A DNA stretch of 64,000 nt from Collibacillus ludicampi (GTDB lineage Bacteria; Bacillota; Bacilli; Tumebacillales; BOQE01): assembly GCF_023705585.1 (NCBI RefSeq), contig NZ_BOQE01000001.1, positions 3,504,710 through 3,568,709 of the forward strand. The letters run 5' to 3'. The translations under genes and the position numbers were made by a program. The notes beneath the pieces are model-generated. The model saw nothing but the letters and a program-made list of their open reading frames with translations. It searched no databases and had not been told where the DNA came from. Every line of letters begins with the position of its first letter. Within the stretch, counting starts at the first letter, position 1. This document shows, piece by piece, positions 1 to 64,000 of this stretch.

Positions 1-77
1 ACCTTCCTTGCGGCATCCAGAATCTTCGCACGTTGCGCTTCACGAAGACGTTGATTCGCTTCTTCTGTTCGTGGCAT
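1..77 (-). CDS. TetR-family regulator, N-terminal part only
   Basis: The gene runs off the left edge. The first 25 residues begin MPRTEEANQRLREAQRAKI and continue into the 'I-L-D-A-A' segment that opens helix 1 of TetR-type DNA-binding domains. ATG at 77 is preferred over the in-frame ATG at 83, because AAGGTGAT lies at a proper distance only from the former. A perfect palindrome sits just upstream, as expected for an autoregulated TetR gene. The ligand and target genes cannot be inferred from this fragment. Confidence 0.7.
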   Translation of the reverse strand, partial: MPRTEEANQRLREAQRAKILDAARK

Positions 78-96
78 TTTCATCACCTTATTATTG

Positions 97-115
97 AATG
101 AATAATTTATTCATT
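97..115. promoter_or_regulatory. Perfect 9+1+9 bp palindrome, candidate TetR operator
   Basis: AATGAATAA-T-TTATTCATT is a perfect inverted repeat 20 bp upstream of the TetR-type start codon. Size and position suit the operator of the adjacent regulator, probably overlapping its promoter. Regulator-operator pairing is inferred. Confidence 0.55.
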
Positions 116-399
116 ATAATACCTGTTCGGTTCATGGGTGTCAAATGAGATTTATCGCCAACATTTCGAATAACCCTATGTTAAGCATATATGTAAAAGA
201 AACGGTTACACAGAATATCGGATTCAACTTCGAAGAAACCTGTTTCGACATCAAAACATCTAATTGTTATGATAGAAAATGCATGGAAAGTGCGTTCCAT
301 TAGTCGGCGAGGGGAAGGGATCGAGAATACTCCCGGATTTCGTTCCGGTTTTTGAAATCGTCTGCTACGCCACGATTCGTACACTCGTTGCAAAAACGG
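116..399. other. Intergenic, no convincing gene
   Basis: No reading frame here has a ribosome binding site or recognisable protein. A 73-codon frame on the minus strand (402 to 181) lacks family resemblance and is treated as chance. Confidence 0.5.
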
Positions 400-705
400 C
401 ATGAGGGACTCCAGTGAAAATTTGCAATGTGGCGGGCATAGAGGCTTAAGTTTGCCACAAAAAATGGAGTGACTTTTGGGTGGATGGTATCGCTTTGCAG
501 CGCAGAGGTGAGTGGAAGGTCGTTCCGCTTCCTATAAACCGTTTAGATGGCATATGCTTTGCGCGTAATAGCGACTTTGGAGGTCGTCTCGCAACATTGA
601 TCATATTCCGTGCGAGACGACCTCCACGGAGCATGAGCGCGAAGCATATGCCTCAAAGAACCCAAGTGCAAAGCGATACATCCACCCAAGCACTCATTTT
701 CAATG
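400..705. repeat. Nested palindromic repeat, copy A
   Basis: The outer arms are 478-499 and 667-687 (GGGTGGAT...CGCTTTGCA with its complement, one-base difference). Inside lies a second palindrome (CATATGCTTTGCGCG near 551 against GCGCGAAGCATATG ending 650), which itself encloses GGAGGTCGTCTCGC / GCGAGACGACCTCC at about 579-624. The left flank (about 401-417, ACTCCAGTGAAAAT) resembles the inverse of the right flank (ATTTTCAATGTAGGGG, 697-711), suggesting short terminal inverted repeats. Related copies lie at 14464-14578 and 36257-36690. The element ends about 30 bp before nagA. It looks like a non-autonomous MITE/REP-type element or a structured RNA; which one is not known. Confidence 0.75.
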
Positions 706-741
706 TAGGGGAGGAGGAAGGCGCAGATTCGCGCGTTAGAG

Positions 742-1866
742 ATGAAAACAGTCGTATCCGGAATCCTGAACGACCAGAGACAACAGATCCTCATTGAAGA
801 CGGAATCATCACGAAAATCGGCCAACTGTCTGCTACCGATCTGGAAGGGGCGACACGCATCGAAACCGACGGATTCTTGTATCCGGGGTTTATCGACATT
901 CATATCCACGGTGGTGGCGGCGCCGACACGATGGATGCGACGGAAGAAGCGTTTCGAGTCATCGCAAAGACCCATGCCGCACATGGTACGACGGGATTGT
1001 ATTTAACCACGATCACGGAAAGCGTGGACCGAACCAATCGGGTGATGCGCGCTCTGAAACCGGGATTTCAGTCGGAAGGGGCGCAGTTGCTCGGTTTTCA
1101 TTTGGAGGGACCGTTTATCAGCCCGCGCAAACTGGGTGCCCATCCCATCCAGCACATTTTGGAGCCTTCCGTTGTGCTCCTGGATGAGTGGATCCGCCTC
1201 TCCCAAGGGCAAGTGAAAGTGATGACCATCGCACCAGAACTCCCCGGTACGGAAGCGTTGATTCGCTATGCGAGGGAAAAAGGAATCATGGTTTCCATGG
1301 GGCACAGCGCGGCCACTTATGCAGAAGCGCAAAAAGGGAAAGAGTGGGGGGCACAAAGCATCACCCATCTCTTCAATGCGATGAACAGCCTGCATCACCG
1401 CGAACCTGGACTACTCGGCATGGGATTATCGGATGACCAAATCTATGTAGAATTGATTGCCGATTTTATGCATGTACACCCGGCTGTCATCAGGTCGATG
1501 ATTCGGGCGACAGGGGTGGACCGCCTTCTGCTGATCACGGATGCGATCCGCGCGACATGCATGCCGGATGGAGAGTACGAACTTGGCGGGCAGATGGTAC
1601 AGGTTCGCGAAGGGAAAGCGTCTCTTCATGACGGCACCCTCGCCGGCAGTACTTTGACATTGGATCAGGCGGTGAGAAACTTGATCGAGAGGAACTATCT
1701 GAAAAAAGATCAGATCTCACAGGTGACCGCGCGAAACCAAGCGCGCCTGTTAGGATTGAACAAAGGAGTCTTGCAACCGGGCTTTGATGGGGACGTCATC
1801 GCGGTGGATGACCATTTGGCTGTTACTCATACGATCGTCGGAGGACGTTTGGTGTATAGGAAGTAA
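742..1866 (+). CDS. nagA: N-acetylglucosamine-6-phosphate deacetylase
   Basis: Hydrolyses GlcNAc-6-phosphate to glucosamine-6-phosphate and acetate in the cytoplasm, feeding amino sugars into glycolysis and wall synthesis. The 374-residue protein has family-typical length and an amidohydrolase fold: metal site H-x-H in 'DIHIHGGGG' (H54, H56), 'FHLEGPF' (metal-binding Glu, near 120), 'GHSAAT' (near 190), 'HLFNAM' (near 212) and the catalytic Asp in 'ITDAI' (near 269). ATG 742 is the only standard start nearby, but the best Shine-Dalgarno (GAGGAGGAAG, 711-720) is 21 bp away, so initiation may be weak. nagB and a GntR regulator, frequent partners, do not follow. Confidence 0.95.
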   Translation: MKTVVSGILNDQRQQILIEDGIITKIGQLSATDLEGATRIETDGFLYPGFIDIHIHGGGGADTMDATEEAFRVIAKTHAAHGTTGLYLTTITESVDRTNRVMRALKPGFQSEGAQLLGFHLEGPFISPRKLGAHPIQHILEPSVVLLDEWIRLSQGQVKVMTIAPELPGTEALIRYAREKGIMVSMGHSAATYAEAQKGKEWGAQSITHLFNAMNSLHHREPGLLGMGLSDDQIYVELIADFMHVHPAVIRSMIRATGVDRLLLITDAIRATCMPDGEYELGGQMVQVREGKASLHDGTLAGSTLTLDQAVRNLIERNYLKKDQISQVTARNQARLLGLNKGVLQPGFDGDVIAVDDHLAVTHTIVGGRLVYRK

Positions 1867-2160
1867 GCAACGAAAGCTATGAACCAGTAATGAAAATTCA
1901 TATTTTTTATGAATTTTGCAAGCGCAGAGGATATGCGAACGATCTCGAGGAAGAATGCCAACGTTTCAACAGATCATTCAAGCCAATTGCGGATTATACA
2001 CAAGGCTAGATTTATTGACTCAAGAAAGTGGGGGCGGGGCTGACTGTAAGGAACAAGGGATCGAACACCCTGTTGCCCCGCTTCCATACATGAAATCAAT
2101 AAAAATCGGAAGGTACACGGAAAAAGTAGATGAGCAAGTGCATTTTCAGCTATCAAATAC
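1867..2160. other. Intergenic with two inverted repeats
   Basis: An AT-rich hairpin (AAAATTCATA / TATGAATTTT, 1893-1917) follows nagA and may end its transcript. A GC-rich hairpin spans about 2033-2082: GCGGGGC pairs with GCCCCGC and encloses AACAAGGG / CCCTGTT. It has no T-tract. An 85-codon plus-strand frame crossing it (1916-2173) has no recognisable features and was not called. Confidence 0.4.
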
Positions 2161-2184
2161 ATGTAAATATTAGATAATTTCATG

Positions 2185-2213
2185 TTGGATATAAGTTAAA
2201 ACTAAGTTATAAT
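2185..2213 (+). promoter_or_regulatory. SigA-type promoter, duplicate of the ROK gene promoter
   Basis: TTGGAT, 17-bp spacer, TATAAT. The surrounding 2170-2330 is a diverged copy of 4310-4460, the promoter and first codons of the ROK repressor. It probably drives the phosphorylase gene at 2484. Confidence 0.65.
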
Positions 2214-2279
2214 GATCCTAGAGGAAAAATAAAGGAATCGATGAGATCAAATTGCCATGATCGCTCAAAAGGAGTGTTT

Positions 2280-2378
2280 GTGAAAGCGTTTTACGTTATG
2301 AAAGAACTGAATATGAAAAGGACGTGGGAAAAAGCTCATCTAGGAGGAGGATCGAGTGAAAATTGTTATTGCAATTGA
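2280..2378 (+). pseudogene. Stub of a ROK-type repressor gene
   Basis: GTG at 2280 after AAAAGGAG begins V-K-A-F-Y-V-M-K-E-L-N-M-K-R, nearly identical to the start of the intact ROK repressor at 4421. Homology stops after about 16 codons; the frame runs on briefly into unrelated sequence and ends at 2378. It is best explained as duplication of the regulator followed by deletion of the body of this copy. Confidence 0.7.
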
Positions 2379-2463
2379 TTCCTTTAAAAGAAGCTTGAGC
2401 GCCCTGGAGGCTTGTACAGCGATTGAAGAAGGAATCGCCCGTTTGAGCCGAATCATCAGATAA
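2356..2463 (+). pseudogene. N-terminal stub of a glycerate kinase (GlxK type)
   Basis: GTG 2356 behind TAGGAGGAGG starts a 35-codon frame, VKIVIAIDSFKRSLSALEA..., which matches the N-terminus of the GlxK family ('MKIVIAPDSFKGSLSA' type). The usual Pro and Gly of that motif are replaced here and the rest of the roughly 380-residue enzyme is missing, so it is a remnant. It overlaps the ROK stub in another frame. Its value is contextual: D-glycerate kinase is the expected partner of a glucosylglycerate phosphorylase, which is one possible identity of the next gene. Confidence 0.65.
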
Positions 2464-2483
2464 AAGAGGCGGAGGTGTAAGAT

Positions 2484-4259
2484 ATGAGAAAACTCATGAT
2501 CAACCGCAAGGATATCCCGCAGGAAAAGATCGATTGCATGCGGGATCAATTAAATTTTGTCTATGGAGAAGAGAAAGGCAAGCGTATTTTAGAAGAGATC
2601 ATAGACCTTTTGGAAAGATTCGAAGGAAAAGGCTTACATAAGCCATGGGTCGATGAGAAGGATGTGGTCTTGATCACCTATGGTGATCAAATCAAGGAAG
2701 AAGGAAAACCCCATCTGCAAAGCCTGCACGAATTTTTGAACCAACACCTGAAGGATGTCATATCCGCTGTTCACATTCTGCCATTTTACCCCTATTCCTC
2801 GGATGACGGCTTTTCAGTGATCGACTATTTTAAAGTAAATCCCGAATTAGGTACCTGGAATGAAATAGAAGCTTTATCTGGAGATTTTGAGCTGATGTTT
2901 GATGCCGTCATCAACCATATCTCCGCTCGAAGCGACTGGTTCCGTGAGTATGTACAGGGAAATCCAGAGTATAAAAATTTCTTCATAGAATCGGATCCGA
3001 ATGCTGATTATTCGACTGTGACGAGGCCGAGAGCTTTACCGCTGCTCACCTCGTTTGAAACCAAGGAAGGAACTAAGCACATTTGGACCACCTTCAGCGA
3101 AGACCAGATTGATCTCAACTATAAAAATGAAAAGGTCTTGCTGAAAATAATTGAAGTTCTGTTATTCTACGTGGGTAAGGGAGCCAGATTCATCCGTTTA
3201 GATGCCATAGGCTATTTGTGGAAGCGGCTTGGCACCAGCTGTATCCACTTGGAGGAAACACACAAGATTGTCCAATTGTTCCGGAATGTACTGGAGATCG
3301 TGGCACCAGGAACGATCATCATCACGGAAACGAATGTGCCACACAAAGAGAATATCAGCTACTTTGGTAATGGATATAATGAAGCACACATGGTATATCA
3401 ATTCCCGTTGCCGCCTTTAACCTTGAATGCCCTTCATACGGGGAATGCAAGTCATCTATTAAAATGGGCAGACTCCTTAGAACCCATTTCAGATCGGACA
3501 ACCTTCTTTAACTTTCTGGCTTCCCACGATGGGATTGGGGTCATGCCGGCCAAGGGGATTTTATCGGAAGAAGAGATTCAGGCGATGGTGAAAAAGGTAA
3601 AAGATCATGGGGGTTATGTCTCCTATAAGAACAACGGGGATGGCACGCAAAGCCCTTATGAATTAAATATTAATTACTTCGATGCTTTGTCTCACCCAGA
3701 AGATCCAGAAGATCTGAAAGTGAAGAGATTTATCGTTTCCCAATCGATTCTCTTATCCTTAGCGGGAGTGCCGGGCATCTATATTCATAGTTTATTAGGT
3801 TCAAGAAATGACCAGAAGGGAGTAGAGGAAACAGGACGCTACAGAAGCATTAATCGCGAAAAATTAAGTCGGGATAAAGTGGAAGAAGAACTTGATCAAC
3901 CTTCTTCTTTGCGTCATCAAGTATTTAACCAATACAAGGTTCTCCTGAGAAAACGTAGAAGCGAGAAGGTCTTTCACCCCAATGCGGAGCAAAGGGTTTT
4001 ATTCCTCAATGACCATGTATTTTCACTGCTGCGTACCAGTTTGGATGGCGAAGAGCAAATCATCTGTCTGCATAATGTATCCCATGAATTCCAAACTGTA
4101 AACATCCCTCTTCAGGATTATGGAATTAAGAAAGGGTCGTCTTTTATGGAAATCATTTCTGAACAACAGATCCATACAGTGAAGAATCGGATCGAAGTCA
4201 CGCTGGAACCTTATCAGGTGATGTGGATCAAAGCTTATTTGAAGAGACCACAAAACTAA
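2484..4259 (+). CDS. GH13_18 glycoside phosphorylase (sucrose or glucosylglycerate phosphorylase type)
   Basis: Splits an alpha-glucoside with phosphate to alpha-glucose-1-phosphate plus the free acceptor. The 591 residues carry the GH13 subfamily 18 layout: 'HILPFYPYSSDDGFSVIDY' near 97-115, nucleophile Asp in 'IRLDAIGYLWKRLG' near 239, acid/base Glu in 'IITETNVPH' near 280, and 'ASHDGIGV' near 350. Sucrose phosphorylases are usually about 480-500 residues; the longer form and the glycerate-kinase stub upstream favour glucosylglycerate phosphorylase, giving Glc-1-P plus D-glycerate. That specificity is inferred. ATG 2484 follows GGAGGTG by 7 bp. It is separated from the ROK operon by 160 bp with its own promoter. 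Confidence 0.85.
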   Translation: MRKLMINRKDIPQEKIDCMRDQLNFVYGEEKGKRILEEIIDLLERFEGKGLHKPWVDEKDVVLITYGDQIKEEGKPHLQSLHEFLNQHLKDVISAVHILPFYPYSSDDGFSVIDYFKVNPELGTWNEIEALSGDFELMFDAVINHISARSDWFREYVQGNPEYKNFFIESDPNADYSTVTRPRALPLLTSFETKEGTKHIWTTFSEDQIDLNYKNEKVLLKIIEVLLFYVGKGARFIRLDAIGYLWKRLGTSCIHLEETHKIVQLFRNVLEIVAPGTIIITETNVPHKENISYFGNGYNEAHMVYQFPLPPLTLNALHTGNASHLLKWADSLEPISDRTTFFNFLASHDGIGVMPAKGILSEEEIQAMVKKVKDHGGYVSYKNNGDGTQSPYELNINYFDALSHPEDPEDLKVKRFIVSQSILLSLAGVPGIYIHSLLGSRNDQKGVEETGRYRSINREKLSRDKVEEELDQPSSLRHQVFNQYKVLLRKRRSEKVFHPNAEQRVLFLNDHVFSLLRTSLDGEEQIICLHNVSHEFQTVNIPLQDYGIKKGSSFMEIISEQQIHTVKNRIEVTLEPYQVMWIKAYLKRPQN

Positions 4260-4323
4260 GCAGGTTGAGCATATTCGTTTTTTCATCGATATCAAATCTA
4301 TAAGAATTTTAGATAATTTCATA

Positions 4324-4352
4324 TTGGATATAAGTTGAACCTAAGTTATAAT
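4324..4352 (+). promoter_or_regulatory. SigA-type promoter of the ROK sugar operon
   Basis: TTGGAT, 17-bp spacer, TATAAT, about 70 bp upstream of the ROK repressor start. The direct repeat TAAGTT...TAAGTT sits in the spacer and is shared with the duplicate at 2185-2213, so both promoters may answer to the same repressor (inference). Confidence 0.65.
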
Positions 4353-4420
4353 AATGATTGAGAGAAAAAGTAGAGAAATCGAAGAGATTCATTTATTGAA
4401 AGCGGTTAAAAGGAGTGTTT

Positions 4421-5623
4421 ATGAAAGCGTTTGATGTCGTAAAAGAATTGAACATGAAAAGGGTCGTGGAGTTTGTCAGAAAAAATGACTCTGTATCCAG
4501 AGTGGAAATTTCCGAAGGGCTAAACATACCTCAGCCTACAGTGACAAGGATTGTAGAGGAGTTGTTAAAAGGGAATATATTGAAGGAGGTGGGACTGGGG
4601 CAGTCTACAGGTGGCAGACGACGGGTATTGTTAACCTTCAATGAGAAGTGCTATTACGCCGTGGGGGTGGAATTGGGAAGATCATCGGTCAAAATGGCAT
4701 TAACAGATTTAAACGGCAAGTTCCTTTCATTTAGAATGAAAGGAACTAGCGGAAGAGAAACGATTTTTCAGATCGTTCGATATGTTAAAAACAGTTTAGA
4801 GGAGATGCTGAAAGAAACCGGGATAGACCGATCCCTTGTTTTGGGGATTGGGGTCGGCTTGCCCGGACCACTGAATGAAATTGAAGGCGGATATTTCATT
4901 TCTCCACCTAACTTTTACAGTGAAAAGATGATCACATTGCGATCGATTTTAGACGAAACTTTGGATTTTCCAGTCATGATTGATAACGATGCCAATGTCG
5001 CTGCCCTCACCGAAAAGTGGTTTGGAAAGGGAAAACATTTGAAAAATTTTATATATGTGCTCGCCGATGTGGGGATTGGGAGCGGAATTATTGTGAATGG
5101 GAATCTATATCGCGGTCTAAACGGAGAAGCAGGGGAAATCGGTCATTCTACCGTCGACTTGTTTGGCGAAAAATGCAGTTGTGGGAATTATGGTTGTCTG
5201 GAAACGTTAGTTTCCATTCCCAAAATCGAAGAGGCGGTTCAGAAGAAGCTGAAAATTGCTCCCGAAAAGGAGCGTAATATATATGGTGAATCTATAGATT
5301 CGATTACCTTTCATGAAATTGTAAGCGCTTTAAAAAATCATTCCGCGATTGCTCAACAAACGTTTGAAGAGGCGGCTCAATACCTAGGGGTAGCCATTTC
5401 CAACCTAATTAACTTTTTTGCGCCGGAAATGGTTATTTTGGGGGGAGGAATAGGTTTTGTTCCCTATGTTTTGGAAGTTGTTAAGTCTACGGTGGCTACA
5501 CGCGTGTTGAGTATAGGCGGAAAAAGGATTCCAATCGTTTCCTCCGAGTTTAGAGATGGAGTAGTTCTGGGAGCAGCGGCTCTCGTGATTAACGATACCT
5601 TTGCCCTTTCTTCTCTTTCCTAG
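4421..5623 (+). CDS. ROK-family transcriptional repressor (NagC/XylR type)
   Basis: 400 residues. An N-terminal winged helix ('SRVEISEGLNIPQPTVTRIV', about residues 26-45) is followed by a ROK sugar-kinase-like domain with 'GVELGRSSVKMALTDL' and the zinc site 'GHSTVD...KCSCGNYGCLE'. Such proteins repress sugar genes and release DNA on binding sugar or sugar phosphate. ATG 4421 sits 6 bp after AAAAGGAG; an in-frame GTG at 4415 is too close to it. First gene of a co-directional block with the MFS transporter, hydrolase, ROK kinase and manA, which it probably controls. Confidence 0.88.
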   Translation: MKAFDVVKELNMKRVVEFVRKNDSVSRVEISEGLNIPQPTVTRIVEELLKGNILKEVGLGQSTGGRRRVLLTFNEKCYYAVGVELGRSSVKMALTDLNGKFLSFRMKGTSGRETIFQIVRYVKNSLEEMLKETGIDRSLVLGIGVGLPGPLNEIEGGYFISPPNFYSEKMITLRSILDETLDFPVMIDNDANVAALTEKWFGKGKHLKNFIYVLADVGIGSGIIVNGNLYRGLNGEAGEIGHSTVDLFGEKCSCGNYGCLETLVSIPKIEEAVQKKLKIAPEKERNIYGESIDSITFHEIVSALKNHSAIAQQTFEEAAQYLGVAISNLINFFAPEMVILGGGIGFVPYVLEVVKSTVATRVLSIGGKRIPIVSSEFRDGVVLGAAALVINDTFALSSLS

Positions 5624-5683
5624 TCCGATCGACAATCGATAGATAAATGAAAGGGCTTAAAAAAAGTTGAAAGGAGAATAATC

Positions 5684-7009
5684 ATGAGTACGAATGGCAA
5701 AAAGACGAGTAGTCCCTCATTCATGGTTGGCGAGAATTACAAATGGGCAATTGTCGCCATGCTTTGGGTCGTCTCTTTCTTTAACTATGCCGACCGCAGT
5801 GCAATCACGGCCGTTATGCCGAAATTGAAAGTGGAATACGGCTTTACGGCGGCGGAATTGGGATTATTGGGCACCGCTTTTCTTTGGGTCTATGCTTGTT
5901 CGGCTCCACTGGCGGGATTTTTGGGAGACCGGTTCAAACGAAAAACGATTATTTTGGGCGGCTTGATTTTCTGGAGTATCATCACCTTTGTTACGCCTTT
6001 GGCCGGTTCTTTAGGGATGTTTATCTTCTTTCGAGCGATGACCGGATTGGGGGAAGCCTCTTATTATCCGGCTGGAACAGCGATGATCAGTGATTATCAT
6101 GATCGTAGGACACGGACGCGGGCTTTATCCTTGCATCAGACGGCTGTGTTCGCCGGGGGGATCATTGGAACGACATTTGCCGGTTATTTGGCGGATCAGT
6201 ATCATTGGAAATATGCATTTTTCTTGTATGGGGCTTTAGGGATCGTAATCGCCTTTGTTCTTTGGAAGATGATGAAGGAACCGGAAAAAGGGATGGCGGA
6301 TCAAGCGGAAAAGGTGGAAAAAGTGCCTTTGTCGACGGTTTATAAAACGCCTTCCGCGATTCTACTATCCATCGTTTTCTTCGGAGCGAACTTTGTCACT
6401 TGGGCTTTGAACACATGGATGCCAACTTATTTGCATGATAAGTATCACATGTCGCTTACGATGGCGGCCTTTGCGGGAACATCGGCACTGCAGTTGTCCA
6501 GTTTGTCAGGGGTATTGATTGGCGGCGTAATTGCGGATCTTTTGGTGAAACGGACGATTTTGGCCCGCTTCTACATATTAGCCGCCGGCTTGATCCTGGC
6601 TGCACCATTTGTCTTCATCAGTGGTCAAACGATGTCTGTAAACGTTTTAATCTTCAGTATGATTGGAGCTGGATTTTTCAAGGGGATCTTCGATTCCAGC
6701 ATTTATGCGGCCATGCATGACGTGATGACGCCGGCAGCCCGTTCGACGGCTGTGGGTACGATGACCGCGATTGGTTTTGCGGGCGGCGGGTTAGCGCCTT
6801 TTATCATTGGTGTGTATGCTCCGCAATTAGGATTGGGGATGGCCATGGCTTTAACATCGATCTTGTATGTAGCAGTCGGGGGACTCCTTCTTATATTCCG
6901 GAATGTGATCAAGAAGGACATTTTAAAGCAATCCGTAAAACTGCCACAAGGTAAGGCCCAAGTGTTTAATGGCGCAGAGGCGCAAAGAAATTCTATGGGT
7001 CATTCTTAA
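5684..7009 (+). CDS. MFS transporter, anion:cation symporter (GudP/ExuT-like) type
   Basis: A 441-residue membrane protein with 12 predicted helices. 'NYADRSAITAVMPKL' after helix 1, the loop 2-3 motif 'GFLGDRFKRKTIILG' and 'FRAMTGLGEASYYPAG' are typical of the ACS family that imports sugar acids and other organic anions. GAAAGGAG precedes the ATG. Sitting between a sugar-sensing repressor and a glycoside hydrolase, it likely imports the operon's substrate. An ACS carrier would suit an anionic glycoside such as glucosyl- or mannosylglycerate, but the substrate is not shown by sequence. Confidence 0.85.
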   Translation: MSTNGKKTSSPSFMVGENYKWAIVAMLWVVSFFNYADRSAITAVMPKLKVEYGFTAAELGLLGTAFLWVYACSAPLAGFLGDRFKRKTIILGGLIFWSIITFVTPLAGSLGMFIFFRAMTGLGEASYYPAGTAMISDYHDRRTRTRALSLHQTAVFAGGIIGTTFAGYLADQYHWKYAFFLYGALGIVIAFVLWKMMKEPEKGMADQAEKVEKVPLSTVYKTPSAILLSIVFFGANFVTWALNTWMPTYLHDKYHMSLTMAAFAGTSALQLSSLSGVLIGGVIADLLVKRTILARFYILAAGLILAAPFVFISGQTMSVNVLIFSMIGAGFFKGIFDSSIYAAMHDVMTPAARSTAVGTMTAIGFAGGGLAPFIIGVYAPQLGLGMAMALTSILYVAVGGLLLIFRNVIKKDILKQSVKLPQGKAQVFNGAEAQRNSMGHS

Positions 7010-7055
7010 TAGAGATCATATTTCAAATAAAAATTGAGATTGTGGAGAGATAACC

Positions 7056-9023
7056 ATGCAAACGATGAACCTATCCTATTCCCTTTTTCCGCTGTTATCG
7101 GTCATGAATCAGAAGCCTGTTGACGTAGGATGTGGGCGGTTATCCGCCAGTATCGGATCTGATGGTTTGATTCGATCAATCAACTACTATCATCCGAGCC
7201 AGGGATTTGTGACCCTGGCTCCGATCGGACAGTTTCCTAATGATAAGTGGTATGATAGCGCATTTGTGCGTCAATATCGAAGACGGTTGATTTCAGATCA
7301 AGTGGACGGTTTTGGATTCAGATGGAAAGGGAATCTTCAAAAACAGAAAGTTTATCAGGCGGAGAAGAAATTCCCTTTTTTCTATGACCGGTTCGGAGAG
7401 ATAGATGTCAGTTCCTTGTTTCTTGCCGTGGAGGAGAAAGAGAAAGCGTTTTTGATTCAGCGAATCGAAGTCAAAAATGGAGGTGATCAAACGGTTCGTG
7501 TACCGTTTGAGGTTGGCGGAACCTTTAGCTTAAACCGCTGTAGCTATGGTCAATTGACCGAAGCTGGGCCTATCCCGATCCCTCCGTTAAGTAATGTGAT
7601 GAAAGTCCAGCAAAATCACCTTTTGATTATGAATGCCCATTTACCGGCAACGGTTGATGTGTATCTCTTTGAAGAAGGGGAACCGTTGATTCTTTCTCCC
7701 ATGGAAAAAAGAGCGGATGAGCCGATTACATATCGGCATGAAGCTGAACTTCATCTTAAAAAAGGGGAAAGCCGTACGATTCATATCGTTTATATCGCTC
7801 ATACTCAGGTAGAAGGCCAACCGGAGTTGCATTATTCTTACGTAGAAGAATTGGAAGCAAAAGCCTTCCAACACGGCCCGAGGTGGAAAAAACACAACGG
7901 CCAGGAAAACATAACGAAGTTTTTGATCGAACGAAATGTGAATTATATCGTTTCCTGCTGCTCCATACCTGTATCCGATGAACATGTCTGTGTGATCACG
8001 GATCATCAGTTACTTCCTTTATCGTGGAACCGGGATGCCTATTATATGATGCAGCTTTTGCTGGAATCGGAGAAAAACGTAAATGAGCTGTTTGAAGTTT
8101 CTTATGAATGGGAATGGAGAAATAAAATCCGGCAGATTCTTCGCGGGCATTTGCTCTGGATGTTTGAAAAAGCAGAACGGCCTGATCGATATTGGGGACG
8201 TGCCTATTTAACCAATGGGTTGTGTAAAGATAAAGTGTTTCAATTGGATCAACAGTGTTATCCCCTTCTTGAACTTTGTGATTATCATGAAAGATTCTGC
8301 GACAAAGAAACCGTTCAACGCCTACTTCCACAGGTGAAAGACATTTTGAATATGATGATGGAATATAAGGATGATCAGAAGTGGATCTTCCGGACCGGAG
8401 AAACCCCAGCTGATGATAAAGTGGATTATCCATATCACTTCTCCAGTCAGGTTCTTGTCTGGCATACTCTTCAGCAGCTTGCAACGTTAAATGAGACGTT
8501 TGCTTTTTATGAAGCGGATCTTTTCGAATGGGCGGATCGAGTGAAACAAGATTGCCTGGATGCCTTTGTGACATCCCATAAGGATCGGGAATTGTTTGCT
8601 TACCTTACAGATTTGAAGGGTAATTATCAACTCTATCATGACGCCAATGATTTGCCGACTGTTTATGCTCCAATCTGGGGATTTTGCGATCGGAAGGATG
8701 AAAGATGGATTCATACCATGGAGTTTGCCTTCAGCCCGGAAAATAAGGGTGGATTCTATACGGGAGAATTTGGAGGGCTTGGATCGGTTCATACGCCACA
8801 TGCCTGGCCGTTAGGAGACGGGCAAGAGCTGCTTTTCAGCGGTTTGGTTGAGGACTCGACGCGGCAGGATCAGGTCCTGTGCAAGCTTAAACAAGTGGTT
8901 CAGTGGGATGGATTGTTTTCCGAAGCTATTCATGAAGAGAGAGGGACTGTCGAGTCTAGACATTGGTTTTCGTGGCCGGGAGCCTTCATCTCTTGTGTAC
9001 TTTTATACTTGAAGGAGGAATAA
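7056..9023 (+). CDS. (alpha/alpha)6-barrel glycoside hydrolase, specificity unknown
   Basis: 655 residues, no signal peptide, so it acts in the cytoplasm. The first 280 or so residues look like a beta-rich domain; the rest carries barrel signatures of the GH15/GH63/GH125/debranching-enzyme type: 'LSWNRDAYYMMQLLLE' (near 326), 'QLDQQCYPLLELCDYHE', 'GGLGSVHTPHAWPLGDGQE' and 'ESRHWFSWPGAF' near the C-terminus. The last two resemble GH125 alpha-mannosidases, which would agree with the downstream sugar kinase and mannose-6-phosphate isomerase. A GH63-type glucosyl- or mannosylglycerate hydrolase is the main alternative. Family assignment is tentative. Confidence 0.7.
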   Translation: MQTMNLSYSLFPLLSVMNQKPVDVGCGRLSASIGSDGLIRSINYYHPSQGFVTLAPIGQFPNDKWYDSAFVRQYRRRLISDQVDGFGFRWKGNLQKQKVYQAEKKFPFFYDRFGEIDVSSLFLAVEEKEKAFLIQRIEVKNGGDQTVRVPFEVGGTFSLNRCSYGQLTEAGPIPIPPLSNVMKVQQNHLLIMNAHLPATVDVYLFEEGEPLILSPMEKRADEPITYRHEAELHLKKGESRTIHIVYIAHTQVEGQPELHYSYVEELEAKAFQHGPRWKKHNGQENITKFLIERNVNYIVSCCSIPVSDEHVCVITDHQLLPLSWNRDAYYMMQLLLESEKNVNELFEVSYEWEWRNKIRQILRGHLLWMFEKAERPDRYWGRAYLTNGLCKDKVFQLDQQCYPLLELCDYHERFCDKETVQRLLPQVKDILNMMMEYKDDQKWIFRTGETPADDKVDYPYHFSSQVLVWHTLQQLATLNETFAFYEADLFEWADRVKQDCLDAFVTSHKDRELFAYLTDLKGNYQLYHDANDLPTVYAPIWGFCDRKDERWIHTMEFAFSPENKGGFYTGEFGGLGSVHTPHAWPLGDGQELLFSGLVEDSTRQDQVLCKLKQVVQWDGLFSEAIHEERGTVESRHWFSWPGAFISCVLLYLKEE

Positions 9024-9025
9024 TC

Positions 9026-9946
9026 ATGTACGCCATAGGTATTGACATCGGAGGTACAAAAGTGGCTGTGGGAATTGTGGATGCGGCTGGTCAATTGCAT
9101 TCCCAAACGATTATTCCTACCGATTTGGAACGTTCTCCCCGAGAAGTGATCGAGGAGATCATTGAAACGGTTGAACAACTTATCCAACAATCTCATATTC
9201 CCTTGGAACAATTGGCGGGGATTGGCATTGGCGCACCTGGCCCTTTAGATGCTAAAAAAGGCTGTATTACGTGTCCTCCCAATCTACCCCGTTGGATCCA
9301 TGTCCCGATTGTAGAATGGTTCAAGGAACGATTTTCCTTTCCTGTGTTCCTCGAAAATGATGCGAATGCTGCGGCTTTGGCTGAAAAATGGGTGGGTTCG
9401 GCAAAGGAAAGCGAGCATTTTATCTATTTAACGATAAGCACAGGGATCGGAGCAGGACTCTATTTGGATGGGAAACTGTTCACCGGTGCACGGGGGAATG
9501 CCGGTGATATTGGACACATGGTCATTGATCCCTCTTATGGAAAATGTACTTGCGGGCAAAAAGGATGTCTGGAATGGATTGCGTCCGGAACAGCCATTGC
9601 CCGTCGCGGATCGGAAATCATGGGTACACCGTTATCGACTAAGGAGGTCTTCCAGCTTTATCAGCAGGGAGAACCGAAGATTGTGCCTTTTATTCAAGAG
9701 GTGTTTAACGCGATAGGAGTCGGATGTGTGACGCTCATCAACTTATTTGATCCGGAAAAAATTGTAATTGGAGGAGGGGTATCGGAAGTGGGGGCTCCAC
9801 TGTTTGAAGCGGTGCAATCCTATATTCACAGCTATGCCCTGAATCCGGATGGTTGCAAAACCCAGGTGGTTCCCGCTTCCTTACGGCAACATGCGGGAGT
9901 GATTGGAGCAGCGGCTGTCTTCTTCAAGAAGAAAGGGGAAAAATAG
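9026..9946 (+). CDS. ROK-family sugar kinase (gluco-/manno-/fructokinase type)
   Basis: ATP-dependent hexose 6-phosphorylation in the cytoplasm. 306 residues, no DNA-binding domain. 'IDIGGTKVAVGIVD' (residues 6-19) binds phosphate; 'ENDANAAALAEK' carries the catalytic Asp; the zinc site is 'GHMVIDPSYGKCTCGQKGCLEW'. ATG 9026 follows GAAGGAGG and lies 2 bp after the hydrolase stop codon; the longer upstream frame would overlap that gene without an RBS. Next to manA, a mannokinase or fructokinase role is likely, linking the hydrolase product to the isomerase. Confidence 0.9.
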   Translation: MYAIGIDIGGTKVAVGIVDAAGQLHSQTIIPTDLERSPREVIEEIIETVEQLIQQSHIPLEQLAGIGIGAPGPLDAKKGCITCPPNLPRWIHVPIVEWFKERFSFPVFLENDANAAALAEKWVGSAKESEHFIYLTISTGIGAGLYLDGKLFTGARGNAGDIGHMVIDPSYGKCTCGQKGCLEWIASGTAIARRGSEIMGTPLSTKEVFQLYQQGEPKIVPFIQEVFNAIGVGCVTLINLFDPEKIVIGGGVSEVGAPLFEAVQSYIHSYALNPDGCKTQVVPASLRQHAGVIGAAAVFFKKKGEK

Positions 9947-9947
9947 C

Positions 9948-10928
9948 ATGTTCTATCCTGTTAAATTCGCCCCGATTGCTCACCAACGGATTTGGGGCGG
10001 GCACAAACTCAAGTCGCTCTTCGGCGAAACAAGAAAAGAACCGATTGGCGAGTATTGGGTGTTATCGGGTCATCCTCATGCCACAAGCATGGTTACGAAT
10101 GGCCACTTTGCTGGTAAATCTCTGGTTGAACTAACTAAAGAATATCCGCAAGCTTATTTAGGAAATTCACCTCAAAACCGTTTTCCTCTCCTGATAAAAT
10201 TTCTGGAAGCGGAAGATGATCTGTCAGTCCAGGTTCACCCACATGACCAATATGCCCAAGAAGTCGAAGGTGATTTTGGAAAAACAGAAGCATGGTATAT
10301 ATTGGATTGTCGGGGAGGGGGCCTAATCAATTATGGACACTCTTTTCAAAATCGGGAAGAGTTTCTCTCTGCGGTGAAACAAAAACGGATCAAAGACTAT
10401 TTGCGTTATATAGAAATTAAAAAAGACCAATTCGTATTTATCCCTTCTCAAACCCTGCATGCCTTGCTTGCTGGAACAACTTTGATTGAGATTCAGCAAA
10501 CATCCGATGTGACTTATCGCGTGTATGATTGGGATCGGGTCGATGCACAAGGAAAGGGACGGGAACTGCATATTGAAAAAGCGGCTGATGTTATGCGATA
10601 TGGACAAGATCAAATTTTCCAAGATTGTTCTACCATGCAACGAATTTTACAAAAAACAAGAAAAATTTTCCATGAACAGTTGGCGACTTGTCCTTATTTT
10701 GTTATTGAAAAAATTTCGATCGAAGATTCTTGTTATTCGATGAAAATCGGTAAAAAAGGGAATCCTGATATTCTTATTGTTGCTGAGGGAGAAGGGGTTC
10801 TGAAGACAGACGGGGAGTACGAATCCCTTTCCTTGAAGCAGGGAGACACTGTATTAATTCCCAGCACGATGGACACGTATGAAATTCATGCGATATCTAA
10901 GATACGATTGTTGCGTACATATTATTAG
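9948..10928 (+). CDS. manA: Mannose-6-phosphate isomerase, class I (Firmicutes form)
   Basis: Interconverts mannose-6-phosphate and fructose-6-phosphate. The 326-residue protein is a cupin with the zinc ligands visible in 'SVQVHPHDQYAQ' (Gln and His), a Glu/His pair around 'KTEAWYILD', and 'PSQTLHALLAGTTLIEIQ'. N-terminal 'APIAHQRIWGGHKLK' is characteristic. ATG 9948 starts 1 bp after the kinase stop, behind AAAGGGGA; it is the last gene of the operon. Together with the ROK kinase it converts a released mannose to a glycolytic intermediate. Confidence 0.93.
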   Translation: MFYPVKFAPIAHQRIWGGHKLKSLFGETRKEPIGEYWVLSGHPHATSMVTNGHFAGKSLVELTKEYPQAYLGNSPQNRFPLLIKFLEAEDDLSVQVHPHDQYAQEVEGDFGKTEAWYILDCRGGGLINYGHSFQNREEFLSAVKQKRIKDYLRYIEIKKDQFVFIPSQTLHALLAGTTLIEIQQTSDVTYRVYDWDRVDAQGKGRELHIEKAADVMRYGQDQIFQDCSTMQRILQKTRKIFHEQLATCPYFVIEKISIEDSCYSMKIGKKGNPDILIVAEGEGVLKTDGEYESLSLKQGDTVLIPSTMDTYEIHAISKIRLLRTYY

Positions 10929-10984
10929 AAGCGCAACTAGGCAGAGAAGGCGTAAGCGGAACGGTTGGCCTTCCCTTTCTTTAT

Positions 10985-11037
10985 GATCAGAAAACCCTTG
11001 TCTCGAAAACAACTTGAGACAAGGGTTTCTCTGATCA
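10985..11037. terminator. Bidirectional terminator between manA and serC
   Basis: AAACCCTTGTCTC / GAGACAAGGGTTT with an 11-base loop, extended by GATCAG / CTGATC outside. It ends the two convergent genes. Confidence 0.85.
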
Positions 11038-11038
11038 T

Positions 11039-12136
11039 TTATCCGTTTTTTTTCTGGAATTCTTCCATGAATTCTTTTAAAGCGATGCAACTTTCCACTG
11101 GTACGGGATTATAGGTAGAAGCGCGGCAACCGCCGACGGAGCGGTGACCGTTCAAGCCGACAAATCCTTGTTGCTTCGACTCTTCCAGGAATTTCTTTTC
11201 TAGTTCCTCCGTTTTCAAGCGGAAGGTGATATTCATTAAAGAACGGCTGTTCTTTTCCGCATGCCCCAGGTAGAACCCGTTGCTCGCATCAATGACGTCA
11301 TAGATCAATTGAGCTTTTGCCAAATTTCGTTTATAAATCGCTTCAACACCGCCTTGTTGTTTCACCCACTTTGCGACGAGCCCCAACATATAGATCCCGA
11401 ATGTCGGCGGTGTATTGTAAAGGGAATTATTTTTCGCATGAGTGCTGTATTTTAACATCGTCGGAATGTCTTGCGTGCCTCTTTCCACGAGGTCATCGCG
11501 GATGATCACCAGAGTAACCCCTGAAGGCCCCAAATTTTTTTGCGCGCCGGCATAAATCAACGCAAATTTGCTTACGTCAATCGGTCTCGAAAGGATATCA
11601 CTGGACATGTCGGCGATCAACGGAACATTTCCGGTGTCTGGATACTCTGACCATTCCGTCCCGAAGATCGTGTTGTTTGTCGTGATATGCAGATAAGCGG
11701 CATTCTGGTCATATTGCAGCTCATCCAAAGAGGGGATGCGACGGTAGTTGCCTTCTTTGGTCGAAGCGGCGATGAATGTTTCCCCGAGAAGTTGCGCTTC
11801 TTTCAGCGCTTTTTCAGACCAGCTGCCCGTCAATACATAACCGGCAGCCTGTCCTCGCTGTAAAAAGTTCATGGGGATCATACTAAACTGCAAGCTGGCG
11901 CCGCCTTGCAGGAAAAGGATGTGATAATTTTCGGGTATTCCCATCAGTTCTCTCAATAGCTCCTGGGCTTCATTGTGCACGTCTTCGTATGTTTTGCTGC
12001 GATGGCTCATTTCCATGATCGACATGCCCGTACCTTTGAAGTCTACGATCTCTTGTTGCGCTTGTTGCAAGACTTCGAGAGGCAATGCGGAAGGCCCAGC
12101 GTTAAAATTTTTCGCTCTTTTTAACTCCTCTAACAT
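11039..12136 (-). CDS. serC: Phosphoserine aminotransferase
   Basis: Converts 3-phosphohydroxypyruvate to phosphoserine with glutamate (serine pathway; also pyridoxal phosphate synthesis in some bacteria). 365 residues. 'KNFNAGPSALPLEVL' at the N-terminus and 'FALIYAGAQKNLGPSGVTLVI', which holds the PLP lysine, are diagnostic, and the C-terminus has 'GHRSVGGCRASTYN'. ATG 12136 follows AAGGAG by 8 bp; an in-frame GTG at 12145 abuts the RBS and is less likely. No serA or serB neighbour; single gene. Confidence 0.95.
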   Translation of the reverse strand: MLEELKRAKNFNAGPSALPLEVLQQAQQEIVDFKGTGMSIMEMSHRSKTYEDVHNEAQELLRELMGIPENYHILFLQGGASLQFSMIPMNFLQRGQAAGYVLTGSWSEKALKEAQLLGETFIAASTKEGNYRRIPSLDELQYDQNAAYLHITTNNTIFGTEWSEYPDTGNVPLIADMSSDILSRPIDVSKFALIYAGAQKNLGPSGVTLVIIRDDLVERGTQDIPTMLKYSTHAKNNSLYNTPPTFGIYMLGLVAKWVKQQGGVEAIYKRNLAKAQLIYDVIDASNGFYLGHAEKNSRSLMNITFRLKTEELEKKFLEESKQQGFVGLNGHRSVGGCRASTYNPVPVESCIALKEFMEEFQKKNG

Positions 12137-12240
12137 TTCCCTCACTCCTTCCCTTCATTCTAACATAGACCTTCCTGATTCGCCCATATTTTATGACAAA
12201 AAAGAATGATCAAAGTTTGAACACAGAAACTGGGCACGAA

Positions 12241-12807
12241 TCATGATTGTGCCCGCTTCCAGACGATTTTCGCGTACTTTTTCTCGTTGCTGAGTCGGAC
12301 ATGAAACTGATGCTTTTCATAAAACGACTTGAGGCGGTCAAGATGATCCCCGTCTACCGGTGTAATCTCGCCTTCAATTTTTCGAATCCAAAGTGATTCG
12401 GCGATTTTAAAAAGCCCTTTCATCGCAAGAGAACCGTAACTTTGATTGCTTTCACTCGTTTCCATCCGGTTAATATGGATGATTCGCAGCTCTCGATCAT
12501 ACGTAAGTTCCATAAAAGCGAAGGGTTCCAAGAAATCAAGATCGTAGACAAGAATTTGCAGGTCGGACGGACTGATATCATGCCGCAAAACCATTGCTAA
12601 TTCCCCGTTATTAACCTGTTCGATCGCAAGCAGCTGAAACTTTTGCAGAGCTTTGTAAATTCCCTTCAAACTGTTCTGTAAAACTTCATATTGGGATTCC
12701 ATCTCGGCATGTTCTACTGACAATTCTTTGTTTTTCTGTCTTAACCGATCCAACTCCAATACCAACTTCGGAAATAACATTTTCGCGAATCGATGTGACA
12801 AATTCAT
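12241..12807 (-). CDS. Coiled-coil plus GNAT-like domain protein, function unknown
   Basis: 188 residues. The first 60 or so (LVLELDRLRQKNKELSVEHA...) have heptad-like spacing of a coiled coil. The remainder resembles a GNAT acetyltransferase: a strand-rich centre and 'YGSLAMKGLFKIAESL', the position of the acetyl-CoA loop, followed by 'LKSFYEKHQFHVRL'. The canonical Q/R-x-x-G-x-G/A loop is only partly kept, so activity is uncertain. It lies about 100 bp upstream of serC on the same strand, and could be co-transcribed. Confidence 0.65.
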   Translation of the reverse strand: MNLSHRFAKMLFPKLVLELDRLRQKNKELSVEHAEMESQYEVLQNSLKGIYKALQKFQLLAIEQVNNGELAMVLRHDISPSDLQILVYDLDFLEPFAFMELTYDRELRIIHINRMETSESNQSYGSLAMKGLFKIAESLWIRKIEGEITPVDGDHLDRLKSFYEKHQFHVRLSNEKKYAKIVWKRAQS

Positions 12808-13109
12808 TCCTTTTTGATCACAACCGGAAACTTACTTTGAATAAGGAATCCGATTGTAATGAAAACCTCCCTCCAGATCTGTTGGTTCAGTTTGTAGACC
12901 ATTTTTAGTACTTCTATAGTACTTCGTAAGAGATCGAGGAATTACATACTTGGATTCACAATTCCCTTTCATTTGGCGATGAATGGATCGAATGTGGAAA
13001 GAGGAGAGTTGGGGAGGAAGAGCATCTTTTCTAAAGCTCTGAAATTTTATTTGCATATATTAAATAAATATGAAATAATATTTTCATAAACTCGTTGGAG
13101 GTGTAAAAG
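12808..13109. other. Divergent promoter region
   Basis: Separates the GNAT-like gene from the GSAM-like aminotransferase. AT-rich stretches near 13050-13090 could hold the promoter of the latter. No gene is supported; a 74-codon minus frame here looks like chance. Confidence 0.4.
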
Positions 13110-14459
13110 GTGAACATTTCTGCTTTGCAAGCCCATTACCGTGAGAAGCGTCCAAAGTCTGCTTCTTTTTTTGAACAGGCAAAAAATCATATAACAGGAG
13201 GGGTCAACGGAAATCTAAGATTTTTTGAACCCTTCCCGATCACTTTTCAAGAAGCAAAAGGTGCCTGGTTATTTGATCTTGATGGCATGCGATATGTCGA
13301 TTACCTTCTTTCATACGGAGCACTCTTATTAGGACACGGACATCCGAGCGTACGGGAAGCCGTCCAACGGGTGTGGCAAGAACAGGGGACGAGCAGTTTC
13401 GGAGCTACGTATCCCTTGGAACTGGATATGGCAAAAGAATTAAAAACGCTTTACCCCAGCTTTGAACAAGTACGGTTTACGAATTCCGGCTTAGAAGCCA
13501 CATTGTTTGCTCTACGTCTCGCGCTGGCTTTTACGGGGAAAAGCCATATTGCCAAATTTGAAGGGCATTACCACGGAAGTCATGATCAGGTATTGGTGAG
13601 CGTGAACCCTGATTGGGAACGGGCAGGAGATCCGCAATCTCCCCAGGCCATACCGGAATCTTATGGGATGTCGGATTATTATCTCAAGCATACAGTGGTT
13701 CTGCCGTTCAACGATTGGGCCGCATGTGAAACCATCTTAACGAAGAGGAAAGACGAGATCGGTGCCGTGATTCTGGAACCGATGTTGTCGGGATATATAG
13801 CGGCCAACCGTGATTTCGTCATGCGATTGCGCGAGCTCACCAAGCAACTGGGTATTGTCTTAATCTTTGATGAAGTGAAAACGGGTTTTCGCATTTCTTT
13901 GGGAGGTGCTCAGGCGTTCTATGGGGTTCAACCCGATCTTACCGCATTAGGGAAAATCGTCGGGGGAGGTTTCCCGATCGGTGTGGTCGGGGGAAAACGT
14001 GAGATTCTTGAACTCGCTTCGCCCAGTCATTCACGCAATCGAGGGGAGACGGTGTTTCATAGCGGAACATTCAACGGAAATCCGATGTCTCTTGCGGCGG
14101 GTTTGGCGACGATTCGTCATGTAGCTCAACCGGGAACGTTCGAGAGAATTGTCGCGAGAACGACACGTTTGCGGAATGAGATCGAATCCCTCGGCCAACA
14201 TTACGGTATTCCTGTGAAAACCATCGGGGAAGGGACTATATTTAACGTGGTTCTCGTCGAAGGCGAAATAACCAATTATCGCGATTTGCGTTTCGCTCGA
14301 AAAGATGTTAGGCTTGCCCTCGATTTTCTATTAATGGATCATGGCGTCTATTCGAAGCCATTGAATCGCTTCTCCATGTCTGAAGCTCATGGCGATGAAG
14401 AAATCAGAGCGACCGTTGATGCATTTGAAAGAAGTTTTGCTGTTTTGAAGAAGTTGTGA
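13110..14459 (+). CDS. Class III aminotransferase, glutamate-1-semialdehyde aminomutase-like
   Basis: A PLP-dependent fold-type I enzyme of 449 residues. 'TNSGLEATLFALRLALAFTG' and 'KFEGHYHGSHDQVLVS' match the HemL family, as does 'LIFDEVKTGFR' followed by the PLP lysine in 'LTALGKIVGGGFPIG' (near 286). True HemL is about 430 residues and usually sits with heme genes; here no heme gene is near, and 'GGVNGNLRFF' deviates from HemL, so this may be a paralogue acting on another amino or keto acid. Start GTG 13110 with GGAGGTG upstream. A palindromic repeat begins 5 bp after the stop. Confidence 0.8.
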   Translation: MNISALQAHYREKRPKSASFFEQAKNHITGGVNGNLRFFEPFPITFQEAKGAWLFDLDGMRYVDYLLSYGALLLGHGHPSVREAVQRVWQEQGTSSFGATYPLELDMAKELKTLYPSFEQVRFTNSGLEATLFALRLALAFTGKSHIAKFEGHYHGSHDQVLVSVNPDWERAGDPQSPQAIPESYGMSDYYLKHTVVLPFNDWAACETILTKRKDEIGAVILEPMLSGYIAANRDFVMRLRELTKQLGIVLIFDEVKTGFRISLGGAQAFYGVQPDLTALGKIVGGGFPIGVVGGKREILELASPSHSRNRGETVFHSGTFNGNPMSLAAGLATIRHVAQPGTFERIVARTTRLRNEIESLGQHYGIPVKTIGEGTIFNVVLVEGEITNYRDLRFARKDVRLALDFLLMDHGVYSKPLNRFSMSEAHGDEEIRATVDAFERSFAVLKKL

Positions 14460-14463
14460 CTTG

Positions 14464-14578
14464 CGGGTGATACCTCTTTGCGCTCGGGCTCCGTGAAAGT
14501 CGTCTCGCCTCTGAAATATCAGAGGTTGCGAGACGACTTTCAAAGTCGCTACCTCGCTGCAAAGAGGTATCACCACCC
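14464..14578. repeat. Palindromic repeat, copy C
   Basis: The outer arms GGGTGATACCTCTTTGC (14465-14481) and GCAAAGAGGTATCACC (14559-14574) enclose GAAAGTCGTCTCGC...CTCTGA / TCAGAGG...GCGAGACGACTTTC (14495-14541). The arm sequence differs from copies A and B, but pairing is kept and the CTTTGC and GTCGTCTCGC cores are conserved. Placed directly after the aminotransferase, it may also act as a transcript end. Confidence 0.75.
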
Positions 14579-14711
14579 GAGGAACCTTTTCTATCCTCTG
14601 CTGAAGCCAAAAGAGGCATGGGTGATCGCATAAACGAAAACAGTCGATTAAAGACAGGGGGAAATTCCCTCTGGCGGGTGGTCATGGTATAGTTAGATTG
14701 AGGTGATCTCG

Positions 14712-15593
14712 ATGGAACATGGGCCATCAGCTTTACAGCGGATTACGCAGCTCTATGCGCAAATGAGTCCGTCTCAACGAATGATCGCTGATGTGATCCT
14801 GCAAGATCCTGAGACGGCGGCTTTTTATACGGTAAGTGAGCTCGCTGCCAGGGCAGGTGTCAGTGATTCGACAGTAACCCGTTTTGCTACTTTTGTCGGC
14901 TGTTCAGGATTTCCGGCGCTGTCACGGGAATTGCAAGAACTGGTGCGGTCACGCCTGACAACGAGTGAACGATTTCAGTTATCACGAGCGGTAAAAACTG
15001 ATGAACATCGGACGATCATACAATTTTTTGAGGATGATGTGCAAAATATCACGATGATGATGGAGCGGATGGATCTCGAATCGTTTGAAAGAACGGTTGA
15101 TCGTTTGACCAAGGCAAACACCGTCGGAATTGTCTGTTCGCGCAGTTCGGTGGCCTTAGGTCTGTTTTTTGAGTTTTATCTCCACTTGCTCAAAAAGGAT
15201 GTGGTTCTTTTTACCGGAGAACCCAGAACGATTGACTTGCTCCATCGCGTAGCTCGGGATGATGTCATGGTGGGAATTGGCTTTGCCCGCTATTCCCGCT
15301 TTACGGTTGAATGTCTGAAATACGGGAAAAGGAAAGGTGCTCATATTATCGCACTCACCGATTACCCCTCCTCACCCCTTGTTCCGTATGCGGATGAGGT
15401 GTTATTTACGCCAACGGGAATCGCGTCCCATTTGGATTCCTTCGTAGCACCGCTTTCGCTTATTACGGCGTTATTGCGCGCTCTGGCGAACCGGACTTCG
15501 GAACAACTGGCGGAAGGACTGCAAGCATTGGAAGATATTTGGCAAGACTTTCACGTATATATCGATCCGAAGAAAACGATGGCGAATGAATAA
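14712..15593 (+). CDS. RpiR-family transcriptional regulator (HTH plus SIS domain)
   Basis: 293 residues. The N-terminal HTH_6 domain ('YTVSELAARAGVSDSTVTRFATFVGCSGFPAL') is the RpiR hallmark. The C-terminal SIS domain, which binds sugar phosphates, starts around 'TVGIVCSRSSVALGLFFEFYL' and includes 'IALTDYPSSPLVPYADEVLF'. ATG 14712 follows GAGGTGAT by 5 bp; GTG 14703 lies inside the RBS. The target is unknown: neighbours are the aminotransferase and uppP. A stem-loop terminator follows. Confidence 0.88.
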   Translation: MEHGPSALQRITQLYAQMSPSQRMIADVILQDPETAAFYTVSELAARAGVSDSTVTRFATFVGCSGFPALSRELQELVRSRLTTSERFQLSRAVKTDEHRTIIQFFEDDVQNITMMMERMDLESFERTVDRLTKANTVGIVCSRSSVALGLFFEFYLHLLKKDVVLFTGEPRTIDLLHRVARDDVMVGIGFARYSRFTVECLKYGKRKGAHIIALTDYPSSPLVPYADEVLFTPTGIASHLDSFVAPLSLITALLRALANRTSEQLAEGLQALEDIWQDFHVYIDPKKTMANE

Positions 15594-15657
15594 TGGGTAC
15601 TTTCATGGCTTCGCAACATTTGCAGCGGTGAAATCAAGGGTTACTAGTTGGCGCCTG

Positions 15658-15690
15658 CCGCAATCATTTTGCGGAGATTTTTCTTTTTTG
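15658..15690 (+). terminator. Terminator after the RpiR gene
   Basis: CCGCAA / TTGCGG hairpin with a 5-base loop, then AGATTTTTCTTTTTT. Confidence 0.7.
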
Positions 15691-15829
15691 GGGTACAGCG
15701 TGCAGAGCATGTACCGAAGAGACAAGAGTCACAAGATGAAAAAATTAATTTTATCTTAACGAAAATTTGCTATTATAATCACGGAACAAAAATTTGTAGC
15801 TATGGGACTTCAGAAAGGTAGGTAGATCG

Positions 15830-16651
15830 ATGAATCTATTGCAAACGTTAATTTTTGCCATAATCCAGGGAATTACGGAATTATTTCCGATCAGCAGCGT
15901 TGCCCATGGGGTGCTCACACCTTATGTTTTTCATTGGAATCTTGACCCTGAATTTCTGAAGGAGCACTTTCTACCTTATGTTGTCATGCTGCATGTAGGA
16001 ACTGCGGTAGCCTTGCTCATTTTCTTTCGAAACGACTGGATCGAGCTCATTCGCTCCGTCTTCGACAGCCGTAACCGGGATGCGCGCCGACTGCTCCTTT
16101 TAATCATTGTCGCCACCATTCCGGCCGCTGTGATCGGAGCTGTGTTTGAAAAGCCACTTCGCCATCTGTTCAGCAGTGTGACAAGCGCCGCTATCTTCTT
16201 AATAATCAACGGCTTCTTCCTTTATTTTGGAGAGAAAATGAGAAATCGTGGAACCAAAGAGGTTACGGATTTATCCGTTAGACAAGCCTTTATTATTGGT
16301 TTGTTTCAGTCTTTAGCTTTAATTCCCGGTTTTTCCCGTTCCGGTTCCAGCATGACTGCCGGATTCTGGATGGGTCTAAAGCACGAAGCATCTGCCCGCT
16401 TCTCCATGCTGTTGGCAACTCCGATTATTTTGGGAGCTGGCGTTCTGGAAATTCCTAAACTAGCGAAATCAGGTGTGCATGGCTTGTTCCAAATCTCAAT
16501 CATCGGCGGAATTTTTTCCGGTTTATTCGCTTTCTTGGCCGTTTGGATTCTCATGCGCTGGTTTAAGAAGAATGAAATTGATGCGATGCGCCCGTTTGCT
16601 TATTACTGCTGGGCTGTAGGAGCCATAGTCCTTATCACCTCTATTTTTTAG
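15830..16651 (+). CDS. uppP: Undecaprenyl-diphosphatase (UppP/BacA)
   Basis: Membrane phosphatase that recycles the C55 lipid carrier for peptidoglycan and wall polymers; linked to bacitracin resistance. The 273-residue polytopic protein has both family motifs: the (E/Q)xxxE helix as Q13-G-I-T-E17 followed by 'PISSVAH', and 'PGFSRSGSSMTAG'. In the second motif the usual final Thr of PGxSRSxxT is Ser. RBS AGGTAGG, ATG 15830. Stands alone. Confidence 0.93.
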   Translation: MNLLQTLIFAIIQGITELFPISSVAHGVLTPYVFHWNLDPEFLKEHFLPYVVMLHVGTAVALLIFFRNDWIELIRSVFDSRNRDARRLLLLIIVATIPAAVIGAVFEKPLRHLFSSVTSAAIFLIINGFFLYFGEKMRNRGTKEVTDLSVRQAFIIGLFQSLALIPGFSRSGSSMTAGFWMGLKHEASARFSMLLATPIILGAGVLEIPKLAKSGVHGLFQISIIGGIFSGLFAFLAVWILMRWFKKNEIDAMRPFAYYCWAVGAIVLITSIF

Positions 16652-16730
16652 TCGGTGCGAACCTTTACGAATGAATAGACTTGTGCCGAAAAGAGGCCTG
16701 AATGGATCAGATAGAAATGCCTAAATAAAC

Positions 16731-16760
16731 AAGGCGGCTCACGATAAATAGGGCCGCCTT
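16731..16760. terminator. Convergent terminator overlapping the end of a small gene
   Basis: AAGGCGGC (16731-16738) pairs with GCCGCCTT (16753-16760) and is followed by T's on the plus strand. It would end uppP. The same hairpin holds the last codons and stop of the minus-strand small gene 16739-16903. A nearly identical 50-bp segment occurs at 45868-45918. Confidence 0.7.
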
Positions 16761-16903
16761 TCCAATTCCTCTATCTGTTTGATCAGATGCTCGATGTCCC
16801 GTGGGTTATATATAAAAAAGGAAGTCATTTTTTTCGTCAAGTAGTGAGTGATCAGGGTAACTCCGGATGCACCCGCCACAAAAAACACAACGAGAACCAT
16901 CAT
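16739..16903 (-). CDS. Small single-pass membrane protein, 54 residues
   Basis: MMVLVVFFVAGASGVTLITH... gives one hydrophobic helix (residues 2-21), then a charged tail, 'NPRDIEHLIKQIEELERRP', likely a short amphipathic or coiled helix. GAGGTG lies 5 bp before ATG 16903. Too short for many gene callers, but start, RBS and composition are convincing. No family recognised. Its final codons form one arm of the terminator hairpin. Confidence 0.65.
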   Translation of the reverse strand: MMVLVVFFVAGASGVTLITHYLTKKMTSFFIYNPRDIEHLIKQIEELERRPYLS

Positions 16904-17193
16904 TTGAACACCTCAGTACAAATTATATGCTTGTGTTCCATGATTCATGTCGTAAAGTTCGCGATTCCCTAGGGACTTTCCATATTCCGGTGAGAAGAAT
17001 AAAAAAGAATGAGAAAGCTCAATTCTAAAAAGGCGGCTCGCAAAAACAAAGATACTTTCGTTTCCAAGTACGAGTGAACCCTTAAAAGATGAACTTTCTA
17101 CTTCTAAAAGAATAGTTACTATGTTAAAATAGGAAAGTACCATTTGGTAAACGATGCACCTTCATTAAGATCTTTCTAGAAAGGGGATCCCAC
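16904..17193. other. Intergenic, promoter region of the nitroreductase gene
   Basis: AT-rich. TTAAAAT near 17122-17128 is a possible -10 region. No gene is supported. Confidence 0.35.
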
Positions 17194-17826
17194 ATGCAAA
17201 CAACTGATACACAAATGACCGTTGAAGAAAGTATGCGTGCCCGCCATTCCGTTCGCAAATATCAAAAAGACGTAACGATTCCGGAATCTGAACTGAACGA
17301 AATTCTGGAACTGGCGGCAACGGCTCCGTCTTCCTGGAATTTGCAACATTGGCGCTTCCTCGTCGTAACCGACCAAAAGAGCAAGGAACGCTTGCTGCCG
17401 ATTGCCTATAATCAACAACAAGTTGTCGAATGCTCGGCCGTCATCGTCATCCTCGGTGATGTCGAGGCAGATCGGTCGGCAGAAGCCGTCTTCCGTCCGG
17501 CATTGGAAGCTGGGAAGATGTCAAAAGAAGCGTACGATACTCTTCTAGGCAATATTAAAAACGCATATCAGAATAACCAATTCCGGCGTGACGAAGCGAT
17601 TCTGAACGCAGGATTTGCGGCGATGCAGCTGATGTTGGCGGCGAAGGCGAAGGGTTATGATACCTGCCCGATGGGCGGTTTTGATCGCCAGAAAATCGTA
17701 CAAGAACTGAACATTCCGGAACGTTTCATTCCCGTGATGATGCTCACACTCGGGAAAGCGGCTGCACCCGCGCATCCTACCAAGCGTTTCCCGCTCGAAC
17801 AACTGGTGATCAAAGAAAAATTTTAA
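17194..17826 (+). CDS. Nitroreductase-family FMN flavoprotein
   Basis: 210 residues. 'RHSVRKYQKD' near residue 16 and 'LELAATAPSSWNLQHWRFLVV' are the FMN-binding motifs at the start of the family fold; 'AMQLMLAAKAKGYDTCPMGGFD' completes the site. Such dimeric enzymes reduce nitro compounds, quinones or flavins with NAD(P)H. RBS AAAGGGG about 8 bp before ATG. Single gene followed by a strong terminator. Confidence 0.92.
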   Translation: MQTTDTQMTVEESMRARHSVRKYQKDVTIPESELNEILELAATAPSSWNLQHWRFLVVTDQKSKERLLPIAYNQQQVVECSAVIVILGDVEADRSAEAVFRPALEAGKMSKEAYDTLLGNIKNAYQNNQFRRDEAILNAGFAAMQLMLAAKAKGYDTCPMGGFDRQKIVQELNIPERFIPVMMLTLGKAAAPAHPTKRFPLEQLVIKEKF

Positions 17827-17844
17827 ACGTTTGATCCAATAGAG

Positions 17845-17893
17845 AAAGCGAATCAAGTGAGTCGAAGTCCGATTCCCCTTGATTCGCTTTTTT
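17845..17893. terminator. Terminator after the nitroreductase
   Basis: AAAGCGAATCAAG / CTTGATTCGCTTT (13 bp), loop of about 20 bases, then TTTTTTC. It lies between convergent genes and may serve both. Confidence 0.8.
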
Positions 17894-17904
17894 CATTTCA
17901 TAAA

Positions 17905-19026
17905 TTATTGCTTGTATTTTGCGAGCTTCGCTACCACCGATACATCATTGGGAATATGGTCTTTCTTGAGAGTAGAATGGGTGAGAGACGATACCCAATC
18001 GACTTTCGCTTCGTATTTTTGCGTCCGTGCTTTTTGGACCAGAGACTGTAATCGCTCCCTGTTCTGTTCGAGGCTCTCTTTCATCAGGTTCAAACGTTTT
18101 TCCGGGAAGGGAAGTCCAGTCAGAATGGAAGTGATGACAGCGTCCGATTCATTCGGATAGTTGCCTTCAAAGAGAAGCAGGGGTTCACCTATTCTTTCGA
18201 AGAGTGCCGGTACACTGATTAATTTTGATAATCCTTCGGGACCTTCGTAAATCAGACCAGCTTTAACAACACCTACCGTTTCAATCGGTGCGAATACCGA
18301 ACGTATTAGGGATAAATTGAATTGGTTAGATACTTCAGCTTGTGTCTTACAATCGTTCACAACCGTCGTTGAAATGATGGCTGCACCGCGAGTATTGAGA
18401 ACATTAAGAAGGTCAGCTTCGTCAAAGTTGCCCAACGGAGAGGACTTCGTTGTGATCCGGAGGATCGCATCAAATGATCGAATCACTTGCGTGTTCACGA
18501 TTTGATACAATTGGGACTTTGTCGCTTGTGGATTCGTCTTGCGAACTTGTTCGTTATCCACGATGAATACGGGCCCAATTCCTTCAATCGCGGAAAGTTC
18601 GGCCATCGCTTTCGAAGCGTTCATCTTATTGCCGGCAAGGACGTTTTTCTCGGGGAGGATGGCGATAGCTCCAATAATCGTATCAGGAAGGTAGCTGGTC
18701 AATACGTCGATGAGTATAGGGCCCATTCCGGACCCGGTTCCGCCATCCGTCGAGAACGCGACGAGCAAGACTTTCACATTCTTAAAGGATTGGCCTACGA
18801 ATTTACATATCTCATCCCAGTGAAATTGAACAGCCTCAATGCCTACCGTTCGATTTTGACCCGCACCATTGCGACCAGGGACATAATACTTGTTGGGAAC
18901 CTTCGAATTTGAAATCGTGTCGTTGGCATTGGTATTGATGATGGCGGTTGTGAACCCATAAGTGGCTGCTATTTCCGCGATATTCCCACCAGCTTGACCA
19001 ACCCCAAGTATACCTATAGGTTTCAT
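17905..19026 (-). CDS. Divergent tubulin/FtsZ-superfamily GTPase (TubZ-like)
   Basis: 373 residues. The tubulin GTP signature is present as G95-G-T-G-S-G100 in 'FSTDGGTGSGMGP'. The N-terminal glycine loop is 'GVGQAGGNI' (8-16), a third loop is 'GAGQNR' (54-59), and the catalytic NxDxxD motif of loop T7 is 'NFDEAD' (200-205). All parts needed for polymerisation-coupled GTP hydrolysis are therefore visible. It is not the division FtsZ: overall sequence differs and the FtsA/ZipA-binding tail is absent; the C-terminus is a charged helix ending 'KLAKYKQ'. Plasmid TubZ usually has a TubR partner; none is adjacent. RBS TAAGGAGG. Function unknown. Confidence 0.82.
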   Translation of the reverse strand: MKPIGILGVGQAGGNIAEIAATYGFTTAIINTNANDTISNSKVPNKYYVPGRNGAGQNRTVGIEAVQFHWDEICKFVGQSFKNVKVLLVAFSTDGGTGSGMGPILIDVLTSYLPDTIIGAIAILPEKNVLAGNKMNASKAMAELSAIEGIGPVFIVDNEQVRKTNPQATKSQLYQIVNTQVIRSFDAILRITTKSSPLGNFDEADLLNVLNTRGAAIISTTVVNDCKTQAEVSNQFNLSLIRSVFAPIETVGVVKAGLIYEGPEGLSKLISVPALFERIGEPLLLFEGNYPNESDAVITSILTGLPFPEKRLNLMKESLEQNRERLQSLVQKARTQKYEAKVDWVSSLTHSTLKKDHIPNDVSVVAKLAKYKQ

Positions 19027-19338
19027 GATATTCCTCCTTAGGTAGGGTATCCCGCGATAGGGGGGGAGCAGATAATCATGCCATTATACATGATATTTTG
19101 GTTCGGTCTTTCATTATTCGTAATTTTCTTAAATCCAATCCTATAGATTATCATAAGATCTTTGGGTTTTTCCATTTATTAGCTTGGATGTGCAGGCTCT
19201 TCAGTTTCTTTGGGAAAGGAATGACCCGTCGACATAACCCCCATAGGGGGATATAATCGCGTAAAGGAATCATTTTTGAGTGAACATACACAAAACAGAA
19301 AGTGTTAGAGAATTTGATTCGTCGGGGAAGTGATTTTG

Positions 19339-20733
19339 ATGGTTTCAGTAGATATAGCCCATAAACAAACGTCCAAACAAAAGATTTCGAAAATACTCTC
19401 ATTGGCTGTTCCTGCGATGATAGAGAATATTCTTCAGACAGTCGTCGGTTTTGTCGATACGCTTCTCGTGTCTCGGTTGGGATTAACAGAAGTTACAGCG
19501 GTTGGTGTAGCGAATGCAGTTTTAGCTGTCTATATCGCCATTTTTATGGCCATCGGAGTCGGATCCTCTTCCCTCGTCGCACGCAGTGTGGGTGCTGGGG
19601 ATTGGGAACAGGCGAAAGCGATTGCGAAACAATCCACACGGATTTCTGCGATGGCGGGTTTATTCTTTGGTCTGATCACTCTCTTTTTTGCAGAACCATT
19701 CCTTAAAATCATGGGAGCGGAACCAAAGGTTCTAGCTGTAGGGGCTGCCTATTTTCGTATCGTTGCCGTTCCCTCTATCTTCATTTCGTTAATGTTTATT
19801 TTTGGTAGTCTTTTAAGAGCATCCGGAGATACGAAAACACCCATGAAGGTCAGCGGGTGGATGAACCTGATTCATATAGGTTTGGATTACATTTTGATTT
19901 TTGGGGTGTTTGGATTCAATGGTTTAGGGGTTGCAGGTGCAGCATGGGCGACTGTTATTGTGAGGGCTCTTGGAACAATCGTTCTTTTTTCTTTCATATA
20001 TAATTCGAAGATTTCATTCAAAGATACCTCAGTGAACGCAAAGCCATATACATCTCCTATCTTGAAACTCTCCACGCCGGCAGCCATAGAACGCTTAATC
20101 ATGCGTTTAGGGCAGGTACTTTATCTTGGCTTGATCGTCCGTATAGGAACCGAAACCTATGCAGCTCATACGATTGCAGGGAACATCGAAACATTCTCTT
20201 ATATGCCCGGATACGGATTAGCGGTCGCCGCTACCACATTAGTGGGTCAACATATCGGGGCAAAGCGAACAAAAGATGCTTATTCGTATGGAATGTTAAC
20301 GACTGGTGTTGCCATCATATTTATGTCCTTTATAGGTATCCTGTTATTTTTCTTCTCCCCTTGGTTTGCAACCTGGTTTACCTCAGATAAATCTGCCATT
20401 GATATGGTTGTTACGGCGTTACGAATCGATGCTATTGCTCAACCAGCATTAGCCGTCGGTTTGGTTTTGGCAGGAGCCTTACAAGGAGCAGGCGATACGA
20501 TAAGTCCCATGTATAGTACCGCAATTGGCATGTGGATGATTCGTGTTGTAGGGGTTTATATACTGGGAATCCAGTTCCATATGGGAATTGCCGGGGTTTG
20601 GTTATCCATTGCCATTGACTTGTTTGTTCGTGCTCTATTTTTGTTTATTCGGTTCAGAGCTCGGTTCAAAACTTCACCCGATTGTTGCTGCGGACATAAC
20701 AAACCTTTTTCTTTCGAATCCTCCACGCAGTGA
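19339..20733 (+). CDS. MATE-family multidrug/sodium efflux transporter
   Basis: 464 residues, 12 hydrophobic helices in two similar halves. 'ILSLAVPAMIENILQTVVGFVDTLLVSRLG' opens helix 1 and 'PAAIERLIMRLGQVLYLGLIVRIG' opens the second half, both typical of MatE domains. It exports cationic drugs against H+ or Na+. ATG 19339 is chosen over GTG 19330, with GGGGAAG as the likely RBS. No local regulator. Confidence 0.9.
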   Translation: MVSVDIAHKQTSKQKISKILSLAVPAMIENILQTVVGFVDTLLVSRLGLTEVTAVGVANAVLAVYIAIFMAIGVGSSSLVARSVGAGDWEQAKAIAKQSTRISAMAGLFFGLITLFFAEPFLKIMGAEPKVLAVGAAYFRIVAVPSIFISLMFIFGSLLRASGDTKTPMKVSGWMNLIHIGLDYILIFGVFGFNGLGVAGAAWATVIVRALGTIVLFSFIYNSKISFKDTSVNAKPYTSPILKLSTPAAIERLIMRLGQVLYLGLIVRIGTETYAAHTIAGNIETFSYMPGYGLAVAATTLVGQHIGAKRTKDAYSYGMLTTGVAIIFMSFIGILLFFFSPWFATWFTSDKSAIDMVVTALRIDAIAQPALAVGLVLAGALQGAGDTISPMYSTAIGMWMIRVVGVYILGIQFHMGIAGVWLSIAIDLFVRALFLFIRFRARFKTSPDCCCGHNKPFSFESSTQ

Positions 20734-20809
20734 ATACCCTTGCTTGAAGCGATGGCGACTTGTGCCATTCGGGATTTTCTCCTATAGATAATGCCTATGA
20801 CGGACTTAT

Positions 20810-20839
20810 AAAAAAAGAGCCTACCCAACCGGGAGGCTC
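20810..20839 (-). terminator. Minus-strand terminator
   Basis: GAGCCT / AGGCTC hairpin followed on the minus strand by seven T's. No annotated minus-strand gene lies to its right, so a short unrecognised transcript may end here. Confidence 0.6.
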
Positions 20840-21128
20840 TAATTGATTCCCCTATATTTCAGTCGATTTACAAACATCCTCCATATGTTTTACACATTTA
20901 TTCCACATTTCTCTAAGGAAATTCTAATAAACAGGTCCTATAATTTAAACATGAGACTACCACTACAAATAATCGATGAAAGGGGAGTGTCTACGTCCGG
21001 TGTTTTCACAGGGAGAAGAAGCAAGGGTTATTTATACAATATATACATAAAATGATTCTGATTCGTTCATCTTCCCCAAATACAACAATCGAGACCCCCT
21101 GTATTTTACAATATTAACCCAAGAAATC

Positions 21129-21151
21129 CGCCTCTTTGCAGGCGATTTTTT
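21129..21151 (+). terminator. Terminator in gene-poor stretch
   Basis: CGCCT / AGGCG with loop CTTTGC, followed by ATTTTTTG. Confidence 0.65.
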
Positions 21152-21239
21152 GTTCCTTCCTGTAACCATTTTAATGCTCCCTCGCTTCATAGCCGTCTAC
21201 TCCAGCGTTGTACATGAGTTCAAACCTGCTGAAATACAG

Positions 21240-21270
21240 ACGTCCCTTCTCAAGTGAAGGGGCGTTTTTA
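21240..21270 (+). terminator. Terminator about 85 bp upstream of the alcohol dehydrogenase gene
   Basis: ACGTCCCTTC / GAAGGGGCGT (10 bp, one G-T pair), loop TCAAGT, then TTTTATT. Either the end of an upstream small transcript or an attenuator in the leader of the dehydrogenase gene. Confidence 0.7.
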
Positions 21271-21353
21271 TTCCTATAAAGTGCAGATTTTGTATCTCGT
21301 TTTGCTTCTCTGGATAAAGTAAAGCTGTAAAAATCTCTGACAGAGGTGAGAAG

Positions 21354-22490
21354 ATGAAAGCTGTAACCTACCAAGGGATACGCAACGTAGTGGTCAAAGA
21401 AGTGGACGATCCGAAACTGGAGAAAAGTGACGATATTGTAGTCCGTATTACCAGTACGGCGATTTGTGGTTCTGACATTCATTTAATCCACGGAATGATC
21501 CCGAATATGCCTACCGATTTTATTATTGGGCATGAACCGATGGGGATTGTAGAAGAAGTAGGACCGGAAGTTACCAAAGTAAAAAAGGGTGACCGTGTGA
21601 TCATCCCCTTTAACATCGCATGCGGAGAATGTTTCTATTGTAAAAACCAATTGGAAAGCCAATGCGATCATGCCAATCCCCATGGAGATGCAGGCGCTTA
21701 CTTTGGCTATTCTGAAACATTTGGCGGCTATGCCGGCGGGCAAGCGGAGTTTTTGCGGGTGCCTTACGGAAATTTTACACCTTTTCGTGTACCGGACGAT
21801 TGTGAACTGGAAGATGAAAAAATTCTTTTTCTCGCCGATATCATACCTACCGCGTATTGGGGGGTAGATACAGCGGGAGTGAAACCCGGGGATACCGTCA
21901 TCGTTTTAGGATGTGGACCAGTTGGACTTTTAACCCAGAAATTTGCCTGGTTAAAAGGAGCCAAGCGCGTGATTGCGGTGGATTACATACAGTATCGTTT
22001 GGAGCTTGCCAAAAAAGTTAATCAAGTGGAAGTCGTTGATTTTACCACGGAAGATAATATTGGAAATCATTTGAAAGAGATGACTCACGGTGGCGCTGAT
22101 GTGGTCATTGATTGCGTAGGGATGGATGGAAAAAGGACATTCCTCGAAACGGTGGAAACCGCGCTGAAGTTGCAGGGAGGAGCGATGGGTGCCATTGTGA
22201 TAGCGAGTCAGGCGGTTCGAAAAGGAGGCACCATTCAACTAGTGGGCGTCTATGGCATGCGTTATAACGCTTTCCCCTTGGGAGACCTATTCGCGCGCAA
22301 CATCACACTCAAGATGGGACAAGCACCCGTGATTCATTACATGCCTCATTTATATTCCATGATCCAAAGAGGGGAATTTGATCCCACCGACATTATCACG
22401 CATCGACTTCCTTTGGAACAAGCGAAACATGCGTATGAGATCTTTGATGCGAAGAAAGATGGTTGTATCAAAGTTGTGCTAAAACTTTAA
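21354..22490 (+). CDS. Zinc-dependent alcohol dehydrogenase, formaldehyde-dehydrogenase-like
   Basis: 378 residues, medium-chain dehydrogenase/reductase. Catalytic zinc ligands: Cys in '[10 protein letters not shown]' (near 38) and His-Glu in '[13 protein letters not shown]' (near 61). The structural zinc lobe is '[16 protein letters not shown]'. The NAD-binding motif is '[12 protein letters not shown]'. The lobe and the insert around '[20 protein letters not shown]' resemble glutathione-independent formaldehyde dehydrogenases. RBS GAGGTG. Substrate not determinable. Confidence 0.88.
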
Positions 22491-22594
22491 TGTTTGTTGT
22501 CAAGTGTAGGGTGTTCGAATCGATTCTTTTCAAAATGGTTTGGCCCCGAAGGCAGCCAACGCTGCCTTGGGTCAAGGTATCACGACAAGGTTTA

Positions 22595-23722
22595 TCACAT
22601 GACTACTACCAATCGAGATGCTTCTCCTCTGGCTAATCGATCAAATCCTTCATTAATTTGGTCAAGAGGTAACCGATCGGTTAAAATCTTATCTACAGGA
22701 AGTCGACCTTGTTTGTACAATTCAATGAAACGAGGAATATCCCTTGATGGAACACAACTTCCTACATAGGAGCCTTTAATCGTTCTTTCTTCAACAGTTA
22801 ATGTCACTTGTGGAATGGAAAATTGATGATCTGGGTGTGGTAAGCCTGTTGTTACCGTCATTCCTCCACGTTTTGTAATCCGATATGCGATATCCATAGC
22901 CTGTATGACACCTGCTGTTTCAAATGCATAGTCGACACCCCCGTTTGTTGATGCACGAACATGGTGAACCACCTCTGGATCGCGAGAATTATATACGTGA
23001 GTCGCTCCTAATTTTTGGGCTAGCTCTAGTTTGTAAGGATTGACATCTACCGCAACAATTTTTCCTGCTCCAGCGACAATCGACCCAAGTAAAGCGCTTA
23101 ATCCTACACCGCCAAGTCCAACAATGGCTACTGTACTTCCTGGTTCAACCCTTGCCGTATTAACAACAGCTCCCACACCAGTCATCACAGCACAACCAAA
23201 GATAGCCACTTTATCTAGGGGGATTTCTGGATCAACCTTAACTAATGAATTTCGAGCAATGACTGCATATTCCGCAAAACCAGAAACTCCGAGATGATGA
23301 TGAATGTCTGTTCCGTGTAAATGAATACGGCGTTCTCCGCTAAGTAACGTACCTTCAGCATTTGCTTTCGCTCCCGGTTCGCACAAAGCCGGGCGACCTT
23401 CTTGGCAAGGTAAGCAGTGACCGCAGCTAGGTACAAAAGAACAAACAACGTGATCTCCCTTTTGTAGATCCGTTACACCTTCACCGACCTCAATAACAAT
23501 ACCAGCCGCTTCATGACCTAACGCCATCGGCAACGGCCTCGGGCGGTCTCCGTTAATCACAGAAAGGTCAGAGTGGCATAAACCGGCTGCTTTAATCTGT
23601 ACCAGTACCTCCCCGCGTTTTGGCGGATCCAACTCTAATTCTTCGATCTTCAGTGGACGGCTTACTGCATACGGTGCCGGTAAGTTCATTTCATGTAAAA
23701 CGGCAGCACGAATCTTCATCAT
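22595..23722 (-). CDS. Zinc-dependent alcohol dehydrogenase, class III/aryl-alcohol type
   Basis: 375 residues, convergent with the preceding dehydrogenase. Catalytic zinc site 'AAGLCHSDLSVI' and 'LGHEAAGIV'; structural zinc 'CGHCLPCQEGRPALCEP'; coenzyme motif 'VAIVGLGGVGLSALLGS'. Layout matches the class III / benzyl-alcohol dehydrogenase branch with C-terminal 'ASRLVVVM'. AGGAG lies 5 bp before ATG 23722. The two neighbouring dehydrogenases are from different subfamilies and not a recent duplication. Confidence 0.88.
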   Translation of the reverse strand: MMKIRAAVLHEMNLPAPYAVSRPLKIEELELDPPKRGEVLVQIKAAGLCHSDLSVINGDRPRPLPMALGHEAAGIVIEVGEGVTDLQKGDHVVCSFVPSCGHCLPCQEGRPALCEPGAKANAEGTLLSGERRIHLHGTDIHHHLGVSGFAEYAVIARNSLVKVDPEIPLDKVAIFGCAVMTGVGAVVNTARVEPGSTVAIVGLGGVGLSALLGSIVAGAGKIVAVDVNPYKLELAQKLGATHVYNSRDPEVVHHVRASTNGGVDYAFETAGVIQAMDIAYRITKRGGMTVTTGLPHPDHQFSIPQVTLTVEERTIKGSYVGSCVPSRDIPRFIELYKQGRLPVDKILTDRLPLDQINEGFDRLARGEASRLVVVM

Positions 23723-24080
23723 TACTTCTCCTCTCAGACTGGAATCACAGTCGTTTTGCCCAATGAGGTTACTATGAAGATATTGTACATGCTGGAAACT
23801 ATGAAGGTATGAATACGTTTCGAAGAGATTTTGTATTAGGAATTTTTATACGATAAGGTCAATGTATATTCCGATGGCACAAAGTTTGAAGTTGTTACAA
23901 CACAATGGTATCACAAATCTATCCCCAAGTTATTTTTTATTTCGATATAGACACAAAGCAGTTTGCTGGGTATGCTGTGACTCTTCGCAGGAGATCGCAC
24001 GGAGACTAGAATCGGAGATTAATCTGTTCGAGGCAAAACAACGAGCCAAACGGATTGTGGAAGGGTCTAAAAGGCGTAGA
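23723..24080. other. Intergenic with an uncertain reading frame
   Basis: A plus-strand frame from 23862 begins MYIPMAQSLKLLQHNG and is basic toward 24080, but it then runs through the terminator and antisense to the EamA gene to 24293. It has no RBS and resembles nothing known; it is not called. Confidence 0.35.
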
Positions 24081-24107
24081 AAAAAGAGATCCAGGCGATC
24101 TCTTTTT
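24081..24107. terminator. Terminator of the EamA transporter gene
   Basis: AAAAAGAGATC / GATCTCTTTTT with loop CAGGC; symmetrical A/T tracts allow function in both directions. Confidence 0.8.
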
Positions 24108-24115
24108 CATTTACT

Positions 24116-25024
24116 TCAATTCGATTGTGCCACCTTATCTGATTCGCGCGCCCTCATGGCTTTTTTAGAGCTTCCGGTGGTCGCGACGACTCCCAAAATG
24201 ATCAAAACCCCTCCAGCGATTTGGGAAAGGAGAAGTTTCTCCCCCGTCAGCGAACCGATGATGACGGTAAAGAGAGTAAGAAGGTTTAGGTAAATCCCCG
24301 CTTGATTGGCGCCGATCTTCTTCACACCGATGTTCCAAAAAACGAACGAGCAGACCGAGGGGAACAGCCATATGTAAATGATCCCACTCCACGCCAGCGC
24401 GCTGACGCCTGCAAAACGGATCGGATGGGCAACCACGAAAGGCAGCAACATGACGACACTGAACGCGACCGATAGCGTTGTTGCGGTAATCGGTGGAACG
24501 TCTATCCGCTTACCCACAACCGAATAGAGCGTCCACACGAAGTCAGCCGCGAACATCAGCAAGTCCCCACGGTTATAGTGTGTCTGGAAGACATAGGCGA
24601 CGTTTCCCTTTGTCAGAACGAAAACCACTCCGATCAGCGATAGAAAGAACCCGCCAATCTGAAGCCAAGTCACCCTCTCTTTGAGCAAAACCAAAGAAAA
24701 AAGGACAATCATCGCCGGACACAACGCGTTAACCAAAGACGCGTTGACCGCCGAGGTGTATCGAAGGGAAGCGTACAGCAGCAGGTTGTAGCCGATGATG
24801 CCGAGAAGCCCTAGAACTGCCAAAGATAGCCAATACGTCTTCAGTACAGCTTTGTAGTCCGGCTTTTCCGTTCTATAAGAAATGGGGATGAGAAACAGGA
24901 GAGCCAAGCACCACCTCAAAAAAGTGAGCCAAACGGGGCTCATGTCCGCCACCACATATTTCCCGAATATGTAATTTCCCGCCCAAAACAGGTTCGCTAA
25001 AACCAGAAACAATCTCGCTTTCAT
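24116..25024 (-). CDS. DMT-superfamily transporter (EamA type)
   Basis: 302 residues, ten predicted helices in two EamA repeats. 'ANLFWAGNYIFGKYV' near the start and 'SALAWSGIIYIWLFPSVCSFVFWN' in the second repeat are typical. These inner-membrane carriers export amino acids or metabolites; the substrate is unknown. The C-terminal tail is charged and cytoplasmic. Ends at a strong terminator; no operon partner. Confidence 0.88.
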   Translation of the reverse strand: MKARLFLVLANLFWAGNYIFGKYVVADMSPVWLTFLRWCLALLFLIPISYRTEKPDYKAVLKTYWLSLAVLGLLGIIGYNLLLYASLRYTSAVNASLVNALCPAMIVLFSLVLLKERVTWLQIGGFFLSLIGVVFVLTKGNVAYVFQTHYNRGDLLMFAADFVWTLYSVVGKRIDVPPITATTLSVAFSVVMLLPFVVAHPIRFAGVSALAWSGIIYIWLFPSVCSFVFWNIGVKKIGANQAGIYLNLLTLFTVIIGSLTGEKLLLSQIAGGVLIILGVVATTGSSKKAMRARESDKVAQSN

Positions 25025-25455
25025 CCGATATACCTCTTTTCAAAAGATTCGCAATCTATTATAGCAAACGCATACAAAAAGAGATAGGCGATCCTTCACA
25101 GAGTTTACAAGTTCACAATGGCTATCTGAACCAACGATATTTCTCCTCATACATCCCTGCTTTTGAGCGAGGAGAATACGGCTTGAGTCTTCTCAAATAA
25201 TTCGTGCAAAACTTTATCATTTAGGTTAATCTGAGATTAAGCCATTTTTCATTCCCCATCGTAGCTTGGGTCTGGACAACCTCATTCAACCCTAGAGGGT
25301 GAGATGGCTCATATCTTTTTAGAAGATGAGTCTATATTACATAGTATATCGGACTCGACTGGTTTCTTATCAGAAATTAGTTGCACCACAACCTAACTGA
25401 CGATTTTGGGGTATTCAAGTGGAGTTAGAATCATCTCAACAGGAGGTTATGTGTG
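25025..25455. other. Intergenic, no gene seen
   Basis: Divergent promoter region between the EamA transporter and the reductase gene. GAGTC (25331-25335) and GACTC (25355-25359) form a spaced inverted repeat flanking an AT-rich stretch; significance unclear. Confidence 0.35.
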
Positions 25456-26445
25456 ATGACAGAATTTCGTGCGCTCGTAGTCGACAAGAAAGAGGATCGT
25501 TTTACCGTTGAAATCAAGTCATTGACCTTCAGCGATCTGCCGAAAGGTGATGTAACGATTCAAGTTGCCTATTCTAGTGTCAATTACAAAGACGGCCTGG
25601 CTGCCATCCCAAACGGCAATATTGTGAGATCTTACCCGTTTGTTCCTGGAATTGACCTGGCTGGTACCGTGATCTCCTCTGATGATCCGAGATTTCGGGA
25701 AGGCGACAAAGTATTGGCCACATCTTACGAAATCGGCGTCTCCCATTACGGCGGTTTCAGCCAATATGCCCGAATTCCTGCAGAGTGGGTTGTTCCGCTT
25801 CCAGAAGGACTTTCTCTGAAAGAAGCAATGGTCTTTGGAACCGCGGGGTTTACAGCCGCTTTGTCGATTCAACGATTGGAAGAGTTCGGTTTGCATCCTG
25901 ATTTAGGATCAGTTTTGGTCACAGGAGCGACGGGAGGAGTCGGTAGTTTTGCTGTTGCAATGCTGTCCAAGTTAGGATACGAAGTTGTCGCTAGTACGGG
26001 TAAAGCCTCGGAGCACGAGTACTTATTACGCCTTGGTGCCAAGCAAGTCATTCCAAGGGAAGAGCTGATACCTGAAAAAATCCGCCCGCTAGACAAACAG
26101 CGGTGGGCAGGAGCTGTCGATCCAGTGGGCGGCAGAACCCTTGCCTACATCCTCAGTACATTAAAATATGGAGGATCTGTCGCTGTCAGCGGATTGACGG
26201 GCGGAAGCGATCTGCAGACGACAGTCTTTCCTTTCATTTTACGTGGCGTGAACTTGATTGGAATAGACTCGGTTTATTGTCCAATGGAAATCCGGGTGAA
26301 TTTGTGGAAACGCATGGCAACTGATTTGAAACCAGAAACTCTTCTCACCGATATCGCTCAGGATGTCACGCTTGATGAATTGCCGGAAGTGCTCTCGCGA
26401 ATTCTAAAAGGGGAAATTCGCGGCCGAACAATTGTAAAATTATAG
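25456..26445 (+). CDS. YhdH/AcuI-type acryloyl-CoA reductase / quinone oxidoreductase
   Basis: 329-residue zinc-free medium-chain reductase. 'YSSVNYKDGLAA', 'VPGIDLAGTVISSDDPRF', 'YGGFSQYARIPAEWVVPLPEGL' and the NADPH motif 'VLVTGATGGVGSFAVAML' define the YhdH/YhfP family. AcuI members reduce toxic acryloyl-CoA to propionyl-CoA. ATG 25456 follows AGGAGG by 9 bp; GTG 25453 is an alternative. Monocistronic. Confidence 0.9.
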   Translation: MTEFRALVVDKKEDRFTVEIKSLTFSDLPKGDVTIQVAYSSVNYKDGLAAIPNGNIVRSYPFVPGIDLAGTVISSDDPRFREGDKVLATSYEIGVSHYGGFSQYARIPAEWVVPLPEGLSLKEAMVFGTAGFTAALSIQRLEEFGLHPDLGSVLVTGATGGVGSFAVAMLSKLGYEVVASTGKASEHEYLLRLGAKQVIPREELIPEKIRPLDKQRWAGAVDPVGGRTLAYILSTLKYGGSVAVSGLTGGSDLQTTVFPFILRGVNLIGIDSVYCPMEIRVNLWKRMATDLKPETLLTDIAQDVTLDELPEVLSRILKGEIRGRTIVKL

Positions 26446-26584
26446 AGTTTCAGAGATCTAATGAGGATCCACCAACCCAATGATCTCGGAGGCCTGACGG
26501 CTGCCGAAACGGGTGTGTCTTTCTGCCGGTCATCGATACAGCCGAGCAGTTGGAGGGCTATCTAGCAAAAGCTGTTCCCTCTTA
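26446..26584 (+). pseudogene. Possible C-terminal gene fragment
   Basis: A short frame ending at 26584 reads ...VFLPVIDTAEQLEGYLAKAVPS, with a compatible stretch (PNDLGGLTAAETG) just upstream in another frame. It looks like the tail of a decayed gene, not identified. Confidence 0.3.
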
Positions 26585-26624
26585 AACAATTCAAGTAATT
26601 AAGCTAACGGGATTCTAGTGTAGA

Positions 26625-26650
26625 GGAGCATGTATTTTGCTCCTTTTTTA
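26625..26650 (+). terminator. Terminator downstream of the reductase gene
   Basis: GGAGCA / TGCTCC, loop TGTATTT, then TTTTTTA. Confidence 0.75.
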
Positions 26651-27260
26651 TTTCTTTACATAATGGACAGTTTTTATGAACTAAATAATCGATAGATTGT
26701 CTACCAAAGGTTGTAGTAGAGAGGATTCATTTATGATCATTTCGTGATGGTAATTTATAAGTCACGGAATTTTGCGGCCATCACAATCATGTTGAGTCTT
26801 ATACCTAAAAGAATAACGGATACGTAAACTAGCATGGTTAGACGTGGTGCTACTCATAACAAACTTTTTTCTTCGTTTTTAGGAAGCTCATGCTCGACGA
26901 TCTCGACAAATTCCGGTTCACAGGGTAATTTCTTATGGAAGCATACGGGAGATGATGGGATGGACGGCTATCCTCTAAAACTATCAAAAATTATTTACGA
27001 GCATAACATAATGGAAGGGGATCTGATGGCAAACTCATTTCATTCAACCGCCTTATAGCGAACAAATCCGTATAAATGTACATCAATTCGTCCATTTTGC
27101 TAAAACATTCATTTTAAAAAGGAAGAAATGAGGTTCACGAAATGACTTGATGCGGTCTGATAGTATAAAATTTTTGCTTGTAGCATTCAAATTTGCCATC
27201 GAAACAGTCTTATGTTTCATATATCATGAGGATCATTCAGTCCTTGAAGGGGTGATAGAT
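26651..27260. other. Long intergenic region upstream of the Nramp-like gene
   Basis: On the minus strand a frame from 26967 to 26755 is open except for one TGA (26854-26856) and reads like protein on both sides (PEFVEIVEHELPKNEEK, then LTMLVYVSVILLGIRL). It has no start codon and is probably a decayed gene. The rest holds the Nramp leader; no known metal riboswitch was recognised. Confidence 0.35.
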
Positions 27261-28865
27261 ATGGGAGATGGCCCACAGTACTTCAGCGATCAAGAAGGCG
27301 ACATTCGTGGAGCGTTTGGAACTATCCGCCAAGAGGATACAGCTCCACGTAAAACTTGGGGTGCCCGCCTTCGTACTCTGTTGACTATAATGGGTCCCGG
27401 TCTCATCGTCATGGTGGGCGACAACGACGCAGGAGGTATCGCTACTTATGCACAGGCCGGGCAGAACTATGGAACGAGTTTGCTGTGGGTGCTTCTGCTT
27501 CTCATTCCCGTATTAATCGTTAATCAAGAGATGGTCGTACGTCTGGGTCTCGTGACTGGAGTAGGCCACGCCCGTCTCGTCTTTGAACGTTTTGGACGAT
27601 TCTGGGGGGCTTTCTCTGTCGGAGATCTTTTTATTGTCAATTGTCTGACTCTTATCACAGAGTTTATCGGAATCGACTTGGCGATGTCGTATTTCGGAGT
27701 CAGTCCATATATTTCCGTCCCAATGGCCGCATTGCTACTCATTGCAATGACTGTGACTGGCAGTTTCCGACGCTGGGAGACGTTCATGTACCTTTTCATC
27801 TTAGCTAATTTTTTAGTGATTCCACTCGCGATCAGGAGCCATCCTCATGCCGGTTCAGTTCTACACGATTTTTGTGTCCCCCATGTTCAAGGTGGCCTGA
27901 ACTCGGATGCACTGTTGCTCATTATTAGTTTGGTCGGTACCACAGTTGCACCTTGGCAACTGTTCTTCCAGCAGTCTAACGTGATCGATAAATGTCTGAC
28001 TCCACGTTGGATGTCCTACGAACGGGCGGATACGATCATCGGTGCATTCGTCGTGATTCTCGGTGCGGCAGCTTTAATTATCGCTACTGCTTTCGCCTTT
28101 CAGGGTTCAAATCTTTTGGGTGCGTTCACCGATGCTGGTGCGGTCGCAAAAGGTTTGGCCGAAAAAGTCGGGCCGTTATCGGGCGACTTTTTTGCGATTA
28201 TATTGATAAACGCTTCACTGATTGGTGCGGCTTCTGTTACGCTCTCCACATCATATGCTTTTGGCGATGTGTTTGGCATTAAACATTCCTTGCATCGGAA
28301 CTGGAGGGACGCTCTGGGCTTTTATGTCAGCTACACCATTCTCATATTGATATCCGGAGGGATTGTACTGATCCCCCATGCACCCCTAGGCCTCATCACA
28401 ACGGCGGTGCAGGCGCTCGCGGGTGTATTGCTTCCTAGTGCAACAGTCTTCTTGCTCTTGCTGTGCAATGATAAGGATGTTCTTGGTCCTTGGGTCAACA
28501 AAATGTGGCTGAATGTAGTAAGCAGTATCATTGTCGGTGTATTGGTCATGCTCTCATTTATCCTTGCCGCGACAACCCTTTTCCCTGACGTGAATGTACG
28601 ACTCTTGACCGAGATTTTGGCGGGCATTTTGGTGATCGGACTTCTAGTCGCTGGATTGCTATATTTTCGTCATCGAGGGAAAAATCCCACCCTTCTCGAA
28701 CCTGAACAGGATCGCTTGACTTGGCGGATGCCCCCATTAAGTACGCTTCCGAAACCCGTATGGACGAAGACACGGAAGTTGGGCATGATCCTATTGCGCG
28801 GCTACCTGCTCGTAGCGGTCATTATGTTGATTGTAAAAGCTGTGCAACTCGCATTTGGACATTAA
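27261..28865 (+). CDS. Nramp-related divalent metal transporter
   Basis: 534 residues, about 11 helices. The fold signature of helix 1 reads 'GDNDAGGIATYAQAGQ' instead of canonical DPGN, and helix 6 reads 'GTTVAPWQLFFQQ' instead of MPH, so the metal-binding Met is replaced by Ala. Such changes are known in Nramp-related carriers with altered selectivity (for example Mg2+/Mn2+). A hydrophilic N-terminus of about 40 residues precedes helix 1. ATG 27261 has AAGGGGTGAT upstream; the frame extends to 27147 but lacks an RBS there. Substrate is inferred only. Confidence 0.82.
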   Translation: MGDGPQYFSDQEGDIRGAFGTIRQEDTAPRKTWGARLRTLLTIMGPGLIVMVGDNDAGGIATYAQAGQNYGTSLLWVLLLLIPVLIVNQEMVVRLGLVTGVGHARLVFERFGRFWGAFSVGDLFIVNCLTLITEFIGIDLAMSYFGVSPYISVPMAALLLIAMTVTGSFRRWETFMYLFILANFLVIPLAIRSHPHAGSVLHDFCVPHVQGGLNSDALLLIISLVGTTVAPWQLFFQQSNVIDKCLTPRWMSYERADTIIGAFVVILGAAALIIATAFAFQGSNLLGAFTDAGAVAKGLAEKVGPLSGDFFAIILINASLIGAASVTLSTSYAFGDVFGIKHSLHRNWRDALGFYVSYTILILISGGIVLIPHAPLGLITTAVQALAGVLLPSATVFLLLLCNDKDVLGPWVNKMWLNVVSSIIVGVLVMLSFILAATTLFPDVNVRLLTEILAGILVIGLLVAGLLYFRHRGKNPTLLEPEQDRLTWRMPPLSTLPKPVWTKTRKLGMILLRGYLLVAVIMLIVKAVQLAFGH

Positions 28866-28974
28866 TTTTCAATCATCAAGGGGACGATTTCGACGTTAGA
28901 ATATGTCATCTGTCCGTTTCTTTTTGAATTTTAATTTAATATAGTAAATCAGAAAATTACAAGGAGATGAGATT

Positions 28975-29592
28975 ATGGACGATTGGAAATTGTTTATGTC
29001 AAGCAGAGAGTCAGAGTCCGAGTCAGAGTCAGAGAGACGTAGGCGAGAATCTGAGTCAGAGAGTCGTGAAAGAGAGTCTGAGTCGGAGAGTCGCGAAAGA
29101 GAGTCCGAGTCAGAGTCAGAAAGACGTAGGCGAGAGTCTGAGTCAGAGTTTGAGAGACATGAGCGAGAGTCTGAGTCAGAAAGACACGAGTCAGAGTCTG
29201 AGTCTGAGTTTGAGTTTGTGAAAGAGAAGAGAGAGTTTAAGAGAGTGTTTGTGAGAAGAAGGTCAGAGTCTGAGTCAGAGTTTGAGAGACATGAGTCTGA
29301 GTCAGAGAGTCGTGAAAGAGAATCAGAGTCAGAGTTTGAGAGACATGAGTCCGAGTCGGAGCGACGTGAAAGAGAGTCCGAGTCAGAGAGTCGTGAAAGA
29401 GAATCAGAGTCTGAATCAGAGAGTCGTGAAAGAGAGTCCGAGTCAGAGTCAGAAAGCCGTCGCCGCACGACAGGCCGTCGCCGTACCACAGGCCGTCGCC
29501 GCACGACAGGCCGTCGCCGTACCACGGGTCGCCGCCGCACCACGGGTCGTCGCAGTACCACGGGTCGTCGCCGTACCACGGGTCGTCGATGA
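28975..29592 (+). CDS. Low-complexity Ser-Glu-Arg protein with RRRTTG repeats
   Basis: 205 residues. After MDDWKLFMSSR come about 70 residues of (Ser-Glu)n broken by RRRR, RERE or HERE blocks, a short non-repeat island around residues 80-97 (FVKEKREFKRVFVRRR), more Ser-Glu repeats, and seven RRRTTG-type hexads (162-205). There is no signal peptide, membrane helix or known domain. AAGGAGATGAG precedes ATG 28975. Acidic/serine blocks followed by Arg-Thr blocks recall spore-coat proteins such as CotG/CotB that are phosphorylated by CotH kinases; this is analogy, not homology. The convergent neighbour at 29993 carries the same RTTGRR motif, so the two probably act together. Confidence 0.7.
   Translation: MDDWKLFMSSRESESESESERRRRESESESRERESESESRERESESESERRRRESESEFERHERESESERHESESESEFEFVKEKREFKRVFVRRRSESESEFERHESESESRERESESEFERHESESERRERESESESRERESESESESRERESESESESRRRTTGRRRTTGRRRTTGRRRTTGRRRTTGRRSTTGRRRTTGRR
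29000..29590 (+). repeat. Tandem GAGTCN-type and CGTCGCCGTACCACN-type repeats
   Basis: Nearly the whole coding sequence is built from 6-bp Ser-Glu codon pairs and then an 18-bp Arg-Arg-Arg-Thr-Thr-Gly unit. Because of the periodicity, other frames are also open, including a long antisense frame (28896-29753). Synonymous codons vary among units, which suggests selection on the protein. Confidence 0.8.
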
Positions 29593-29776
29593 GCGAGGGT
29601 CAGAGTCTGGGAGTTCATTCGACTAAAAATCAAAAGCATGAATCTGAAAAGCAACAAATTATACGAAAAGAGCTTTTTATAATAAAGTTCTAACGTGGGT
29701 AGGTATTTACCACAGCAAATATATTCTAAAAGTACCGCGCGACTAATGAACACTCCGCTTGAGGAGCTTGGTATGT

Positions 29777-29822
29777 AACAACAAAGGGAGTCTGCTTTTG
29801 AGGACTCTCTTTGTTGTTTTTG
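29777..29822 (+). terminator. Terminator after the Ser-Glu-Arg repeat gene
   Basis: AACAACAAAGGGAGTC (29777-29792) pairs with GACTCTCTTTGTTGTT (29803-29818), followed by TTTGTT. Confidence 0.8.
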
Positions 29823-29962
29823 TTATGCCTACTTTTGATTTCTGAAATATGACCCACACTCCTATCAAACACTGAGCTTCGTCACGATAATAGGTTAGGG
29901 GTAAATTGTCTGCTCATTCGACAGCTTATATAACTTTTAGGAATTTATGGTTAATAGTAAAG

Positions 29963-29985
29963 AGCACCTGCAACCTGCAGGTGCT
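29963..29985 (-). terminator. Hairpin after the RRRTDG repeat gene
   Basis: AGCACCTGCA / TGCAGGTGCT with a 3-base loop. On the minus strand it is followed by a modest T-rich stretch. Likely transcript end. Confidence 0.6.
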
Positions 29986-29992
29986 TACTTAA

Positions 29993-30502
29993 CTAACATC
30001 CACCGCGACGACGCATACGACGCTTACGCTTTCGACGCATAGGACTGCAACGAACCACTATACGATGACCCGGTCTGAGAGTGATGACTATTCTACGACG
30101 AGGCCTTCTCACACCATTAATCGCTGATACTCGAACACGGAGACGATCAGTTCTACGACGACCATCGGTTCTGCGACGACCATCGGTTCTGCGACGACCA
30201 TCGGTTCTACGACGACCATCGGTTCTGCGACGACTATCGGTTCTGCGACGACTATCGGTTCTACGACGACCATCGGTTCTGCGACGACCATCGGTTCTAC
30301 GACGACCATCGGTTCTGCGACGACCATCGGTTCTACGACGACCATCGGTTCTGCGACGACCATCAGTTCTGCTACGACCTGTACTCCTGAAACCTGTTGT
30401 TCTACGCCCGGTTGTACGACGTCCTGTAGTCCTAAAGAACTGTTGTGCGACGTCCTCTAGTCTACGCCCAGTTGTACGACGTCCGGTAGTTCTTCGCGCC
30501 AT
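29993..30502 (-). CDS. Arg/Thr-rich protein with RTTGRR and RRRTDG repeats
   Basis: 169 residues, extremely basic. The N-terminus (MARRTTGRRTTGRR) is followed by a short island 'LEDVAQQFF', further RTTGRR units, then 13 RRRTDG-type hexads (about 45-122), a beta-like segment 'RIVITLRPGHRIVVR' and a basic tail ending RRRGGC. AAAGGGGTGAG precedes ATG 30502. No known domain. The motif matches the C-terminal repeats of the convergent gene at 28975. A structural component of the spore coat or another DNA- or polyanion-associated assembly is plausible. Thr residues flanked by Arg would suit phosphorylation. Confidence 0.7.
   Translation of the reverse strand: MARRTTGRRTTGRRLEDVAQQFFRTTGRRTTGRRTTGFRSTGRSRTDGRRRTDGRRRTDGRRRTDGRRRTDGRRRTDGRRRTDSRRRTDSRRRTDGRRRTDGRRRTDGRRRTDGRRRTDRLRVRVSAINGVRRPRRRIVITLRPGHRIVVRCSPMRRKRKRRMRRRGGC
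30148..30374 (-). repeat. 13-copy 18-bp tandem repeat
   Basis: Units of the form GTTCTGCGACGACCATCG (plus-strand reading) encode RRRTDG on the minus strand. Alternating G/A at one codon position and two TDS variants mark otherwise near-identical units, so copy number may vary between strains. Confidence 0.85.
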
Positions 30503-30601
30503 ATAAACTCACCCCTTTATATAGAAAATTCAAGAGACAAACAAATGGAAAGGTACAGATTATATAGTTTATAAAACAAATTTCTTCGTTAACGTTTTAA
30601 G

Positions 30602-30630
30602 AAAATAAAAAACCTTCCTGCACAGAAGGT
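30602..30630 (-). terminator. Terminator for the 72-residue protein gene
   Basis: On the minus strand ACCTTC / GAAGGT with a 7-base loop is followed by TTTTTTATTTTC. Confidence 0.65.
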
Positions 30631-30985
30631 AAAGTAAAATCTCAAATGCCTTCATGGATCGGTTTGATTTTCGGAAGTTTATGAGCGGGTATCCGGGAAG
30701 TTCAGAAAGTGCTAGAATTTTTGACGATGAGATACTCTCACTAGGAGTACGAATGAAGAGAGAAGTTCCGGATTCGTTTGGCCGGCGGTGAGAACCGGAA
30801 GACAGATGTGAAGGAGCTTACTGTCCTAAACTTCCCGTGACTTATGGTGATGTTTGTAGGCTTGTATTTTCGAGGTGAAGCAGAAGAGTCAGCTAACAAA
30901 TCAGCTGACCCTTCTTGAATCTAAATGAATTAGAGTTGAAGTGATGACTTTCAAAACGTCTTTCTTCGAACGGTACCACTCACTT
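30631..30985. other. Intergenic with a hairpin
   Basis: No gene recognised. AGAAGAGTCAGCT (about 30883-30895) pairs imperfectly with AGCTGACCCTTCT (about 30904-30916), just beyond the end of the 72-residue protein gene; it could be a first terminator or processing site. Confidence 0.4.
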
Positions 30986-31204
30986 CTAACGACGCAATTT
31001 CAAACCAACGGTAATTTTCTTGTTTTCGGCATCGACGCGAACTTCGCTTTCGGGAGATGATGAAATCAATATGGTATCACCAATCGTAATTTCACTTAGG
31101 TATTGGTTATTCGCGCGAACCAGTACCGTGCGTTGGTCTTGGGATATAAATAATGATGTTGCGTTATCCAAAGCTTGAACGTTCCACCCGTTGATAGCAA
31201 CCAA
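30986..31204 (-). CDS. Small beta-rich protein of unknown function (72 residues)
   Basis: Begins MVAINGWNVQALDNATSLF and ends KKITVGLKLRR. Alternating hydrophobic and polar residues (LFISQDQRTVLVRANNQYLSE, then ITIGDTILIS) predict beta strands. There is no signal peptide. TTG 31204 is the start, with AGGGGTGA 7 bp upstream. It lies on the same strand as the RRRTDG gene and about 480 bp upstream of it. The shared location suggests a common role, such as a small coat or matrix protein, but no family was recognised. Confidence 0.6.
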   Translation of the reverse strand: MVAINGWNVQALDNATSLFISQDQRTVLVRANNQYLSEITIGDTILISSSPESEVRVDAENKKITVGLKLRR

Positions 31205-31332
31205 TTATTTTCACCCCTCTTTCGTATAGAAATCGCTAAACATTATTTATTCTATGCGATGATGTTTTTGATTTTCCTTCGGAGTACCTTTCTTTGATGT
31301 GTCTATTCAGTAGGTTGGTAAGAGACAGGTAT

Positions 31333-31480
31333 TCAAAATCGATGATGATAAAAGCCTTGTCTTAGAAAATCATGGTGATAGATAGCTTCTTGGATCGCTA
31401 CTGCGAATTCTGCTTCAAACTGGAAAAGATAATCAAGATATTCGTAAACAAGGAAGTTTTTTGTAAAATATAGAATAGTA
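31333..31480 (-). pseudogene. Coding-like C-terminal fragment
   Basis: A frame ending at 31333 reads YEYLDYLFQFEAEFAVAIQE and then AIYHHDFLRQGFYHHRF. It looks like real protein with aromatic-rich helices, but no start codon or RBS lies upstream. Probably the tail of a deleted gene; family not recognised. Confidence 0.35.
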
Positions 31481-31732
31481 TGAGATGATAACGAATTTGG
31501 ATTTCTTAAGAGGAGAGTGAAGTACTGAAAACCATGAAGGTTATTCTAACCCAATGAAATAGCAAAAAGTATCGCCAATAATTTTTTTATTATTCATTGG
31601 GGAAAATCCCCAACCTGAAATTCCTCTCGTAGCTGATAGGATGAACTTTCAATATATAGAGTGCAGATTTTCAAGCAATAAAAACAAAAATGCGAGGAGA
31701 AAAGCTAGTCTACTTTTGAAGGGATAATAGAC

Positions 31733-32314
31733 ATGTATCAAGAATGGATTTTGCTATTTTTAATTGGATTATTTGCTTCCTTTTTAGGAACTTTAGCTGG
31801 CGGAGGAGCACTCATAACCATACCAGCTATGATGCTTTTTGGACTTCCTGTTCAGATAGGAGTAGCTACAAATAAATTTTCTTCAGGGATTGCTTCTTTT
31901 TCTAGTGTTGTTACACTCATAAAACAAAAGGCCATTACATTGAAACAAACATTAAGATATGTATTTGTTGCCATAGTAGGTGGATTCGTCGGTGCCTTCT
32001 TTACCTCCCATGTAAACGAAAAGACGATGAATCAAGTAGCGATCGGTCTACTCATTTTTGTTCTGTTAATTTCTATAAGAAAATGGAATTGGGAAGATCA
32101 AAAACAAGCGCTTTCCACTAAGAAGATGGATCTATTCTGGACATTCCTCATTGCTATATATGACGGCGGATTTGGCCCAGGATCTTCAACCTTTGGTATT
32201 CTTCATTATATCAAGTTGACTGGAGCGTACATTCAGGCAGTTCATCTAACACGAATACTCATTTTAGGAAGTTGTGTTGGAGCTTTTATTATTTTCTATC
32301 ATACTGGATATTTC
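31733..32314 (+). pseudogene. TauE/SafE-type permease, 5' part, split by an IS
   Basis: The first 194 codons of a sulfite/anion exporter-type membrane protein: 'LIGLFASFLGTLAGGGALITIPAM' and 'GVATNKFSSGIASFSS' are TauE/SafE signatures, as is 'DGGFGPGSSTF' in the second half. The reading frame is broken exactly at the IS66 insertion. Joining codon 194 to base 34772, after removing one copy of the 8-bp duplication, restores a 245-residue protein. As it stands the product would end three codons into the IS and lack its last two helices. Confidence 0.92.
32307..32314. repeat. 8-bp target site duplication, left copy
   Basis: GATATTTC, repeated exactly at 34764-34771. Eight base pairs is the IS66-family norm. 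Confidence 0.95.
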
Positions 32315-32366
32315 GTAAGCGTAAAATAATCCCCACCTTTTGAAGAGATGGGGATTTTCGTATGAT

Positions 32367-33941
32367 TTACGTATTCTTTTTTATAGCCCGGCAGGTAAGC
32401 GGTAGGCTTTCTGACCAAGGGAGAAGCTGATCTAAGGAATCTTTGTCTTTCATATCTAGGTTAGGTAGTTTCTCAAAGAGATAGGTAAGATAGGAATAGG
32501 GATGTAATCCATTTTCTTTCGCTGTCTCTATGATACTGTAAATGATCGCACTCGCCTTTGCACCACGCGGGGTATTGGAGAACAACCAGTTTTGCGACCG
32601 ATCACAAACGGTTTGATCGCGCGTTCACTTCGGTTGTTATCGATCTCCAATCGCCCATCTTGTAAAACGCCTCTAATTTTTCCCACTGGTTCAGACAATA
32701 CAAGATTGCCTGACCGAACGCACTTTGGGCAACACTTTCGGTTTCTGGGTACGTAGCCATGCCAAAAAGCATCCAACACAGGGCGGCTGCGTTCTTGACG
32801 GATTTGGTAACGTTCCTCAGGCGTGCACTCCTTTAAGTCCCGTTCAATCGCAAAGAGTTGATTGCAGAAATTGAGTCCCTCTTTGGCTGCTACCGGTGAC
32901 GAGCGCTTCGATTCAGGCAGCGCCTTGAGTGCCTCATCGAATTTGCGCCGGGCGTGAGCCCAACAACCGACCAGGGTCACATCCGGTATCCCATGGTAAC
33001 CCGCATAGCCATCGACGTGCAGGTACCCTTTGAAACCGGAAAGAAACTGACGCGGGTGTTTGCTCGCCCGTGTCGTCTGGTAGTCATAGAGGATGATGGC
33101 CGGACCTTCTCTCCCGGTGCGGTACAGCCATAGATAAGAAGTCGTCTGTGCGGCCCGACCCGGTTCGCGGAGCACTTGTAAGGTCGTCTCGTCTGCGTGC
33201 AGAATGTCCTGCTTGAGTAAGTGCTCGCGCATGCGATCATAGAGCAGACTCAACCAGGTATTCGCTCCGTAGAGGATCCAGTTGGCCAGGGTCTGACGAG
33301 ACAACTCAATCCCCAGGCTTGCAAACTGTTGCTCTTGTCGGTAGAGAGGCATGCTCTCCACATATTTTTGACTCATGATATAGGCCATACTGGAAGAAGA
33401 AGCCAAACTCCCGGAAAGACGGGGCAGGCATAGAGGCTGTGACTATCGGCGTACTTGTCTCCTCACGCTCACAACGGCGGCAGGAGTAGACGTAACGGAC
33501 ATGCTTGACCACTTTGACTTCGGCCGGAATAATCTTCAGCTCTTGCCGTATCTCCGTGCTCATTTCATGCAAAGAACCACCGCAACACGAACAAACCTGC
33601 TCCTCAGATGGCAGGCGATACTCGATCGTCTCCACTGGCAGGTTTTCAAGCAGGGTTTCCCGGTGGCCGCGTTTTTTGGAGCGGCGGTACGTAATGGTTT
33701 CGAGGGTAGGCTCCTCTACAGTGGGATCTGCCTCCACCTCGGCTTCGTTAAAAAGCTCAAGCTGATCGGCATTCGTTCGTTCGCTCGAAGAGCCAAACCG
33801 GCGCTGTTGGCTGAGGCGAAACTGCTCCTCATACCACTTCAGTTTGGCGGTCAGTTCCGCATTTTGCTTTTTCAGCCAATCGCATTCTTTTTGGAGATCT
33901 TCTATTGTAGTAGGGGTCGGGTTCAATGTATGATTTTTCAT
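32367..33941 (-). pseudogene. tnpC: IS66 transposase TnpC, disrupted by frameshifts
   Basis: Three frames together give one IS66 DDE transposase. Frame 1 (33941 to about 33400) has the N-terminal leucine-rich helix (DLQKECDWLKKQNAELTAK) and the zinc finger 'CSCCGG...CRRCE'. Frame 2 (about 33400 to 32600) has the catalytic core 'HADETTLQV', '[11 protein letters not shown]' and '[12 protein letters not shown]'. Frame 3 (32585 to 32367) has the C-terminus '[17 protein letters not shown]'. Breaks lie near 33400, near 32720 (the [14 protein letters not shown] segment is out of frame) and near 32590. Not functional unless recoded. Confidence 0.9.
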
Positions 33942-34011
33942 AATACTATTGATTTCGACAATGTACAGCCAATTCCTTTTCCATTCAAAAAAAATAGGTG
34001 GATGTGTGGAA

Positions 34012-34368
34012 TCATACGATTGTGCGCGCGGTCACCGCAGGGTGAGCTTGTCGCTGTTCGAGAGATAAACCATCGAGTAGCCAACGCAACTCCCGACGAC
34101 TGATTTTCAACGGTACGGAGCTCGCTTCCGCTGGCCACTGAAATTTTCCTTTCTCTAACCGGCGGTAATAGAGCCAGAAACCGTTGTGTTCCCAGCGAAG
34201 AATCTTCAGTTTATCTCGCTTTCGATTGCAGAAAACGAAGAGACAGGGCGAGAAAGGGTCGAGTTCAAACTCTTCCTTGACGAGTACGGCTAACCCGTCA
34301 ATCGATTTCCGTAGATCGGTGCTTCCGCTGGCCAGATATACCCGCTCTACGCTAGCTTCGCTTAGCAT
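34012..34368 (-). CDS. tnpB: IS66 accessory protein TnpB
   Basis: 118 residues, with family signatures 'RVYLASGSTDLRKSIDGLAVLV', 'LFVFCNRKRDKLKILRWEHNGFWLYYRRLEKG' and 'ISRRELRWLLDG'. Required for IS66 transposition with TnpA and TnpC; its biochemical role is not settled. It overlaps the end of tnpA by 7 bp, indicating coupled translation. Intact. Confidence 0.95.
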   Translation of the reverse strand: MLSEASVERVYLASGSTDLRKSIDGLAVLVKEEFELDPFSPCLFVFCNRKRDKLKILRWEHNGFWLYYRRLEKGKFQWPAEASSVPLKISRRELRWLLDGLSLEQRQAHPAVTARTIV

Positions 34369-34679
34369 AACGTTTGGAGTGTTCGCACGACGTCGGCCAA
34401 CAGTGCAGGATCAAAGCCAGACTGGATTTCTACGGTTGCTTGCCCTACTCTAACGAGCAAGGTGTTTCTAGACTCGCCAGTCTGCCCGTCCACTTCTACC
34501 GATATCCATTTGGATGATGGGTTCACAGCGGCTTCTTTGTGTTCAATCTTCCGGAGCCAATACCGGAACTGATGAAGCTTCAACTGATGAGCTCTACACC
34601 ATGCTGATGCACTCTGTCCGCTAGCCCGAAAAGCAGCGATCCGTACCTCCCACTCTTTTCTCAATTCTACATGGGACAT
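34362..34679 (-). CDS. tnpA: IS66 accessory protein TnpA
   Basis: 105 residues with an N-terminal helix-turn-helix of transposase type ('WEVRIAAFRASGQSASAWCRAH' region, then 'LHQFRYWLRK'). Intact and first in the IS operon; start ATG 34679, about 85 bp inside the right end of the element. Confidence 0.92.
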   Translation of the reverse strand: MSHVELRKEWEVRIAAFRASGQSASAWCRAHQLKLHQFRYWLRKIEHKEAAVNPSSKWISVEVDGQTGESRNTLLVRVGQATVEIQSGFDPALLADVVRTLQTLC

Positions 34680-34763
34680 TGAAAATTCTCCTCTCCGAAT
34701 ATCTTGAGGAGATTATCTCAAATACAAAACGAGGTTAGTAGGTGGGGAGTATTTGACGCTTAC

Positions 34764-34771
34764 GATATTTC
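34764..34771. repeat. 8-bp target site duplication, right copy
   Basis: GATATTTC, identical to 32307-32314. Confidence 0.95.
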
Positions 34772-34927
34772 CAATGGAAATATGCTATTCCTTTAGCATT
34801 GGGTTCTATTCTTGGAACAGAGTTAGCCTTAAGATTTCTTCCGCACATTCCGAAAGAATGGGCAAGGAGACTCATTCATGCCATCATTTTATTACTTATT
34901 ATACAAGTATCTGTCAAACTTATATAA
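34772..34927 (+). pseudogene. TauE/SafE-type permease, 3' part
   Basis: Codons 195-245 of the split gene: FQWKYAIPLALGSILGTELA, then 'LPHIPKEWARRLIHAIILLLI' and stop TAA 34925-34927. Read in the original frame it supplies the missing terminal helices. No start or RBS of its own. Confidence 0.9.
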
Positions 34928-35106
34928 GATTGTTACTTTGCATACAGTGATAGAAAAAGAGATCATCATAAGATTAAATGAGAGGACTGTGGTGATTCGG
35001 GAGCGGCTGAAAATTCTCTAGGTAAGGGGAGAGGTGGAGTTAGGTCAAGTTCTTTAAACATTTATCCATGATTGTGCTTGATCAAAGTACTTGCACATGA
35101 TCTAAC

Positions 35107-35148
35107 AAAAAAGAGCTTGTTGTGAAGTACCACAATAAGCTCTTTTTT
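35107..35148. terminator. Bidirectional terminator
   Basis: AAAAAAGAGCTTGTTGTG / CACAATAAGCTCTTTTTT around loop AAGTAC. Separates the tauE remnant from the convergent metallopeptidase gene. Confidence 0.85.
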
Positions 35149-35175
35149 GGTTAGTTTTGGATAAGGATACAAGGA

Positions 35176-36237
35176 TTATTCTTGTGCAAGTGATTGATAG
35201 AAACTTGTTTCATAACTCGTTCGACTCATATTGTAGGTCTGTTGGAAACTTTCATCTACGCCAGTTTGAGGTATGCCATTCAAAAAGGTTAAAAATGCTT
35301 GATTTCCATACGTGTCTAATAAGTTTTGAATGGCTAGATAGTCTTCCCATTCTACATTGTAGTTCGCATTTAAAATATCATTTTCACTCGCGGAAAGCTG
35401 TAACAACTGTTGTTGCTGGGCCACTTGATGAATTTGTTGATTCAACTTCGATGTCAGTTGCTGAGTCTCTTGTGGTGAAACCTGTGCTTGTGCCAACAAT
35501 CCATCATGCCAAGCAATTCCTTCATTGATCCAAGTCGGTAATGAATCTCCAATTCCTTTTTGATTTAACACCACATGCGTCAATTCATGGGTTAACACGT
35601 TAGCAAGATCCGATTGATCTTGCAGATTATAAAGAGGAATCCAGACATCTGAACCTACCGTTAATCCTCCGGTTTCAGATGCAATATTCTTCAACTGATC
35701 TGGTGACACACCGGCTTCTTCCAAGGAATTTGCATACGTCTGTGGATTCGAAAACAACACGACACGTGTATTTTTCGCTGGAACATCTCCCACATTTTGT
35801 TGAAGGATCGGTAATGAGATCGTTTGAATGATTTGCTCAGCCAGTTTCAACTGATTGCTTGTTACCCTTGTATCCCCCGCAAATACTTTAATTCCATTCA
35901 CATTTGTTTGCTGATTTGCTTTTTGGGTAGGCAAATGTTTCCTATGCAATCGATGAACAAATCTTTGATCCGAAAACTGATAGGGTTGACTTTCATCATG
36001 GAAGACTTGATTCACCTGTTGCTTGATCGAATCTGCATCATCGGAGTTCTTAAGCATTTGAATGAGTGATAACAGATCGGTCCAAAACTTATTTTCCATA
36101 TTCAGCAAGTATTCGCTTGTTTGAGTCAAATCGTTATTTGTATATACATATGAATTTGTTGTATTTGAAGATACGTATTGTCCATGTCCAAAGTATGATG
36201 AAAAAGCTAGTAATCCGAATAATAGAATTCCCTTCAT
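35176..36237 (-). CDS. Secreted gluzincin-type zinc metallopeptidase, function unknown
   Basis: 353 residues. The N-terminus 'MKGILLFGLLAFSSYFGHG' is a probable signal peptide. The zinc site 'THELTHVVLNQ' (HExxH near 215-219) is followed some 20 residues later by 'WINEGIAWHDG', supplying the third ligand Glu, as in gluzincins (peptidase MA type). A Gln-rich helical part (QLTSKLNQQIHQVAQQQQLL) and a C-terminal helical segment follow. ATG 36237 has AAAGGGTGAGG upstream; GTG 36246 would be inside it. Substrate unknown, perhaps cell-surface proteins. Confidence 0.75.
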   Translation of the reverse strand: MKGILLFGLLAFSSYFGHGQYVSSNTTNSYVYTNNDLTQTSEYLLNMENKFWTDLLSLIQMLKNSDDADSIKQQVNQVFHDESQPYQFSDQRFVHRLHRKHLPTQKANQQTNVNGIKVFAGDTRVTSNQLKLAEQIIQTISLPILQQNVGDVPAKNTRVVLFSNPQTYANSLEEAGVSPDQLKNIASETGGLTVGSDVWIPLYNLQDQSDLANVLTHELTHVVLNQKGIGDSLPTWINEGIAWHDGLLAQAQVSPQETQQLTSKLNQQIHQVAQQQQLLQLSASENDILNANYNVEWEDYLAIQNLLDTYGNQAFLTFLNGIPQTGVDESFQQTYNMSRTSYETSFYQSLAQE

Positions 36238-36256
36238 AATCCTCACCCTTTCTCAG

Positions 36257-36540
36257 TTTTAAAGTAGTCCCCCATGCCGCAAGCGGCACCATCAGAGGAT
36301 GAAAAGTTTCTTGTGCGGGAAGAGAGATTTAAGCTGCCTAATGCAACGGAGAATCTTTTGGGTGGATCGAATCACTTTGCAGCGCAGAGGTGAGTTGAAG
36401 GTCGTTCCGCAACTTCTGTTAAGAATCCGGGCGGGACGACCTTCATCGAACCCAAGCGCAAAGCGGTACATCCACCCAAGCACTCATTTTCAAAGTAGTC
36501 CCCCATGCCGCAAGCGGCGCCATCAGATGATGAAAAGTGT
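36257..36540. repeat. Direct repeat flanking palindrome B1
   Basis: About 53 bp (36257-36309 and 36487-36540) are nearly identical and begin TTTTAAAGTAGTCCCCCATG or TTTTCAAAGTAGTCCCCCAT, with a small internal palindrome GCCGCAAGCGGC. A truncated third copy of the start (TTTTCAAGGTAGTCTCA) follows palindrome B2 at 36671. The array looks like tandem copies of one element. Confidence 0.8.
36360..36477. repeat. Palindromic repeat, copy B1
   Basis: GGGTGGAT...CTTTGC at 36360-36380 pairs with GCAAAG...ATCCACCC at 36459-36477; an inner stem GAAGGTCGTTCCG / GGGACGACCTTC lies within. The left half is almost identical to the outer left half of copy A (478-530). Confidence 0.8.
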
Positions 36541-36547
36541 CTTCGAG

Positions 36548-36658
36548 TGGGCGTAATGCTTTGCGTGAGACAGCGACTTTGGAGGTTGTCTCGCCACATT
36601 TGATCATTGTTCCATGCGAGACGACCTCCACGGAGCGCGAACGCAAAGCATACGCCCG
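36548..36658. repeat. Palindromic repeat, copy B2
   Basis: GGGCGTAATGCTTTGCGT pairs with ACGCAAAGCATACGCCC; the inner stem GGAGGTTGTCTCGC / GCGAGACGACCTCC includes a G-T pair. The inner part matches the nested palindrome of copy A (579-624). Confidence 0.8.
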
Positions 36659-36690
36659 CCAAACTACACATTTTCAAGGTAGTCTCATTA

Positions 36691-36899
36691 ACAACTATAG
36701 GACTTGATTTTTTGAATTTGCTTAGAAAAATGCGTAGCAAGTGTAGATGTGAACAGCAAGTGAAAAATCGCCAAGATAAATAATTGGAAATTTCACCCTG
36801 AGGCTTTCGTTCTTAAGGTCAGCGAAAATTGGCAAGATTGAAGTCTTAGGAAAGAACCGGTGAGACAGAATGTATGTATAGGTTATATAGCGCCTTTAA
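36691..36899. other. Intergenic, nothing recognised
   Basis: AT-rich upstream region of the LacI-controlled operon. No gene or structured element is supported. Confidence 0.35.
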
Positions 36900-36913
36900 T
36901 TGAATCGTTTCAA
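36900..36913. promoter_or_regulatory. LacI-type operator, distal
   Basis: TTGAATCGTTTCAA, close to the palindromic consensus TTGAAACGTTTCAA of LacI/CcpA-type regulators. About 200 bp upstream of the proximal sites, so it could support DNA looping. Confidence 0.5.
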
Positions 36914-37067
36914 GTAATCATTCACGAAACCTTTAGTTTGTTAGTTATAATTCTTTAATCATAAACTTTGAATTCATGCGATTTTTTAAAGTAATCCTAT
37001 CACTATCAGTGTATAGAATACTATTCTGAAGTTCGCGTAATTGGTTAAATATTTTCAATTTACATCA

Positions 37068-37096
37068 TTGACATTTCAATTCGATAAATGTATGAT
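37068..37096 (+). promoter_or_regulatory. SigA promoter of the LacI-controlled operon
   Basis: TTGACA, 17-bp spacer, TATGAT: a near-consensus promoter 72 bp before the lacI-type start codon. Confidence 0.75.
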
Positions 37097-37105
37097 ATTT
37101 TCAGA

Positions 37106-37120
37106 ATAAAACGTTTCAAA
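37106..37120. promoter_or_regulatory. LacI-type operator, at the transcription start
   Basis: ATAAAACGTTTCAAA overlaps the predicted start site, an ideal position for repression. Could also be read by CcpA. Confidence 0.5.
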
Positions 37121-37137
37121 AAATTTTTTGTAAAAAA

Positions 37138-37151
37138 TTGAATTGTTTCAA
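37138..37151. promoter_or_regulatory. LacI-type operator, in the leader
   Basis: TTGAATTGTTTCAA, 16 bp before ATG 37168; third member of the operator set. Confidence 0.45.
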
Positions 37152-37167
37152 ATTGAGGGAGTGAATT

Positions 37168-38169
37168 ATGTCGACGATCAAAGATGTAGCTAAACTAGCA
37201 AAGGTATCCGTTGGAACAGTTTCACGCTATATCAATGGATACAAAATAAAAGATGAAAATAGGATAAAGATTGAAGAGGCGATTAATCAACTAGATTTCA
37301 AGTTAAATCCTATCGCAAGAGGATTAAGAACAAATAAAACTTTTACTATTGGCGTGTTAATTCCTCGGATTAGCGATATCTTTTGTACACAGGTAATCGA
37401 AGGGATTGAGGAAGTACTTAATCCACTGAACTACAGCATTATCGTCTGTAGTGCCAATGACAATTTTGAACAGCAAGCAGAGAAAATGAAGTATCTTCAG
37501 AACAAGTGTGTTGATGGCATAATTGTTATGCCAGTTACCTCGACAGAACTATACGGTAAAGAAGTCGTTGAGAGTGGAATTCCTGTTGTCTTGATCGACC
37601 GACTCGTGAAAGATTGCGAGTTAGATGCCGTTATTAGTGATAATGTGAATGGAGCGTATTCAGCCGTTGAAATGATCATCAAAAAAGGTCATCGGAAAAT
37701 AGGGATTATAGCGGGACCGCAGGATATTTATACGGCAAAAGAACGTTTGACAGGGTACTTGCGTGCACTCAACGACTATCACATCGAAGTAAATGAGAAC
37801 TATATCGAATACTCGCAATATACAAAGAATGGAGGTATTGACGCTTTCAATCGTTTGATGAGTTTAGAAGACAGACCAACTGCAATTTTTACAACAAATT
37901 ACCCCATCACAGTAAATTCCATGAAAGTAATGATGGAGAAGGGCCTAAGAATGGGGGAGGACATTTCTTTATGCGGTTACGATCAAACAGAACTTTTCCA
38001 AATGTTTAATCCCCCTGTATCAGTTGTTGTACAACCGACCCGAGAGATTGGAATTCATGCGGCTGAAATTTTATTAAAAAGAATAAATGGAGACTATTCT
38101 AGGTTTCCTTATATTCAAAGGCTGAAGACTCATTTAATTTCTACAGATTCGGTCAAAACTCTGTTTTAG
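37168..38169 (+). CDS. LacI-family transcriptional repressor
   Basis: 333 residues. N-terminal DNA-binding domain 'TIKDVAKLAKVSVGTVSRYING' with hinge 'NPIARGLRTNKTFTIGVLIP', then a periplasmic-binding-protein-like sensor domain. First gene of a seven-gene sugar operon and preceded by three operator-like palindromes, so it probably represses itself and the operon until the imported sugar or its phosphate binds. RBS GAGGGAG. Confidence 0.93.
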   Translation: MSTIKDVAKLAKVSVGTVSRYINGYKIKDENRIKIEEAINQLDFKLNPIARGLRTNKTFTIGVLIPRISDIFCTQVIEGIEEVLNPLNYSIIVCSANDNFEQQAEKMKYLQNKCVDGIIVMPVTSTELYGKEVVESGIPVVLIDRLVKDCELDAVISDNVNGAYSAVEMIIKKGHRKIGIIAGPQDIYTAKERLTGYLRALNDYHIEVNENYIEYSQYTKNGGIDAFNRLMSLEDRPTAIFTTNYPITVNSMKVMMEKGLRMGEDISLCGYDQTELFQMFNPPVSVVVQPTREIGIHAAEILLKRINGDYSRFPYIQRLKTHLISTDSVKTLF

Positions 38170-38246
38170 ACCGTATACCAACAAGAGTTATGTATCCGTT
38201 ATCTGTAAGCGTTGTCAATTAAACTACTATTGAAAGGGGAAACAAA

Positions 38247-39197
38247 ATGAAAAAGTTTGGTAAGTTGGCATTAAAGATGTTGTTAGTTTCGGGTATGGTT
38301 TTTCTAAGTGCTTGTGGGACTCAGGGCGCTGCAAACCAAGGCAGTGAAAAGAAGTCAGACAAAAAAGATTATGTGATAGGTGCCTCATTATTAACTCAGC
38401 AGCACCCGTTTTATGTGTCGCTTAAAAATGCAATGGAGGAAGAAGCAAGAGCTCAAGGCGTACAACTCAATGTATCGATCGCTAACCAGGATTTGAATAA
38501 GCAGCTTTCAGACATAGAGGATTTCATTACAAAAGGTGTTGATGCGATTATCATTAGTCCTGTCGATTCAAAGGGTGTAACAGCGGCGATTAATAAGGCG
38601 AAAGCAGCGCATATTCCCGTCATTACAGTAGATATTCCCGCAGTAGGAGCTGAAGCTGACGCACACGTTGCAACTGATAACCTGACTGGAGGGAAAATGG
38701 CAGGTGAAGAAATGGCAAAAGCTCTTGGCGGGAAAGGAAAAGTAGCCATTATTGATTACCCCACGGTTCAGTCTGTTATTGACCGGGTAACTGGATTTAA
38801 AGAAGCTCTCGCAAAATATCCGGATATAAAAATTGTTGCCGACCAACCGGGAATTACAAGAGCGGAAGCTTTAAGTGCAGCTCAAAATATAATCCAAGCA
38901 AATCCTGATTTGAATGGTATTTTTGGCTTTGGAGATGATGCTGCACTGGCTGCGGTGGCTGCCGTTAAATCGGCAGGAAAAGAAGATCAAATTAAGATCA
39001 TCGGATTCGACGGTATGCAAGAGGCAAGAAATGCTGTTAAAAACGAAAAATCATTCTTCTCCGTTATAACACAGCATCCGGACCAAATTGGAAAGGATGG
39101 TCTTGATACAACTTTGAAAATTCTTAAAGGGGAAAAGGTAGACAAAGTCATTTCAATAAAACCTGGCGTATTTGGAAAAGACGGAGAGAAAAATTAA
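38247..39197 (+). CDS. ABC sugar transporter substrate-binding lipoprotein (RbsB type)
   Basis: 316 residues with a lipoprotein signal ending in 'FLSAC' (acylated Cys near 23). The mature part shows the type I binding-protein fold: 'KKDYVIGASLLTQQHPFY', 'GVDAIIISPVDSKGV', 'VATDNLTGGKMAGEEMAKALGGKGKVAII' and 'NGIFGFGDDAALAA'. It delivers a monosaccharide such as ribose, allose, tagatose or psicose to the permease. 77 bp after lacI. GAAAGGGG RBS. Confidence 0.92.
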   Translation: MKKFGKLALKMLLVSGMVFLSACGTQGAANQGSEKKSDKKDYVIGASLLTQQHPFYVSLKNAMEEEARAQGVQLNVSIANQDLNKQLSDIEDFITKGVDAIIISPVDSKGVTAAINKAKAAHIPVITVDIPAVGAEADAHVATDNLTGGKMAGEEMAKALGGKGKVAIIDYPTVQSVIDRVTGFKEALAKYPDIKIVADQPGITRAEALSAAQNIIQANPDLNGIFGFGDDAALAAVAAVKSAGKEDQIKIIGFDGMQEARNAVKNEKSFFSVITQHPDQIGKDGLDTTLKILKGEKVDKVISIKPGVFGKDGEKN

Positions 39198-39267
39198 CAT
39201 ATTTCGAGTTTTACATTTGCCCTTTCGGTGACCTGCCGTAAGGGCCTCTCTCTAGGAGGTGCAGTAT

Positions 39268-40764
39268 ATGTCGGGAGAAGTCGTATTAGAGATGAATAAC
39301 ATTAAGAAGGTTTTTGGAAAAGTGGTGGCCCTCTCGGGAGTAAATCTAAAAGTAAAAAAAGGTCAAGTTCATACGCTATTAGGAGAAAATGGTGCCGGCA
39401 AGTCTACATTAATGAAAATATTATCAGGAGTTCATCAACCGGACGGTGGAGAGATTATTTTGAAAGGGGAAAGAGTTAGGTTCCAAAGCCCGATGGATGC
39501 GCAAAGTCGCGGGATAAGTATCATTTACCAGGAATTAAGCCTTTGTCAAAACTTGAGTATTGCCGAGAACATCTTTGCGAATCGTGAGCCAGTGAAAGGT
39601 CTTTTTATCAATGATCGAGAGATGAATCGGGCCGCTAGGGATATATTGGATCAAATTGAAATGGATATCTCTCCAACAACACTTGTTAAAGAACTTAGCA
39701 TTTCACAAAAGCAAATGGTTGAAATAGCGAAGGCCCTCTCCATGAATTCGGAAATCATCATCATGGACGAACCGACATCGGCACTCAGCAGCAGGGAAAC
39801 AGAAGTATTGTTCCGCATTATCGAGAAACTGAAGGAGACAGGTGTGGCGATCATTTATATTTCCCACCGTATGGATGAGTTGTTGAGGATTTCTGATGAA
39901 ATCACGGTAATGCGCGATGGTAACTATATCGGCACAGTCAAAAAGAGCGAGGCAGATATTAACAGCCTGATTCGCATGATGGTTGGTCGGGAACTGAAAG
40001 ACATCTATCCGAAACGAGATTACGAAATCGGTTCAGAGACTTTGTTGGAAGTGGAAGGCTATACGAAAAAGGGGTTATTTGATGATATTCATTTAAAATT
40101 GAGGAGAGGAGAAATACTTGGAATATTTGGGTTAGTAGGGGCGGGGCGTACCGATGTGGCGAAAGCCATTTTTGGAATAACAACTCCTGATGCCGGGACG
40201 ATCAAAGTTAAAGGCAATCAAGTTAAAATTACAAAACCTCAGGATGCCATTAAACACAAAATTGCGTTTATCACGGAGAACCGGCGGGAGCAAGGCCTTG
40301 TCATAACGGACACTGTGAAAAGAAACATCAGCATGGTGAGTATCGACACACTTCTGTCTAAAATTGGCCTACTGAATGAAAAGACGGAAAATGCGATGGC
40401 GGAAAAAGCTGTTTCGAAACTAAATATCAAAACATCTAGCATTCATCAAACCGTGAACAATCTAAGCGGAGGAAATCAACAAAAGATTGTTCTGGCTAAA
40501 TGGTTAGAGACAAAACCTGACATTTTGATTCTTGATGAGCCAACCAGAGGAATTGATGTAGGCGCAAAGCGCGAGATATACAACATAATGAGAAAGTTGG
40601 CAAGCGAAGGTGTAGGTATCATTATGATTTCTTCCGAACTTCCAGAGGTTCTGTTTATGAGTGACCGAATATTAATTATGCGCGATAAAAAGATAGTAAA
40701 AGAGCTTCAACCCTCAAAAACTTCTCAGGATGAAGTCATGCTGTATGCTACGGGAGGTAGATGA
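39268..40764 (+). CDS. ABC sugar transporter ATP-binding protein, double domain (RbsA/MglA type)
   Basis: 498 residues with two nucleotide-binding domains. Domain 1: Walker A 'GENGAGKST', signature 'LSISQKQMVEIAKAL', Walker B 'IIMDEPTSAL'. Domain 2: degenerate Walker A 'GLVGAGRTDV', signature 'LSGGNQQKIVLAKWL', Walker B 'LILDEPTRGIDVGAK'. This asymmetry is the rule in the CUT2 family. ATG 39268 follows AGGAGG by 8 bp. The last codon overlaps the next frame. Confidence 0.95.
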   Translation: MSGEVVLEMNNIKKVFGKVVALSGVNLKVKKGQVHTLLGENGAGKSTLMKILSGVHQPDGGEIILKGERVRFQSPMDAQSRGISIIYQELSLCQNLSIAENIFANREPVKGLFINDREMNRAARDILDQIEMDISPTTLVKELSISQKQMVEIAKALSMNSEIIIMDEPTSALSSRETEVLFRIIEKLKETGVAIIYISHRMDELLRISDEITVMRDGNYIGTVKKSEADINSLIRMMVGRELKDIYPKRDYEIGSETLLEVEGYTKKGLFDDIHLKLRRGEILGIFGLVGAGRTDVAKAIFGITTPDAGTIKVKGNQVKITKPQDAIKHKIAFITENRREQGLVITDTVKRNISMVSIDTLLSKIGLLNEKTENAMAEKAVSKLNIKTSSIHQTVNNLSGGNQQKIVLAKWLETKPDILILDEPTRGIDVGAKREIYNIMRKLASEGVGIIMISSELPEVLFMSDRILIMRDKKIVKELQPSKTSQDEVMLYATGGR

Positions 40765-40766
40765 CG

Positions 40767-41753
40767 ATGGGTAATTTGTCAGGTACTGTTGAATACAAAA
40801 AAAACCCTTTTAAAAATTCAAGCATGAGTTTTTTTAAAACATATGGTGGAATTTTGGCAGGTTTAATCGTACTTGTCATTCTTTTCTCCCTAAGCTCCCC
40901 TTATTTTCTGAAGATAAATAATTTTGTTAACATCATTCTGCAAATATCTATTATTGCAATATGCGCATTTGGGATGACCTTTGCTTTGATTATCGGAGGA
41001 ATCGACTTATCTGTTGGTTCGACGATCGCCCTTGCAGGAACAGTTGCTGCTCTTTTATTGCAGAAGAACATTCCGTTTCTTGCTGTTATATTGATAGTTG
41101 TTCTGTTTGGAGTGATTTTGGGAACATTCAACGGTGTACTAATTTCCAAAGCGAATATTCCAGCTTTTATCGTGACCGTTGCAACGATGGGGATTTTCCG
41201 GGGGATTGCTTATATTACGACAAACGGGGTGCCCGTGGCGATTCAAAATGAGTCCTTCTTAGCATTAGGTAACGGTACATTTCTGGGAATTCAAATTCCT
41301 ATATTAATTTTGCTCATCCTTTTTATAGTTAGCCATATTCTTTTATCAAAAACAAAGTTTGGAAGACGTGCTTATATAAGCGGAGGTAACGAGGAAGCGG
41401 CTATTTATGCCGGGATTCAAGTAGCTCGCTTAAAAATTTGGGTATATATAATCACAAGTACAATGGCGGCAATTAGTGGTTTAATTCTTGCCTCCCGCTT
41501 ATATTCGGCTCAACCGAATGCGGCCAGCGGATATGAACTGGACGCGATCGCGGCGGCTGTACTGGGAGGCACAAGTCTCAGCGGTGGAAGCGGCAAAATT
41601 GTAGGAACATTAATCGGTGCAATCATTATTGGCATTATCAATAACGGAATGAACTTAATGAATGTGCCATATTTCTATCAGCTTATAGTCAAAGGATTGG
41701 TAATTTTAGTAGCAGTATATGTTGATGTGAAAAACAGAAATAGATCGAAATAA
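40767..41753 (+). CDS. ABC sugar transporter permease (RbsC type)
   Basis: About 328 residues, roughly ten helices. 'GMTFALIIGGIDLSVGSTIALAG' is the CUT2 permease signature, with 'NEEAAIYAGIQVARLKIWVY' as the coupling loop and 'AVLGGTSLSGGSGKIVGTLIGA' following. Start chosen at ATG 40767 (9 bp after GGAGG); ATG 40761 overlaps the upstream TGA and is only 3 bp from it. Forms the transporter with the two genes before it. Confidence 0.93.
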   Translation: MGNLSGTVEYKKNPFKNSSMSFFKTYGGILAGLIVLVILFSLSSPYFLKINNFVNIILQISIIAICAFGMTFALIIGGIDLSVGSTIALAGTVAALLLQKNIPFLAVILIVVLFGVILGTFNGVLISKANIPAFIVTVATMGIFRGIAYITTNGVPVAIQNESFLALGNGTFLGIQIPILILLILFIVSHILLSKTKFGRRAYISGGNEEAAIYAGIQVARLKIWVYIITSTMAAISGLILASRLYSAQPNAASGYELDAIAAAVLGGTSLSGGSGKIVGTLIGAIIIGIINNGMNLMNVPYFYQLIVKGLVILVAVYVDVKNRNRSK

Positions 41754-41768
41754 AGTTAGGTGACACGT

Positions 41769-42725
41769 ATGGCTGAAATTATTACTATCGGTGAAATTCT
41801 AGTAGAAGTAATGGCTAAACATGTGGGTCAAAAGTTTGATACAACAGGTGAATTTATCGGACCATTTCCCAGCGGTGCTCCAGCGATATTTATTGACCAA
41901 GCTAGGAAGACAGGAAGTTCGAGTGCGATTGTTTCTACGGTTGGGAACGACGGATTTGGTCAGATCAATATTGAGAGGCTTAAACAAGATGGGGTAGATG
42001 TACGGTTTATTAGGACTGTAGCTGAAAAAACCACAGGGATTGCATTTGTTACGTATAAGGAAAACGGGGATCGCGATTTTATCTTCACTATTAAAGATTC
42101 AGCAGCAGCTTGTATTACCCGAGACGATGTTAAAGAACAGATATTTGAAAACTGTAAGTATTACCATATTATGGGTTGTTCTGCCTTTAATGAAGAAATG
42201 ATTGCCGCTATCAAAAAAGCGGTTGGAATCGCAAGAGCGAACAATGCACAGATTTCGTTTGACCCCAACATTCGAAAAGAACTGATGGAAAACGAAAAAA
42301 TAAAGGAGTTTATCGATTTCGCCTTACATACCTGCGATATATTTCTTCCAGGTGAAGATGAGTTGAAATGGATCACGGGAATTTGGGACGAAAAAGAAGC
42401 GATCCGTTCAGTCATGGAGAAAGGTATTCGCTATGTTGTCGTGAAACGCGGTAAAAAGGGCTGCACAGTGTATGAAAATGAATCGTCCTTTGATATTGAT
42501 CCTTACGAAGTAACGGAAGTGGATCCAACCGGAGCAGGTGACTGTTTTGCAGGTACATTAGTGTCTCTGCTGAATCAGGGAAAATCCATTTATGAAGCGG
42601 CTCAATTTGCAAATGCGGCCGGTGCGTATGCGGTAACGAAAAAAGGGCCGATGGAAGGTACGGCTACACTGGATGAATTGCAAGAGTTCATGAATTATAT
42701 AGGAGGTACCACGAAATGCCTTTAG
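41769..42725 (+). CDS. PfkB-family sugar kinase
   Basis: 318 residues of ribokinase type: substrate motif 'PSGAPAIFIDQARKTGSSSAIVSTVGNDGFG' and the ATP/catalytic motif 'EVDPTGAGDCFAG' with base Asp near 255. It phosphorylates the incoming sugar. ATG 41769 has TTAGGTGA upstream. Its last 10 bp overlap the aldolase gene. Closest recognisable types are tagatose, fructose or 2-keto-3-deoxy sugar kinases; from the context a ketohexose is likely. Confidence 0.88.
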   Translation: MAEIITIGEILVEVMAKHVGQKFDTTGEFIGPFPSGAPAIFIDQARKTGSSSAIVSTVGNDGFGQINIERLKQDGVDVRFIRTVAEKTTGIAFVTYKENGDRDFIFTIKDSAAACITRDDVKEQIFENCKYYHIMGCSAFNEEMIAAIKKAVGIARANNAQISFDPNIRKELMENEKIKEFIDFALHTCDIFLPGEDELKWITGIWDEKEAIRSVMEKGIRYVVVKRGKKGCTVYENESSFDIDPYEVTEVDPTGAGDCFAGTLVSLLNQGKSIYEAAQFANAAGAYAVTKKGPMEGTATLDELQEFMNYIGGTTKCL

Positions 42726-43570
42726 TATCCGGAATCGACATGTTAACGCATGCTCATGAAAACAACTATGCTGTAGGTGCATTCAACTATGCAAACATGG
42801 AGAATCTACAAGCGATTATCGAGGCGGCGGAAGAATTAAATTCACCGGTTATCATTCAGGTTACCGAAAAAAGTATAAAATACGCCGGTTTGCATTATTT
42901 ATACGCTCTCGGAAAATGTGCGGGAGAAAATGCGAAAGTTCCAGTAGTTCTCCATCTTGATCACGGGAAAAAATGGGAGACGATCGTAAAATGTATACGA
43001 CATGGATGGACATCCGTAATGATCGATGCATCGCAAAAACCATTTGAGGAGAATGTAGTGCTAACACGGAAAGTAGTTGAATTTGCTCACGCCGTTAATA
43101 TTTCGGTAGAATCGGAACTTGGATTTATTGGTGGAAAAGAAGGAGATATCACCCCGGAGGATAACATTTACACAGATGTGGAACAGGCGGCGGAATTTGT
43201 TTCGCGAACCAACACCGATTCACTCGCAATTGCAGTCGGAACAGCCCATGGCATTTATAAAGGAGAAGTTAGAATCGATTTTAAACGCATCCAAGAAATT
43301 AAAGAACGCACCCAAATTCCGCTTGTTCTACATGGGTCTTCCGGTGTTCCAGACGACTTGATTCAGCGGGCTGTGCAAGCTGGTATCAACAAAGTCAATT
43401 TTGACACGGAAATAAAATTGGCAAACCTTGAGGCGTTGAAATGCTTCATCAATGAATATCCGAACGAATATGATATTCGGAAAATCTATGAACCGGCCCG
43501 AAAAGCGATGAAAGAAAAAATCAAAGAAAAAATTCGCTTGCTGTCAAGTGAGAACAAAAATTGGCTGTAG
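42716..43570 (+). CDS. Class II aldolase, GatY/KbaY/Fba type
   Basis: 284 residues. Zinc ligands and catalytic residues are visible: 'VLHLDHGKKW' (Asp acid and His), 'VESELGFIGGKEGD', 'AVGTAHGIYKGE' (His), 'VLHGSSGVPD' (His), and 'GINKVNFDTEI' for phosphate binding. It cleaves a ketohexose-1,6-bisphosphate (tagatose- or fructose-) to dihydroxyacetone phosphate and glyceraldehyde-3-phosphate. Translation is coupled to the kinase upstream. Confidence 0.92.
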   Translation: MPLVSGIDMLTHAHENNYAVGAFNYANMENLQAIIEAAEELNSPVIIQVTEKSIKYAGLHYLYALGKCAGENAKVPVVLHLDHGKKWETIVKCIRHGWTSVMIDASQKPFEENVVLTRKVVEFAHAVNISVESELGFIGGKEGDITPEDNIYTDVEQAAEFVSRTNTDSLAIAVGTAHGIYKGEVRIDFKRIQEIKERTQIPLVLHGSSGVPDDLIQRAVQAGINKVNFDTEIKLANLEALKCFINEYPNEYDIRKIYEPARKAMKEKIKEKIRLLSSENKNWL

Positions 43571-43581
43571 GAGGCTGTCTC

Positions 43582-44517
43582 TTGATTACCACCGTTGTTT
43601 TAAATCCTGCGATTGATGTTCGGTATTCGATTGACCGTTTTGAACTGAACAAATCCCATCGTTGCACCCACTATCAAAAAACGGCGGGCGGGAAAGGCTT
43701 GAACGTGTCAAGGGTTCTTAGAATACTAGGTGATGACGTACGGGCAACGGGGTTTTTGGGAGGAAACAGCGGGGAATTTATTGCAGGTGAATTGCACCGG
43801 TTGGCCATTGAGAATCGGTTTGTTAGGATTGACGAAGAAACAAGAACCTGTATCGCTATTTTGTCAAAGGATCTAACACAAACGGAAATCCTGGAATCCG
43901 GTCCTTTCATCAAGAAAGAATTCGTTGATCAGTTCTTGACTCTCTACAGGAAATTATTAGATGATACGACTGTTATCTCTGCGTCCGGAAGTTTGCCGAG
44001 AGGACTGGAGGACGACTTTTACAGTTTGTTGATTGAAGAAGCGCACAAGAAGCGGGTTAAGTTTGTCCTCGATACAAGCGGTTTGCCGCTGAAAAAGGCG
44101 ATTCAGGCCAGGCCTTTTTTGATCAAGCCGAATCAAACCGAGCTGGAACAATTATGCGGCAAAAAATTATCCAGTGAAGAGGATGTAATTCAACAAGCTT
44201 GTGAACTTTACTTCGCGGGTGTGGAGAATGTGCTAGTCTCCCTGGGGGCCGCCGGTGCGATTCTAGTGAATCGTGAAGGGGTATTTAAGGCTCGCATCCC
44301 CAAAATCCAGGCTATAAACCCTGTTGGCTCCGGAGATTCCATGGTTGCCGGATTCGTCCATGCGATATCAGCACATTCAGATTGGGAACATGCATTACGG
44401 TATGCCTGTGCGTGCGGCGTTGCCAATGCGATGGAAGAGGAGACAGGGAAAGTGAATGCTGAAACCGTTCGCGAAGTGTTGAAGAAGATTGATGTGTTTG
44501 GGGCTGTCTCGAAGTAG
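43582..44517 (+). CDS. PfkB-family hexose-phosphate kinase (FruK/LacC type)
   Basis: 311 residues: 'VVLNPAIDVRYSIDRFELNKSHR' and 'AGGKGLNVSRVLRILG' at the N-terminus are diagnostic for 1-phosphofructokinase/tagatose-6-phosphate kinase; the ATP site is 'NPVGSGDSMVAG'. It makes the 1,6-bisphosphate cleaved by the aldolase just upstream. TTG 43582 is taken as start because TAGGAGG lies 7 bp before it, overlapping the aldolase stop. The order in the pathway is sugar kinase, this kinase, aldolase. Confidence 0.9.
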   Translation: MITTVVLNPAIDVRYSIDRFELNKSHRCTHYQKTAGGKGLNVSRVLRILGDDVRATGFLGGNSGEFIAGELHRLAIENRFVRIDEETRTCIAILSKDLTQTEILESGPFIKKEFVDQFLTLYRKLLDDTTVISASGSLPRGLEDDFYSLLIEEAHKKRVKFVLDTSGLPLKKAIQARPFLIKPNQTELEQLCGKKLSSEEDVIQQACELYFAGVENVLVSLGAAGAILVNREGVFKARIPKIQAINPVGSGDSMVAGFVHAISAHSDWEHALRYACACGVANAMEEETGKVNAETVREVLKKIDVFGAVSK

Positions 44518-44545
44518 CTGAATATTCGGGGCACAGCCCTTTTTC
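44501..44545 (+). terminator. Operon terminator
   Basis: GGGCTGT / ACAGCCC with inner CGAA / TTCG, then TTTTTC. The left arm overlaps the last codons of the kinase gene. Confidence 0.8.
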
Positions 44546-44602
44546 GTGCGAGTGTAAAATCTTTATTGGGGTCTGACATGCACTAGAATTGGAGGTTTGG
44601 CA

Positions 44603-45112
44603 ATGATCAGATTCGCAAGGGAAGAAGATCTTGAGGGAATTCTTGAGATTTATAATGATGCCATCTTGAATACAACTGCAGTTTATGCTTATAAACCACA
44701 TACACTTGAGAACAGAAAGCAATGGTTTTTGAAAAAGAAACAAGAGGGATATCCAATAATCGTTTACGATGATTCCAGCATTGCAGGCTTTGCAACCTAT
44801 GGCCCCTTTCGGGCATGGCCCGCCTATAAGTACACGATTGAGCACTCGGTATATGTTCATAAGGATTATCGTAATAAAGGTGTTGGAAAATTACTGGTTC
44901 AAGAAATAATAAGGTTAGCCAATAAACAAAATTATGCCACATTAGTTGCGGGAATCGATTCAACAAATGTGGCAAGTATTAAGTTACACGAAGGGTTGGG
45001 TTTCACGTTCGCGGGGACAATAAGAAAAGCCGGATTCAAGTTCGGGAAATGGCTAGACCTTTCATTCTATCAAAAGGAATTAGTAGGGCCTAAAATGCCG
45101 ACGGAAGAATAA
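44603..45112 (+). CDS. GNAT N-acetyltransferase, phosphinothricin acetyltransferase-like
   Basis: 169 residues. 'MIRFAREEDLEGILEIYNDAI' at the N-terminus and 'TIEHSVYVHKDYRNKGVGKLLVQEII' (acetyl-CoA loop R-N-K-G-V-G) followed by 'NVASIKLHEGLGF' and 'FGKWLDLSFYQKEL' match the Pat/MnaT branch, which acetylates phosphinothricin or methionine sulfone/sulfoximine. ATG 44603 is 7 bp after GGAGG. Native role probably amino-acid analogue detoxification. Confidence 0.9.
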   Translation: MIRFAREEDLEGILEIYNDAILNTTAVYAYKPHTLENRKQWFLKKKQEGYPIIVYDDSSIAGFATYGPFRAWPAYKYTIEHSVYVHKDYRNKGVGKLLVQEIIRLANKQNYATLVAGIDSTNVASIKLHEGLGFTFAGTIRKAGFKFGKWLDLSFYQKELVGPKMPTEE

Positions 45113-45124
45113 AAATAAAAATTA

Positions 45125-45316
45125 TTACAGAGCAGTTGGAGATCTCTTATACTCGAAAAGCAATTCGGTAAAACGCAATAAATTATACATTTTGGTGTTT
45201 TTAACCATATCATCTCCAAATCCTTGATACAGAATCTTTCCTTCGGGAGTTAGTCCTTGTACAACTACTTTTTCGTGAATATCTTTTTCAGTGGGGCCGA
45301 TGGGTTTCCCCTTCAA
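45125..45316 (-). CDS. Small protein of unknown function, possibly a truncated gene
   Basis: 63 residues from TTG 45316: MKGKPIGPTEKDIHEKVVVQ and on to 'YNLLRFTELLFEYKRS'. Composition is protein-like, but no RBS is seen, and the frame continues upstream (FIYGFDTEK) to a stop at about 45350 without a start codon. This suggests the C-terminal remnant of a larger gene. No family recognised. Confidence 0.4.
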   Translation of the reverse strand: MKGKPIGPTEKDIHEKVVVQGLTPEGKILYQGFGDDMVKNTKMYNLLRFTELLFEYKRSPTAL

Positions 45317-45405
45317 TTTTTCAGTGTCAAATCCATAAATGAAGCATAAAAAGGAAGAGGAAGCCTAAAACTAGAATATGACACCGACACGAATGGGGGA
45401 TCGTC

Positions 45406-45870
45406 ATGACACCTCGCGTGGGTCAAATTGCCCCAGATTTCGAGCTTTCTTCTACACAACACAAAGAAAAAGTCAAACTTTCCGATTATCGTGGCAAGAA
45501 GAATATTTTGCTCGCGTTTTATCCGCTTGCTTTTACACCCGGATGAATACGCGAGTTGACCTCCTGGAAGGGGGACTATGAAAGGATTCAATCGGCAGGT
45601 GCGGAAGTGCTCGCCGTCAGTGTCGATCATATTTACGCCTTGAATGTGTTCAACGCCTCTTTAGGCATGTTGCCGTACCCGCTGCTCTCCGACTGGCATA
45701 AGAGGTCAGCAGAGTCCTATGGGATTCTCGATGTGAATATGGGCGTGGCAAAGCGTACGGTGTTTGTGATCGACAGGGAAGGGAGGATCCGCTATCAAAA
45801 CTTGGAGTTCAAGGCACAGGTACCGGGTCACTATGAGGAAACACTTCGGCAACTGGAGATACTTCAATAA
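45406..45870 (+). CDS. Peroxiredoxin with in-frame TGA at the peroxidatic cysteine (candidate selenoprotein)
   Basis: ATG 45406, GGGGGAT about 6 bp upstream, reads [18 protein letters not shown]... through '[11 protein letters not shown]' to TGA (45544-45546, codon 47), then in the same frame '[22 protein letters not shown]' to TAA 45868-45870. In AhpC/Bcp-type peroxiredoxins the motif is F-T-P-x-C-x-x-E, so TGA occupies exactly the catalytic Cys. The rest of the 154-codon frame is intact and contains no other Cys. Either TGA codes selenocysteine, known for bacterial peroxiredoxins, or this is a nonsense-mutated pseudogene. The first is favoured by exact position and lack of other damage; no sel genes are in the window to support it. 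Confidence 0.75.
45558..45576 (+). promoter_or_regulatory. Candidate bacterial SECIS hairpin
   Basis: Directly downstream of the TGA: CCTCC (45560-45564), loop TGGAA, GGGGG (45570-45574), extended by G-C at 45558/45576 after a mismatch. The loop begins about 18 bases after the TGA and has G at its second position, in the range described for bacterial SECIS elements. Short stem, so evidence is moderate. Confidence 0.45.
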
Positions 45871-45872
45871 AC

Positions 45873-45903
45873 AAGGCGGCTCATGATAAATCGGGCCGCC
45901 TTT
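45873..45903 (+). terminator. Terminator after the peroxiredoxin gene
   Basis: AAGGCGGC / GCCGCCTT then TTT. The surrounding 50 bp copy the terminator at 16731-16760, including the antisense codons for the QIEELERRP...LS tail of the small membrane protein there; here no complete gene remains on the minus strand. Confidence 0.75.
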
Positions 45904-46139
45904 CCAATTCTTCGATTTGCGAGAAATAAAATGTGGTCCGATGTATTCATCGATTTTTTGCAATGTGAAGGGATTCAATCAAAAACAGGATTGCGGTATA
46001 CCATTTTCGTTAAGCGACCTGTTCTGCCAAAGAGGGGGATTTTAGACACAATTTCGGACTTGATCCGGTAAATCTTAGGTATTACTATATAATAAACAAA
46101 TTTCCAATGAAAATACTATGTTTTTTAGGAGGACTGGAG
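45904..46139. other. Intergenic with remnant of a small gene
   Basis: The minus strand keeps a short open segment ending ...QIEELERRPDLS at 45881, similar to the end of the 54-residue protein of 16739-16903, but a stop lies about 22 codons upstream and there is no start. Otherwise promoter region of the next gene. Confidence 0.4.
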
Positions 46140-46685
46140 ATGGCTTTGTATTTGATAGAGTCCGTGCTGCCCGAAGAGTTGCGCGAATGTGATATATTTA
46201 AAAAGTCTGTTGAAAGTATCGACCATTTTTTAAAAGAGGAAGAGGGATCACTTTTAGAAGTGCAAGTTTCCAAGGATCTTACCCGAGCATTTTTTGTATT
46301 TGAGATTTCTGACCCGAATAAAATCAGAGAGATCTTAGGTAAAGAGAATATCCCAGTCACACTGGTAAAACAAGTTCGACTGGTTGGTCAGGAACTTGAA
46401 AAAGTTCGTGTAAACACAGACAAAGTTCGTTATGTTGTTGAATGGAATCTTCCCGAAGGTTTAACCATGGACGCCTATCTAAAAAGAAAAAAGGAAAAAT
46501 CGGTTCACTATGCCGAGGTACCAGAAGCGACATTCATTCGAACATATGTCTGCGAAGACATGACAAAATGTCTGTGTTTTTATGATGCCCCGGACAAAGA
46601 AATAGTTAAAAAAGCTCGTAATGCTGTTCAAGCTCCTGTAGATTCTATTACTGAAGTCCTCCCAATCGATCAAGTTAAAAAATAA
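46140..46685 (+). CDS. DUF4242-type protein with two repeats
   Basis: 181 residues made of two related ferredoxin-like halves: 'MALYLIESVLPEELRE' to about 85, and 'VRYVVEWNLPEGLTMDAYL' onward with 'FIRTYVCEDMTKCLCFYDAPDKEIVKKA', the DUF4242 pattern (some members bind nickel). The second half keeps the Cys pair (CEDMTKCLC). GGAG precedes ATG 46140. Probably co-transcribed with the acyl-CoA dehydrogenase-like gene 120 bp downstream; function unknown. Confidence 0.72.
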   Translation: MALYLIESVLPEELRECDIFKKSVESIDHFLKEEEGSLLEVQVSKDLTRAFFVFEISDPNKIREILGKENIPVTLVKQVRLVGQELEKVRVNTDKVRYVVEWNLPEGLTMDAYLKRKKEKSVHYAEVPEATFIRTYVCEDMTKCLCFYDAPDKEIVKKARNAVQAPVDSITEVLPIDQVKK

Positions 46686-46704
46686 AGAAACGGGATCGAT
46701 ACCA

Positions 46705-46836
46705 ATGAATGATACTCCAAAAAGTGTTTGTACGATACAAGTGAGACACAAAGAACTGACCAGAGCAAGACATGAAGTTGCCCAAATCCAAAAGGAGTAT
46801 GAATGCAATGACAGTCACGAAACCGGGTTTACTTGA
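46705..46836 (+). CDS. Possible small ORF overlapping the acyl-CoA dehydrogenase-like gene
   Basis: 43 codons, MNDTPKSVCTIQVRHKELTR and on to TGA 46836. It fills the gap after the DUF4242 gene and overlaps the next start by 29 bp. RBS is weak (GGGATCG). Possibly a translational-coupling leader, or not translated. Confidence 0.35.
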   Translation: MNDTPKSVCTIQVRHKELTRARHEVAQIQKEYECNDSHETGFT

Positions 46837-47854
46837 TGATTTAATCGAAAAAAATCTTCGGCCCATAGTTACTTCCATTGATGAAAACGCGTTGTATCCA
46901 GGTGATTTCTTAAAAATCCTTGGTCGAGAGGGTTTTTTCTCACAGAACGGGAACGATGAAAAAGAGCATAGAGAAAAAACCATGTTCCTGATTGAAAGAG
47001 TGGCGGAGGAATGTAATTCGACTGCATTTCTTATTTGGTGTCACACGACAGCTATTCGGTTTGTTCGAAACTCCGACAACGATTATTTAAAGCAAGAAAT
47101 CCTTCCGTTATTAGAAAATGGTCAACGACTCGGTGGAACAGGTTTATCGAATTCCATGAAGTATTATGCTGGCATGGAATCCTTAAAATTGAAAGCCCAA
47201 AAAACAAACGATGGTTTCCTCGTGTCAGGTACCTTACCTTATGTATCGAATGTGGGTCGCGATCACTGGTTTGGGATTATTGCGGAAGTATCCGACTCAA
47301 ATCGAATGATGGCTTTTGTTCCTTGTCACGTAGAAGGACTCCACAAGATTCAACTCGATGATTTCTTAGGGTTAAATGGAACAGCAACATACAGTTGTCG
47401 TTTTGAACATGTGCTGGTTCCCTATGATTGGGTCTTAGCGCACGACGCTGATAGTTATGTCAAAAGAATCAGGCCAGAATTTGTTTTGAATCAAACGGGT
47501 ATGGCACTGGGACTGGTAAAAGCATCAGTCAAGAACATAGAACGCTTACAGAAAAAGCAAAATAATGCCAACTCATATTTAGACTTGCAACCAAACGAGC
47601 TGAACGAAGAATTGAAAACCCTCCGTGACAATGTTTATAAGTTAGTTAGACATCCAAAAAACTTTAAGGAAATTCTACAATCCAGGTTAGATGGAGCAAA
47701 TTTAGCGATTAAAGCTGCACACGCGGAGATGCTGCACAGTGGGGGCGCAGGCTATGTTAGGCATAGTCCCACCTCTCGCCGACTTCGAGAAGCTTATTTT
47801 TTAAATATTGTCACCCCGGCAGTTAAGCAATTAAAAAAGTTATTAAATATGTAA
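46808..47854 (+). CDS. Acyl-CoA dehydrogenase-like flavoprotein
   Basis: 348 residues. 'FLKILGREGFFSQNG', 'VAEECNSTAFLIWCHTTAIRFV', 'GGTGLSNSMKYYAGMESLKLKAQKTNDGFLVSGTLPYVSNV' and the C-terminal helical bundle match the acyl-CoA dehydrogenase/flavin monooxygenase superfamily. It is shorter than the usual 380 and the catalytic Glu of classical dehydrogenases is not evident, so it may be a monooxygenase-like or non-classical member. ATG 46808 is 10 bp after AAGGAG; ATG 46799 is only 1 bp away from it. Confidence 0.78.
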   Translation: MTVTKPGLLDDLIEKNLRPIVTSIDENALYPGDFLKILGREGFFSQNGNDEKEHREKTMFLIERVAEECNSTAFLIWCHTTAIRFVRNSDNDYLKQEILPLLENGQRLGGTGLSNSMKYYAGMESLKLKAQKTNDGFLVSGTLPYVSNVGRDHWFGIIAEVSDSNRMMAFVPCHVEGLHKIQLDDFLGLNGTATYSCRFEHVLVPYDWVLAHDADSYVKRIRPEFVLNQTGMALGLVKASVKNIERLQKKQNNANSYLDLQPNELNEELKTLRDNVYKLVRHPKNFKEILQSRLDGANLAIKAAHAEMLHSGGAGYVRHSPTSRRLREAYFLNIVTPAVKQLKKLLNM

Positions 47855-47932
47855 GTGAATGCAATTCCTCAGCCGGAAAACACTAAGATCTTCATGAACA
47901 CTTTAAATCGCATATCGTACACCTATGGGAGA

Positions 47933-47961
47933 AACCGGTCTTATATAAGAACCGGTTTTTT
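47933..47961 (+). terminator. Terminator of the DUF4242/dehydrogenase unit
   Basis: AACCGGT / ACCGGTT around a short AT-rich loop, then TTTTTTATTT. Confidence 0.8.
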
Positions 47962-48205
47962 ATTTGGATTTCTAGCGTTTTCCGCAATTTGTGGTCACTA
48001 CCCTCGAATATTTGTCCGTTTCGATCCCCTCATACTTTTATTCTTTCTTTCAATGCCAGAGGAAGAGTTCGGGATACGAACGGAGACTTTGCGAATTGGT
48101 GGGAATGACCGAGAGCATTCATCGCACCCGTCGAATAGAATGCAAATGAGACAGGCTTGGGGATCGAAGGCAACATCGGATTCTTTTAGAAAGGGGATCT
48201 CCAAG
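47962..48205. other. Intergenic, no gene seen
   Basis: A longer plus-strand frame (47855-48343) crosses the terminator and this region, but only its last 46 codons have an RBS and protein-like composition (next feature). Confidence 0.4.
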
Positions 48206-48343
48206 ATGTATTACATTTGTCTTATTTGCGGAAAGTTTCGGGAAGGCGGCGATGACCGGATTTTAAAAAACGTTTGCGAGAAGTGTGAAGACAAAGGCTA
48301 TCCCATTTCCGAGGAGGAGAAGCGATGCTTCCTGCGTTGTTAA
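48206..48343 (+). CDS. Small zinc-ribbon protein, 45 residues
   Basis: MYYICLICGKFREGGDDRIL and so on, with C-L-I-C at 5-8 and C-E-K-C at 24-27, two CxxC knuckles that can bind one zinc, plus two further Cys at the end. AAAGGGGAT lies about 9 bp before ATG 48206. Resembles small Bacillus regulatory zinc ribbons in size but matches none recognised. Its end overlaps the next gene by 19 bp. Confidence 0.65.
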   Translation: MYYICLICGKFREGGDDRILKNVCEKCEDKGYPISEEEKRCFLRC

Positions 48344-48501
48344 TAAAGATTGCCCTGATTATCATCATGGTGAGATGCATCTATGTCGCGTTCAAATGTA
48401 AACATTCGATCCTCGACATGTTATTTTACGTATCGGTTGTTATTGTAGCCTTTGCGTATTATCTTGAACATTTCCATAGTTTCTTAGGGATCTACCCGTA
48501 A
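48325..48501 (+). CDS. Small two-helix membrane protein, 58 residues
   Basis: MLPALLIKIALIIIMVRCIY, a basic turn (AFKCKHS), then 'ILDMLFYVSVVIVAFAYYL' and a short His-rich tail. Two transmembrane helices are clear. GAGGAGGAGAAG, inside the zinc-ribbon gene, is an excellent RBS, so the two are translationally coupled. No family recognised. Confidence 0.65.
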   Translation: MLPALLIKIALIIIMVRCIYVAFKCKHSILDMLFYVSVVIVAFAYYLEHFHSFLGIYP

Positions 48502-48598
48502 ATGTCGAAAATGACCATGACGTTCTTTTTACCAGCAGACTCAGATCAAGGGTTGTTAGGGCGCGGATGACATTTTACGTCGAGAAAAACTGGATCCG

Positions 48599-48670
48599 AA
48601 TCAAAAGAATCAAGGTGGAGATGGGGAAGGGAACCCATACGACCTTGATTCTTTTGATTTATCGTATGGG
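48599..48670 (+). terminator. Long hairpin with a competing alternative stem
   Basis: AATCAAAAGAATCAAGGT (48599-48616) pairs perfectly with ACCTTGATTCTTTTGATT (48642-48659). The 3' half is also enclosed by CCCATACG (48634-48641) and CGTATGGG (48663-48670), which would form a mutually exclusive stem. The 18-bp stem alone may terminate the preceding small genes; the overlap resembles an attenuator. Confidence 0.55.
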
Positions 48671-48749
48671 TAAAATTACCTGTCAATAGTTAATTGTAAT
48701 TTTGCTATACTTATGTTAAGTTTTTTCTCTTCGTTTAGGGGTGTCTGCA
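48671..48749. promoter_or_regulatory. Probable promoter region
   Basis: AT-rich, with possible -10 elements (TATACT near 48706) upstream of the short leader frame and 3D-domain gene. A minus-strand 73-codon frame here is not convincing. Confidence 0.35.
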
Positions 48750-48824
48750 GTGAAACGCGGACGCAGAATACTAAGACCCCAAACCTTAACGTTGTTGATC
48801 TGTGTTTTGCTGTGGCCCCCTTGA
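48750..48824 (+). CDS. Short signal-anchor-like ORF ending at a C tract
   Basis: GTG 48750, with AGGGGTG upstream, reads MKRGRRILRPQTLTLLICVL and then LWPP before TGA. Basic N-terminus plus hydrophobic core looks like a signal or anchor peptide. The stop follows a run of five C (48816-48820); with six, the frame would continue as LNEVKPTRGVIETSSRYCAK to TAA 48883. It may be a truncated or slippage-prone small gene, or a leader peptide. Confidence 0.4.
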   Translation: MKRGRRILRPQTLTLLICVLLWPP

Positions 48825-48970
48825 ATGAGGTAAAACCTACTCGGGGTGTAATAGAAACATCAAGCAGATATTGTGCAAAATAATATCGATATTTCAAATG
48901 ACGAAAATGCTTAGAGAAAATTGGCGGACTTCAACTTCGTGTAAGAAAAATCAAATCTTAGGAGGTTAGA

Positions 48971-49486
48971 ATGAAGAGAAAGGTAATAAGGATAGTATCT
49001 CTCATGGCATTAGGATTGTTAACAGTACCGACAACAACGTTAGCTGATGATGCGAAAATGGTGGCGGGGCCGAAGAAAGCAACATACTCAAGGAACATTC
49101 GCCAGAATAAAAAAGAATCCCAGCCCATGCCTAAGACTGAAGTGAATACATCTCGACGAAAACCAGAGGAACCTAAGACGAATCCTGCTGTGACTTATAA
49201 GATAACGGCTTATACCGCTAGTTCTCCCGATTGTGGAAAAACGGATGGAATCACAGCTTCAGGGGTGAAGGCTAAGGCTGGTATTACCGTCGCGGCGAGT
49301 AAGGATCTACCATTTGGAACGGTTCTGTATATAGATGGGATCGGTTATCGAACCGTTCAAGATCGAGGAGGAGCGATAGGTCCAGGTCATTTAGACCTGT
49401 ATGTCGACTCAGAGAGTTCCGCGATTAAGTTTGGGGTCCAGTATTTAAAGGTGACCGTAGTAAAACTTGGTAGCGGAACTCCCTAA
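48971..49486 (+). CDS. Secreted 3D-domain protein
   Basis: 171 residues: signal peptide 'IRIVSLMALGLLTVPTTTLA', a basic low-complexity linker (30-75), then the 3D domain from 'YKITAYTASSPDCGKTDGITASG' to the Asp motif in 'YRTVQDRGGAIGPGHLDLYVDS'. These domains resemble the MltA-type catalytic core and act on peptidoglycan (YuiC/YocH, resuscitation factors). No LysM or SH3 anchor. AGGAGG precedes ATG 48971. Confidence 0.88.
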   Translation: MKRKVIRIVSLMALGLLTVPTTTLADDAKMVAGPKKATYSRNIRQNKKESQPMPKTEVNTSRRKPEEPKTNPAVTYKITAYTASSPDCGKTDGITASGVKAKAGITVAASKDLPFGTVLYIDGIGYRTVQDRGGAIGPGHLDLYVDSESSAIKFGVQYLKVTVVKLGSGTP

Positions 49487-49502
49487 GGGGACTGATTAAA
49501 AT

Positions 49503-49545
49503 AAGACTAACGAGCCATTAGAATGGCATCTGTTGGTCTCTTCTA
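49503..49545 (+). terminator. Terminator after the 3D-domain gene
   Basis: AGACTAAC / GTTGGTCT encloses GCCAT / ATGGC and is followed by CTTCTATTTT. Confidence 0.7.
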
Positions 49546-49585
49546 TTTTAAGGATGTAAATTTACATAACATATTTTACGTTAAC

Positions 49586-50539
49586 TTATATCTTCACTTG
49601 ATTGATATATTTTCCTGCCCCGTCATCCAAAGCGTGCAGGTCATGCAAGTATCGTTCTGTTGTCCGCAAACTCTCATGCCCCAGTTGTTTTTGTACTTGT
49701 AAAAGCGGTGCGTTCGCATCCAAAGCGAATGTTGCGCATGTATGCCGCAAAATGTGCGGCGAGATCTTGCGATGAAGCCCTGCCCGCATACTCAGTCGAT
49801 AAAGAATGTCGCGTACGCCATTTTGTCGGTAGTGGGTTCCTTTGCTTGTGAAAACGAGCGGGGACGTGTCACGCGGGTTGAGCTTTGTCGAAAGGCCTGC
49901 TTCCGCCCGGTTGCGGCATAGCAATTCAAATACATCCTCGCGAATGACGACACTCCGTTCTTTCGCCCCTTTTCCTTTGATCATCCAACCGATGTTCCCA
50001 TGCATATCTTGATAGAGATCACACCATTTGGCCTGGCAGAGTTCTTCTACCCGTGCGCCAGTCGTGAGCAGGACAGCCACGAGCAAATAGACTCGTGAAT
50101 TTTCCTCTTTCGCCGCCTGATCCAATAAGCGTTGCGCTTCTTCTGGTTGCAACGAGCGGCGGTGGGTCGCACGGTTCGGTGTTCTGGGAGCGGCTATCAA
50201 AATCGCTGGATTTCTCTGTATGTAACCTAATCTATGGGCAAACAGGAAGAGGGAACGCATCACATTGATCATGCGCTGTTGGGTCGCCGCCGAATAATGG
50301 GACAATGACTGGCAATAGGCGACTAACTGAACATAGGTGACTTCACGCAGCGGAGTTCCTTCAATAAATTTAAGAAACGCTTGCAGATCGCGTGTATACG
50401 CACGTTTCGTCTTTTCCGACCAGGGCTTCGGTCGCGGACGTTGCAAAAACAATGTGATCAAGTGTTCGTCCGAGAAAATACCCAGCTCTTGCGCCGTTGA
50501 AGGGATGATCGAATGGTTTCCGGAAACAAGCTCATTCAT
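49586..50539 (-). CDS. Tyrosine recombinase/integrase (XerC/D-like)
   Basis: 317 residues. N-terminal SAM-like DNA-binding domain ('WSEKTKRAYTRDLQAFLKFIEG'), then the catalytic domain with Arg in 'LTTGARVEELCQ', Lys in 'GKGAKERSV', 'HILRHTCATF', 'LGHESLRTTERYLHD' (His and nucleophile Tyr): the full R-K-H-R-H-Y set. Length fits Xer recombinases but the chromosomal xerC/D context is absent. It could be a lone recombinase of a lost element; no att-like repeats were found nearby. Confidence 0.9.
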   Translation of the reverse strand: MNELVSGNHSIIPSTAQELGIFSDEHLITLFLQRPRPKPWSEKTKRAYTRDLQAFLKFIEGTPLREVTYVQLVAYCQSLSHYSAATQQRMINVMRSLFLFAHRLGYIQRNPAILIAAPRTPNRATHRRSLQPEEAQRLLDQAAKEENSRVYLLVAVLLTTGARVEELCQAKWCDLYQDMHGNIGWMIKGKGAKERSVVIREDVFELLCRNRAEAGLSTKLNPRDTSPLVFTSKGTHYRQNGVRDILYRLSMRAGLHRKISPHILRHTCATFALDANAPLLQVQKQLGHESLRTTERYLHDLHALDDGAGKYINQVKI

Positions 50540-50853
50540 CCTAAAAACCCTCTCTCTATCTTATTATTTTTAGTATAACATACATAGCGATAAGTGGTTA
50601 TTATCGCCATACTTATTTTTATAAAGCAAAAATAAAACTAAAATATATCTAGAGGACGTTAGAAAATAAAATTTTACCTGACTAGGTGTGTCCTGGCAAT
50701 TCTTTTGTGAAAGTTTCTCTATCGAGATGACCATTTTCATCCAGTTCTCTTACGCAAAAGAAATGACGTCTAGGAACGTTTTACGCGTCAGTTAGGTATA
50801 ATAACCATTCGACGCTCAAGAAAAAGCCTTTAGAAGCCAAAATAGAAGGGGGG
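50540..50853. other. Intergenic, nothing recognised
   Basis: AT-rich; holds the promoter of the recombinase and the region downstream of the CBO0543-like gene. No gene or clear terminator. Confidence 0.35.
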
Positions 50854-51327
50854 TTATACATGAATTTTTTTACATTTTATATGAAAATTCCACACAAGCC
50901 ACATGAACAGCCAGTAACCAAAAAATGAATATTCATGTCTCCATCCGCTATTGTGAACAAACCATCCCACCCTTTCCGACATCAGTTCTACAAGAGGCGC
51001 CAGAAAGGCGATCAAAAGCGCGAGCAAGGCGCGAAATGATCTTTTTAACTGCTCTGCGACATAAAGAAAAAAAGCGGTTGCGAGGGGTAATACAAACAAT
51101 GTAAAGGCTATATTGAATGAAAAGAGGTTTGGAAACGGACGATGAGGGAAGGAATACATCTTGTTCTCTACAAAGACGAGATCCGCATACGTACCCAGCC
51201 AAGAGGAAAAGATCATCGCAGGCACGTATGACCAAAACGAATGTTGCCCATTACGATTTGAGAGGAAATATTTTTTCCTGTGCCATGATGGCCCGTTCGA
51301 TTTTCTCCAATGTTTTGCAATAGGCAT
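50854..51327 (-). CDS. CBO0543-like small membrane protein
   Basis: About 157 residues, four hydrophobic helices: 'FWSYVPAMIFSSWLGTYADLVF', 'LFSFNIAFTLFVLPLATAFFLYV', 'LALLIAFLAPLVELM' and 'YSFFGYWLFMWLVWNFHI'. The pattern, including 'GWRHEYSFFGYW', resembles the CBO0543 family common in Bacillales; function unknown. ATG 51327 with GGAGAGA upstream is favoured; ATG 51354 has no RBS. It overlaps the 3' end of the DUF2515 gene by 77 bp in another frame. Confidence 0.6.
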   Translation of the reverse strand: MPIAKHWRKSNGPSWHRKKYFLSNRNGQHSFWSYVPAMIFSSWLGTYADLVFVENKMYSFPHRPFPNLFSFNIAFTLFVLPLATAFFLYVAEQLKRSFRALLALLIAFLAPLVELMSERVGWFVHNSGWRHEYSFFGYWLFMWLVWNFHIKCKKIHV

Positions 51328-52441
51328 GAGTAATCTCTCCATCCACGTTTTCATTTTGATTGACTAAGTAATAGAGGACTCTCCAATCCTTAAACCAGTC
51401 GCCTTTCTCCGCTTCCTCATGCTCCATATCGTTCCAGACATGAACCAAAGCGGGACTGTACAATCGTCTTGCGCCCGGCCTCAACTTGCAATGTTCGATC
51501 CTTTGCTGATAGGCGGATCCGGGTACGGATTCGTTTACGTTATTAAAAAGATGCGGCCAGTAATCTTTTCGGGATCCGGTATGTACATGTTTGGCCGCCC
51601 ACTGCGAAACACTTTGTAAAACCTCGGAACGATGAAACAACAATGCATACAATCGTTTTCCCAATAAGATTCGTTCGTGCAGGGAAGCGAAGTGATGAAG
51701 GGTTTGACCGATAAGAAGCGGCGCCTTTTCAAAGCTCTTTTCATCTTTCTGCTCACAAGGGAATATAATTTGATTCAGGCTCAGCAAATCCTGTAACTTA
51801 AATTCAATCGTTTGTAGCACGGTTTCTTGGTAGAAGGGATTCTGAATCACTCTCTGTTCCAAATAACTTTGCTCATTGATAACTAGAGCGATGGCTAATA
51901 GATAGCAGTCACGAGAATCCCAAAAATGATTCCAGATCGTTTCCATGAAAACTGATACATGAAAAAATGGCAAGAGATAAAACAACTTGGTTTGTCTTTT
52001 TACACTTTCTTCATACAGCAAAAATTGCGGAAATACATCCTGGAAAATCAGCCAGTTTCCTCGCTCCAAGAAATTGAAATAGTTTTGTTGTTCCTTCTCT
52101 GTTAAGAGCCTGGAAAGCAAATCTCCCTTTAAATCGGTCATGTTCCAGCCACCGTTCCTCGATACCATATGTCCGAGAAAAGCCCAGTGAACTTCGGGAT
52201 GTCGACAGTAATAATGATAATAGGCCATCGTACGTGTAATATTGTTCCTGTTTTTTTCTCGGGTCTGTTCTTGAATGTGATGAATCAACGTTCGATCTTT
52301 CGGAGACAAATCCGTGATATCAAGGCGGCGTTTCGCTCTATCTTTGCTTCTCTTTATCAATTCTTTCTTTATGGAATAAAGAGGCTGAATCTTGCTTTGT
52401 TTGAAATTCTCCCATTTCTTTTTGAAAATTTCGAGGCCCAT
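51251..52441 (-). CDS. DUF2515 (YppC-like) protein
   Basis: 396 residues. 'NNITRTMAYYHYYCRHPEVHWAFLGHMVSRNGGWNMTDLKG' matches the conserved block of DUF2515, a Bacillales protein of unknown role; 'FLERGNWLIFQDVFPQFLLYE' follows. It is largely helical, with no signal peptide. ATG 52441 (GGAAAGG upstream) is preferred to the longer frame from 52474. Divergent from shc with only 54 bp between the starts. Confidence 0.75.
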   Translation of the reverse strand: MGLEIFKKKWENFKQSKIQPLYSIKKELIKRSKDRAKRRLDITDLSPKDRTLIHHIQEQTREKNRNNITRTMAYYHYYCRHPEVHWAFLGHMVSRNGGWNMTDLKGDLLSRLLTEKEQQNYFNFLERGNWLIFQDVFPQFLLYEESVKRQTKLFYLLPFFHVSVFMETIWNHFWDSRDCYLLAIALVINEQSYLEQRVIQNPFYQETVLQTIEFKLQDLLSLNQIIFPCEQKDEKSFEKAPLLIGQTLHHFASLHERILLGKRLYALLFHRSEVLQSVSQWAAKHVHTGSRKDYWPHLFNNVNESVPGSAYQQRIEHCKLRPGARRLYSPALVHVWNDMEHEEAEKGDWFKDWRVLYYLVNQNENVDGEITHAYCKTLEKIERAIMAQEKIFPLKS

Positions 52442-52495
52442 GATCCTTTCCTCCGTATAATGGATCAACAACAATTTAGGAGAAGGAGTGGTTAG

Positions 52496-54412
52496 GTGAA
52501 GCCAGTGGAGACAGAGATCGATCGTCTGGTTTCATTATTAAAAAAGAGCCAGTCTCAAGACGGATCTTGGCGCTATTGCTTTGAACTCGGCTCGATGACG
52601 GAAGCGTATATGATCATCCTATTACGGACACTCATGATTCATGATGAAGACCTGATCAGGAAATTTGCCGAACGAATCATCCAAAAGCAGGAGAAAAATG
52701 GTGCTTGGAAGTTGTTTTATGACGAGAAGGAGGGGAATCTGTCTGCCACCATAGAAGCGTCCTATGCTCTATTATTTTCCGGCTACCGTGAAAAATCTGA
52801 CGAGAACATGAGGGCGGCACGCGAGTTTATTTTGTCGAAAGGGGGGATCACGGAAGCGAAATTATTGACAAAGGTGATGTTGGCCTTAACCGGCCAGTTT
52901 CCGTGGCCTCATCGTTTTCTGGTTCCTGTTGAAATCATGCTGCTTCCTCATCATTTTCCGCTTCATTTCTTTGATTTCGTCGGATATGCCCGGGTACATG
53001 TCGCTCCCATCTTGATCGTCATGGATCGAAAATTTTCCATAAAAACAAAGAAAACGCCCGATCTGTCCGATTTGTACAGCAAACCGTTTAGATTCGGCAA
53101 CGAGCCATTCTTTACAAATCAACAACAGACCAGAAGCCAGTCGATTTATACAATCATCAAAGATTGGCTTCGAAAGCTTCCTTATCTGCCTCAGCATATG
53201 CACACGTTGGCTCTACGTGCGGCTGAACGCTTTATGCTGAACCGATTGGAAGTTGATGGGACTTTATACAGTTATTTTAGCGCGACCTTTCTTATGATCT
53301 TCGCTCTACTTGCCCTCGGGTATTCCCATCGACATCCGGTGATTATTCGCGCAATTGAAGGATTGAAAACATTAGCGTTTGAAACAAACGGACAGACCCT
53401 TATGCAAAATTCAACGTCCACCGTTTGGGACACCGCACTGTTGAGTTATGCCCTACAAGAAGCCGGTATTCCGCACGCAAATCTAATGCTTCAAAAAACA
53501 GGCCGATATTTGCTTTCCAGGCAACACACCAAATACGGGGACTGGAGAATCCACAATCCCAATATCGAACCCGGAGGATGGGGATTCTCTGATGTGAATA
53601 CGATCAATCCGGATGTCGACGATACGTGTGCCGCTTTACGAGCAATCAGCTCGCTGGCAAAAAACGATCCGTTGTATCGGAATGCTTGGAATCGCGGCGT
53701 CAAGTGGATTCTTTCCATGCAAAATGATGATGGGGGTTGGCCAGCATTCGAGAAAAATACAGACAAGAAAATCCTCAGGTGGCTGCCGATCGATGGATCA
53801 GATTCAACCAGCACCGATCCTTCCAGTGCCGATTTAACAGGGCGGACCTTGCATTTTCTTGGAAAACATGTGGGGTTAACCATCCACGATTCGAATATCA
53901 ATCGAGCCGTTCGGTGGCTGATTCAACACCAGGAAGAAGATGGATCATGGTATGGCCGTTGGGGAATCTGTTACATTTACGGTACATGGGCAGCTATTAC
54001 AGGCATGATTGCCGTCGGTGTTTCTCCCCATCATCCTGTCATTCAAAAAGCAGTCCGGTGGTTACTTTCGATTCAGAATTCTGATGGAGGATGGGGTGAA
54101 TCCTGTTACAGCGATACGGAAAAAAAGTACGTTCCTTTGGGAGCAAGCACGCTTTCCCAAACCGCCTGGGGTGTCGATGCCTTGCTTGCCGTTTCAAACG
54201 AATCCATTCAAGCCATCGAACGAGGAATCCGTTTTTTGATCGATTCCGGAAGCAAAAACGATTGGACAACGATCTATCCAACGGGAGCCGGGATGCCAGG
54301 CGGGTTTTATATCCATTATCACAGTTACCGTTATATTTGGCCGTTACTCGCTCTCAGCCATTACAAGAACAAATATAACCAAGAAAACCACGTAGACACC
54401 CATCCCTCTTAA
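52496..54412 (+). CDS. shc: Squalene-hopene cyclase
   Basis: Cyclises squalene to hopene, the base of hopanoid membrane lipids. 638 residues, the usual length. The catalytic acid motif D-x-D-D-T is at 373-377 ('INPDVDDTCAAL'), and several QW repeats are visible, such as 'QSQDGSW', 'QNDDGGWPAFE', 'QEEDGSWYGRWGICYIYG' and 'QNSDGGWGE'. Monotopic membrane enzyme. GTG 52496 with AGGAGAAGGAG upstream. No squalene synthase genes (hpnCDE) lie in the window. Confidence 0.97.
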   Translation: MKPVETEIDRLVSLLKKSQSQDGSWRYCFELGSMTEAYMIILLRTLMIHDEDLIRKFAERIIQKQEKNGAWKLFYDEKEGNLSATIEASYALLFSGYREKSDENMRAAREFILSKGGITEAKLLTKVMLALTGQFPWPHRFLVPVEIMLLPHHFPLHFFDFVGYARVHVAPILIVMDRKFSIKTKKTPDLSDLYSKPFRFGNEPFFTNQQQTRSQSIYTIIKDWLRKLPYLPQHMHTLALRAAERFMLNRLEVDGTLYSYFSATFLMIFALLALGYSHRHPVIIRAIEGLKTLAFETNGQTLMQNSTSTVWDTALLSYALQEAGIPHANLMLQKTGRYLLSRQHTKYGDWRIHNPNIEPGGWGFSDVNTINPDVDDTCAALRAISSLAKNDPLYRNAWNRGVKWILSMQNDDGGWPAFEKNTDKKILRWLPIDGSDSTSTDPSSADLTGRTLHFLGKHVGLTIHDSNINRAVRWLIQHQEEDGSWYGRWGICYIYGTWAAITGMIAVGVSPHHPVIQKAVRWLLSIQNSDGGWGESCYSDTEKKYVPLGASTLSQTAWGVDALLAVSNESIQAIERGIRFLIDSGSKNDWTTIYPTGAGMPGGFYIHYHSYRYIWPLLALSHYKNKYNQENHVDTHPS

Positions 54413-54449
54413 GTGGCATCATCAGCTGCTTGTCTTCTCAAAATGAAAA

Positions 54450-54478
54450 CCCCTTTTCATCGCATGGGAAAAAGGGTA
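54450..54478. terminator. Convergent terminator between shc and the DUF456 gene
   Basis: CCCTTTTC / GGAAAAAGGG; followed by TTTTC on the minus strand. Confidence 0.6.
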
Positions 54479-54498
54479 CGGAACTTCGTCAAGAATGT

Positions 54499-54981
54499 CT
54501 AATGCCTGCCAATGAAAAATCCGCCAATCATCACAAAAACGGTGATCAGCTTAAGAACGGTTCCGGTAAGAAAACCGAGCAAAGAAGCGAAACCAACCTT
54601 TGCAAGATGTCCAGCGTTCCGCACATGCAAGAGTTCTCCAATGATGGCACCTATGACCGGCCCTAAAATGACACCGAGAATCGGCCCGACAAGGAAGGGG
54701 AGAACCATCGTCCCGACCGCCGCCCCGATCATCGCCTGTTTCGAACCTCCCGCTTTTTTTACCCCTAAAGTCGAAGCGAGGGAATCGATCGCGAAGTTGG
54801 CCAGAACCATGAGTGCCGATAAGATATACACCCACTTGGGAAGGGTATGAAATCCCGTGATCCATGCGTATACGATGACACCAGCAAATGCGAACACCGC
54901 ACCTGGAAGAATTGGATAGATCGTAAAAACGATTCCCAATAGGAATAGAACAACAGCGATCGCAAGCGCAAACCAAACCAT
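54499..54981 (-). CDS. DUF456 membrane protein
   Basis: 160 residues. Helices at 'ALAIAVVLFLLGIVFTIYPILPGAVFAFAGVIVYAW', then 'LSALMVLANFAIDSLASTLGVKKAGGSKQAMIGAAVG' and glycine-rich 'FLVGPILGVILGPVIGAIIGELL', the DUF456 pattern. Function unknown, possibly small-molecule or lipid related. It faces shc in convergent orientation. Confidence 0.82.
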   Translation of the reverse strand: MVWFALAIAVVLFLLGIVFTIYPILPGAVFAFAGVIVYAWITGFHTLPKWVYILSALMVLANFAIDSLASTLGVKKAGGSKQAMIGAAVGTMVLPFLVGPILGVILGPVIGAIIGELLHVRNAGHLAKVGFASLLGFLTGTVLKLITVFVMIGGFFIGRH

Positions 54982-55124
54982 AAGATTCCCCCCTTTAACA
55001 AACTGGCTTTATTTTACCAGGGGTTGATGGACTTGTCGAATGGTGAAGACGATTCGTAGTTTTGCGCTATAATAGACCAGGAACGATTGGAACGACTTCT
55101 CAAAGGGGAAGGAGCGAGTTTTCT

Positions 55125-55742
55125 GTGGACAAAGACAGGGAAGAACGATTGTTGGCTTTGATGATGACGATGGATGAAGCCAGTGTGCGACGCATCGTTC
55201 GCCATACGATCAAGTCCGCTTCACCCAGACAGCAATCTATCCTGGAGAAGACGCTGATGAAATGGGAGAATATGAAAATCAACCATAAGGAAAAAGCGCG
55301 TGAGTCCGTACGAGAAGAACTGTTGAAAGGAAGGGCACCAGCGCACATCGCCCGTGACATGAATCTCTCCCAGACATTCGTGCAACAAGAGTATCAGATG
55401 CTACAAGCCTACGTCTATTCCGCTTTGGATCGATCTGTACCCGTAAACAACCTCACGATCTGTTGGTATTCCGAGCGAAACCCGCGCATTCTTAAAAGAA
55501 ATGCGGGAATGACTCTTCAATGGAACAAAGGATTGTCCCTCTGTGATGAAGATGGACTGTTCCAACTGTTTTATCCGGATCATTCGGTACAGAACTTTTG
55601 CGTATCCTTTTCGGATGGAATCGTATACATAGAAAGTCTAATCAAAGAGAAAAAAGAGCAGATAACCCTTTCATGCGACTTTCATTTGAAATATGTACCC
55701 ATTTTACATAAGACGAATGGATTATTCTTCAAGTCCGAGTAG
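55125..55742 (+). CDS. Protein of unknown function with HTH-like segment
   Basis: 205 residues from GTG 55125 (GGAAGGAG 10 bp upstream). The N-terminal half is helical and charged; 'LLKGRAPAHIARDMNLSQTFVQQEYQML' looks like a helix-turn-helix. The C-terminal half is beta-rich ('LTICWYSERNPRILKRN', 'QNFCVSFSDGIVYIE'). A DNA-binding regulator is possible. Its last 21 bp overlap the convergent L,D-transpeptidase gene. Confidence 0.55.
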   Translation: MDKDREERLLALMMTMDEASVRRIVRHTIKSASPRQQSILEKTLMKWENMKINHKEKARESVREELLKGRAPAHIARDMNLSQTFVQQEYQMLQAYVYSALDRSVPVNNLTICWYSERNPRILKRNAGMTLQWNKGLSLCDEDGLFQLFYPDHSVQNFCVSFSDGIVYIESLIKEKKEQITLSCDFHLKYVPILHKTNGLFFKSE

Positions 55743-56393
55743 GCGATATTCTTCCATTCCGATTTGTTTGCTCACAGGCAAGCGATTCGCCTTTTGAAAT
55801 TGGATGATTGCTTCTTCGGTGGCCGAGCCGAATAGACCGTTCACCGGACCGTGGTAAAACCCGGCGGCCCGCAAACGATTCTGAATGATATACACATCAC
55901 TGCCACGATGACCTCTCACGAGACGGTTAGGTAACTCATAAGGAGAACTCACTAAAGGATGTCCAAGAATATGTACTTGCATTCCGAGTTGTACAAATGG
56001 ATAGAACTCTTCCACATCTCGGTTTCGCATCCGAATACATCCATGACTCACTCGTTGGCCGATCAGATGAGGGCGATTGGTCCCATGAATACCATAGGTT
56101 CCCCATGGGACGTTCAAACCTATCCAGCGCGTTCCGAACCCGCCGCCCCAATTTCTTGATTTTTCTACTACTTCCCAATCGCCGACAGGTGTCGGTGTCT
56201 CTGGTGTTCCCGGAGCGATGGGATACGTCTTGATCACACGTCCTTCCTCGATCAGTGATAATTTTCGTGTGTATACATTTACAAAAATTTCTCTCTTTGG
56301 TTCGCTTGCCTGTACGGAATCGGGTATGGCTATCAAAAACTGAAACAGAATGAAACAACTTACTGTAAGAATTAAACGCTTCAAACCACTCAT
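55722..56393 (-). CDS. L,D-transpeptidase with peptidoglycan-binding domain
   Basis: 223 residues. Signal peptide or anchor at 'LILTVSCFILFQFLIAI'; YkuD domain with catalytic 'HGTNRPHLIGQRVSHGCIRMRN' (His and Cys); then a PG_binding_1 domain ('GSDVYIIQNRLRAAGFYHGPVNGLFGSATEEAI'). Forms 3-3 cross-links or modifies peptidoglycan outside the membrane. Domain order catalytic then binding. Follows the carboxypeptidase gene by 8 bp, forming a wall-remodelling pair. Confidence 0.93.
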   Translation of the reverse strand: MSGLKRLILTVSCFILFQFLIAIPDSVQASEPKREIFVNVYTRKLSLIEEGRVIKTYPIAPGTPETPTPVGDWEVVEKSRNWGGGFGTRWIGLNVPWGTYGIHGTNRPHLIGQRVSHGCIRMRNRDVEEFYPFVQLGMQVHILGHPLVSSPYELPNRLVRGHRGSDVYIIQNRLRAAGFYHGPVNGLFGSATEEAIIQFQKANRLPVSKQIGMEEYRLLGLEE

Positions 56394-56401
56394 CCACTCC
56401 C

Positions 56402-57247
56402 TTAAGAATGAGTTTCTTTAAAAGGGTAGGAGAGAAGTGTCAAAGTATCCCGGTACATCCGCATCTTGTTCGGAGTCCCCATCACAACCGAGATTCGGTG
56501 GGTATGATCGGGGGTTTCCATCACTTCCACCAAACAGTATCCGGCAGAGAACGTAAAACCTGTTTTCCCTCCTAAGATCACTCCTTCGGGTGTCTTATAA
56601 CCTAAAAGCCGATTGGTGTTATATAAAGTCCGATTCTTATAAAGGAAACTTTTTGTCGCAATCGCTTCCCGAATCTCGGGATAGTGAAATGCATAGCGCA
56701 TGATACACGCCATATTATGAGCGGATATTTTATGATCGATATCATGCAATCCGTTCGGGGTTACAAAATATACCTGACGTAACCCAAGTTCCATACAACG
56801 TTTATTCATAAGTGCTGAAAAAGCGGCTTCAGAACCGGCGATATGTTCGGCGATCGCGGTTGCAACATCGTTTGAACTGCGGATCAACAATGCTTGTAAT
56901 GCTTGCTTGGCCGTGATTGTTTCCCCTTTGCGCAGCCCCAATTTTGATTTCGGTTGTCGAGCAGCGTTCTGACTGACCGTTATTAAATCATCAGGACGCG
57001 TATGTTCAATCAGTAAAATAGCTGTCAATAGCTTGGTCATACTTGCGGGATAAAGGGGATCGAACGCTTCTTTTGCGTAGAGGATCTTACCGCTTTCCAT
57101 TTCCATCACGATCGCCGATTTTGCCGTGATAACAGGCGTCTTTTTCTCTATTGGAACAGAAGAAGATGCGTCAACCCAAATGTCCGAAAACTGTATGAGC
57201 ACAAAGAGGACGAGAAAAAGTACAATGATTCGCTTCGTGATAGCCAA
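56402..57247 (-). CDS. D-alanyl-D-alanine carboxypeptidase (DacF-like, S11)
   Basis: 281 residues. N-terminal signal 'IIVLFLVLFVLIQFSDIWVDA'; active-site SxxK in 'YPASMTKLLTAILLIEH', SxN in 'RSSNDVATAIAEHI', KTG in 'GGKTGFTFSAGYC'. It trims the pentapeptide of peptidoglycan. The C-terminal PBP5_C domain is absent, as in short sporulation-type enzymes. TTG 57247 with GGAGG 8 bp upstream is preferred; GTG 57256 abuts the RBS. Confidence 0.9.
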   Translation of the reverse strand: MAITKRIIVLFLVLFVLIQFSDIWVDASSSVPIEKKTPVITAKSAIVMEMESGKILYAKEAFDPLYPASMTKLLTAILLIEHTRPDDLITVSQNAARQPKSKLGLRKGETITAKQALQALLIRSSNDVATAIAEHIAGSEAAFSALMNKRCMELGLRQVYFVTPNGLHDIDHKISAHNMACIMRYAFHYPEIREAIATKSFLYKNRTLYNTNRLLGYKTPEGVILGGKTGFTFSAGYCLVEVMETPDHTHRISVVMGTPNKMRMYRDTLTLLSYPFKETHS

Positions 57248-57338
57248 TGAAACCACCTCCCTCCAAACTATAGTCTACCTATAGAGGATCTTTTCGATTC
57301 GCAATTGTTTGGAGAAGCCCATTTTAAAAAATGTTTGA

Positions 57339-57369
57339 AACAGATGTTTACTTTTTGTATCTGTTATAA
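57339..57369 (+). promoter_or_regulatory. Promoter with inverted repeat for the zinc-ribbon gene
   Basis: AACAGAT (57339-57345) and ATCTGTT (57359-57365) are perfect inverted arms 13 bp apart, directly preceding and touching a TATAAT (57364-57369). Candidate operator over the -35 to -10 region. Confidence 0.5.
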
Positions 57370-57406
57370 TACAATGATTTCAACAAGATCATTCGAGGAG
57401 GAATGA

Positions 57407-57562
57407 ATGATGAAATCGATCGCTGAGTACTACGGATGGGTAAGTGAACCGTGCGGAACGTTTATCGTATCTGAATGTGTAGAATGCGGGGCGGAAATTA
57501 ATGATCATCGCGGTGCTGTCATCTATGAATGTGAACGGTGTATGAACTCGCATGAAGAGTAG
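57407..57562 (+). CDS. Small zinc-ribbon protein, 51 residues
   Basis: MMKSIAEYYGWVSEPCGTF..., with C-V-E-C (24-27) and C-E-R-C (42-45), a four-Cys zinc ribbon, and 'GAEINDHRGAVIYE' between them. GAGGAGG is 5-6 bp before ATG 57407, and its own promoter lies upstream. No family recognised; monocistronic. Confidence 0.7.
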   Translation: MMKSIAEYYGWVSEPCGTFIVSECVECGAEINDHRGAVIYECERCMNSHEE

Positions 57563-57724
57563 AAGGAAGATCAATTGAACTCGTTCTGAATTTTTATTAT
57601 TTATTATAATAATATTTTTATTATTGCAACAAATTATAACACGACACAGTCACGCGGTTGTGATAGATTCTCGTAAACAATTAATTAAATTTAAAAATTT
57701 TTCTTTTAATATATTTTTTCGATA
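57563..57724. other. Very AT-rich intergenic stretch
   Basis: Runs of A/T around 57585-57720 with no gene; likely upstream promoter DNA for the transcript starting near 57760. Confidence 0.4.
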
Positions 57725-57753
57725 TTGAATGTTAATTCGATTTGTTATATGAT
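57725..57753 (+). promoter_or_regulatory. SigA promoter with no obvious gene behind it
   Basis: TTGAAT, 17-bp spacer, TATGAT, preceded by a long A/T-rich stretch resembling an UP element. Confidence 0.6.
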
Positions 57754-57759
57754 GGGGTC

Positions 57760-57940
57760 AAAAGGAACACTCCTGTGATTTGAGAATCAATGAAAGGGAG
57801 AAGCTTTATCGTTTCAATGAGGGGTATGGGGTTCTTTCATATAGAGAATCGCATGGAGAGAGGGTCATTACGCCGTCCTCTCACTAGAAAAAATCGGTCG
57901 GATTTTTTACGGCGGAGGGAGACCTCCGCCCGATTTGTTT
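57760..57940 (+). ncRNA. Candidate small RNA (or short mRNA)
   Basis: A transcript of about 180 bases is bounded by the promoter at 57725-57753 and a strong terminator at 57911-57940. Internal stems include GATTTGAGAATC with CTCC/GGGAG around it (57775-57806) and GAGAGG / CCTCTC (57855-57880). A 54-codon frame from ATG 57791 is open but lacks an RBS and would run through the terminator, so a non-coding RNA is the better reading. No known RNA family recognised. Confidence 0.45.
57911..57940 (+). terminator. Strong terminator of the candidate small RNA
   Basis: GGCGGAGG / CCTCCGCC with tetraloop GAGA, then CGATTTGTTTT on the plus strand; the minus strand lacks a T-tract, so it serves the plus-strand transcript. 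Confidence 0.8.
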
Positions 57941-57950
57941 TAGGCACCCT

Positions 57951-58769
57951 TTAAGCTAAAACCTCTTTAAAAAATCGCAAGGTTTTCGCCCATGCATCAC
58001 GTGCAGCGTCGACATGGTAAGAAGTTCGGGTATCATTAAAGAACGCATGATGTGCACCTTCATAGATTTCATATGTGAAAGATTTACCCGCTTCCTTCAT
58101 CGCTTCAGCAAACCCGGGTACTTGAGAAGTGATACGTTCGTCCAACCCGCCAAAAAATCCAAGTACCGGACATTGAATCCCCTGAAGTTGTTCCTTCTGT
58201 GGCAGATTTCCATAATAAACGACAGCTCCAGCAAGGCGCGGTTCCACACCTGCCAGCATCGCAGATAAAGCACCGCCCATACAATAACCGGTCGAAGCCA
58301 CTTTCTGCCCCCGACTGTACTCATAATTCTGTAAAAACTGAAACGTCGCTTTCAAGATTTCCAGATATTGATCCATGCGCGCCAATCCGCCGAAGAGTGT
58401 TTCAAACGTGGATTGAATGTCTTCACGCTTCCTTTCTGGCAGTTTCTTTAACTCTGCGTAACGTGCATTCGGATCGTGCCATACGGTTGGAGGTAAGGTG
58501 TTAAGAAAATCCTTCACCTGCTCAATGCGATCTTCTTTTAACTCCGCAGGACGCTGACCATCCTCGGCGTAGAGGTCGGGAGCCACCGCCAAATAACCTG
58601 CCTTGGCGAAACGATCCGTTAATTCGAGAATGTGCGCATCTGTTCCCCAGATTTCCTGGATCACAATCACAACCGGTAGAGGCGTTTTGGCGTTCTCCAA
58701 ACGGGAGGTGTATAACTGATACTTTTTGTCTCCGTCCCTAAATTGCACCCATTCAGCACGTAATGACAT
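57951..58769 (-). CDS. Dienelactone hydrolase-family protein
   Basis: 272-residue alpha/beta hydrolase. Nucleophile Cys in 'STGYCMGGALSAML', Asp in 'FFGGLDERIT', His in 'YEGAHHAFFND', the usual Cys-Asp-His triad; 'VIVIQEIWGTDAHILELTDRFAKAGYLAVAPDLY' is the family signature. It may open lactones or act on other esters in aromatic breakdown; no pathway partners nearby. ATG 58769 with GAGG upstream. Confidence 0.92.
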   Translation of the reverse strand: MSLRAEWVQFRDGDKKYQLYTSRLENAKTPLPVVIVIQEIWGTDAHILELTDRFAKAGYLAVAPDLYAEDGQRPAELKEDRIEQVKDFLNTLPPTVWHDPNARYAELKKLPERKREDIQSTFETLFGGLARMDQYLEILKATFQFLQNYEYSRGQKVASTGYCMGGALSAMLAGVEPRLAGAVVYYGNLPQKEQLQGIQCPVLGFFGGLDERITSQVPGFAEAMKEAGKSFTYEIYEGAHHAFFNDTRTSYHVDAARDAWAKTLRFFKEVLA

Positions 58770-58913
58770 GTGAAAGCCTCCTCACACGATAGATTTCCAT
58801 TTAATTCTACAACTAATCTTTCAAGCGAAACAATATGATTTTCGGGATTGATGAAGAAGAACTTCGTTGTGTAAATTAAGTAGAGGTTGCTCAAGGGAAA
58901 AGGAAGTGAAAGA

Positions 58914-60299
58914 ATGCGATTACCTTCAGCTTTTCTGACAAAAAGGGAACAGCAATTGGGCGAGGATTTTCCGCTTTTTTTACAAAGCTACGAACAACCC
59001 CGGGCGTCAGGGCTTCGCGCCAATCGATTAAAAATTACTCCTGAAGCCTTACATACACTTGTACCATTCTTACGTGAACCGGTTCCATGGTGCAAGGATG
59101 GTTTTTATTTCAACGAAGGAGATACGAGACCGGCTAAACATCCATATTATTACGCCGGGCTGTATTACATACAGGAGCCGAGCGCCATGCTGCCCGCAGA
59201 TTTGTTGCAAGCAGAGCGAAGACAACATGTCTTGGATTTATGTGCGGCGCCCGGTGGAAAATCGGTTCAGTTGGCCGCCCAACTGGGGAGGGAAGGACTG
59301 TTAGTGGTGAATGACCCGCACCCGCAACGGGCCAAAGTATTATTGAAAAACATGGAGCGCTACGGTGTCGTCAACGCAGTTGTGTTGAATGAAACACCTG
59401 AACGCTTGCTTCAGGCTTTTTCGGGTTATTTTGATAAAATTTTAGTCGATGCTCCCTGCTCGGGGGAAGGGATGTTTCGCAAAGAGCCAGAAATGGCTAA
59501 AGAGTGGAGTGAAGAATCCGTCGCAAAATATGCCTCTTGGCAGGCAGAGATTTTATCGACCGTTCCGAAACTTTTGCGTGCAGACGGAGAAGTCGTATAC
59601 TCGACTTGCACCTTCTCCGAAGAAGAGAATGAACGGCAAGTGGAGGGGTTCTTGTCGGCGAATCCCGATTTCGAATTGCTAGACATGCGGCGGTTGTGGC
59701 CTCATGAGGTACGGGGTGAGGGACACTTCGCGGCCAAAATGAAACGTATCTCCGGGACTCATTCATTTGCAAGCGAGAAACGTCGAAGACAACCCGCGAG
59801 ACATTCATTGTCGCTTTCGAATTCGGCCCATGAAGCGATCGCCCAATTTTCGGAGCAGGTTTGGCAGGATGCAAAACGGTGGCAGGAATGGCTACCCTCT
59901 GGCGGTTACATCGTGGAACGTGCAGGGCATATCCTCTGGGAATGGGAAGATCTGCCCGTTTTGCGAGGATTGAAAGTCTTGCGATCCGGCTGGTTGCTCG
60001 GGATGGTGGAAAAGGGGCGGTTTCGTCCCAGTCCCGCTTTTGCGCTGGGTCTTCCTTTGGAAGCGGTTCAAGCAGCCAAGCAGCGATTTGAACTCTCCAC
60101 AAAAACTGAGGAAGAAAGGTATCTGGCGATTCGTTACCTTCGCGGGGAAACCATCCAGCAGGAAGGGAAAGTGTGGCCCAAAGGCTGGCATCTGGTTTCA
60201 TTGGAAGGCTACCCGCTTGGGTGGGCCAAAGGGGCGGGCCATTGGTTAAAAAATGAGTTTCCCCCCGGTTGGCGTTGGGAAGATCGGGATGAGAGATGA
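58914..60299 (+). CDS. 16S rRNA (cytosine-C5) methyltransferase, RsmF/YebU type
   Basis: 461 residues. The SAM-dependent NOL1/NOP2/Sun core has 'VLDLCAAPGGKSVQLAAQL', 'ILVDAPCSGEGMFRKEP' (one catalytic Cys) and 'VYSTCTFSEEENERQV' (the other). The C-terminal third, with 'GYIVERAGHILWEWEDLPVLRGLKVLRSGWLLG', is the RsmF-type RNA-binding extension. Start ATG 58914 behind GGAAGTG. In an apparent operon with the pseudouridine synthase 9 bp downstream, both modifying rRNA. Confidence 0.92.
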   Translation: MRLPSAFLTKREQQLGEDFPLFLQSYEQPRASGLRANRLKITPEALHTLVPFLREPVPWCKDGFYFNEGDTRPAKHPYYYAGLYYIQEPSAMLPADLLQAERRQHVLDLCAAPGGKSVQLAAQLGREGLLVVNDPHPQRAKVLLKNMERYGVVNAVVLNETPERLLQAFSGYFDKILVDAPCSGEGMFRKEPEMAKEWSEESVAKYASWQAEILSTVPKLLRADGEVVYSTCTFSEEENERQVEGFLSANPDFELLDMRRLWPHEVRGEGHFAAKMKRISGTHSFASEKRRRQPARHSLSLSNSAHEAIAQFSEQVWQDAKRWQEWLPSGGYIVERAGHILWEWEDLPVLRGLKVLRSGWLLGMVEKGRFRPSPAFALGLPLEAVQAAKQRFELSTKTEEERYLAIRYLRGETIQQEGKVWPKGWHLVSLEGYPLGWAKGAGHWLKNEFPPGWRWEDRDER

Positions 60300-60308
60300 G
60301 GTGAGCAC

Positions 60309-61046
60309 GTGGCTGAAAAAGAACGGCAACGTTTGGACAAAGTATTAGCGCATATGGGTTACGGCACGAGGAAAGAAATCAAAAAACTCGTCAAAGAACG
60401 ACGGATAAAAGTGAACGGGCAAATAGCGAAAGACCCCGGATTGCATGTATGGCCCAGTCATGACCGAATCGAAGTGGATGAAGAAATCGTCACATACCGC
60501 GAATATATCTATCTGATGTTGAATAAACCGCAAGGCGTACTGTCCGCCACCGAAGATTTTCATGCGAAAACGGTCGTGGAACTTCTCGATCCGGCGTATA
60601 CCGCATTTCAACCGTTTCCCGTCGGACGCCTCGACAAAGATACGGAAGGACTGCTTTTGCTCACCAATGACGGGAAATTGGCTCATCAACTGTTGTCCCC
60701 CAGGAAACATGTCCCCAAGACCTACTACGCTGTGATCCGAGGGACGGTGACTGAAGCGGACACTGCAGCGTTTCGAGAAGGGGTTGTGCTTGATGACGGA
60801 TACCGGACGATGCCTGGCGAATTAAAGATTCTTCGTTCCGGCCCGGAATCTGAGATTGAATTAACCATCTATGAAGGTAAATTTCATCAGGTGAAGCGTA
60901 TGTTTGAAGCAGTAGGGAAAAAAGTGATCTACTTAAAACGGCTGTCCATGGGCCCCTTGACATTGGACGAAACGTTGGAACCCGGAGAATATCGCGAGTT
61001 GACGGATGAAGAAGTGGCTTCGCTGCGGGAACAAACGGGAACCTAA
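60309..61046 (+). CDS. Pseudouridine synthase, RsuA/RluB family
   Basis: 245 residues: N-terminal S4 RNA-binding domain ('RLDKVLAHMGYGTRKEIKKLVKERRIKVNG'), then the catalytic domain with the Asp in 'PVGRLDKDTEGLLLLTNDG', and 'GKFHQVKRMFEAVGKKVIYLKRLSMGPLTL'. It isomerises a specific uridine in 16S or 23S rRNA; RsuA- versus RluB-type target is not resolved. GTG 60309 has GAGGTGAG upstream. Followed by a terminator. Confidence 0.93.
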   Translation: MAEKERQRLDKVLAHMGYGTRKEIKKLVKERRIKVNGQIAKDPGLHVWPSHDRIEVDEEIVTYREYIYLMLNKPQGVLSATEDFHAKTVVELLDPAYTAFQPFPVGRLDKDTEGLLLLTNDGKLAHQLLSPRKHVPKTYYAVIRGTVTEADTAAFREGVVLDDGYRTMPGELKILRSGPESEIELTIYEGKFHQVKRMFEAVGKKVIYLKRLSMGPLTLDETLEPGEYRELTDEEVASLREQTGT

Positions 61047-61065
61047 GATCTTGAAATTATTGATG

Positions 61066-61095
61066 AAAGAGTGTCCGAAATTCAGGACACTCTTT
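61066..61095 (+). terminator. Terminator of the rRNA modification operon
   Basis: AAAGAGTGTCC / GGACACTCTTT, 11 bp, loop GAAATTCA. Confidence 0.75.
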
Positions 61096-61282
61096 CCTGT
61101 GCAAACTTTCATTGACGGTAGATGAGACACGAAACCATCACGAACCAGGAGGGATTCGTGTGGAATTTTTTTAAAAGGATTGGTTGAAAGAACACAGGAG
61201 AAGTATTATCATAATAGTCAGAAAACCAATCGGTCGGTTGAAATGGGGCGAAAAGAAAAACCACTCAGAAGGAGTGAGAAAT

Positions 61283-62467
61283 ATGACTTCCGTGTATCTT
61301 TTCGGTGGATCAAGAACGCCATTTGGCAACTTCGGAGGGGCTTTAAAAGATGTTTCAGCGATGGAATTGGGGGTCATTGCAAGTAAGGGCGCAATGGAAA
61401 GAAGCAACATCCTCCCGCAAGATATCGACGCGGTTTTTGTAGGTAATGTGATCCATACATCCAAAAACGCTTCGTATCTTGCCAGACATATCGCTTTACA
61501 TGCGAACGTACCTGTTCAAAGTCCTGCGTTATCTGTCAATCGTCTATGCGGTTCGGGTTTGCAAGCCATCGTTTCCGCCGCCCAATCGATAATCTTGGGG
61601 GAGGCGCAAGTCGCATTGGCTGTTGGAGCGGAGAATATGAGCCAATCGCCTCATGTACTCAGAAATACCCGTTTCGGAACAGGGCTTCGGGCACCCGAAA
61701 TCGATGATATGCTTTGGTGTACGCTAACCGATGAGTATGCGGGGTGCGGAATGGGAATCACAGCCGAAAATCTTTCCGAAAAGTATGAAATTACCCGTCA
61801 AGCCCAAGATGAATTCGCTCTTCAATCGCAAAAAAAAGCAGCGAAAGCACAACGTGAAAGAAGATTTGAACAGGAGATACACCCCGTCACCATCACTGAT
61901 AAAAAAGGAAACCCACAAGTGATTTCCGAAGATGAATTTATAAAAGGGGATACAACACTCGAAAGTTTAAGCCGGCTAAAACCCGCCTTCAAACCGAATG
62001 GGACGGTTACAGCGGGGAATGCCAGCGGAATTAATGATGGCGCCGCCGCTGTCGTACTCGCTGATGAATCCTATGTCAAGCGAAATCCCCAAGTGACTCC
62101 TTTGGCACGCATCGTCTCATGGGGAATAGCAGGAGTGGAACCCAGTTTGATGGGAATCGGTCCTGTACCCGCAAGCCAATTGGCCCTAAAAAGAGCGAAC
62201 CTCAACCTGGAGGATATCGACTTGTTTGAAATCAATGAAGCGTTTGCAGCCCAATACCTTGCGGTCGAAAAAATCCTCGGCTTAAACCGGGAGAAAGTGA
62301 ATGTCAATGGAGGCGCCATCGCTTTGGGGCACCCGGTCGGGGCCAGCGGTGCAAGAATCGCTTATTCTTTGGCATTGGAGTTGAAAAATCGAGGCAAGAA
62401 GTATGGACTGGCAGCCTTATGCATCGGCGGAGGTCAAGGTATTTCTATGATCCTCGAAGCAGTATAA
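61283..62467 (+). CDS. Thiolase (acetyl-CoA C-acyltransferase)
   Basis: 394 residues. Nucleophile Cys in 'SVNRLCGSGLQAIVSAAQSI' (near 89), 'FEINEAFAAQYLAVEKILGL', 'NVNGGAIALGHPVGASGARI' with catalytic His, and second Cys in 'AALCIGGGQGISMILE'. Degradative or biosynthetic condensation cannot be told apart. ATG 61283 with AGAAGGAG upstream; the frame extends to 61184 but lacks an RBS. Single gene, ending in a strong terminator. Confidence 0.95.
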   Translation: MTSVYLFGGSRTPFGNFGGALKDVSAMELGVIASKGAMERSNILPQDIDAVFVGNVIHTSKNASYLARHIALHANVPVQSPALSVNRLCGSGLQAIVSAAQSIILGEAQVALAVGAENMSQSPHVLRNTRFGTGLRAPEIDDMLWCTLTDEYAGCGMGITAENLSEKYEITRQAQDEFALQSQKKAAKAQRERRFEQEIHPVTITDKKGNPQVISEDEFIKGDTTLESLSRLKPAFKPNGTVTAGNASGINDGAAAVVLADESYVKRNPQVTPLARIVSWGIAGVEPSLMGIGPVPASQLALKRANLNLEDIDLFEINEAFAAQYLAVEKILGLNREKVNVNGGAIALGHPVGASGARIAYSLALELKNRGKKYGLAALCIGGGQGISMILEAV

Positions 62468-62475
62468 AAACGTGA

Positions 62476-62520
62476 AAATCGGGAACTTACCGACACCGTT
62501 CGTAAGTTCCCGATTTTTTT
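62476..62520 (+). terminator. Terminator of the thiolase gene
   Basis: AAATCGGGAACTTAC / GTAAGTTCCCGATTT, then TTTTC. Confidence 0.9.
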
Positions 62521-62864
62521 CTTGCTATAACCAATAGCAGAAAACGAAGTCTATCGACCATCTTCTCTCACCTGATCCATGCATTCTTTTGACAAAATGT
62601 AAGAAGATTGCTCCAAAAAAAATGACAATAAGTCTAAGAATCTTTTTAAAATTGCATAGATAAAATAAACCGAACGAAGATTGAGGACAAAGGAGGTCGT
62701 GGGATTCAAAGACTACCTGTTTTACTTTCATTTTTCAGAAGGTTACAAATTATATTTCCCCAACTTGCACGAATTCCTCACATCGATAGACATCACTTAA
62801 TCACTTCAAGACCACAACTTTTTCAAATTTGGATCCTGTCACTTTTTCATAAGGGGGTACCGAA
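62521..62864. other. Intergenic with one possible small ORF
   Basis: Apart from the 33-codon frame at 62699 nothing coding is supported. The region should hold the promoter of the preT-like gene. Confidence 0.35.
62699..62800 (+). CDS. Possible 33-residue small protein
   Basis: AAAGGAGGTC directly precedes GTG 62699: MGFKDYLFYFHFSEGYKLYF and so on, aromatic-rich. The RBS is perfect but only 2 bp from the start, so initiation is doubtful. Low confidence. Confidence 0.28.
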   Translation: MGFKDYLFYFHFSEGYKLYFPNLHEFLTSIDIT

Positions 62865-64000
62865 ATGGCAAGGGAACAAGCGTTCATCCCCGAGAAGGAT
62901 CTCTACGCCAATTTTCAAGAAGTAGTTCCACCGTTGAAACCGAAAGAAGCGATCGACGAGGCGAACCGCTGCTTGTTTTGTTATGATGCTCCCTGTATCA
63001 AGGCTTGTCCAACGGGGATAGACATTCCATCCTTTATCAAAAAAATCGCCACTGGCAATCTGTATGGTTCCGCAAAGACGATCATGGAGTCAAATCCTGT
63101 AGGCGCCAGTTGTGCGCGGGTGTGTCCGACTTCCGAACTATGTGAAGGGGCCTGTGTGCTCAACGATGCATCAAGACCGATCCGAATCGGTCAGCTGCAA
63201 CGACATGCCACAGATTGGGCGATCCGGAACCAAGCGGTTCTTTTTCAGTCGGGTGAACCAAACGGACGCAAGGTGGCGATTGTCGGAGCCGGACCCGCCG
63301 GTTTGTCTGCTGCGCGCGAATTGGCGCGGCTCGGTTATGAGGTCACTGTATATGAAGCCAAAGAAAAAGCGGGCGGTCTCAATACGTATGGCATCGTTTC
63401 ATTCCGGCTTCCGCAAGAGATCCCGCTGTGGGAAGCCGAGCAGGTCGAATCGCTTGGCGTTTGTTTCCGCTATGGCGTGAAGGTGGGAGTCGATATTCCT
63501 GCACAAGAGTTGGTCGATCGATATGACTCCGTTTTGCTTGCCGTCGGTATGGGTCCTGTTCCCCGCCTGGGGATCGAAGGGGAAGATTTGGAAGGCGTAT
63601 GGGAAGCGATTTCATTCATTGAGGATACCAAAACGAAAACTCTGACCACCGACCTAACCGGAAAAAAAGTGGCTGTGATCGGAGCCGGCAATACAGCGAT
63701 CGACGCGGCGACCTGCTCTGTGCGGCTGGGGGCGGAGAAGGTTCAAATTTTCTATCGCCGTACGCAAAAAGAGATGACTGCTTATGATTTCGAGTACGAA
63801 TTTGCCAAACAAGACGGCGTAGAATTCCGTTGGAAGGTTGCGCCGAAGCGGATTCTAGGCACGGGTGGCAAGGTGACCGGGCTTGAGTTGATCCGGATGG
63901 AACTTGGGGAACCGGATGAGAAAGGACGGAGACGCCCGATTCCGATACCGGACAGCGAGTTTATCGTTGAAGTGGATTATGTCATTAAAGCGATCGGGCA
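62865..64000 (+). CDS. preT: PreT-like NAD(P)-dependent flavo/iron-sulfur oxidoreductase, partial
   Basis: The first 378 residues; the gene continues past the window. N-terminal [4Fe-4S] motifs 'CLFCYDAPCIKACPTGID' and 'CARVCPTSELCEGAC', FAD site 'VAIVGAGPAGLSAARELARLGY', NAD site 'VAVIGAGNTAIDAATCSVRLGA'. This is the layout of the NADH-side subunit of dihydropyrimidine dehydrogenase (PreT) and of glutamate synthase small subunits; 'DAPCIKACPTGIDIP' favours PreT. A preA gene downstream would confirm it. ATG 62865 behind AAGGGGG. Confidence 0.88.
   Translation, partial: MAREQAFIPEKDLYANFQEVVPPLKPKEAIDEANRCLFCYDAPCIKACPTGIDIPSFIKKIATGNLYGSAKTIMESNPVGASCARVCPTSELCEGACVLNDASRPIRIGQLQRHATDWAIRNQAVLFQSGEPNGRKVAIVGAGPAGLSAARELARLGYEVTVYEAKEKAGGLNTYGIVSFRLPQEIPLWEAEQVESLGVCFRYGVKVGVDIPAQELVDRYDSVLLAVGMGPVPRLGIEGEDLEGVWEAISFIEDTKTKTLTTDLTGKKVAVIGAGNTAIDAATCSVRLGAEKVQIFYRRTQKEMTAYDFEYEFAKQDGVEFRWKVAPKRILGTGGKVTGLELIRMELGEPDEKGRRRPIPIPDSEFIVEVDYVIKAIG

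Follow-up and report, generated by a model that had tools for sequence, protein, structure and literature searches.

Known systems and the present locus

The known tubulin-like GTPases closest to the gene described here are the TubZ proteins of type III TubRZ(Y) modules, such as those of plasmid pBM400, phage G (gp138) and a set of ~125-kb prophages. In all of these the gene resides on a plasmid, phage or other element and is coupled to TubR. In plasmid systems TubR binds the C-terminal tail of TubZ, which is the docking site for TubR-tubC (PMC5016525), and the same tail controls filament dynamics (PMC5016525, PMC5322520). TubZ has been called 'plasmidic' in a review (PMC9871819). For a TubZ that is chromosomal and has no TubR there is one precedent in the literature, in some Clostridia, in which TubY is said to be encoded alongside, according to PMC7762940, itself citing earlier work.

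The gene analysed here encodes 373 residues and lies within a stretch of 64,000 nucleotides from Collibacillus ludicampi (hereafter, the window). Its product has in common with the TubZ of type III modules a length of ~370 residues, a tip motif and a predicted TubZ-type fold, but the gene is chromosomal, monocistronic and without TubR. With the clostridial proteins it shares the chromosomal location and the absence of TubR, and it differs in having no MerR-type TubY next to it, as judged from the published description. What appears to be new with respect to that precedent is the lack of an adjoining TubY and the fact that the gene is core to a genus. The RepX/TubZ proteins of pXO1-type plasmids (4ei7) share the TubZ fold, but belong to another clade and are longer (about 410-440 residues), while PhuZ and CetZ are members of the same superfamily that are both much more distant. 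FtsZ has the superfamily fold, the GGTG and T7 loops and the layout of linker and terminal peptide in common with the window protein, and is distinguished from it by clade, model score and tip motif (see below). No paper on the chromosomal clade was found in the open literature, most subscription journals lying outside the scope of the search.

The reading favoured here, to which we assign a probability of roughly 55%, is that a TubZ from a mobile type III (tubC-TubR-TubZ) module lost its TubR, became fixed on the chromosome and now acts as a filament GTPase of the host. A genus-core TubZ that is under strong selection and has no DNA-binding partner raises two questions: what use a bacterium may have for a tubulin-like filament of its own, and whether hosts acquire cytoskeletal proteins from mobile elements. 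If this reading is true, Neobacillus, a culturable genus, has an extra host cytoskeletal GTPase.

Features of the chromosomal gene

The initial annotation described a stand-alone GTPase gene at 17905-19026. The open reading frame is real and intact, but it lies on the minus strand, with the ATG start codon at 19026 and the stop codon at 17905-17907, the plus strand of the same interval being rich in stop codons. The elements of a polymerising GTPase are present as had been claimed. The GGTGSG tubulin signature (T4 loop, residues 95-100) is encoded by 18727..18744 and the NFDEAD catalytic T7 loop (residues 200-205) by 18412..18429, both on the minus strand, and the two loops are near-invariant: in an alignment of 47 relatives, G95, G96, G98, S99 and G100 of the former are invariant, as is D202 of the latter, with D205 near-invariant.

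The start codon is preceded by a strong ribosome-binding site, AAGGAGG (19033..19039, minus strand), a type of site that also precedes the Neobacillus members. Further upstream, a TATAAT hexamer resembling a -10 box (19083..19088, minus strand) is a weak candidate promoter, judged by its letters and accompanied by no good -35 box; it is absent from the output of the promoter scan. Downstream, an inverted repeat (17846..17889, arms 17846-17857 and 17878-17889) forms a bidirectional terminator-like hairpin that separates the tubZ-like gene from a convergent nitroreductase-like gene (17194..17826, plus strand) and would be common to both. Its fold z-score of -2.6 was obtained on a segment too short to include the outermost base pairs, and the terminator scan did not list it. 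On the other side, a gap of 303 nt separates the gene from a divergent MATE transporter gene (19330..20733, plus strand). Both neighbours are genomic context and do not belong to the system. The window gene is monocistronic and has its own upstream region.

The source genome has 4.09 Mb, and the contig that carries the gene accounts for 3.99 Mb of it. The notion that the gene stands alone on a chromosome, among metabolic neighbours, is thus borne out. A plasmid or prophage integrated at this site was considered and rejected, as the immediate neighbours include no element genes.

Relationship to TubZ and FtsZ

The window protein matches the Pfam Tubulin family above the curated cut-off (E=8e-11), and a phmmer search against PDB sequences recovers the TubZ of phage c-st (2.4e-13), RepX (4.9e-10) and an Odinarchaeotal FtsZ (5e-10). 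The PhuZ profile phrog_4733 also matches, at 3e-9. By contrast, the protein fails the ftsZ equivalog model TIGR00065, scoring 42.7 bits against a cut-off of 295.2, and the genome encodes a separate, true FtsZ (C1:3057030) behind an FtsA-like open reading frame, away from the window gene, which has no ftsA or divisome neighbours. In an unrooted tree of 53 proteins, from which CetZ was left out, the window protein and the chromosomal proteins of Neobacillus form one clade (support 100/100), apart from an equally supported FtsZ clade (100/100) and from the RepX-type TubZ proteins; PhuZ is remote from the window clade, at the end of a very long branch. The placement outside FtsZ proposed in the initial annotation is therefore upheld by tree and model scores, which also lead to rejection of an FtsZ paralogue as an explanation.

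The predicted structure agrees with this placement. An AlphaFold2 model, built from the alignment of 47 relatives with three plasmid rows left out, reaches a pLDDT of 89.1 and a pTM of 0.87. Its best Foldseek match in the PDB is the TubZ of c-st (3v3t, 3.8e-24, TM-score of 0.89 on the target); the top two matches are TubZ proteins, CetZ (3zid) ranks third, and the TubZ of B. cereus and FtsZ follow. By sequence, tree and AlphaFold/Foldseek comparison, the window protein is a tubulin/FtsZ-superfamily GTPase nearest to TubZ. The observation is beyond chance, considering the Pfam and phmmer matches, the orthologues in 58 Neobacillus species, at 53-60% identity, and the low dN/dS values described below.

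The protein had also been said to lack the tail of FtsZ. This holds for a tail of the FtsZ type, but the protein has a tail of its own (residues 339-373, 17908..18012 on the minus strand), which the AlphaFold2 confidence profile and the motif counts divide into a disordered linker of ~24 residues (339-362) and a short conserved tip helix (364-370). The tip of the window clade is basic and follows the pattern S-x(3)-KLxKYQ/K. The motif [LIM]x[KR][YFH] is found in 40 of 49 chromosomal members, an analogous one in 10 of 12 mobile TubZ proteins, and the window tip motif in none of 21 FtsZ proteins.

Distribution, descent and selection

Scans of viral and genome contigs with the single sequence gave no match, and the family was recovered with an alignment as query. 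This query returned 50 loci from genome contigs, at 52-60% identity to the window protein, in Neobacillus, Mesobacillus, Niallia, Peribacillus and unassigned Bacillus species, several of them on complete chromosomes. Within the family of Neobacillus, 49 of 161 sampled genomes are positive at E < 1e-120, and within the genus itself 58 of 62 species have an orthologue (94% retention). The gene is single-copy, with one of this type per genome across the clade. Outside Neobacillus and its kin the distribution is sporadic, as only one of 14 genomes from the order of the window organism has the gene, namely the window genome.

Distances between the TubZ proteins track those between the SerC proteins of the same 21 genomes (Mantel test, r 0.49, p 0.001), which suits a mostly vertical descent. 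A recent transfer from Neobacillus to the window organism is unsupported, the distance being 0.44 where 0.24 is expected from SerC, itself an imperfect yardstick. Close pairs of the clade show dN/dS values of 0.02-0.13, and the clade is under strong purifying selection. These values bear on the idea that a plasmid or prophage once integrated here and that the gene is what is left of it, decaying and no longer functional. Such a remnant would account for the missing TubR and for the unrelated metabolic genes around the gene, and one species, Neobacillus pocheonensis, does have a broken copy; but the selection and the 94% retention speak against decay, as does the conservation of the ribosome-binding site and of a promoter-like element. 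A remnant is hence highly improbable, and a pseudogene reading is rejected by dN/dS and retention. As a separate observation, the reading frame of the N. pocheonensis copy (L133, 6001-7110) shifts close to the start codon, either because of an error in sequencing or because the gene has been lost in this species. As nearly every Neobacillus species keeps one relative under strong selection, the gene has probably been adopted by the host cell.

Genomic neighbourhood and upstream element

Within 6-kb flanks of the 50 loci there is no conserved neighbour, operon or partner gene, and the neighbours are unrelated metabolic genes, so that the neighbourhood offers no genetic hint of a cargo or adaptor. 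Close relatives often have the sequence around the orphan gene in common on one side only (L126/L132, L104/L109 and L088/L103), as if the gene marked the edges of rearrangements or insertions. Active relocation of the gene in Neobacillus was considered as well and is weakened by a control with serC, the neighbours of which are also poorly shared, in 9 and 23 of 210 genome pairs against 2 and 2 for the orphan gene.

Upstream of the gene, the element GTCTAA-N13-GAGTAT or a close variant is present in 35 of 49 loci. The conserved element GTCTAA-N13-GAGTATTAT is exemplified by L086 5948-5972. Of 12 genomes with sizes of 4.5-6.3 Mb, 11 have exactly one copy of a stricter version, each time just upstream of the gene, with zero matches in the control. 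The niacini-type group and the window gene have other upstream sequences. The consensus of SigB-dependent promoters reads GTTTAA-N15(+/-2)-GGGTAT (PMC9847131), and the element resembles it in spacing and letters without matching it; because each box is off by one position, a SigB promoter is a hint only, and the identification as such was not retained.

Mobile relatives and the absence of TubR

More distant relatives, which align over most of their length at 28-36% identity, are found in phage G (gp138), pBM400, ~125-kb Bacillus prophages and Paenibacillus elements. Those recovered by tblastn (30-34%) comprise ~50-kb plasmids of Priestia megaterium, including pBM400, two ~123-kb Bacillus plasmids, an 898-kb plasmid of Pontibacillus and the giant phage G. 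When viral contigs were searched with the alignment, many Bacillus prophages of ~125 kb were recovered as well, among other matches. In nearly all mobile relatives a winged-helix gene of ~80-130 codons lies directly upstream and usually overlaps the start of tubZ; it is also found in the Paenibacillus relatives and in two further relatives (30-34%) from the family of Neobacillus, the Pontibacillus copy being an exception that has no coupled small gene. As the profile of this small gene matches TubR proteins of solved structure (4asn, 1.1e-36; 6tey, 2.7e-10), the distant relatives represent type III partition modules. Two of the Paenibacillus tubR-tubZ pairs lie in what are apparently large integrated elements: one is close to an integrase, an FtsK/HerA-type ATPase and a homing-endonuclease-like gene (L140), neighbours that fit a mobile element, and the other is close to an IMS-type polymerase (L137).

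At the orphan gene, the 303-nt gap upstream contains no TubR-like open reading frame. One open frame of 83 residues ends 124 nt upstream of the gene and has no Pfam match. In the window genome the TubR profile has no match whatsoever, and in 36 genomes of the Neobacillus type it detects generic winged-helix genes only (best 1e-4); as a positive control, it recovers TubR in three of three Paenibacillus genomes at 1e-35. As far as this profile shows, the clade thus appears to be without TubR beside the gene or elsewhere in the 37 genomes; a TubR acting in trans that is too divergent for the profile could exist. A search for iterons showed no tubC array upstream of the window gene, nor a clear one upstream of the tubR of pBM400. 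Since TubR accompanies almost all outgroup relatives and is absent from the window clade, the direction of change would be from mobile element to host, in a tree that is unrooted.

The same genome contains a second GTPase of this kind on a separate 88-kb contig (L202, G000:C2:58000-72000), which matches Pfam Tubulin and, weakly, TubZ-like_C. Three open reading frames on the plus strand there encode a winged-helix-like protein of 137 residues upstream (5783-6196), the TubZ-like protein (6117-7616) and, downstream, a MerR-type protein of 261 residues with a long coiled region (7926-8711). The three together have the appearance of a full TubR-TubZ-TubY set, distinct from the orphan on the chromosome. 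A tblastn search with the TubY-like protein of this contig gave no match beside the window gene and, across the 50 loci, a single match to a generic MerR protein.

Two explanations would keep the orphan gene tied to mobile elements. According to the first, the chromosomal TubZ serves as a motor in trans for plasmids or prophages equipped with TubR and tubC but no TubZ. The tail retained by the orphan proteins is in keeping with this, since plasmid systems require docking of TubR-tubC to it (PMC5016525), but no TubR-like gene was found by profile in any of the 37 orphan-holding genomes with controls at 1e-35, and such a motor is very unlikely. According to the second, the host excludes incoming TubRZ plasmids and phages (of the pBM400, phage G and ~125-kb prophage types) by means of an orphan TubZ that captures their TubR-tubC or poisons their filaments. 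The tip peptide is the same as in mobile TubZ proteins that bind TubR, and it is on elements of just this kind, in Bacillaceae, that the nearest mobile relatives occur; co-polymerisation is nonetheless doubtful at only ~30% identity, the selection is strongly purifying and not that of an arms race, and the neighbours are ordinary metabolic genes, all of which makes interference quite unlikely.

A possible role for the tail

The conservation of a TubZ-type tip in proteins that have no TubR suggests that a substitute adaptor binds it, or that the tail itself controls the filaments. One possible partner is a division or membrane protein: the orphan TubZ would then be an auxiliary factor of division or of the envelope, forming a second FtsZ-superfamily filament that works at the septum or the spore in the manner of an FtsZ paralogue. 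Its layout of a globular GTPase, a disordered linker and a conserved terminal peptide is like that of FtsZ, and it is retained as a core gene of the genus. Against this, the protein is nearer to TubZ than to FtsZ in sequence, tree and fold, four of the 62 Neobacillus species do without it, so that it is not essential, and the gene does not lie near division genes; a role of this kind therefore seems unlikely.

Under the preferred reading, that of a TubZ freed from its partition module, we think that the window protein is a GTPase that polymerises and that the host has put to a new use. It would bind GTP, polymerise head-to-tail through the T7 loop and possibly treadmill as TubZ does, while the disordered tail with its conserved basic tip helix may dock an adaptor of the host. 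Its role would be a housekeeping one, neither division proper nor plasmid partition. A more specific proposal is that a tubulin has been domesticated in Neobacillus and a few other Bacilli: a segregation motor derived from a mobile element, whose filaments perform a cellular task other than division and plasmid partition and whose tail, formerly the docking site of TubR, has gained a new adaptor. We put the chances of this a little short of even.

Elsewhere in the window, two further open reading frames deserve mention. The frame at 28896-29753 on the minus strand, its coding strand being tentative, is strongly repetitive and consists of RRPVV and SDSDSL repeats, and that at 52496-54412 encodes a protein that resembles squalene-hopene cyclases in its sequence features.
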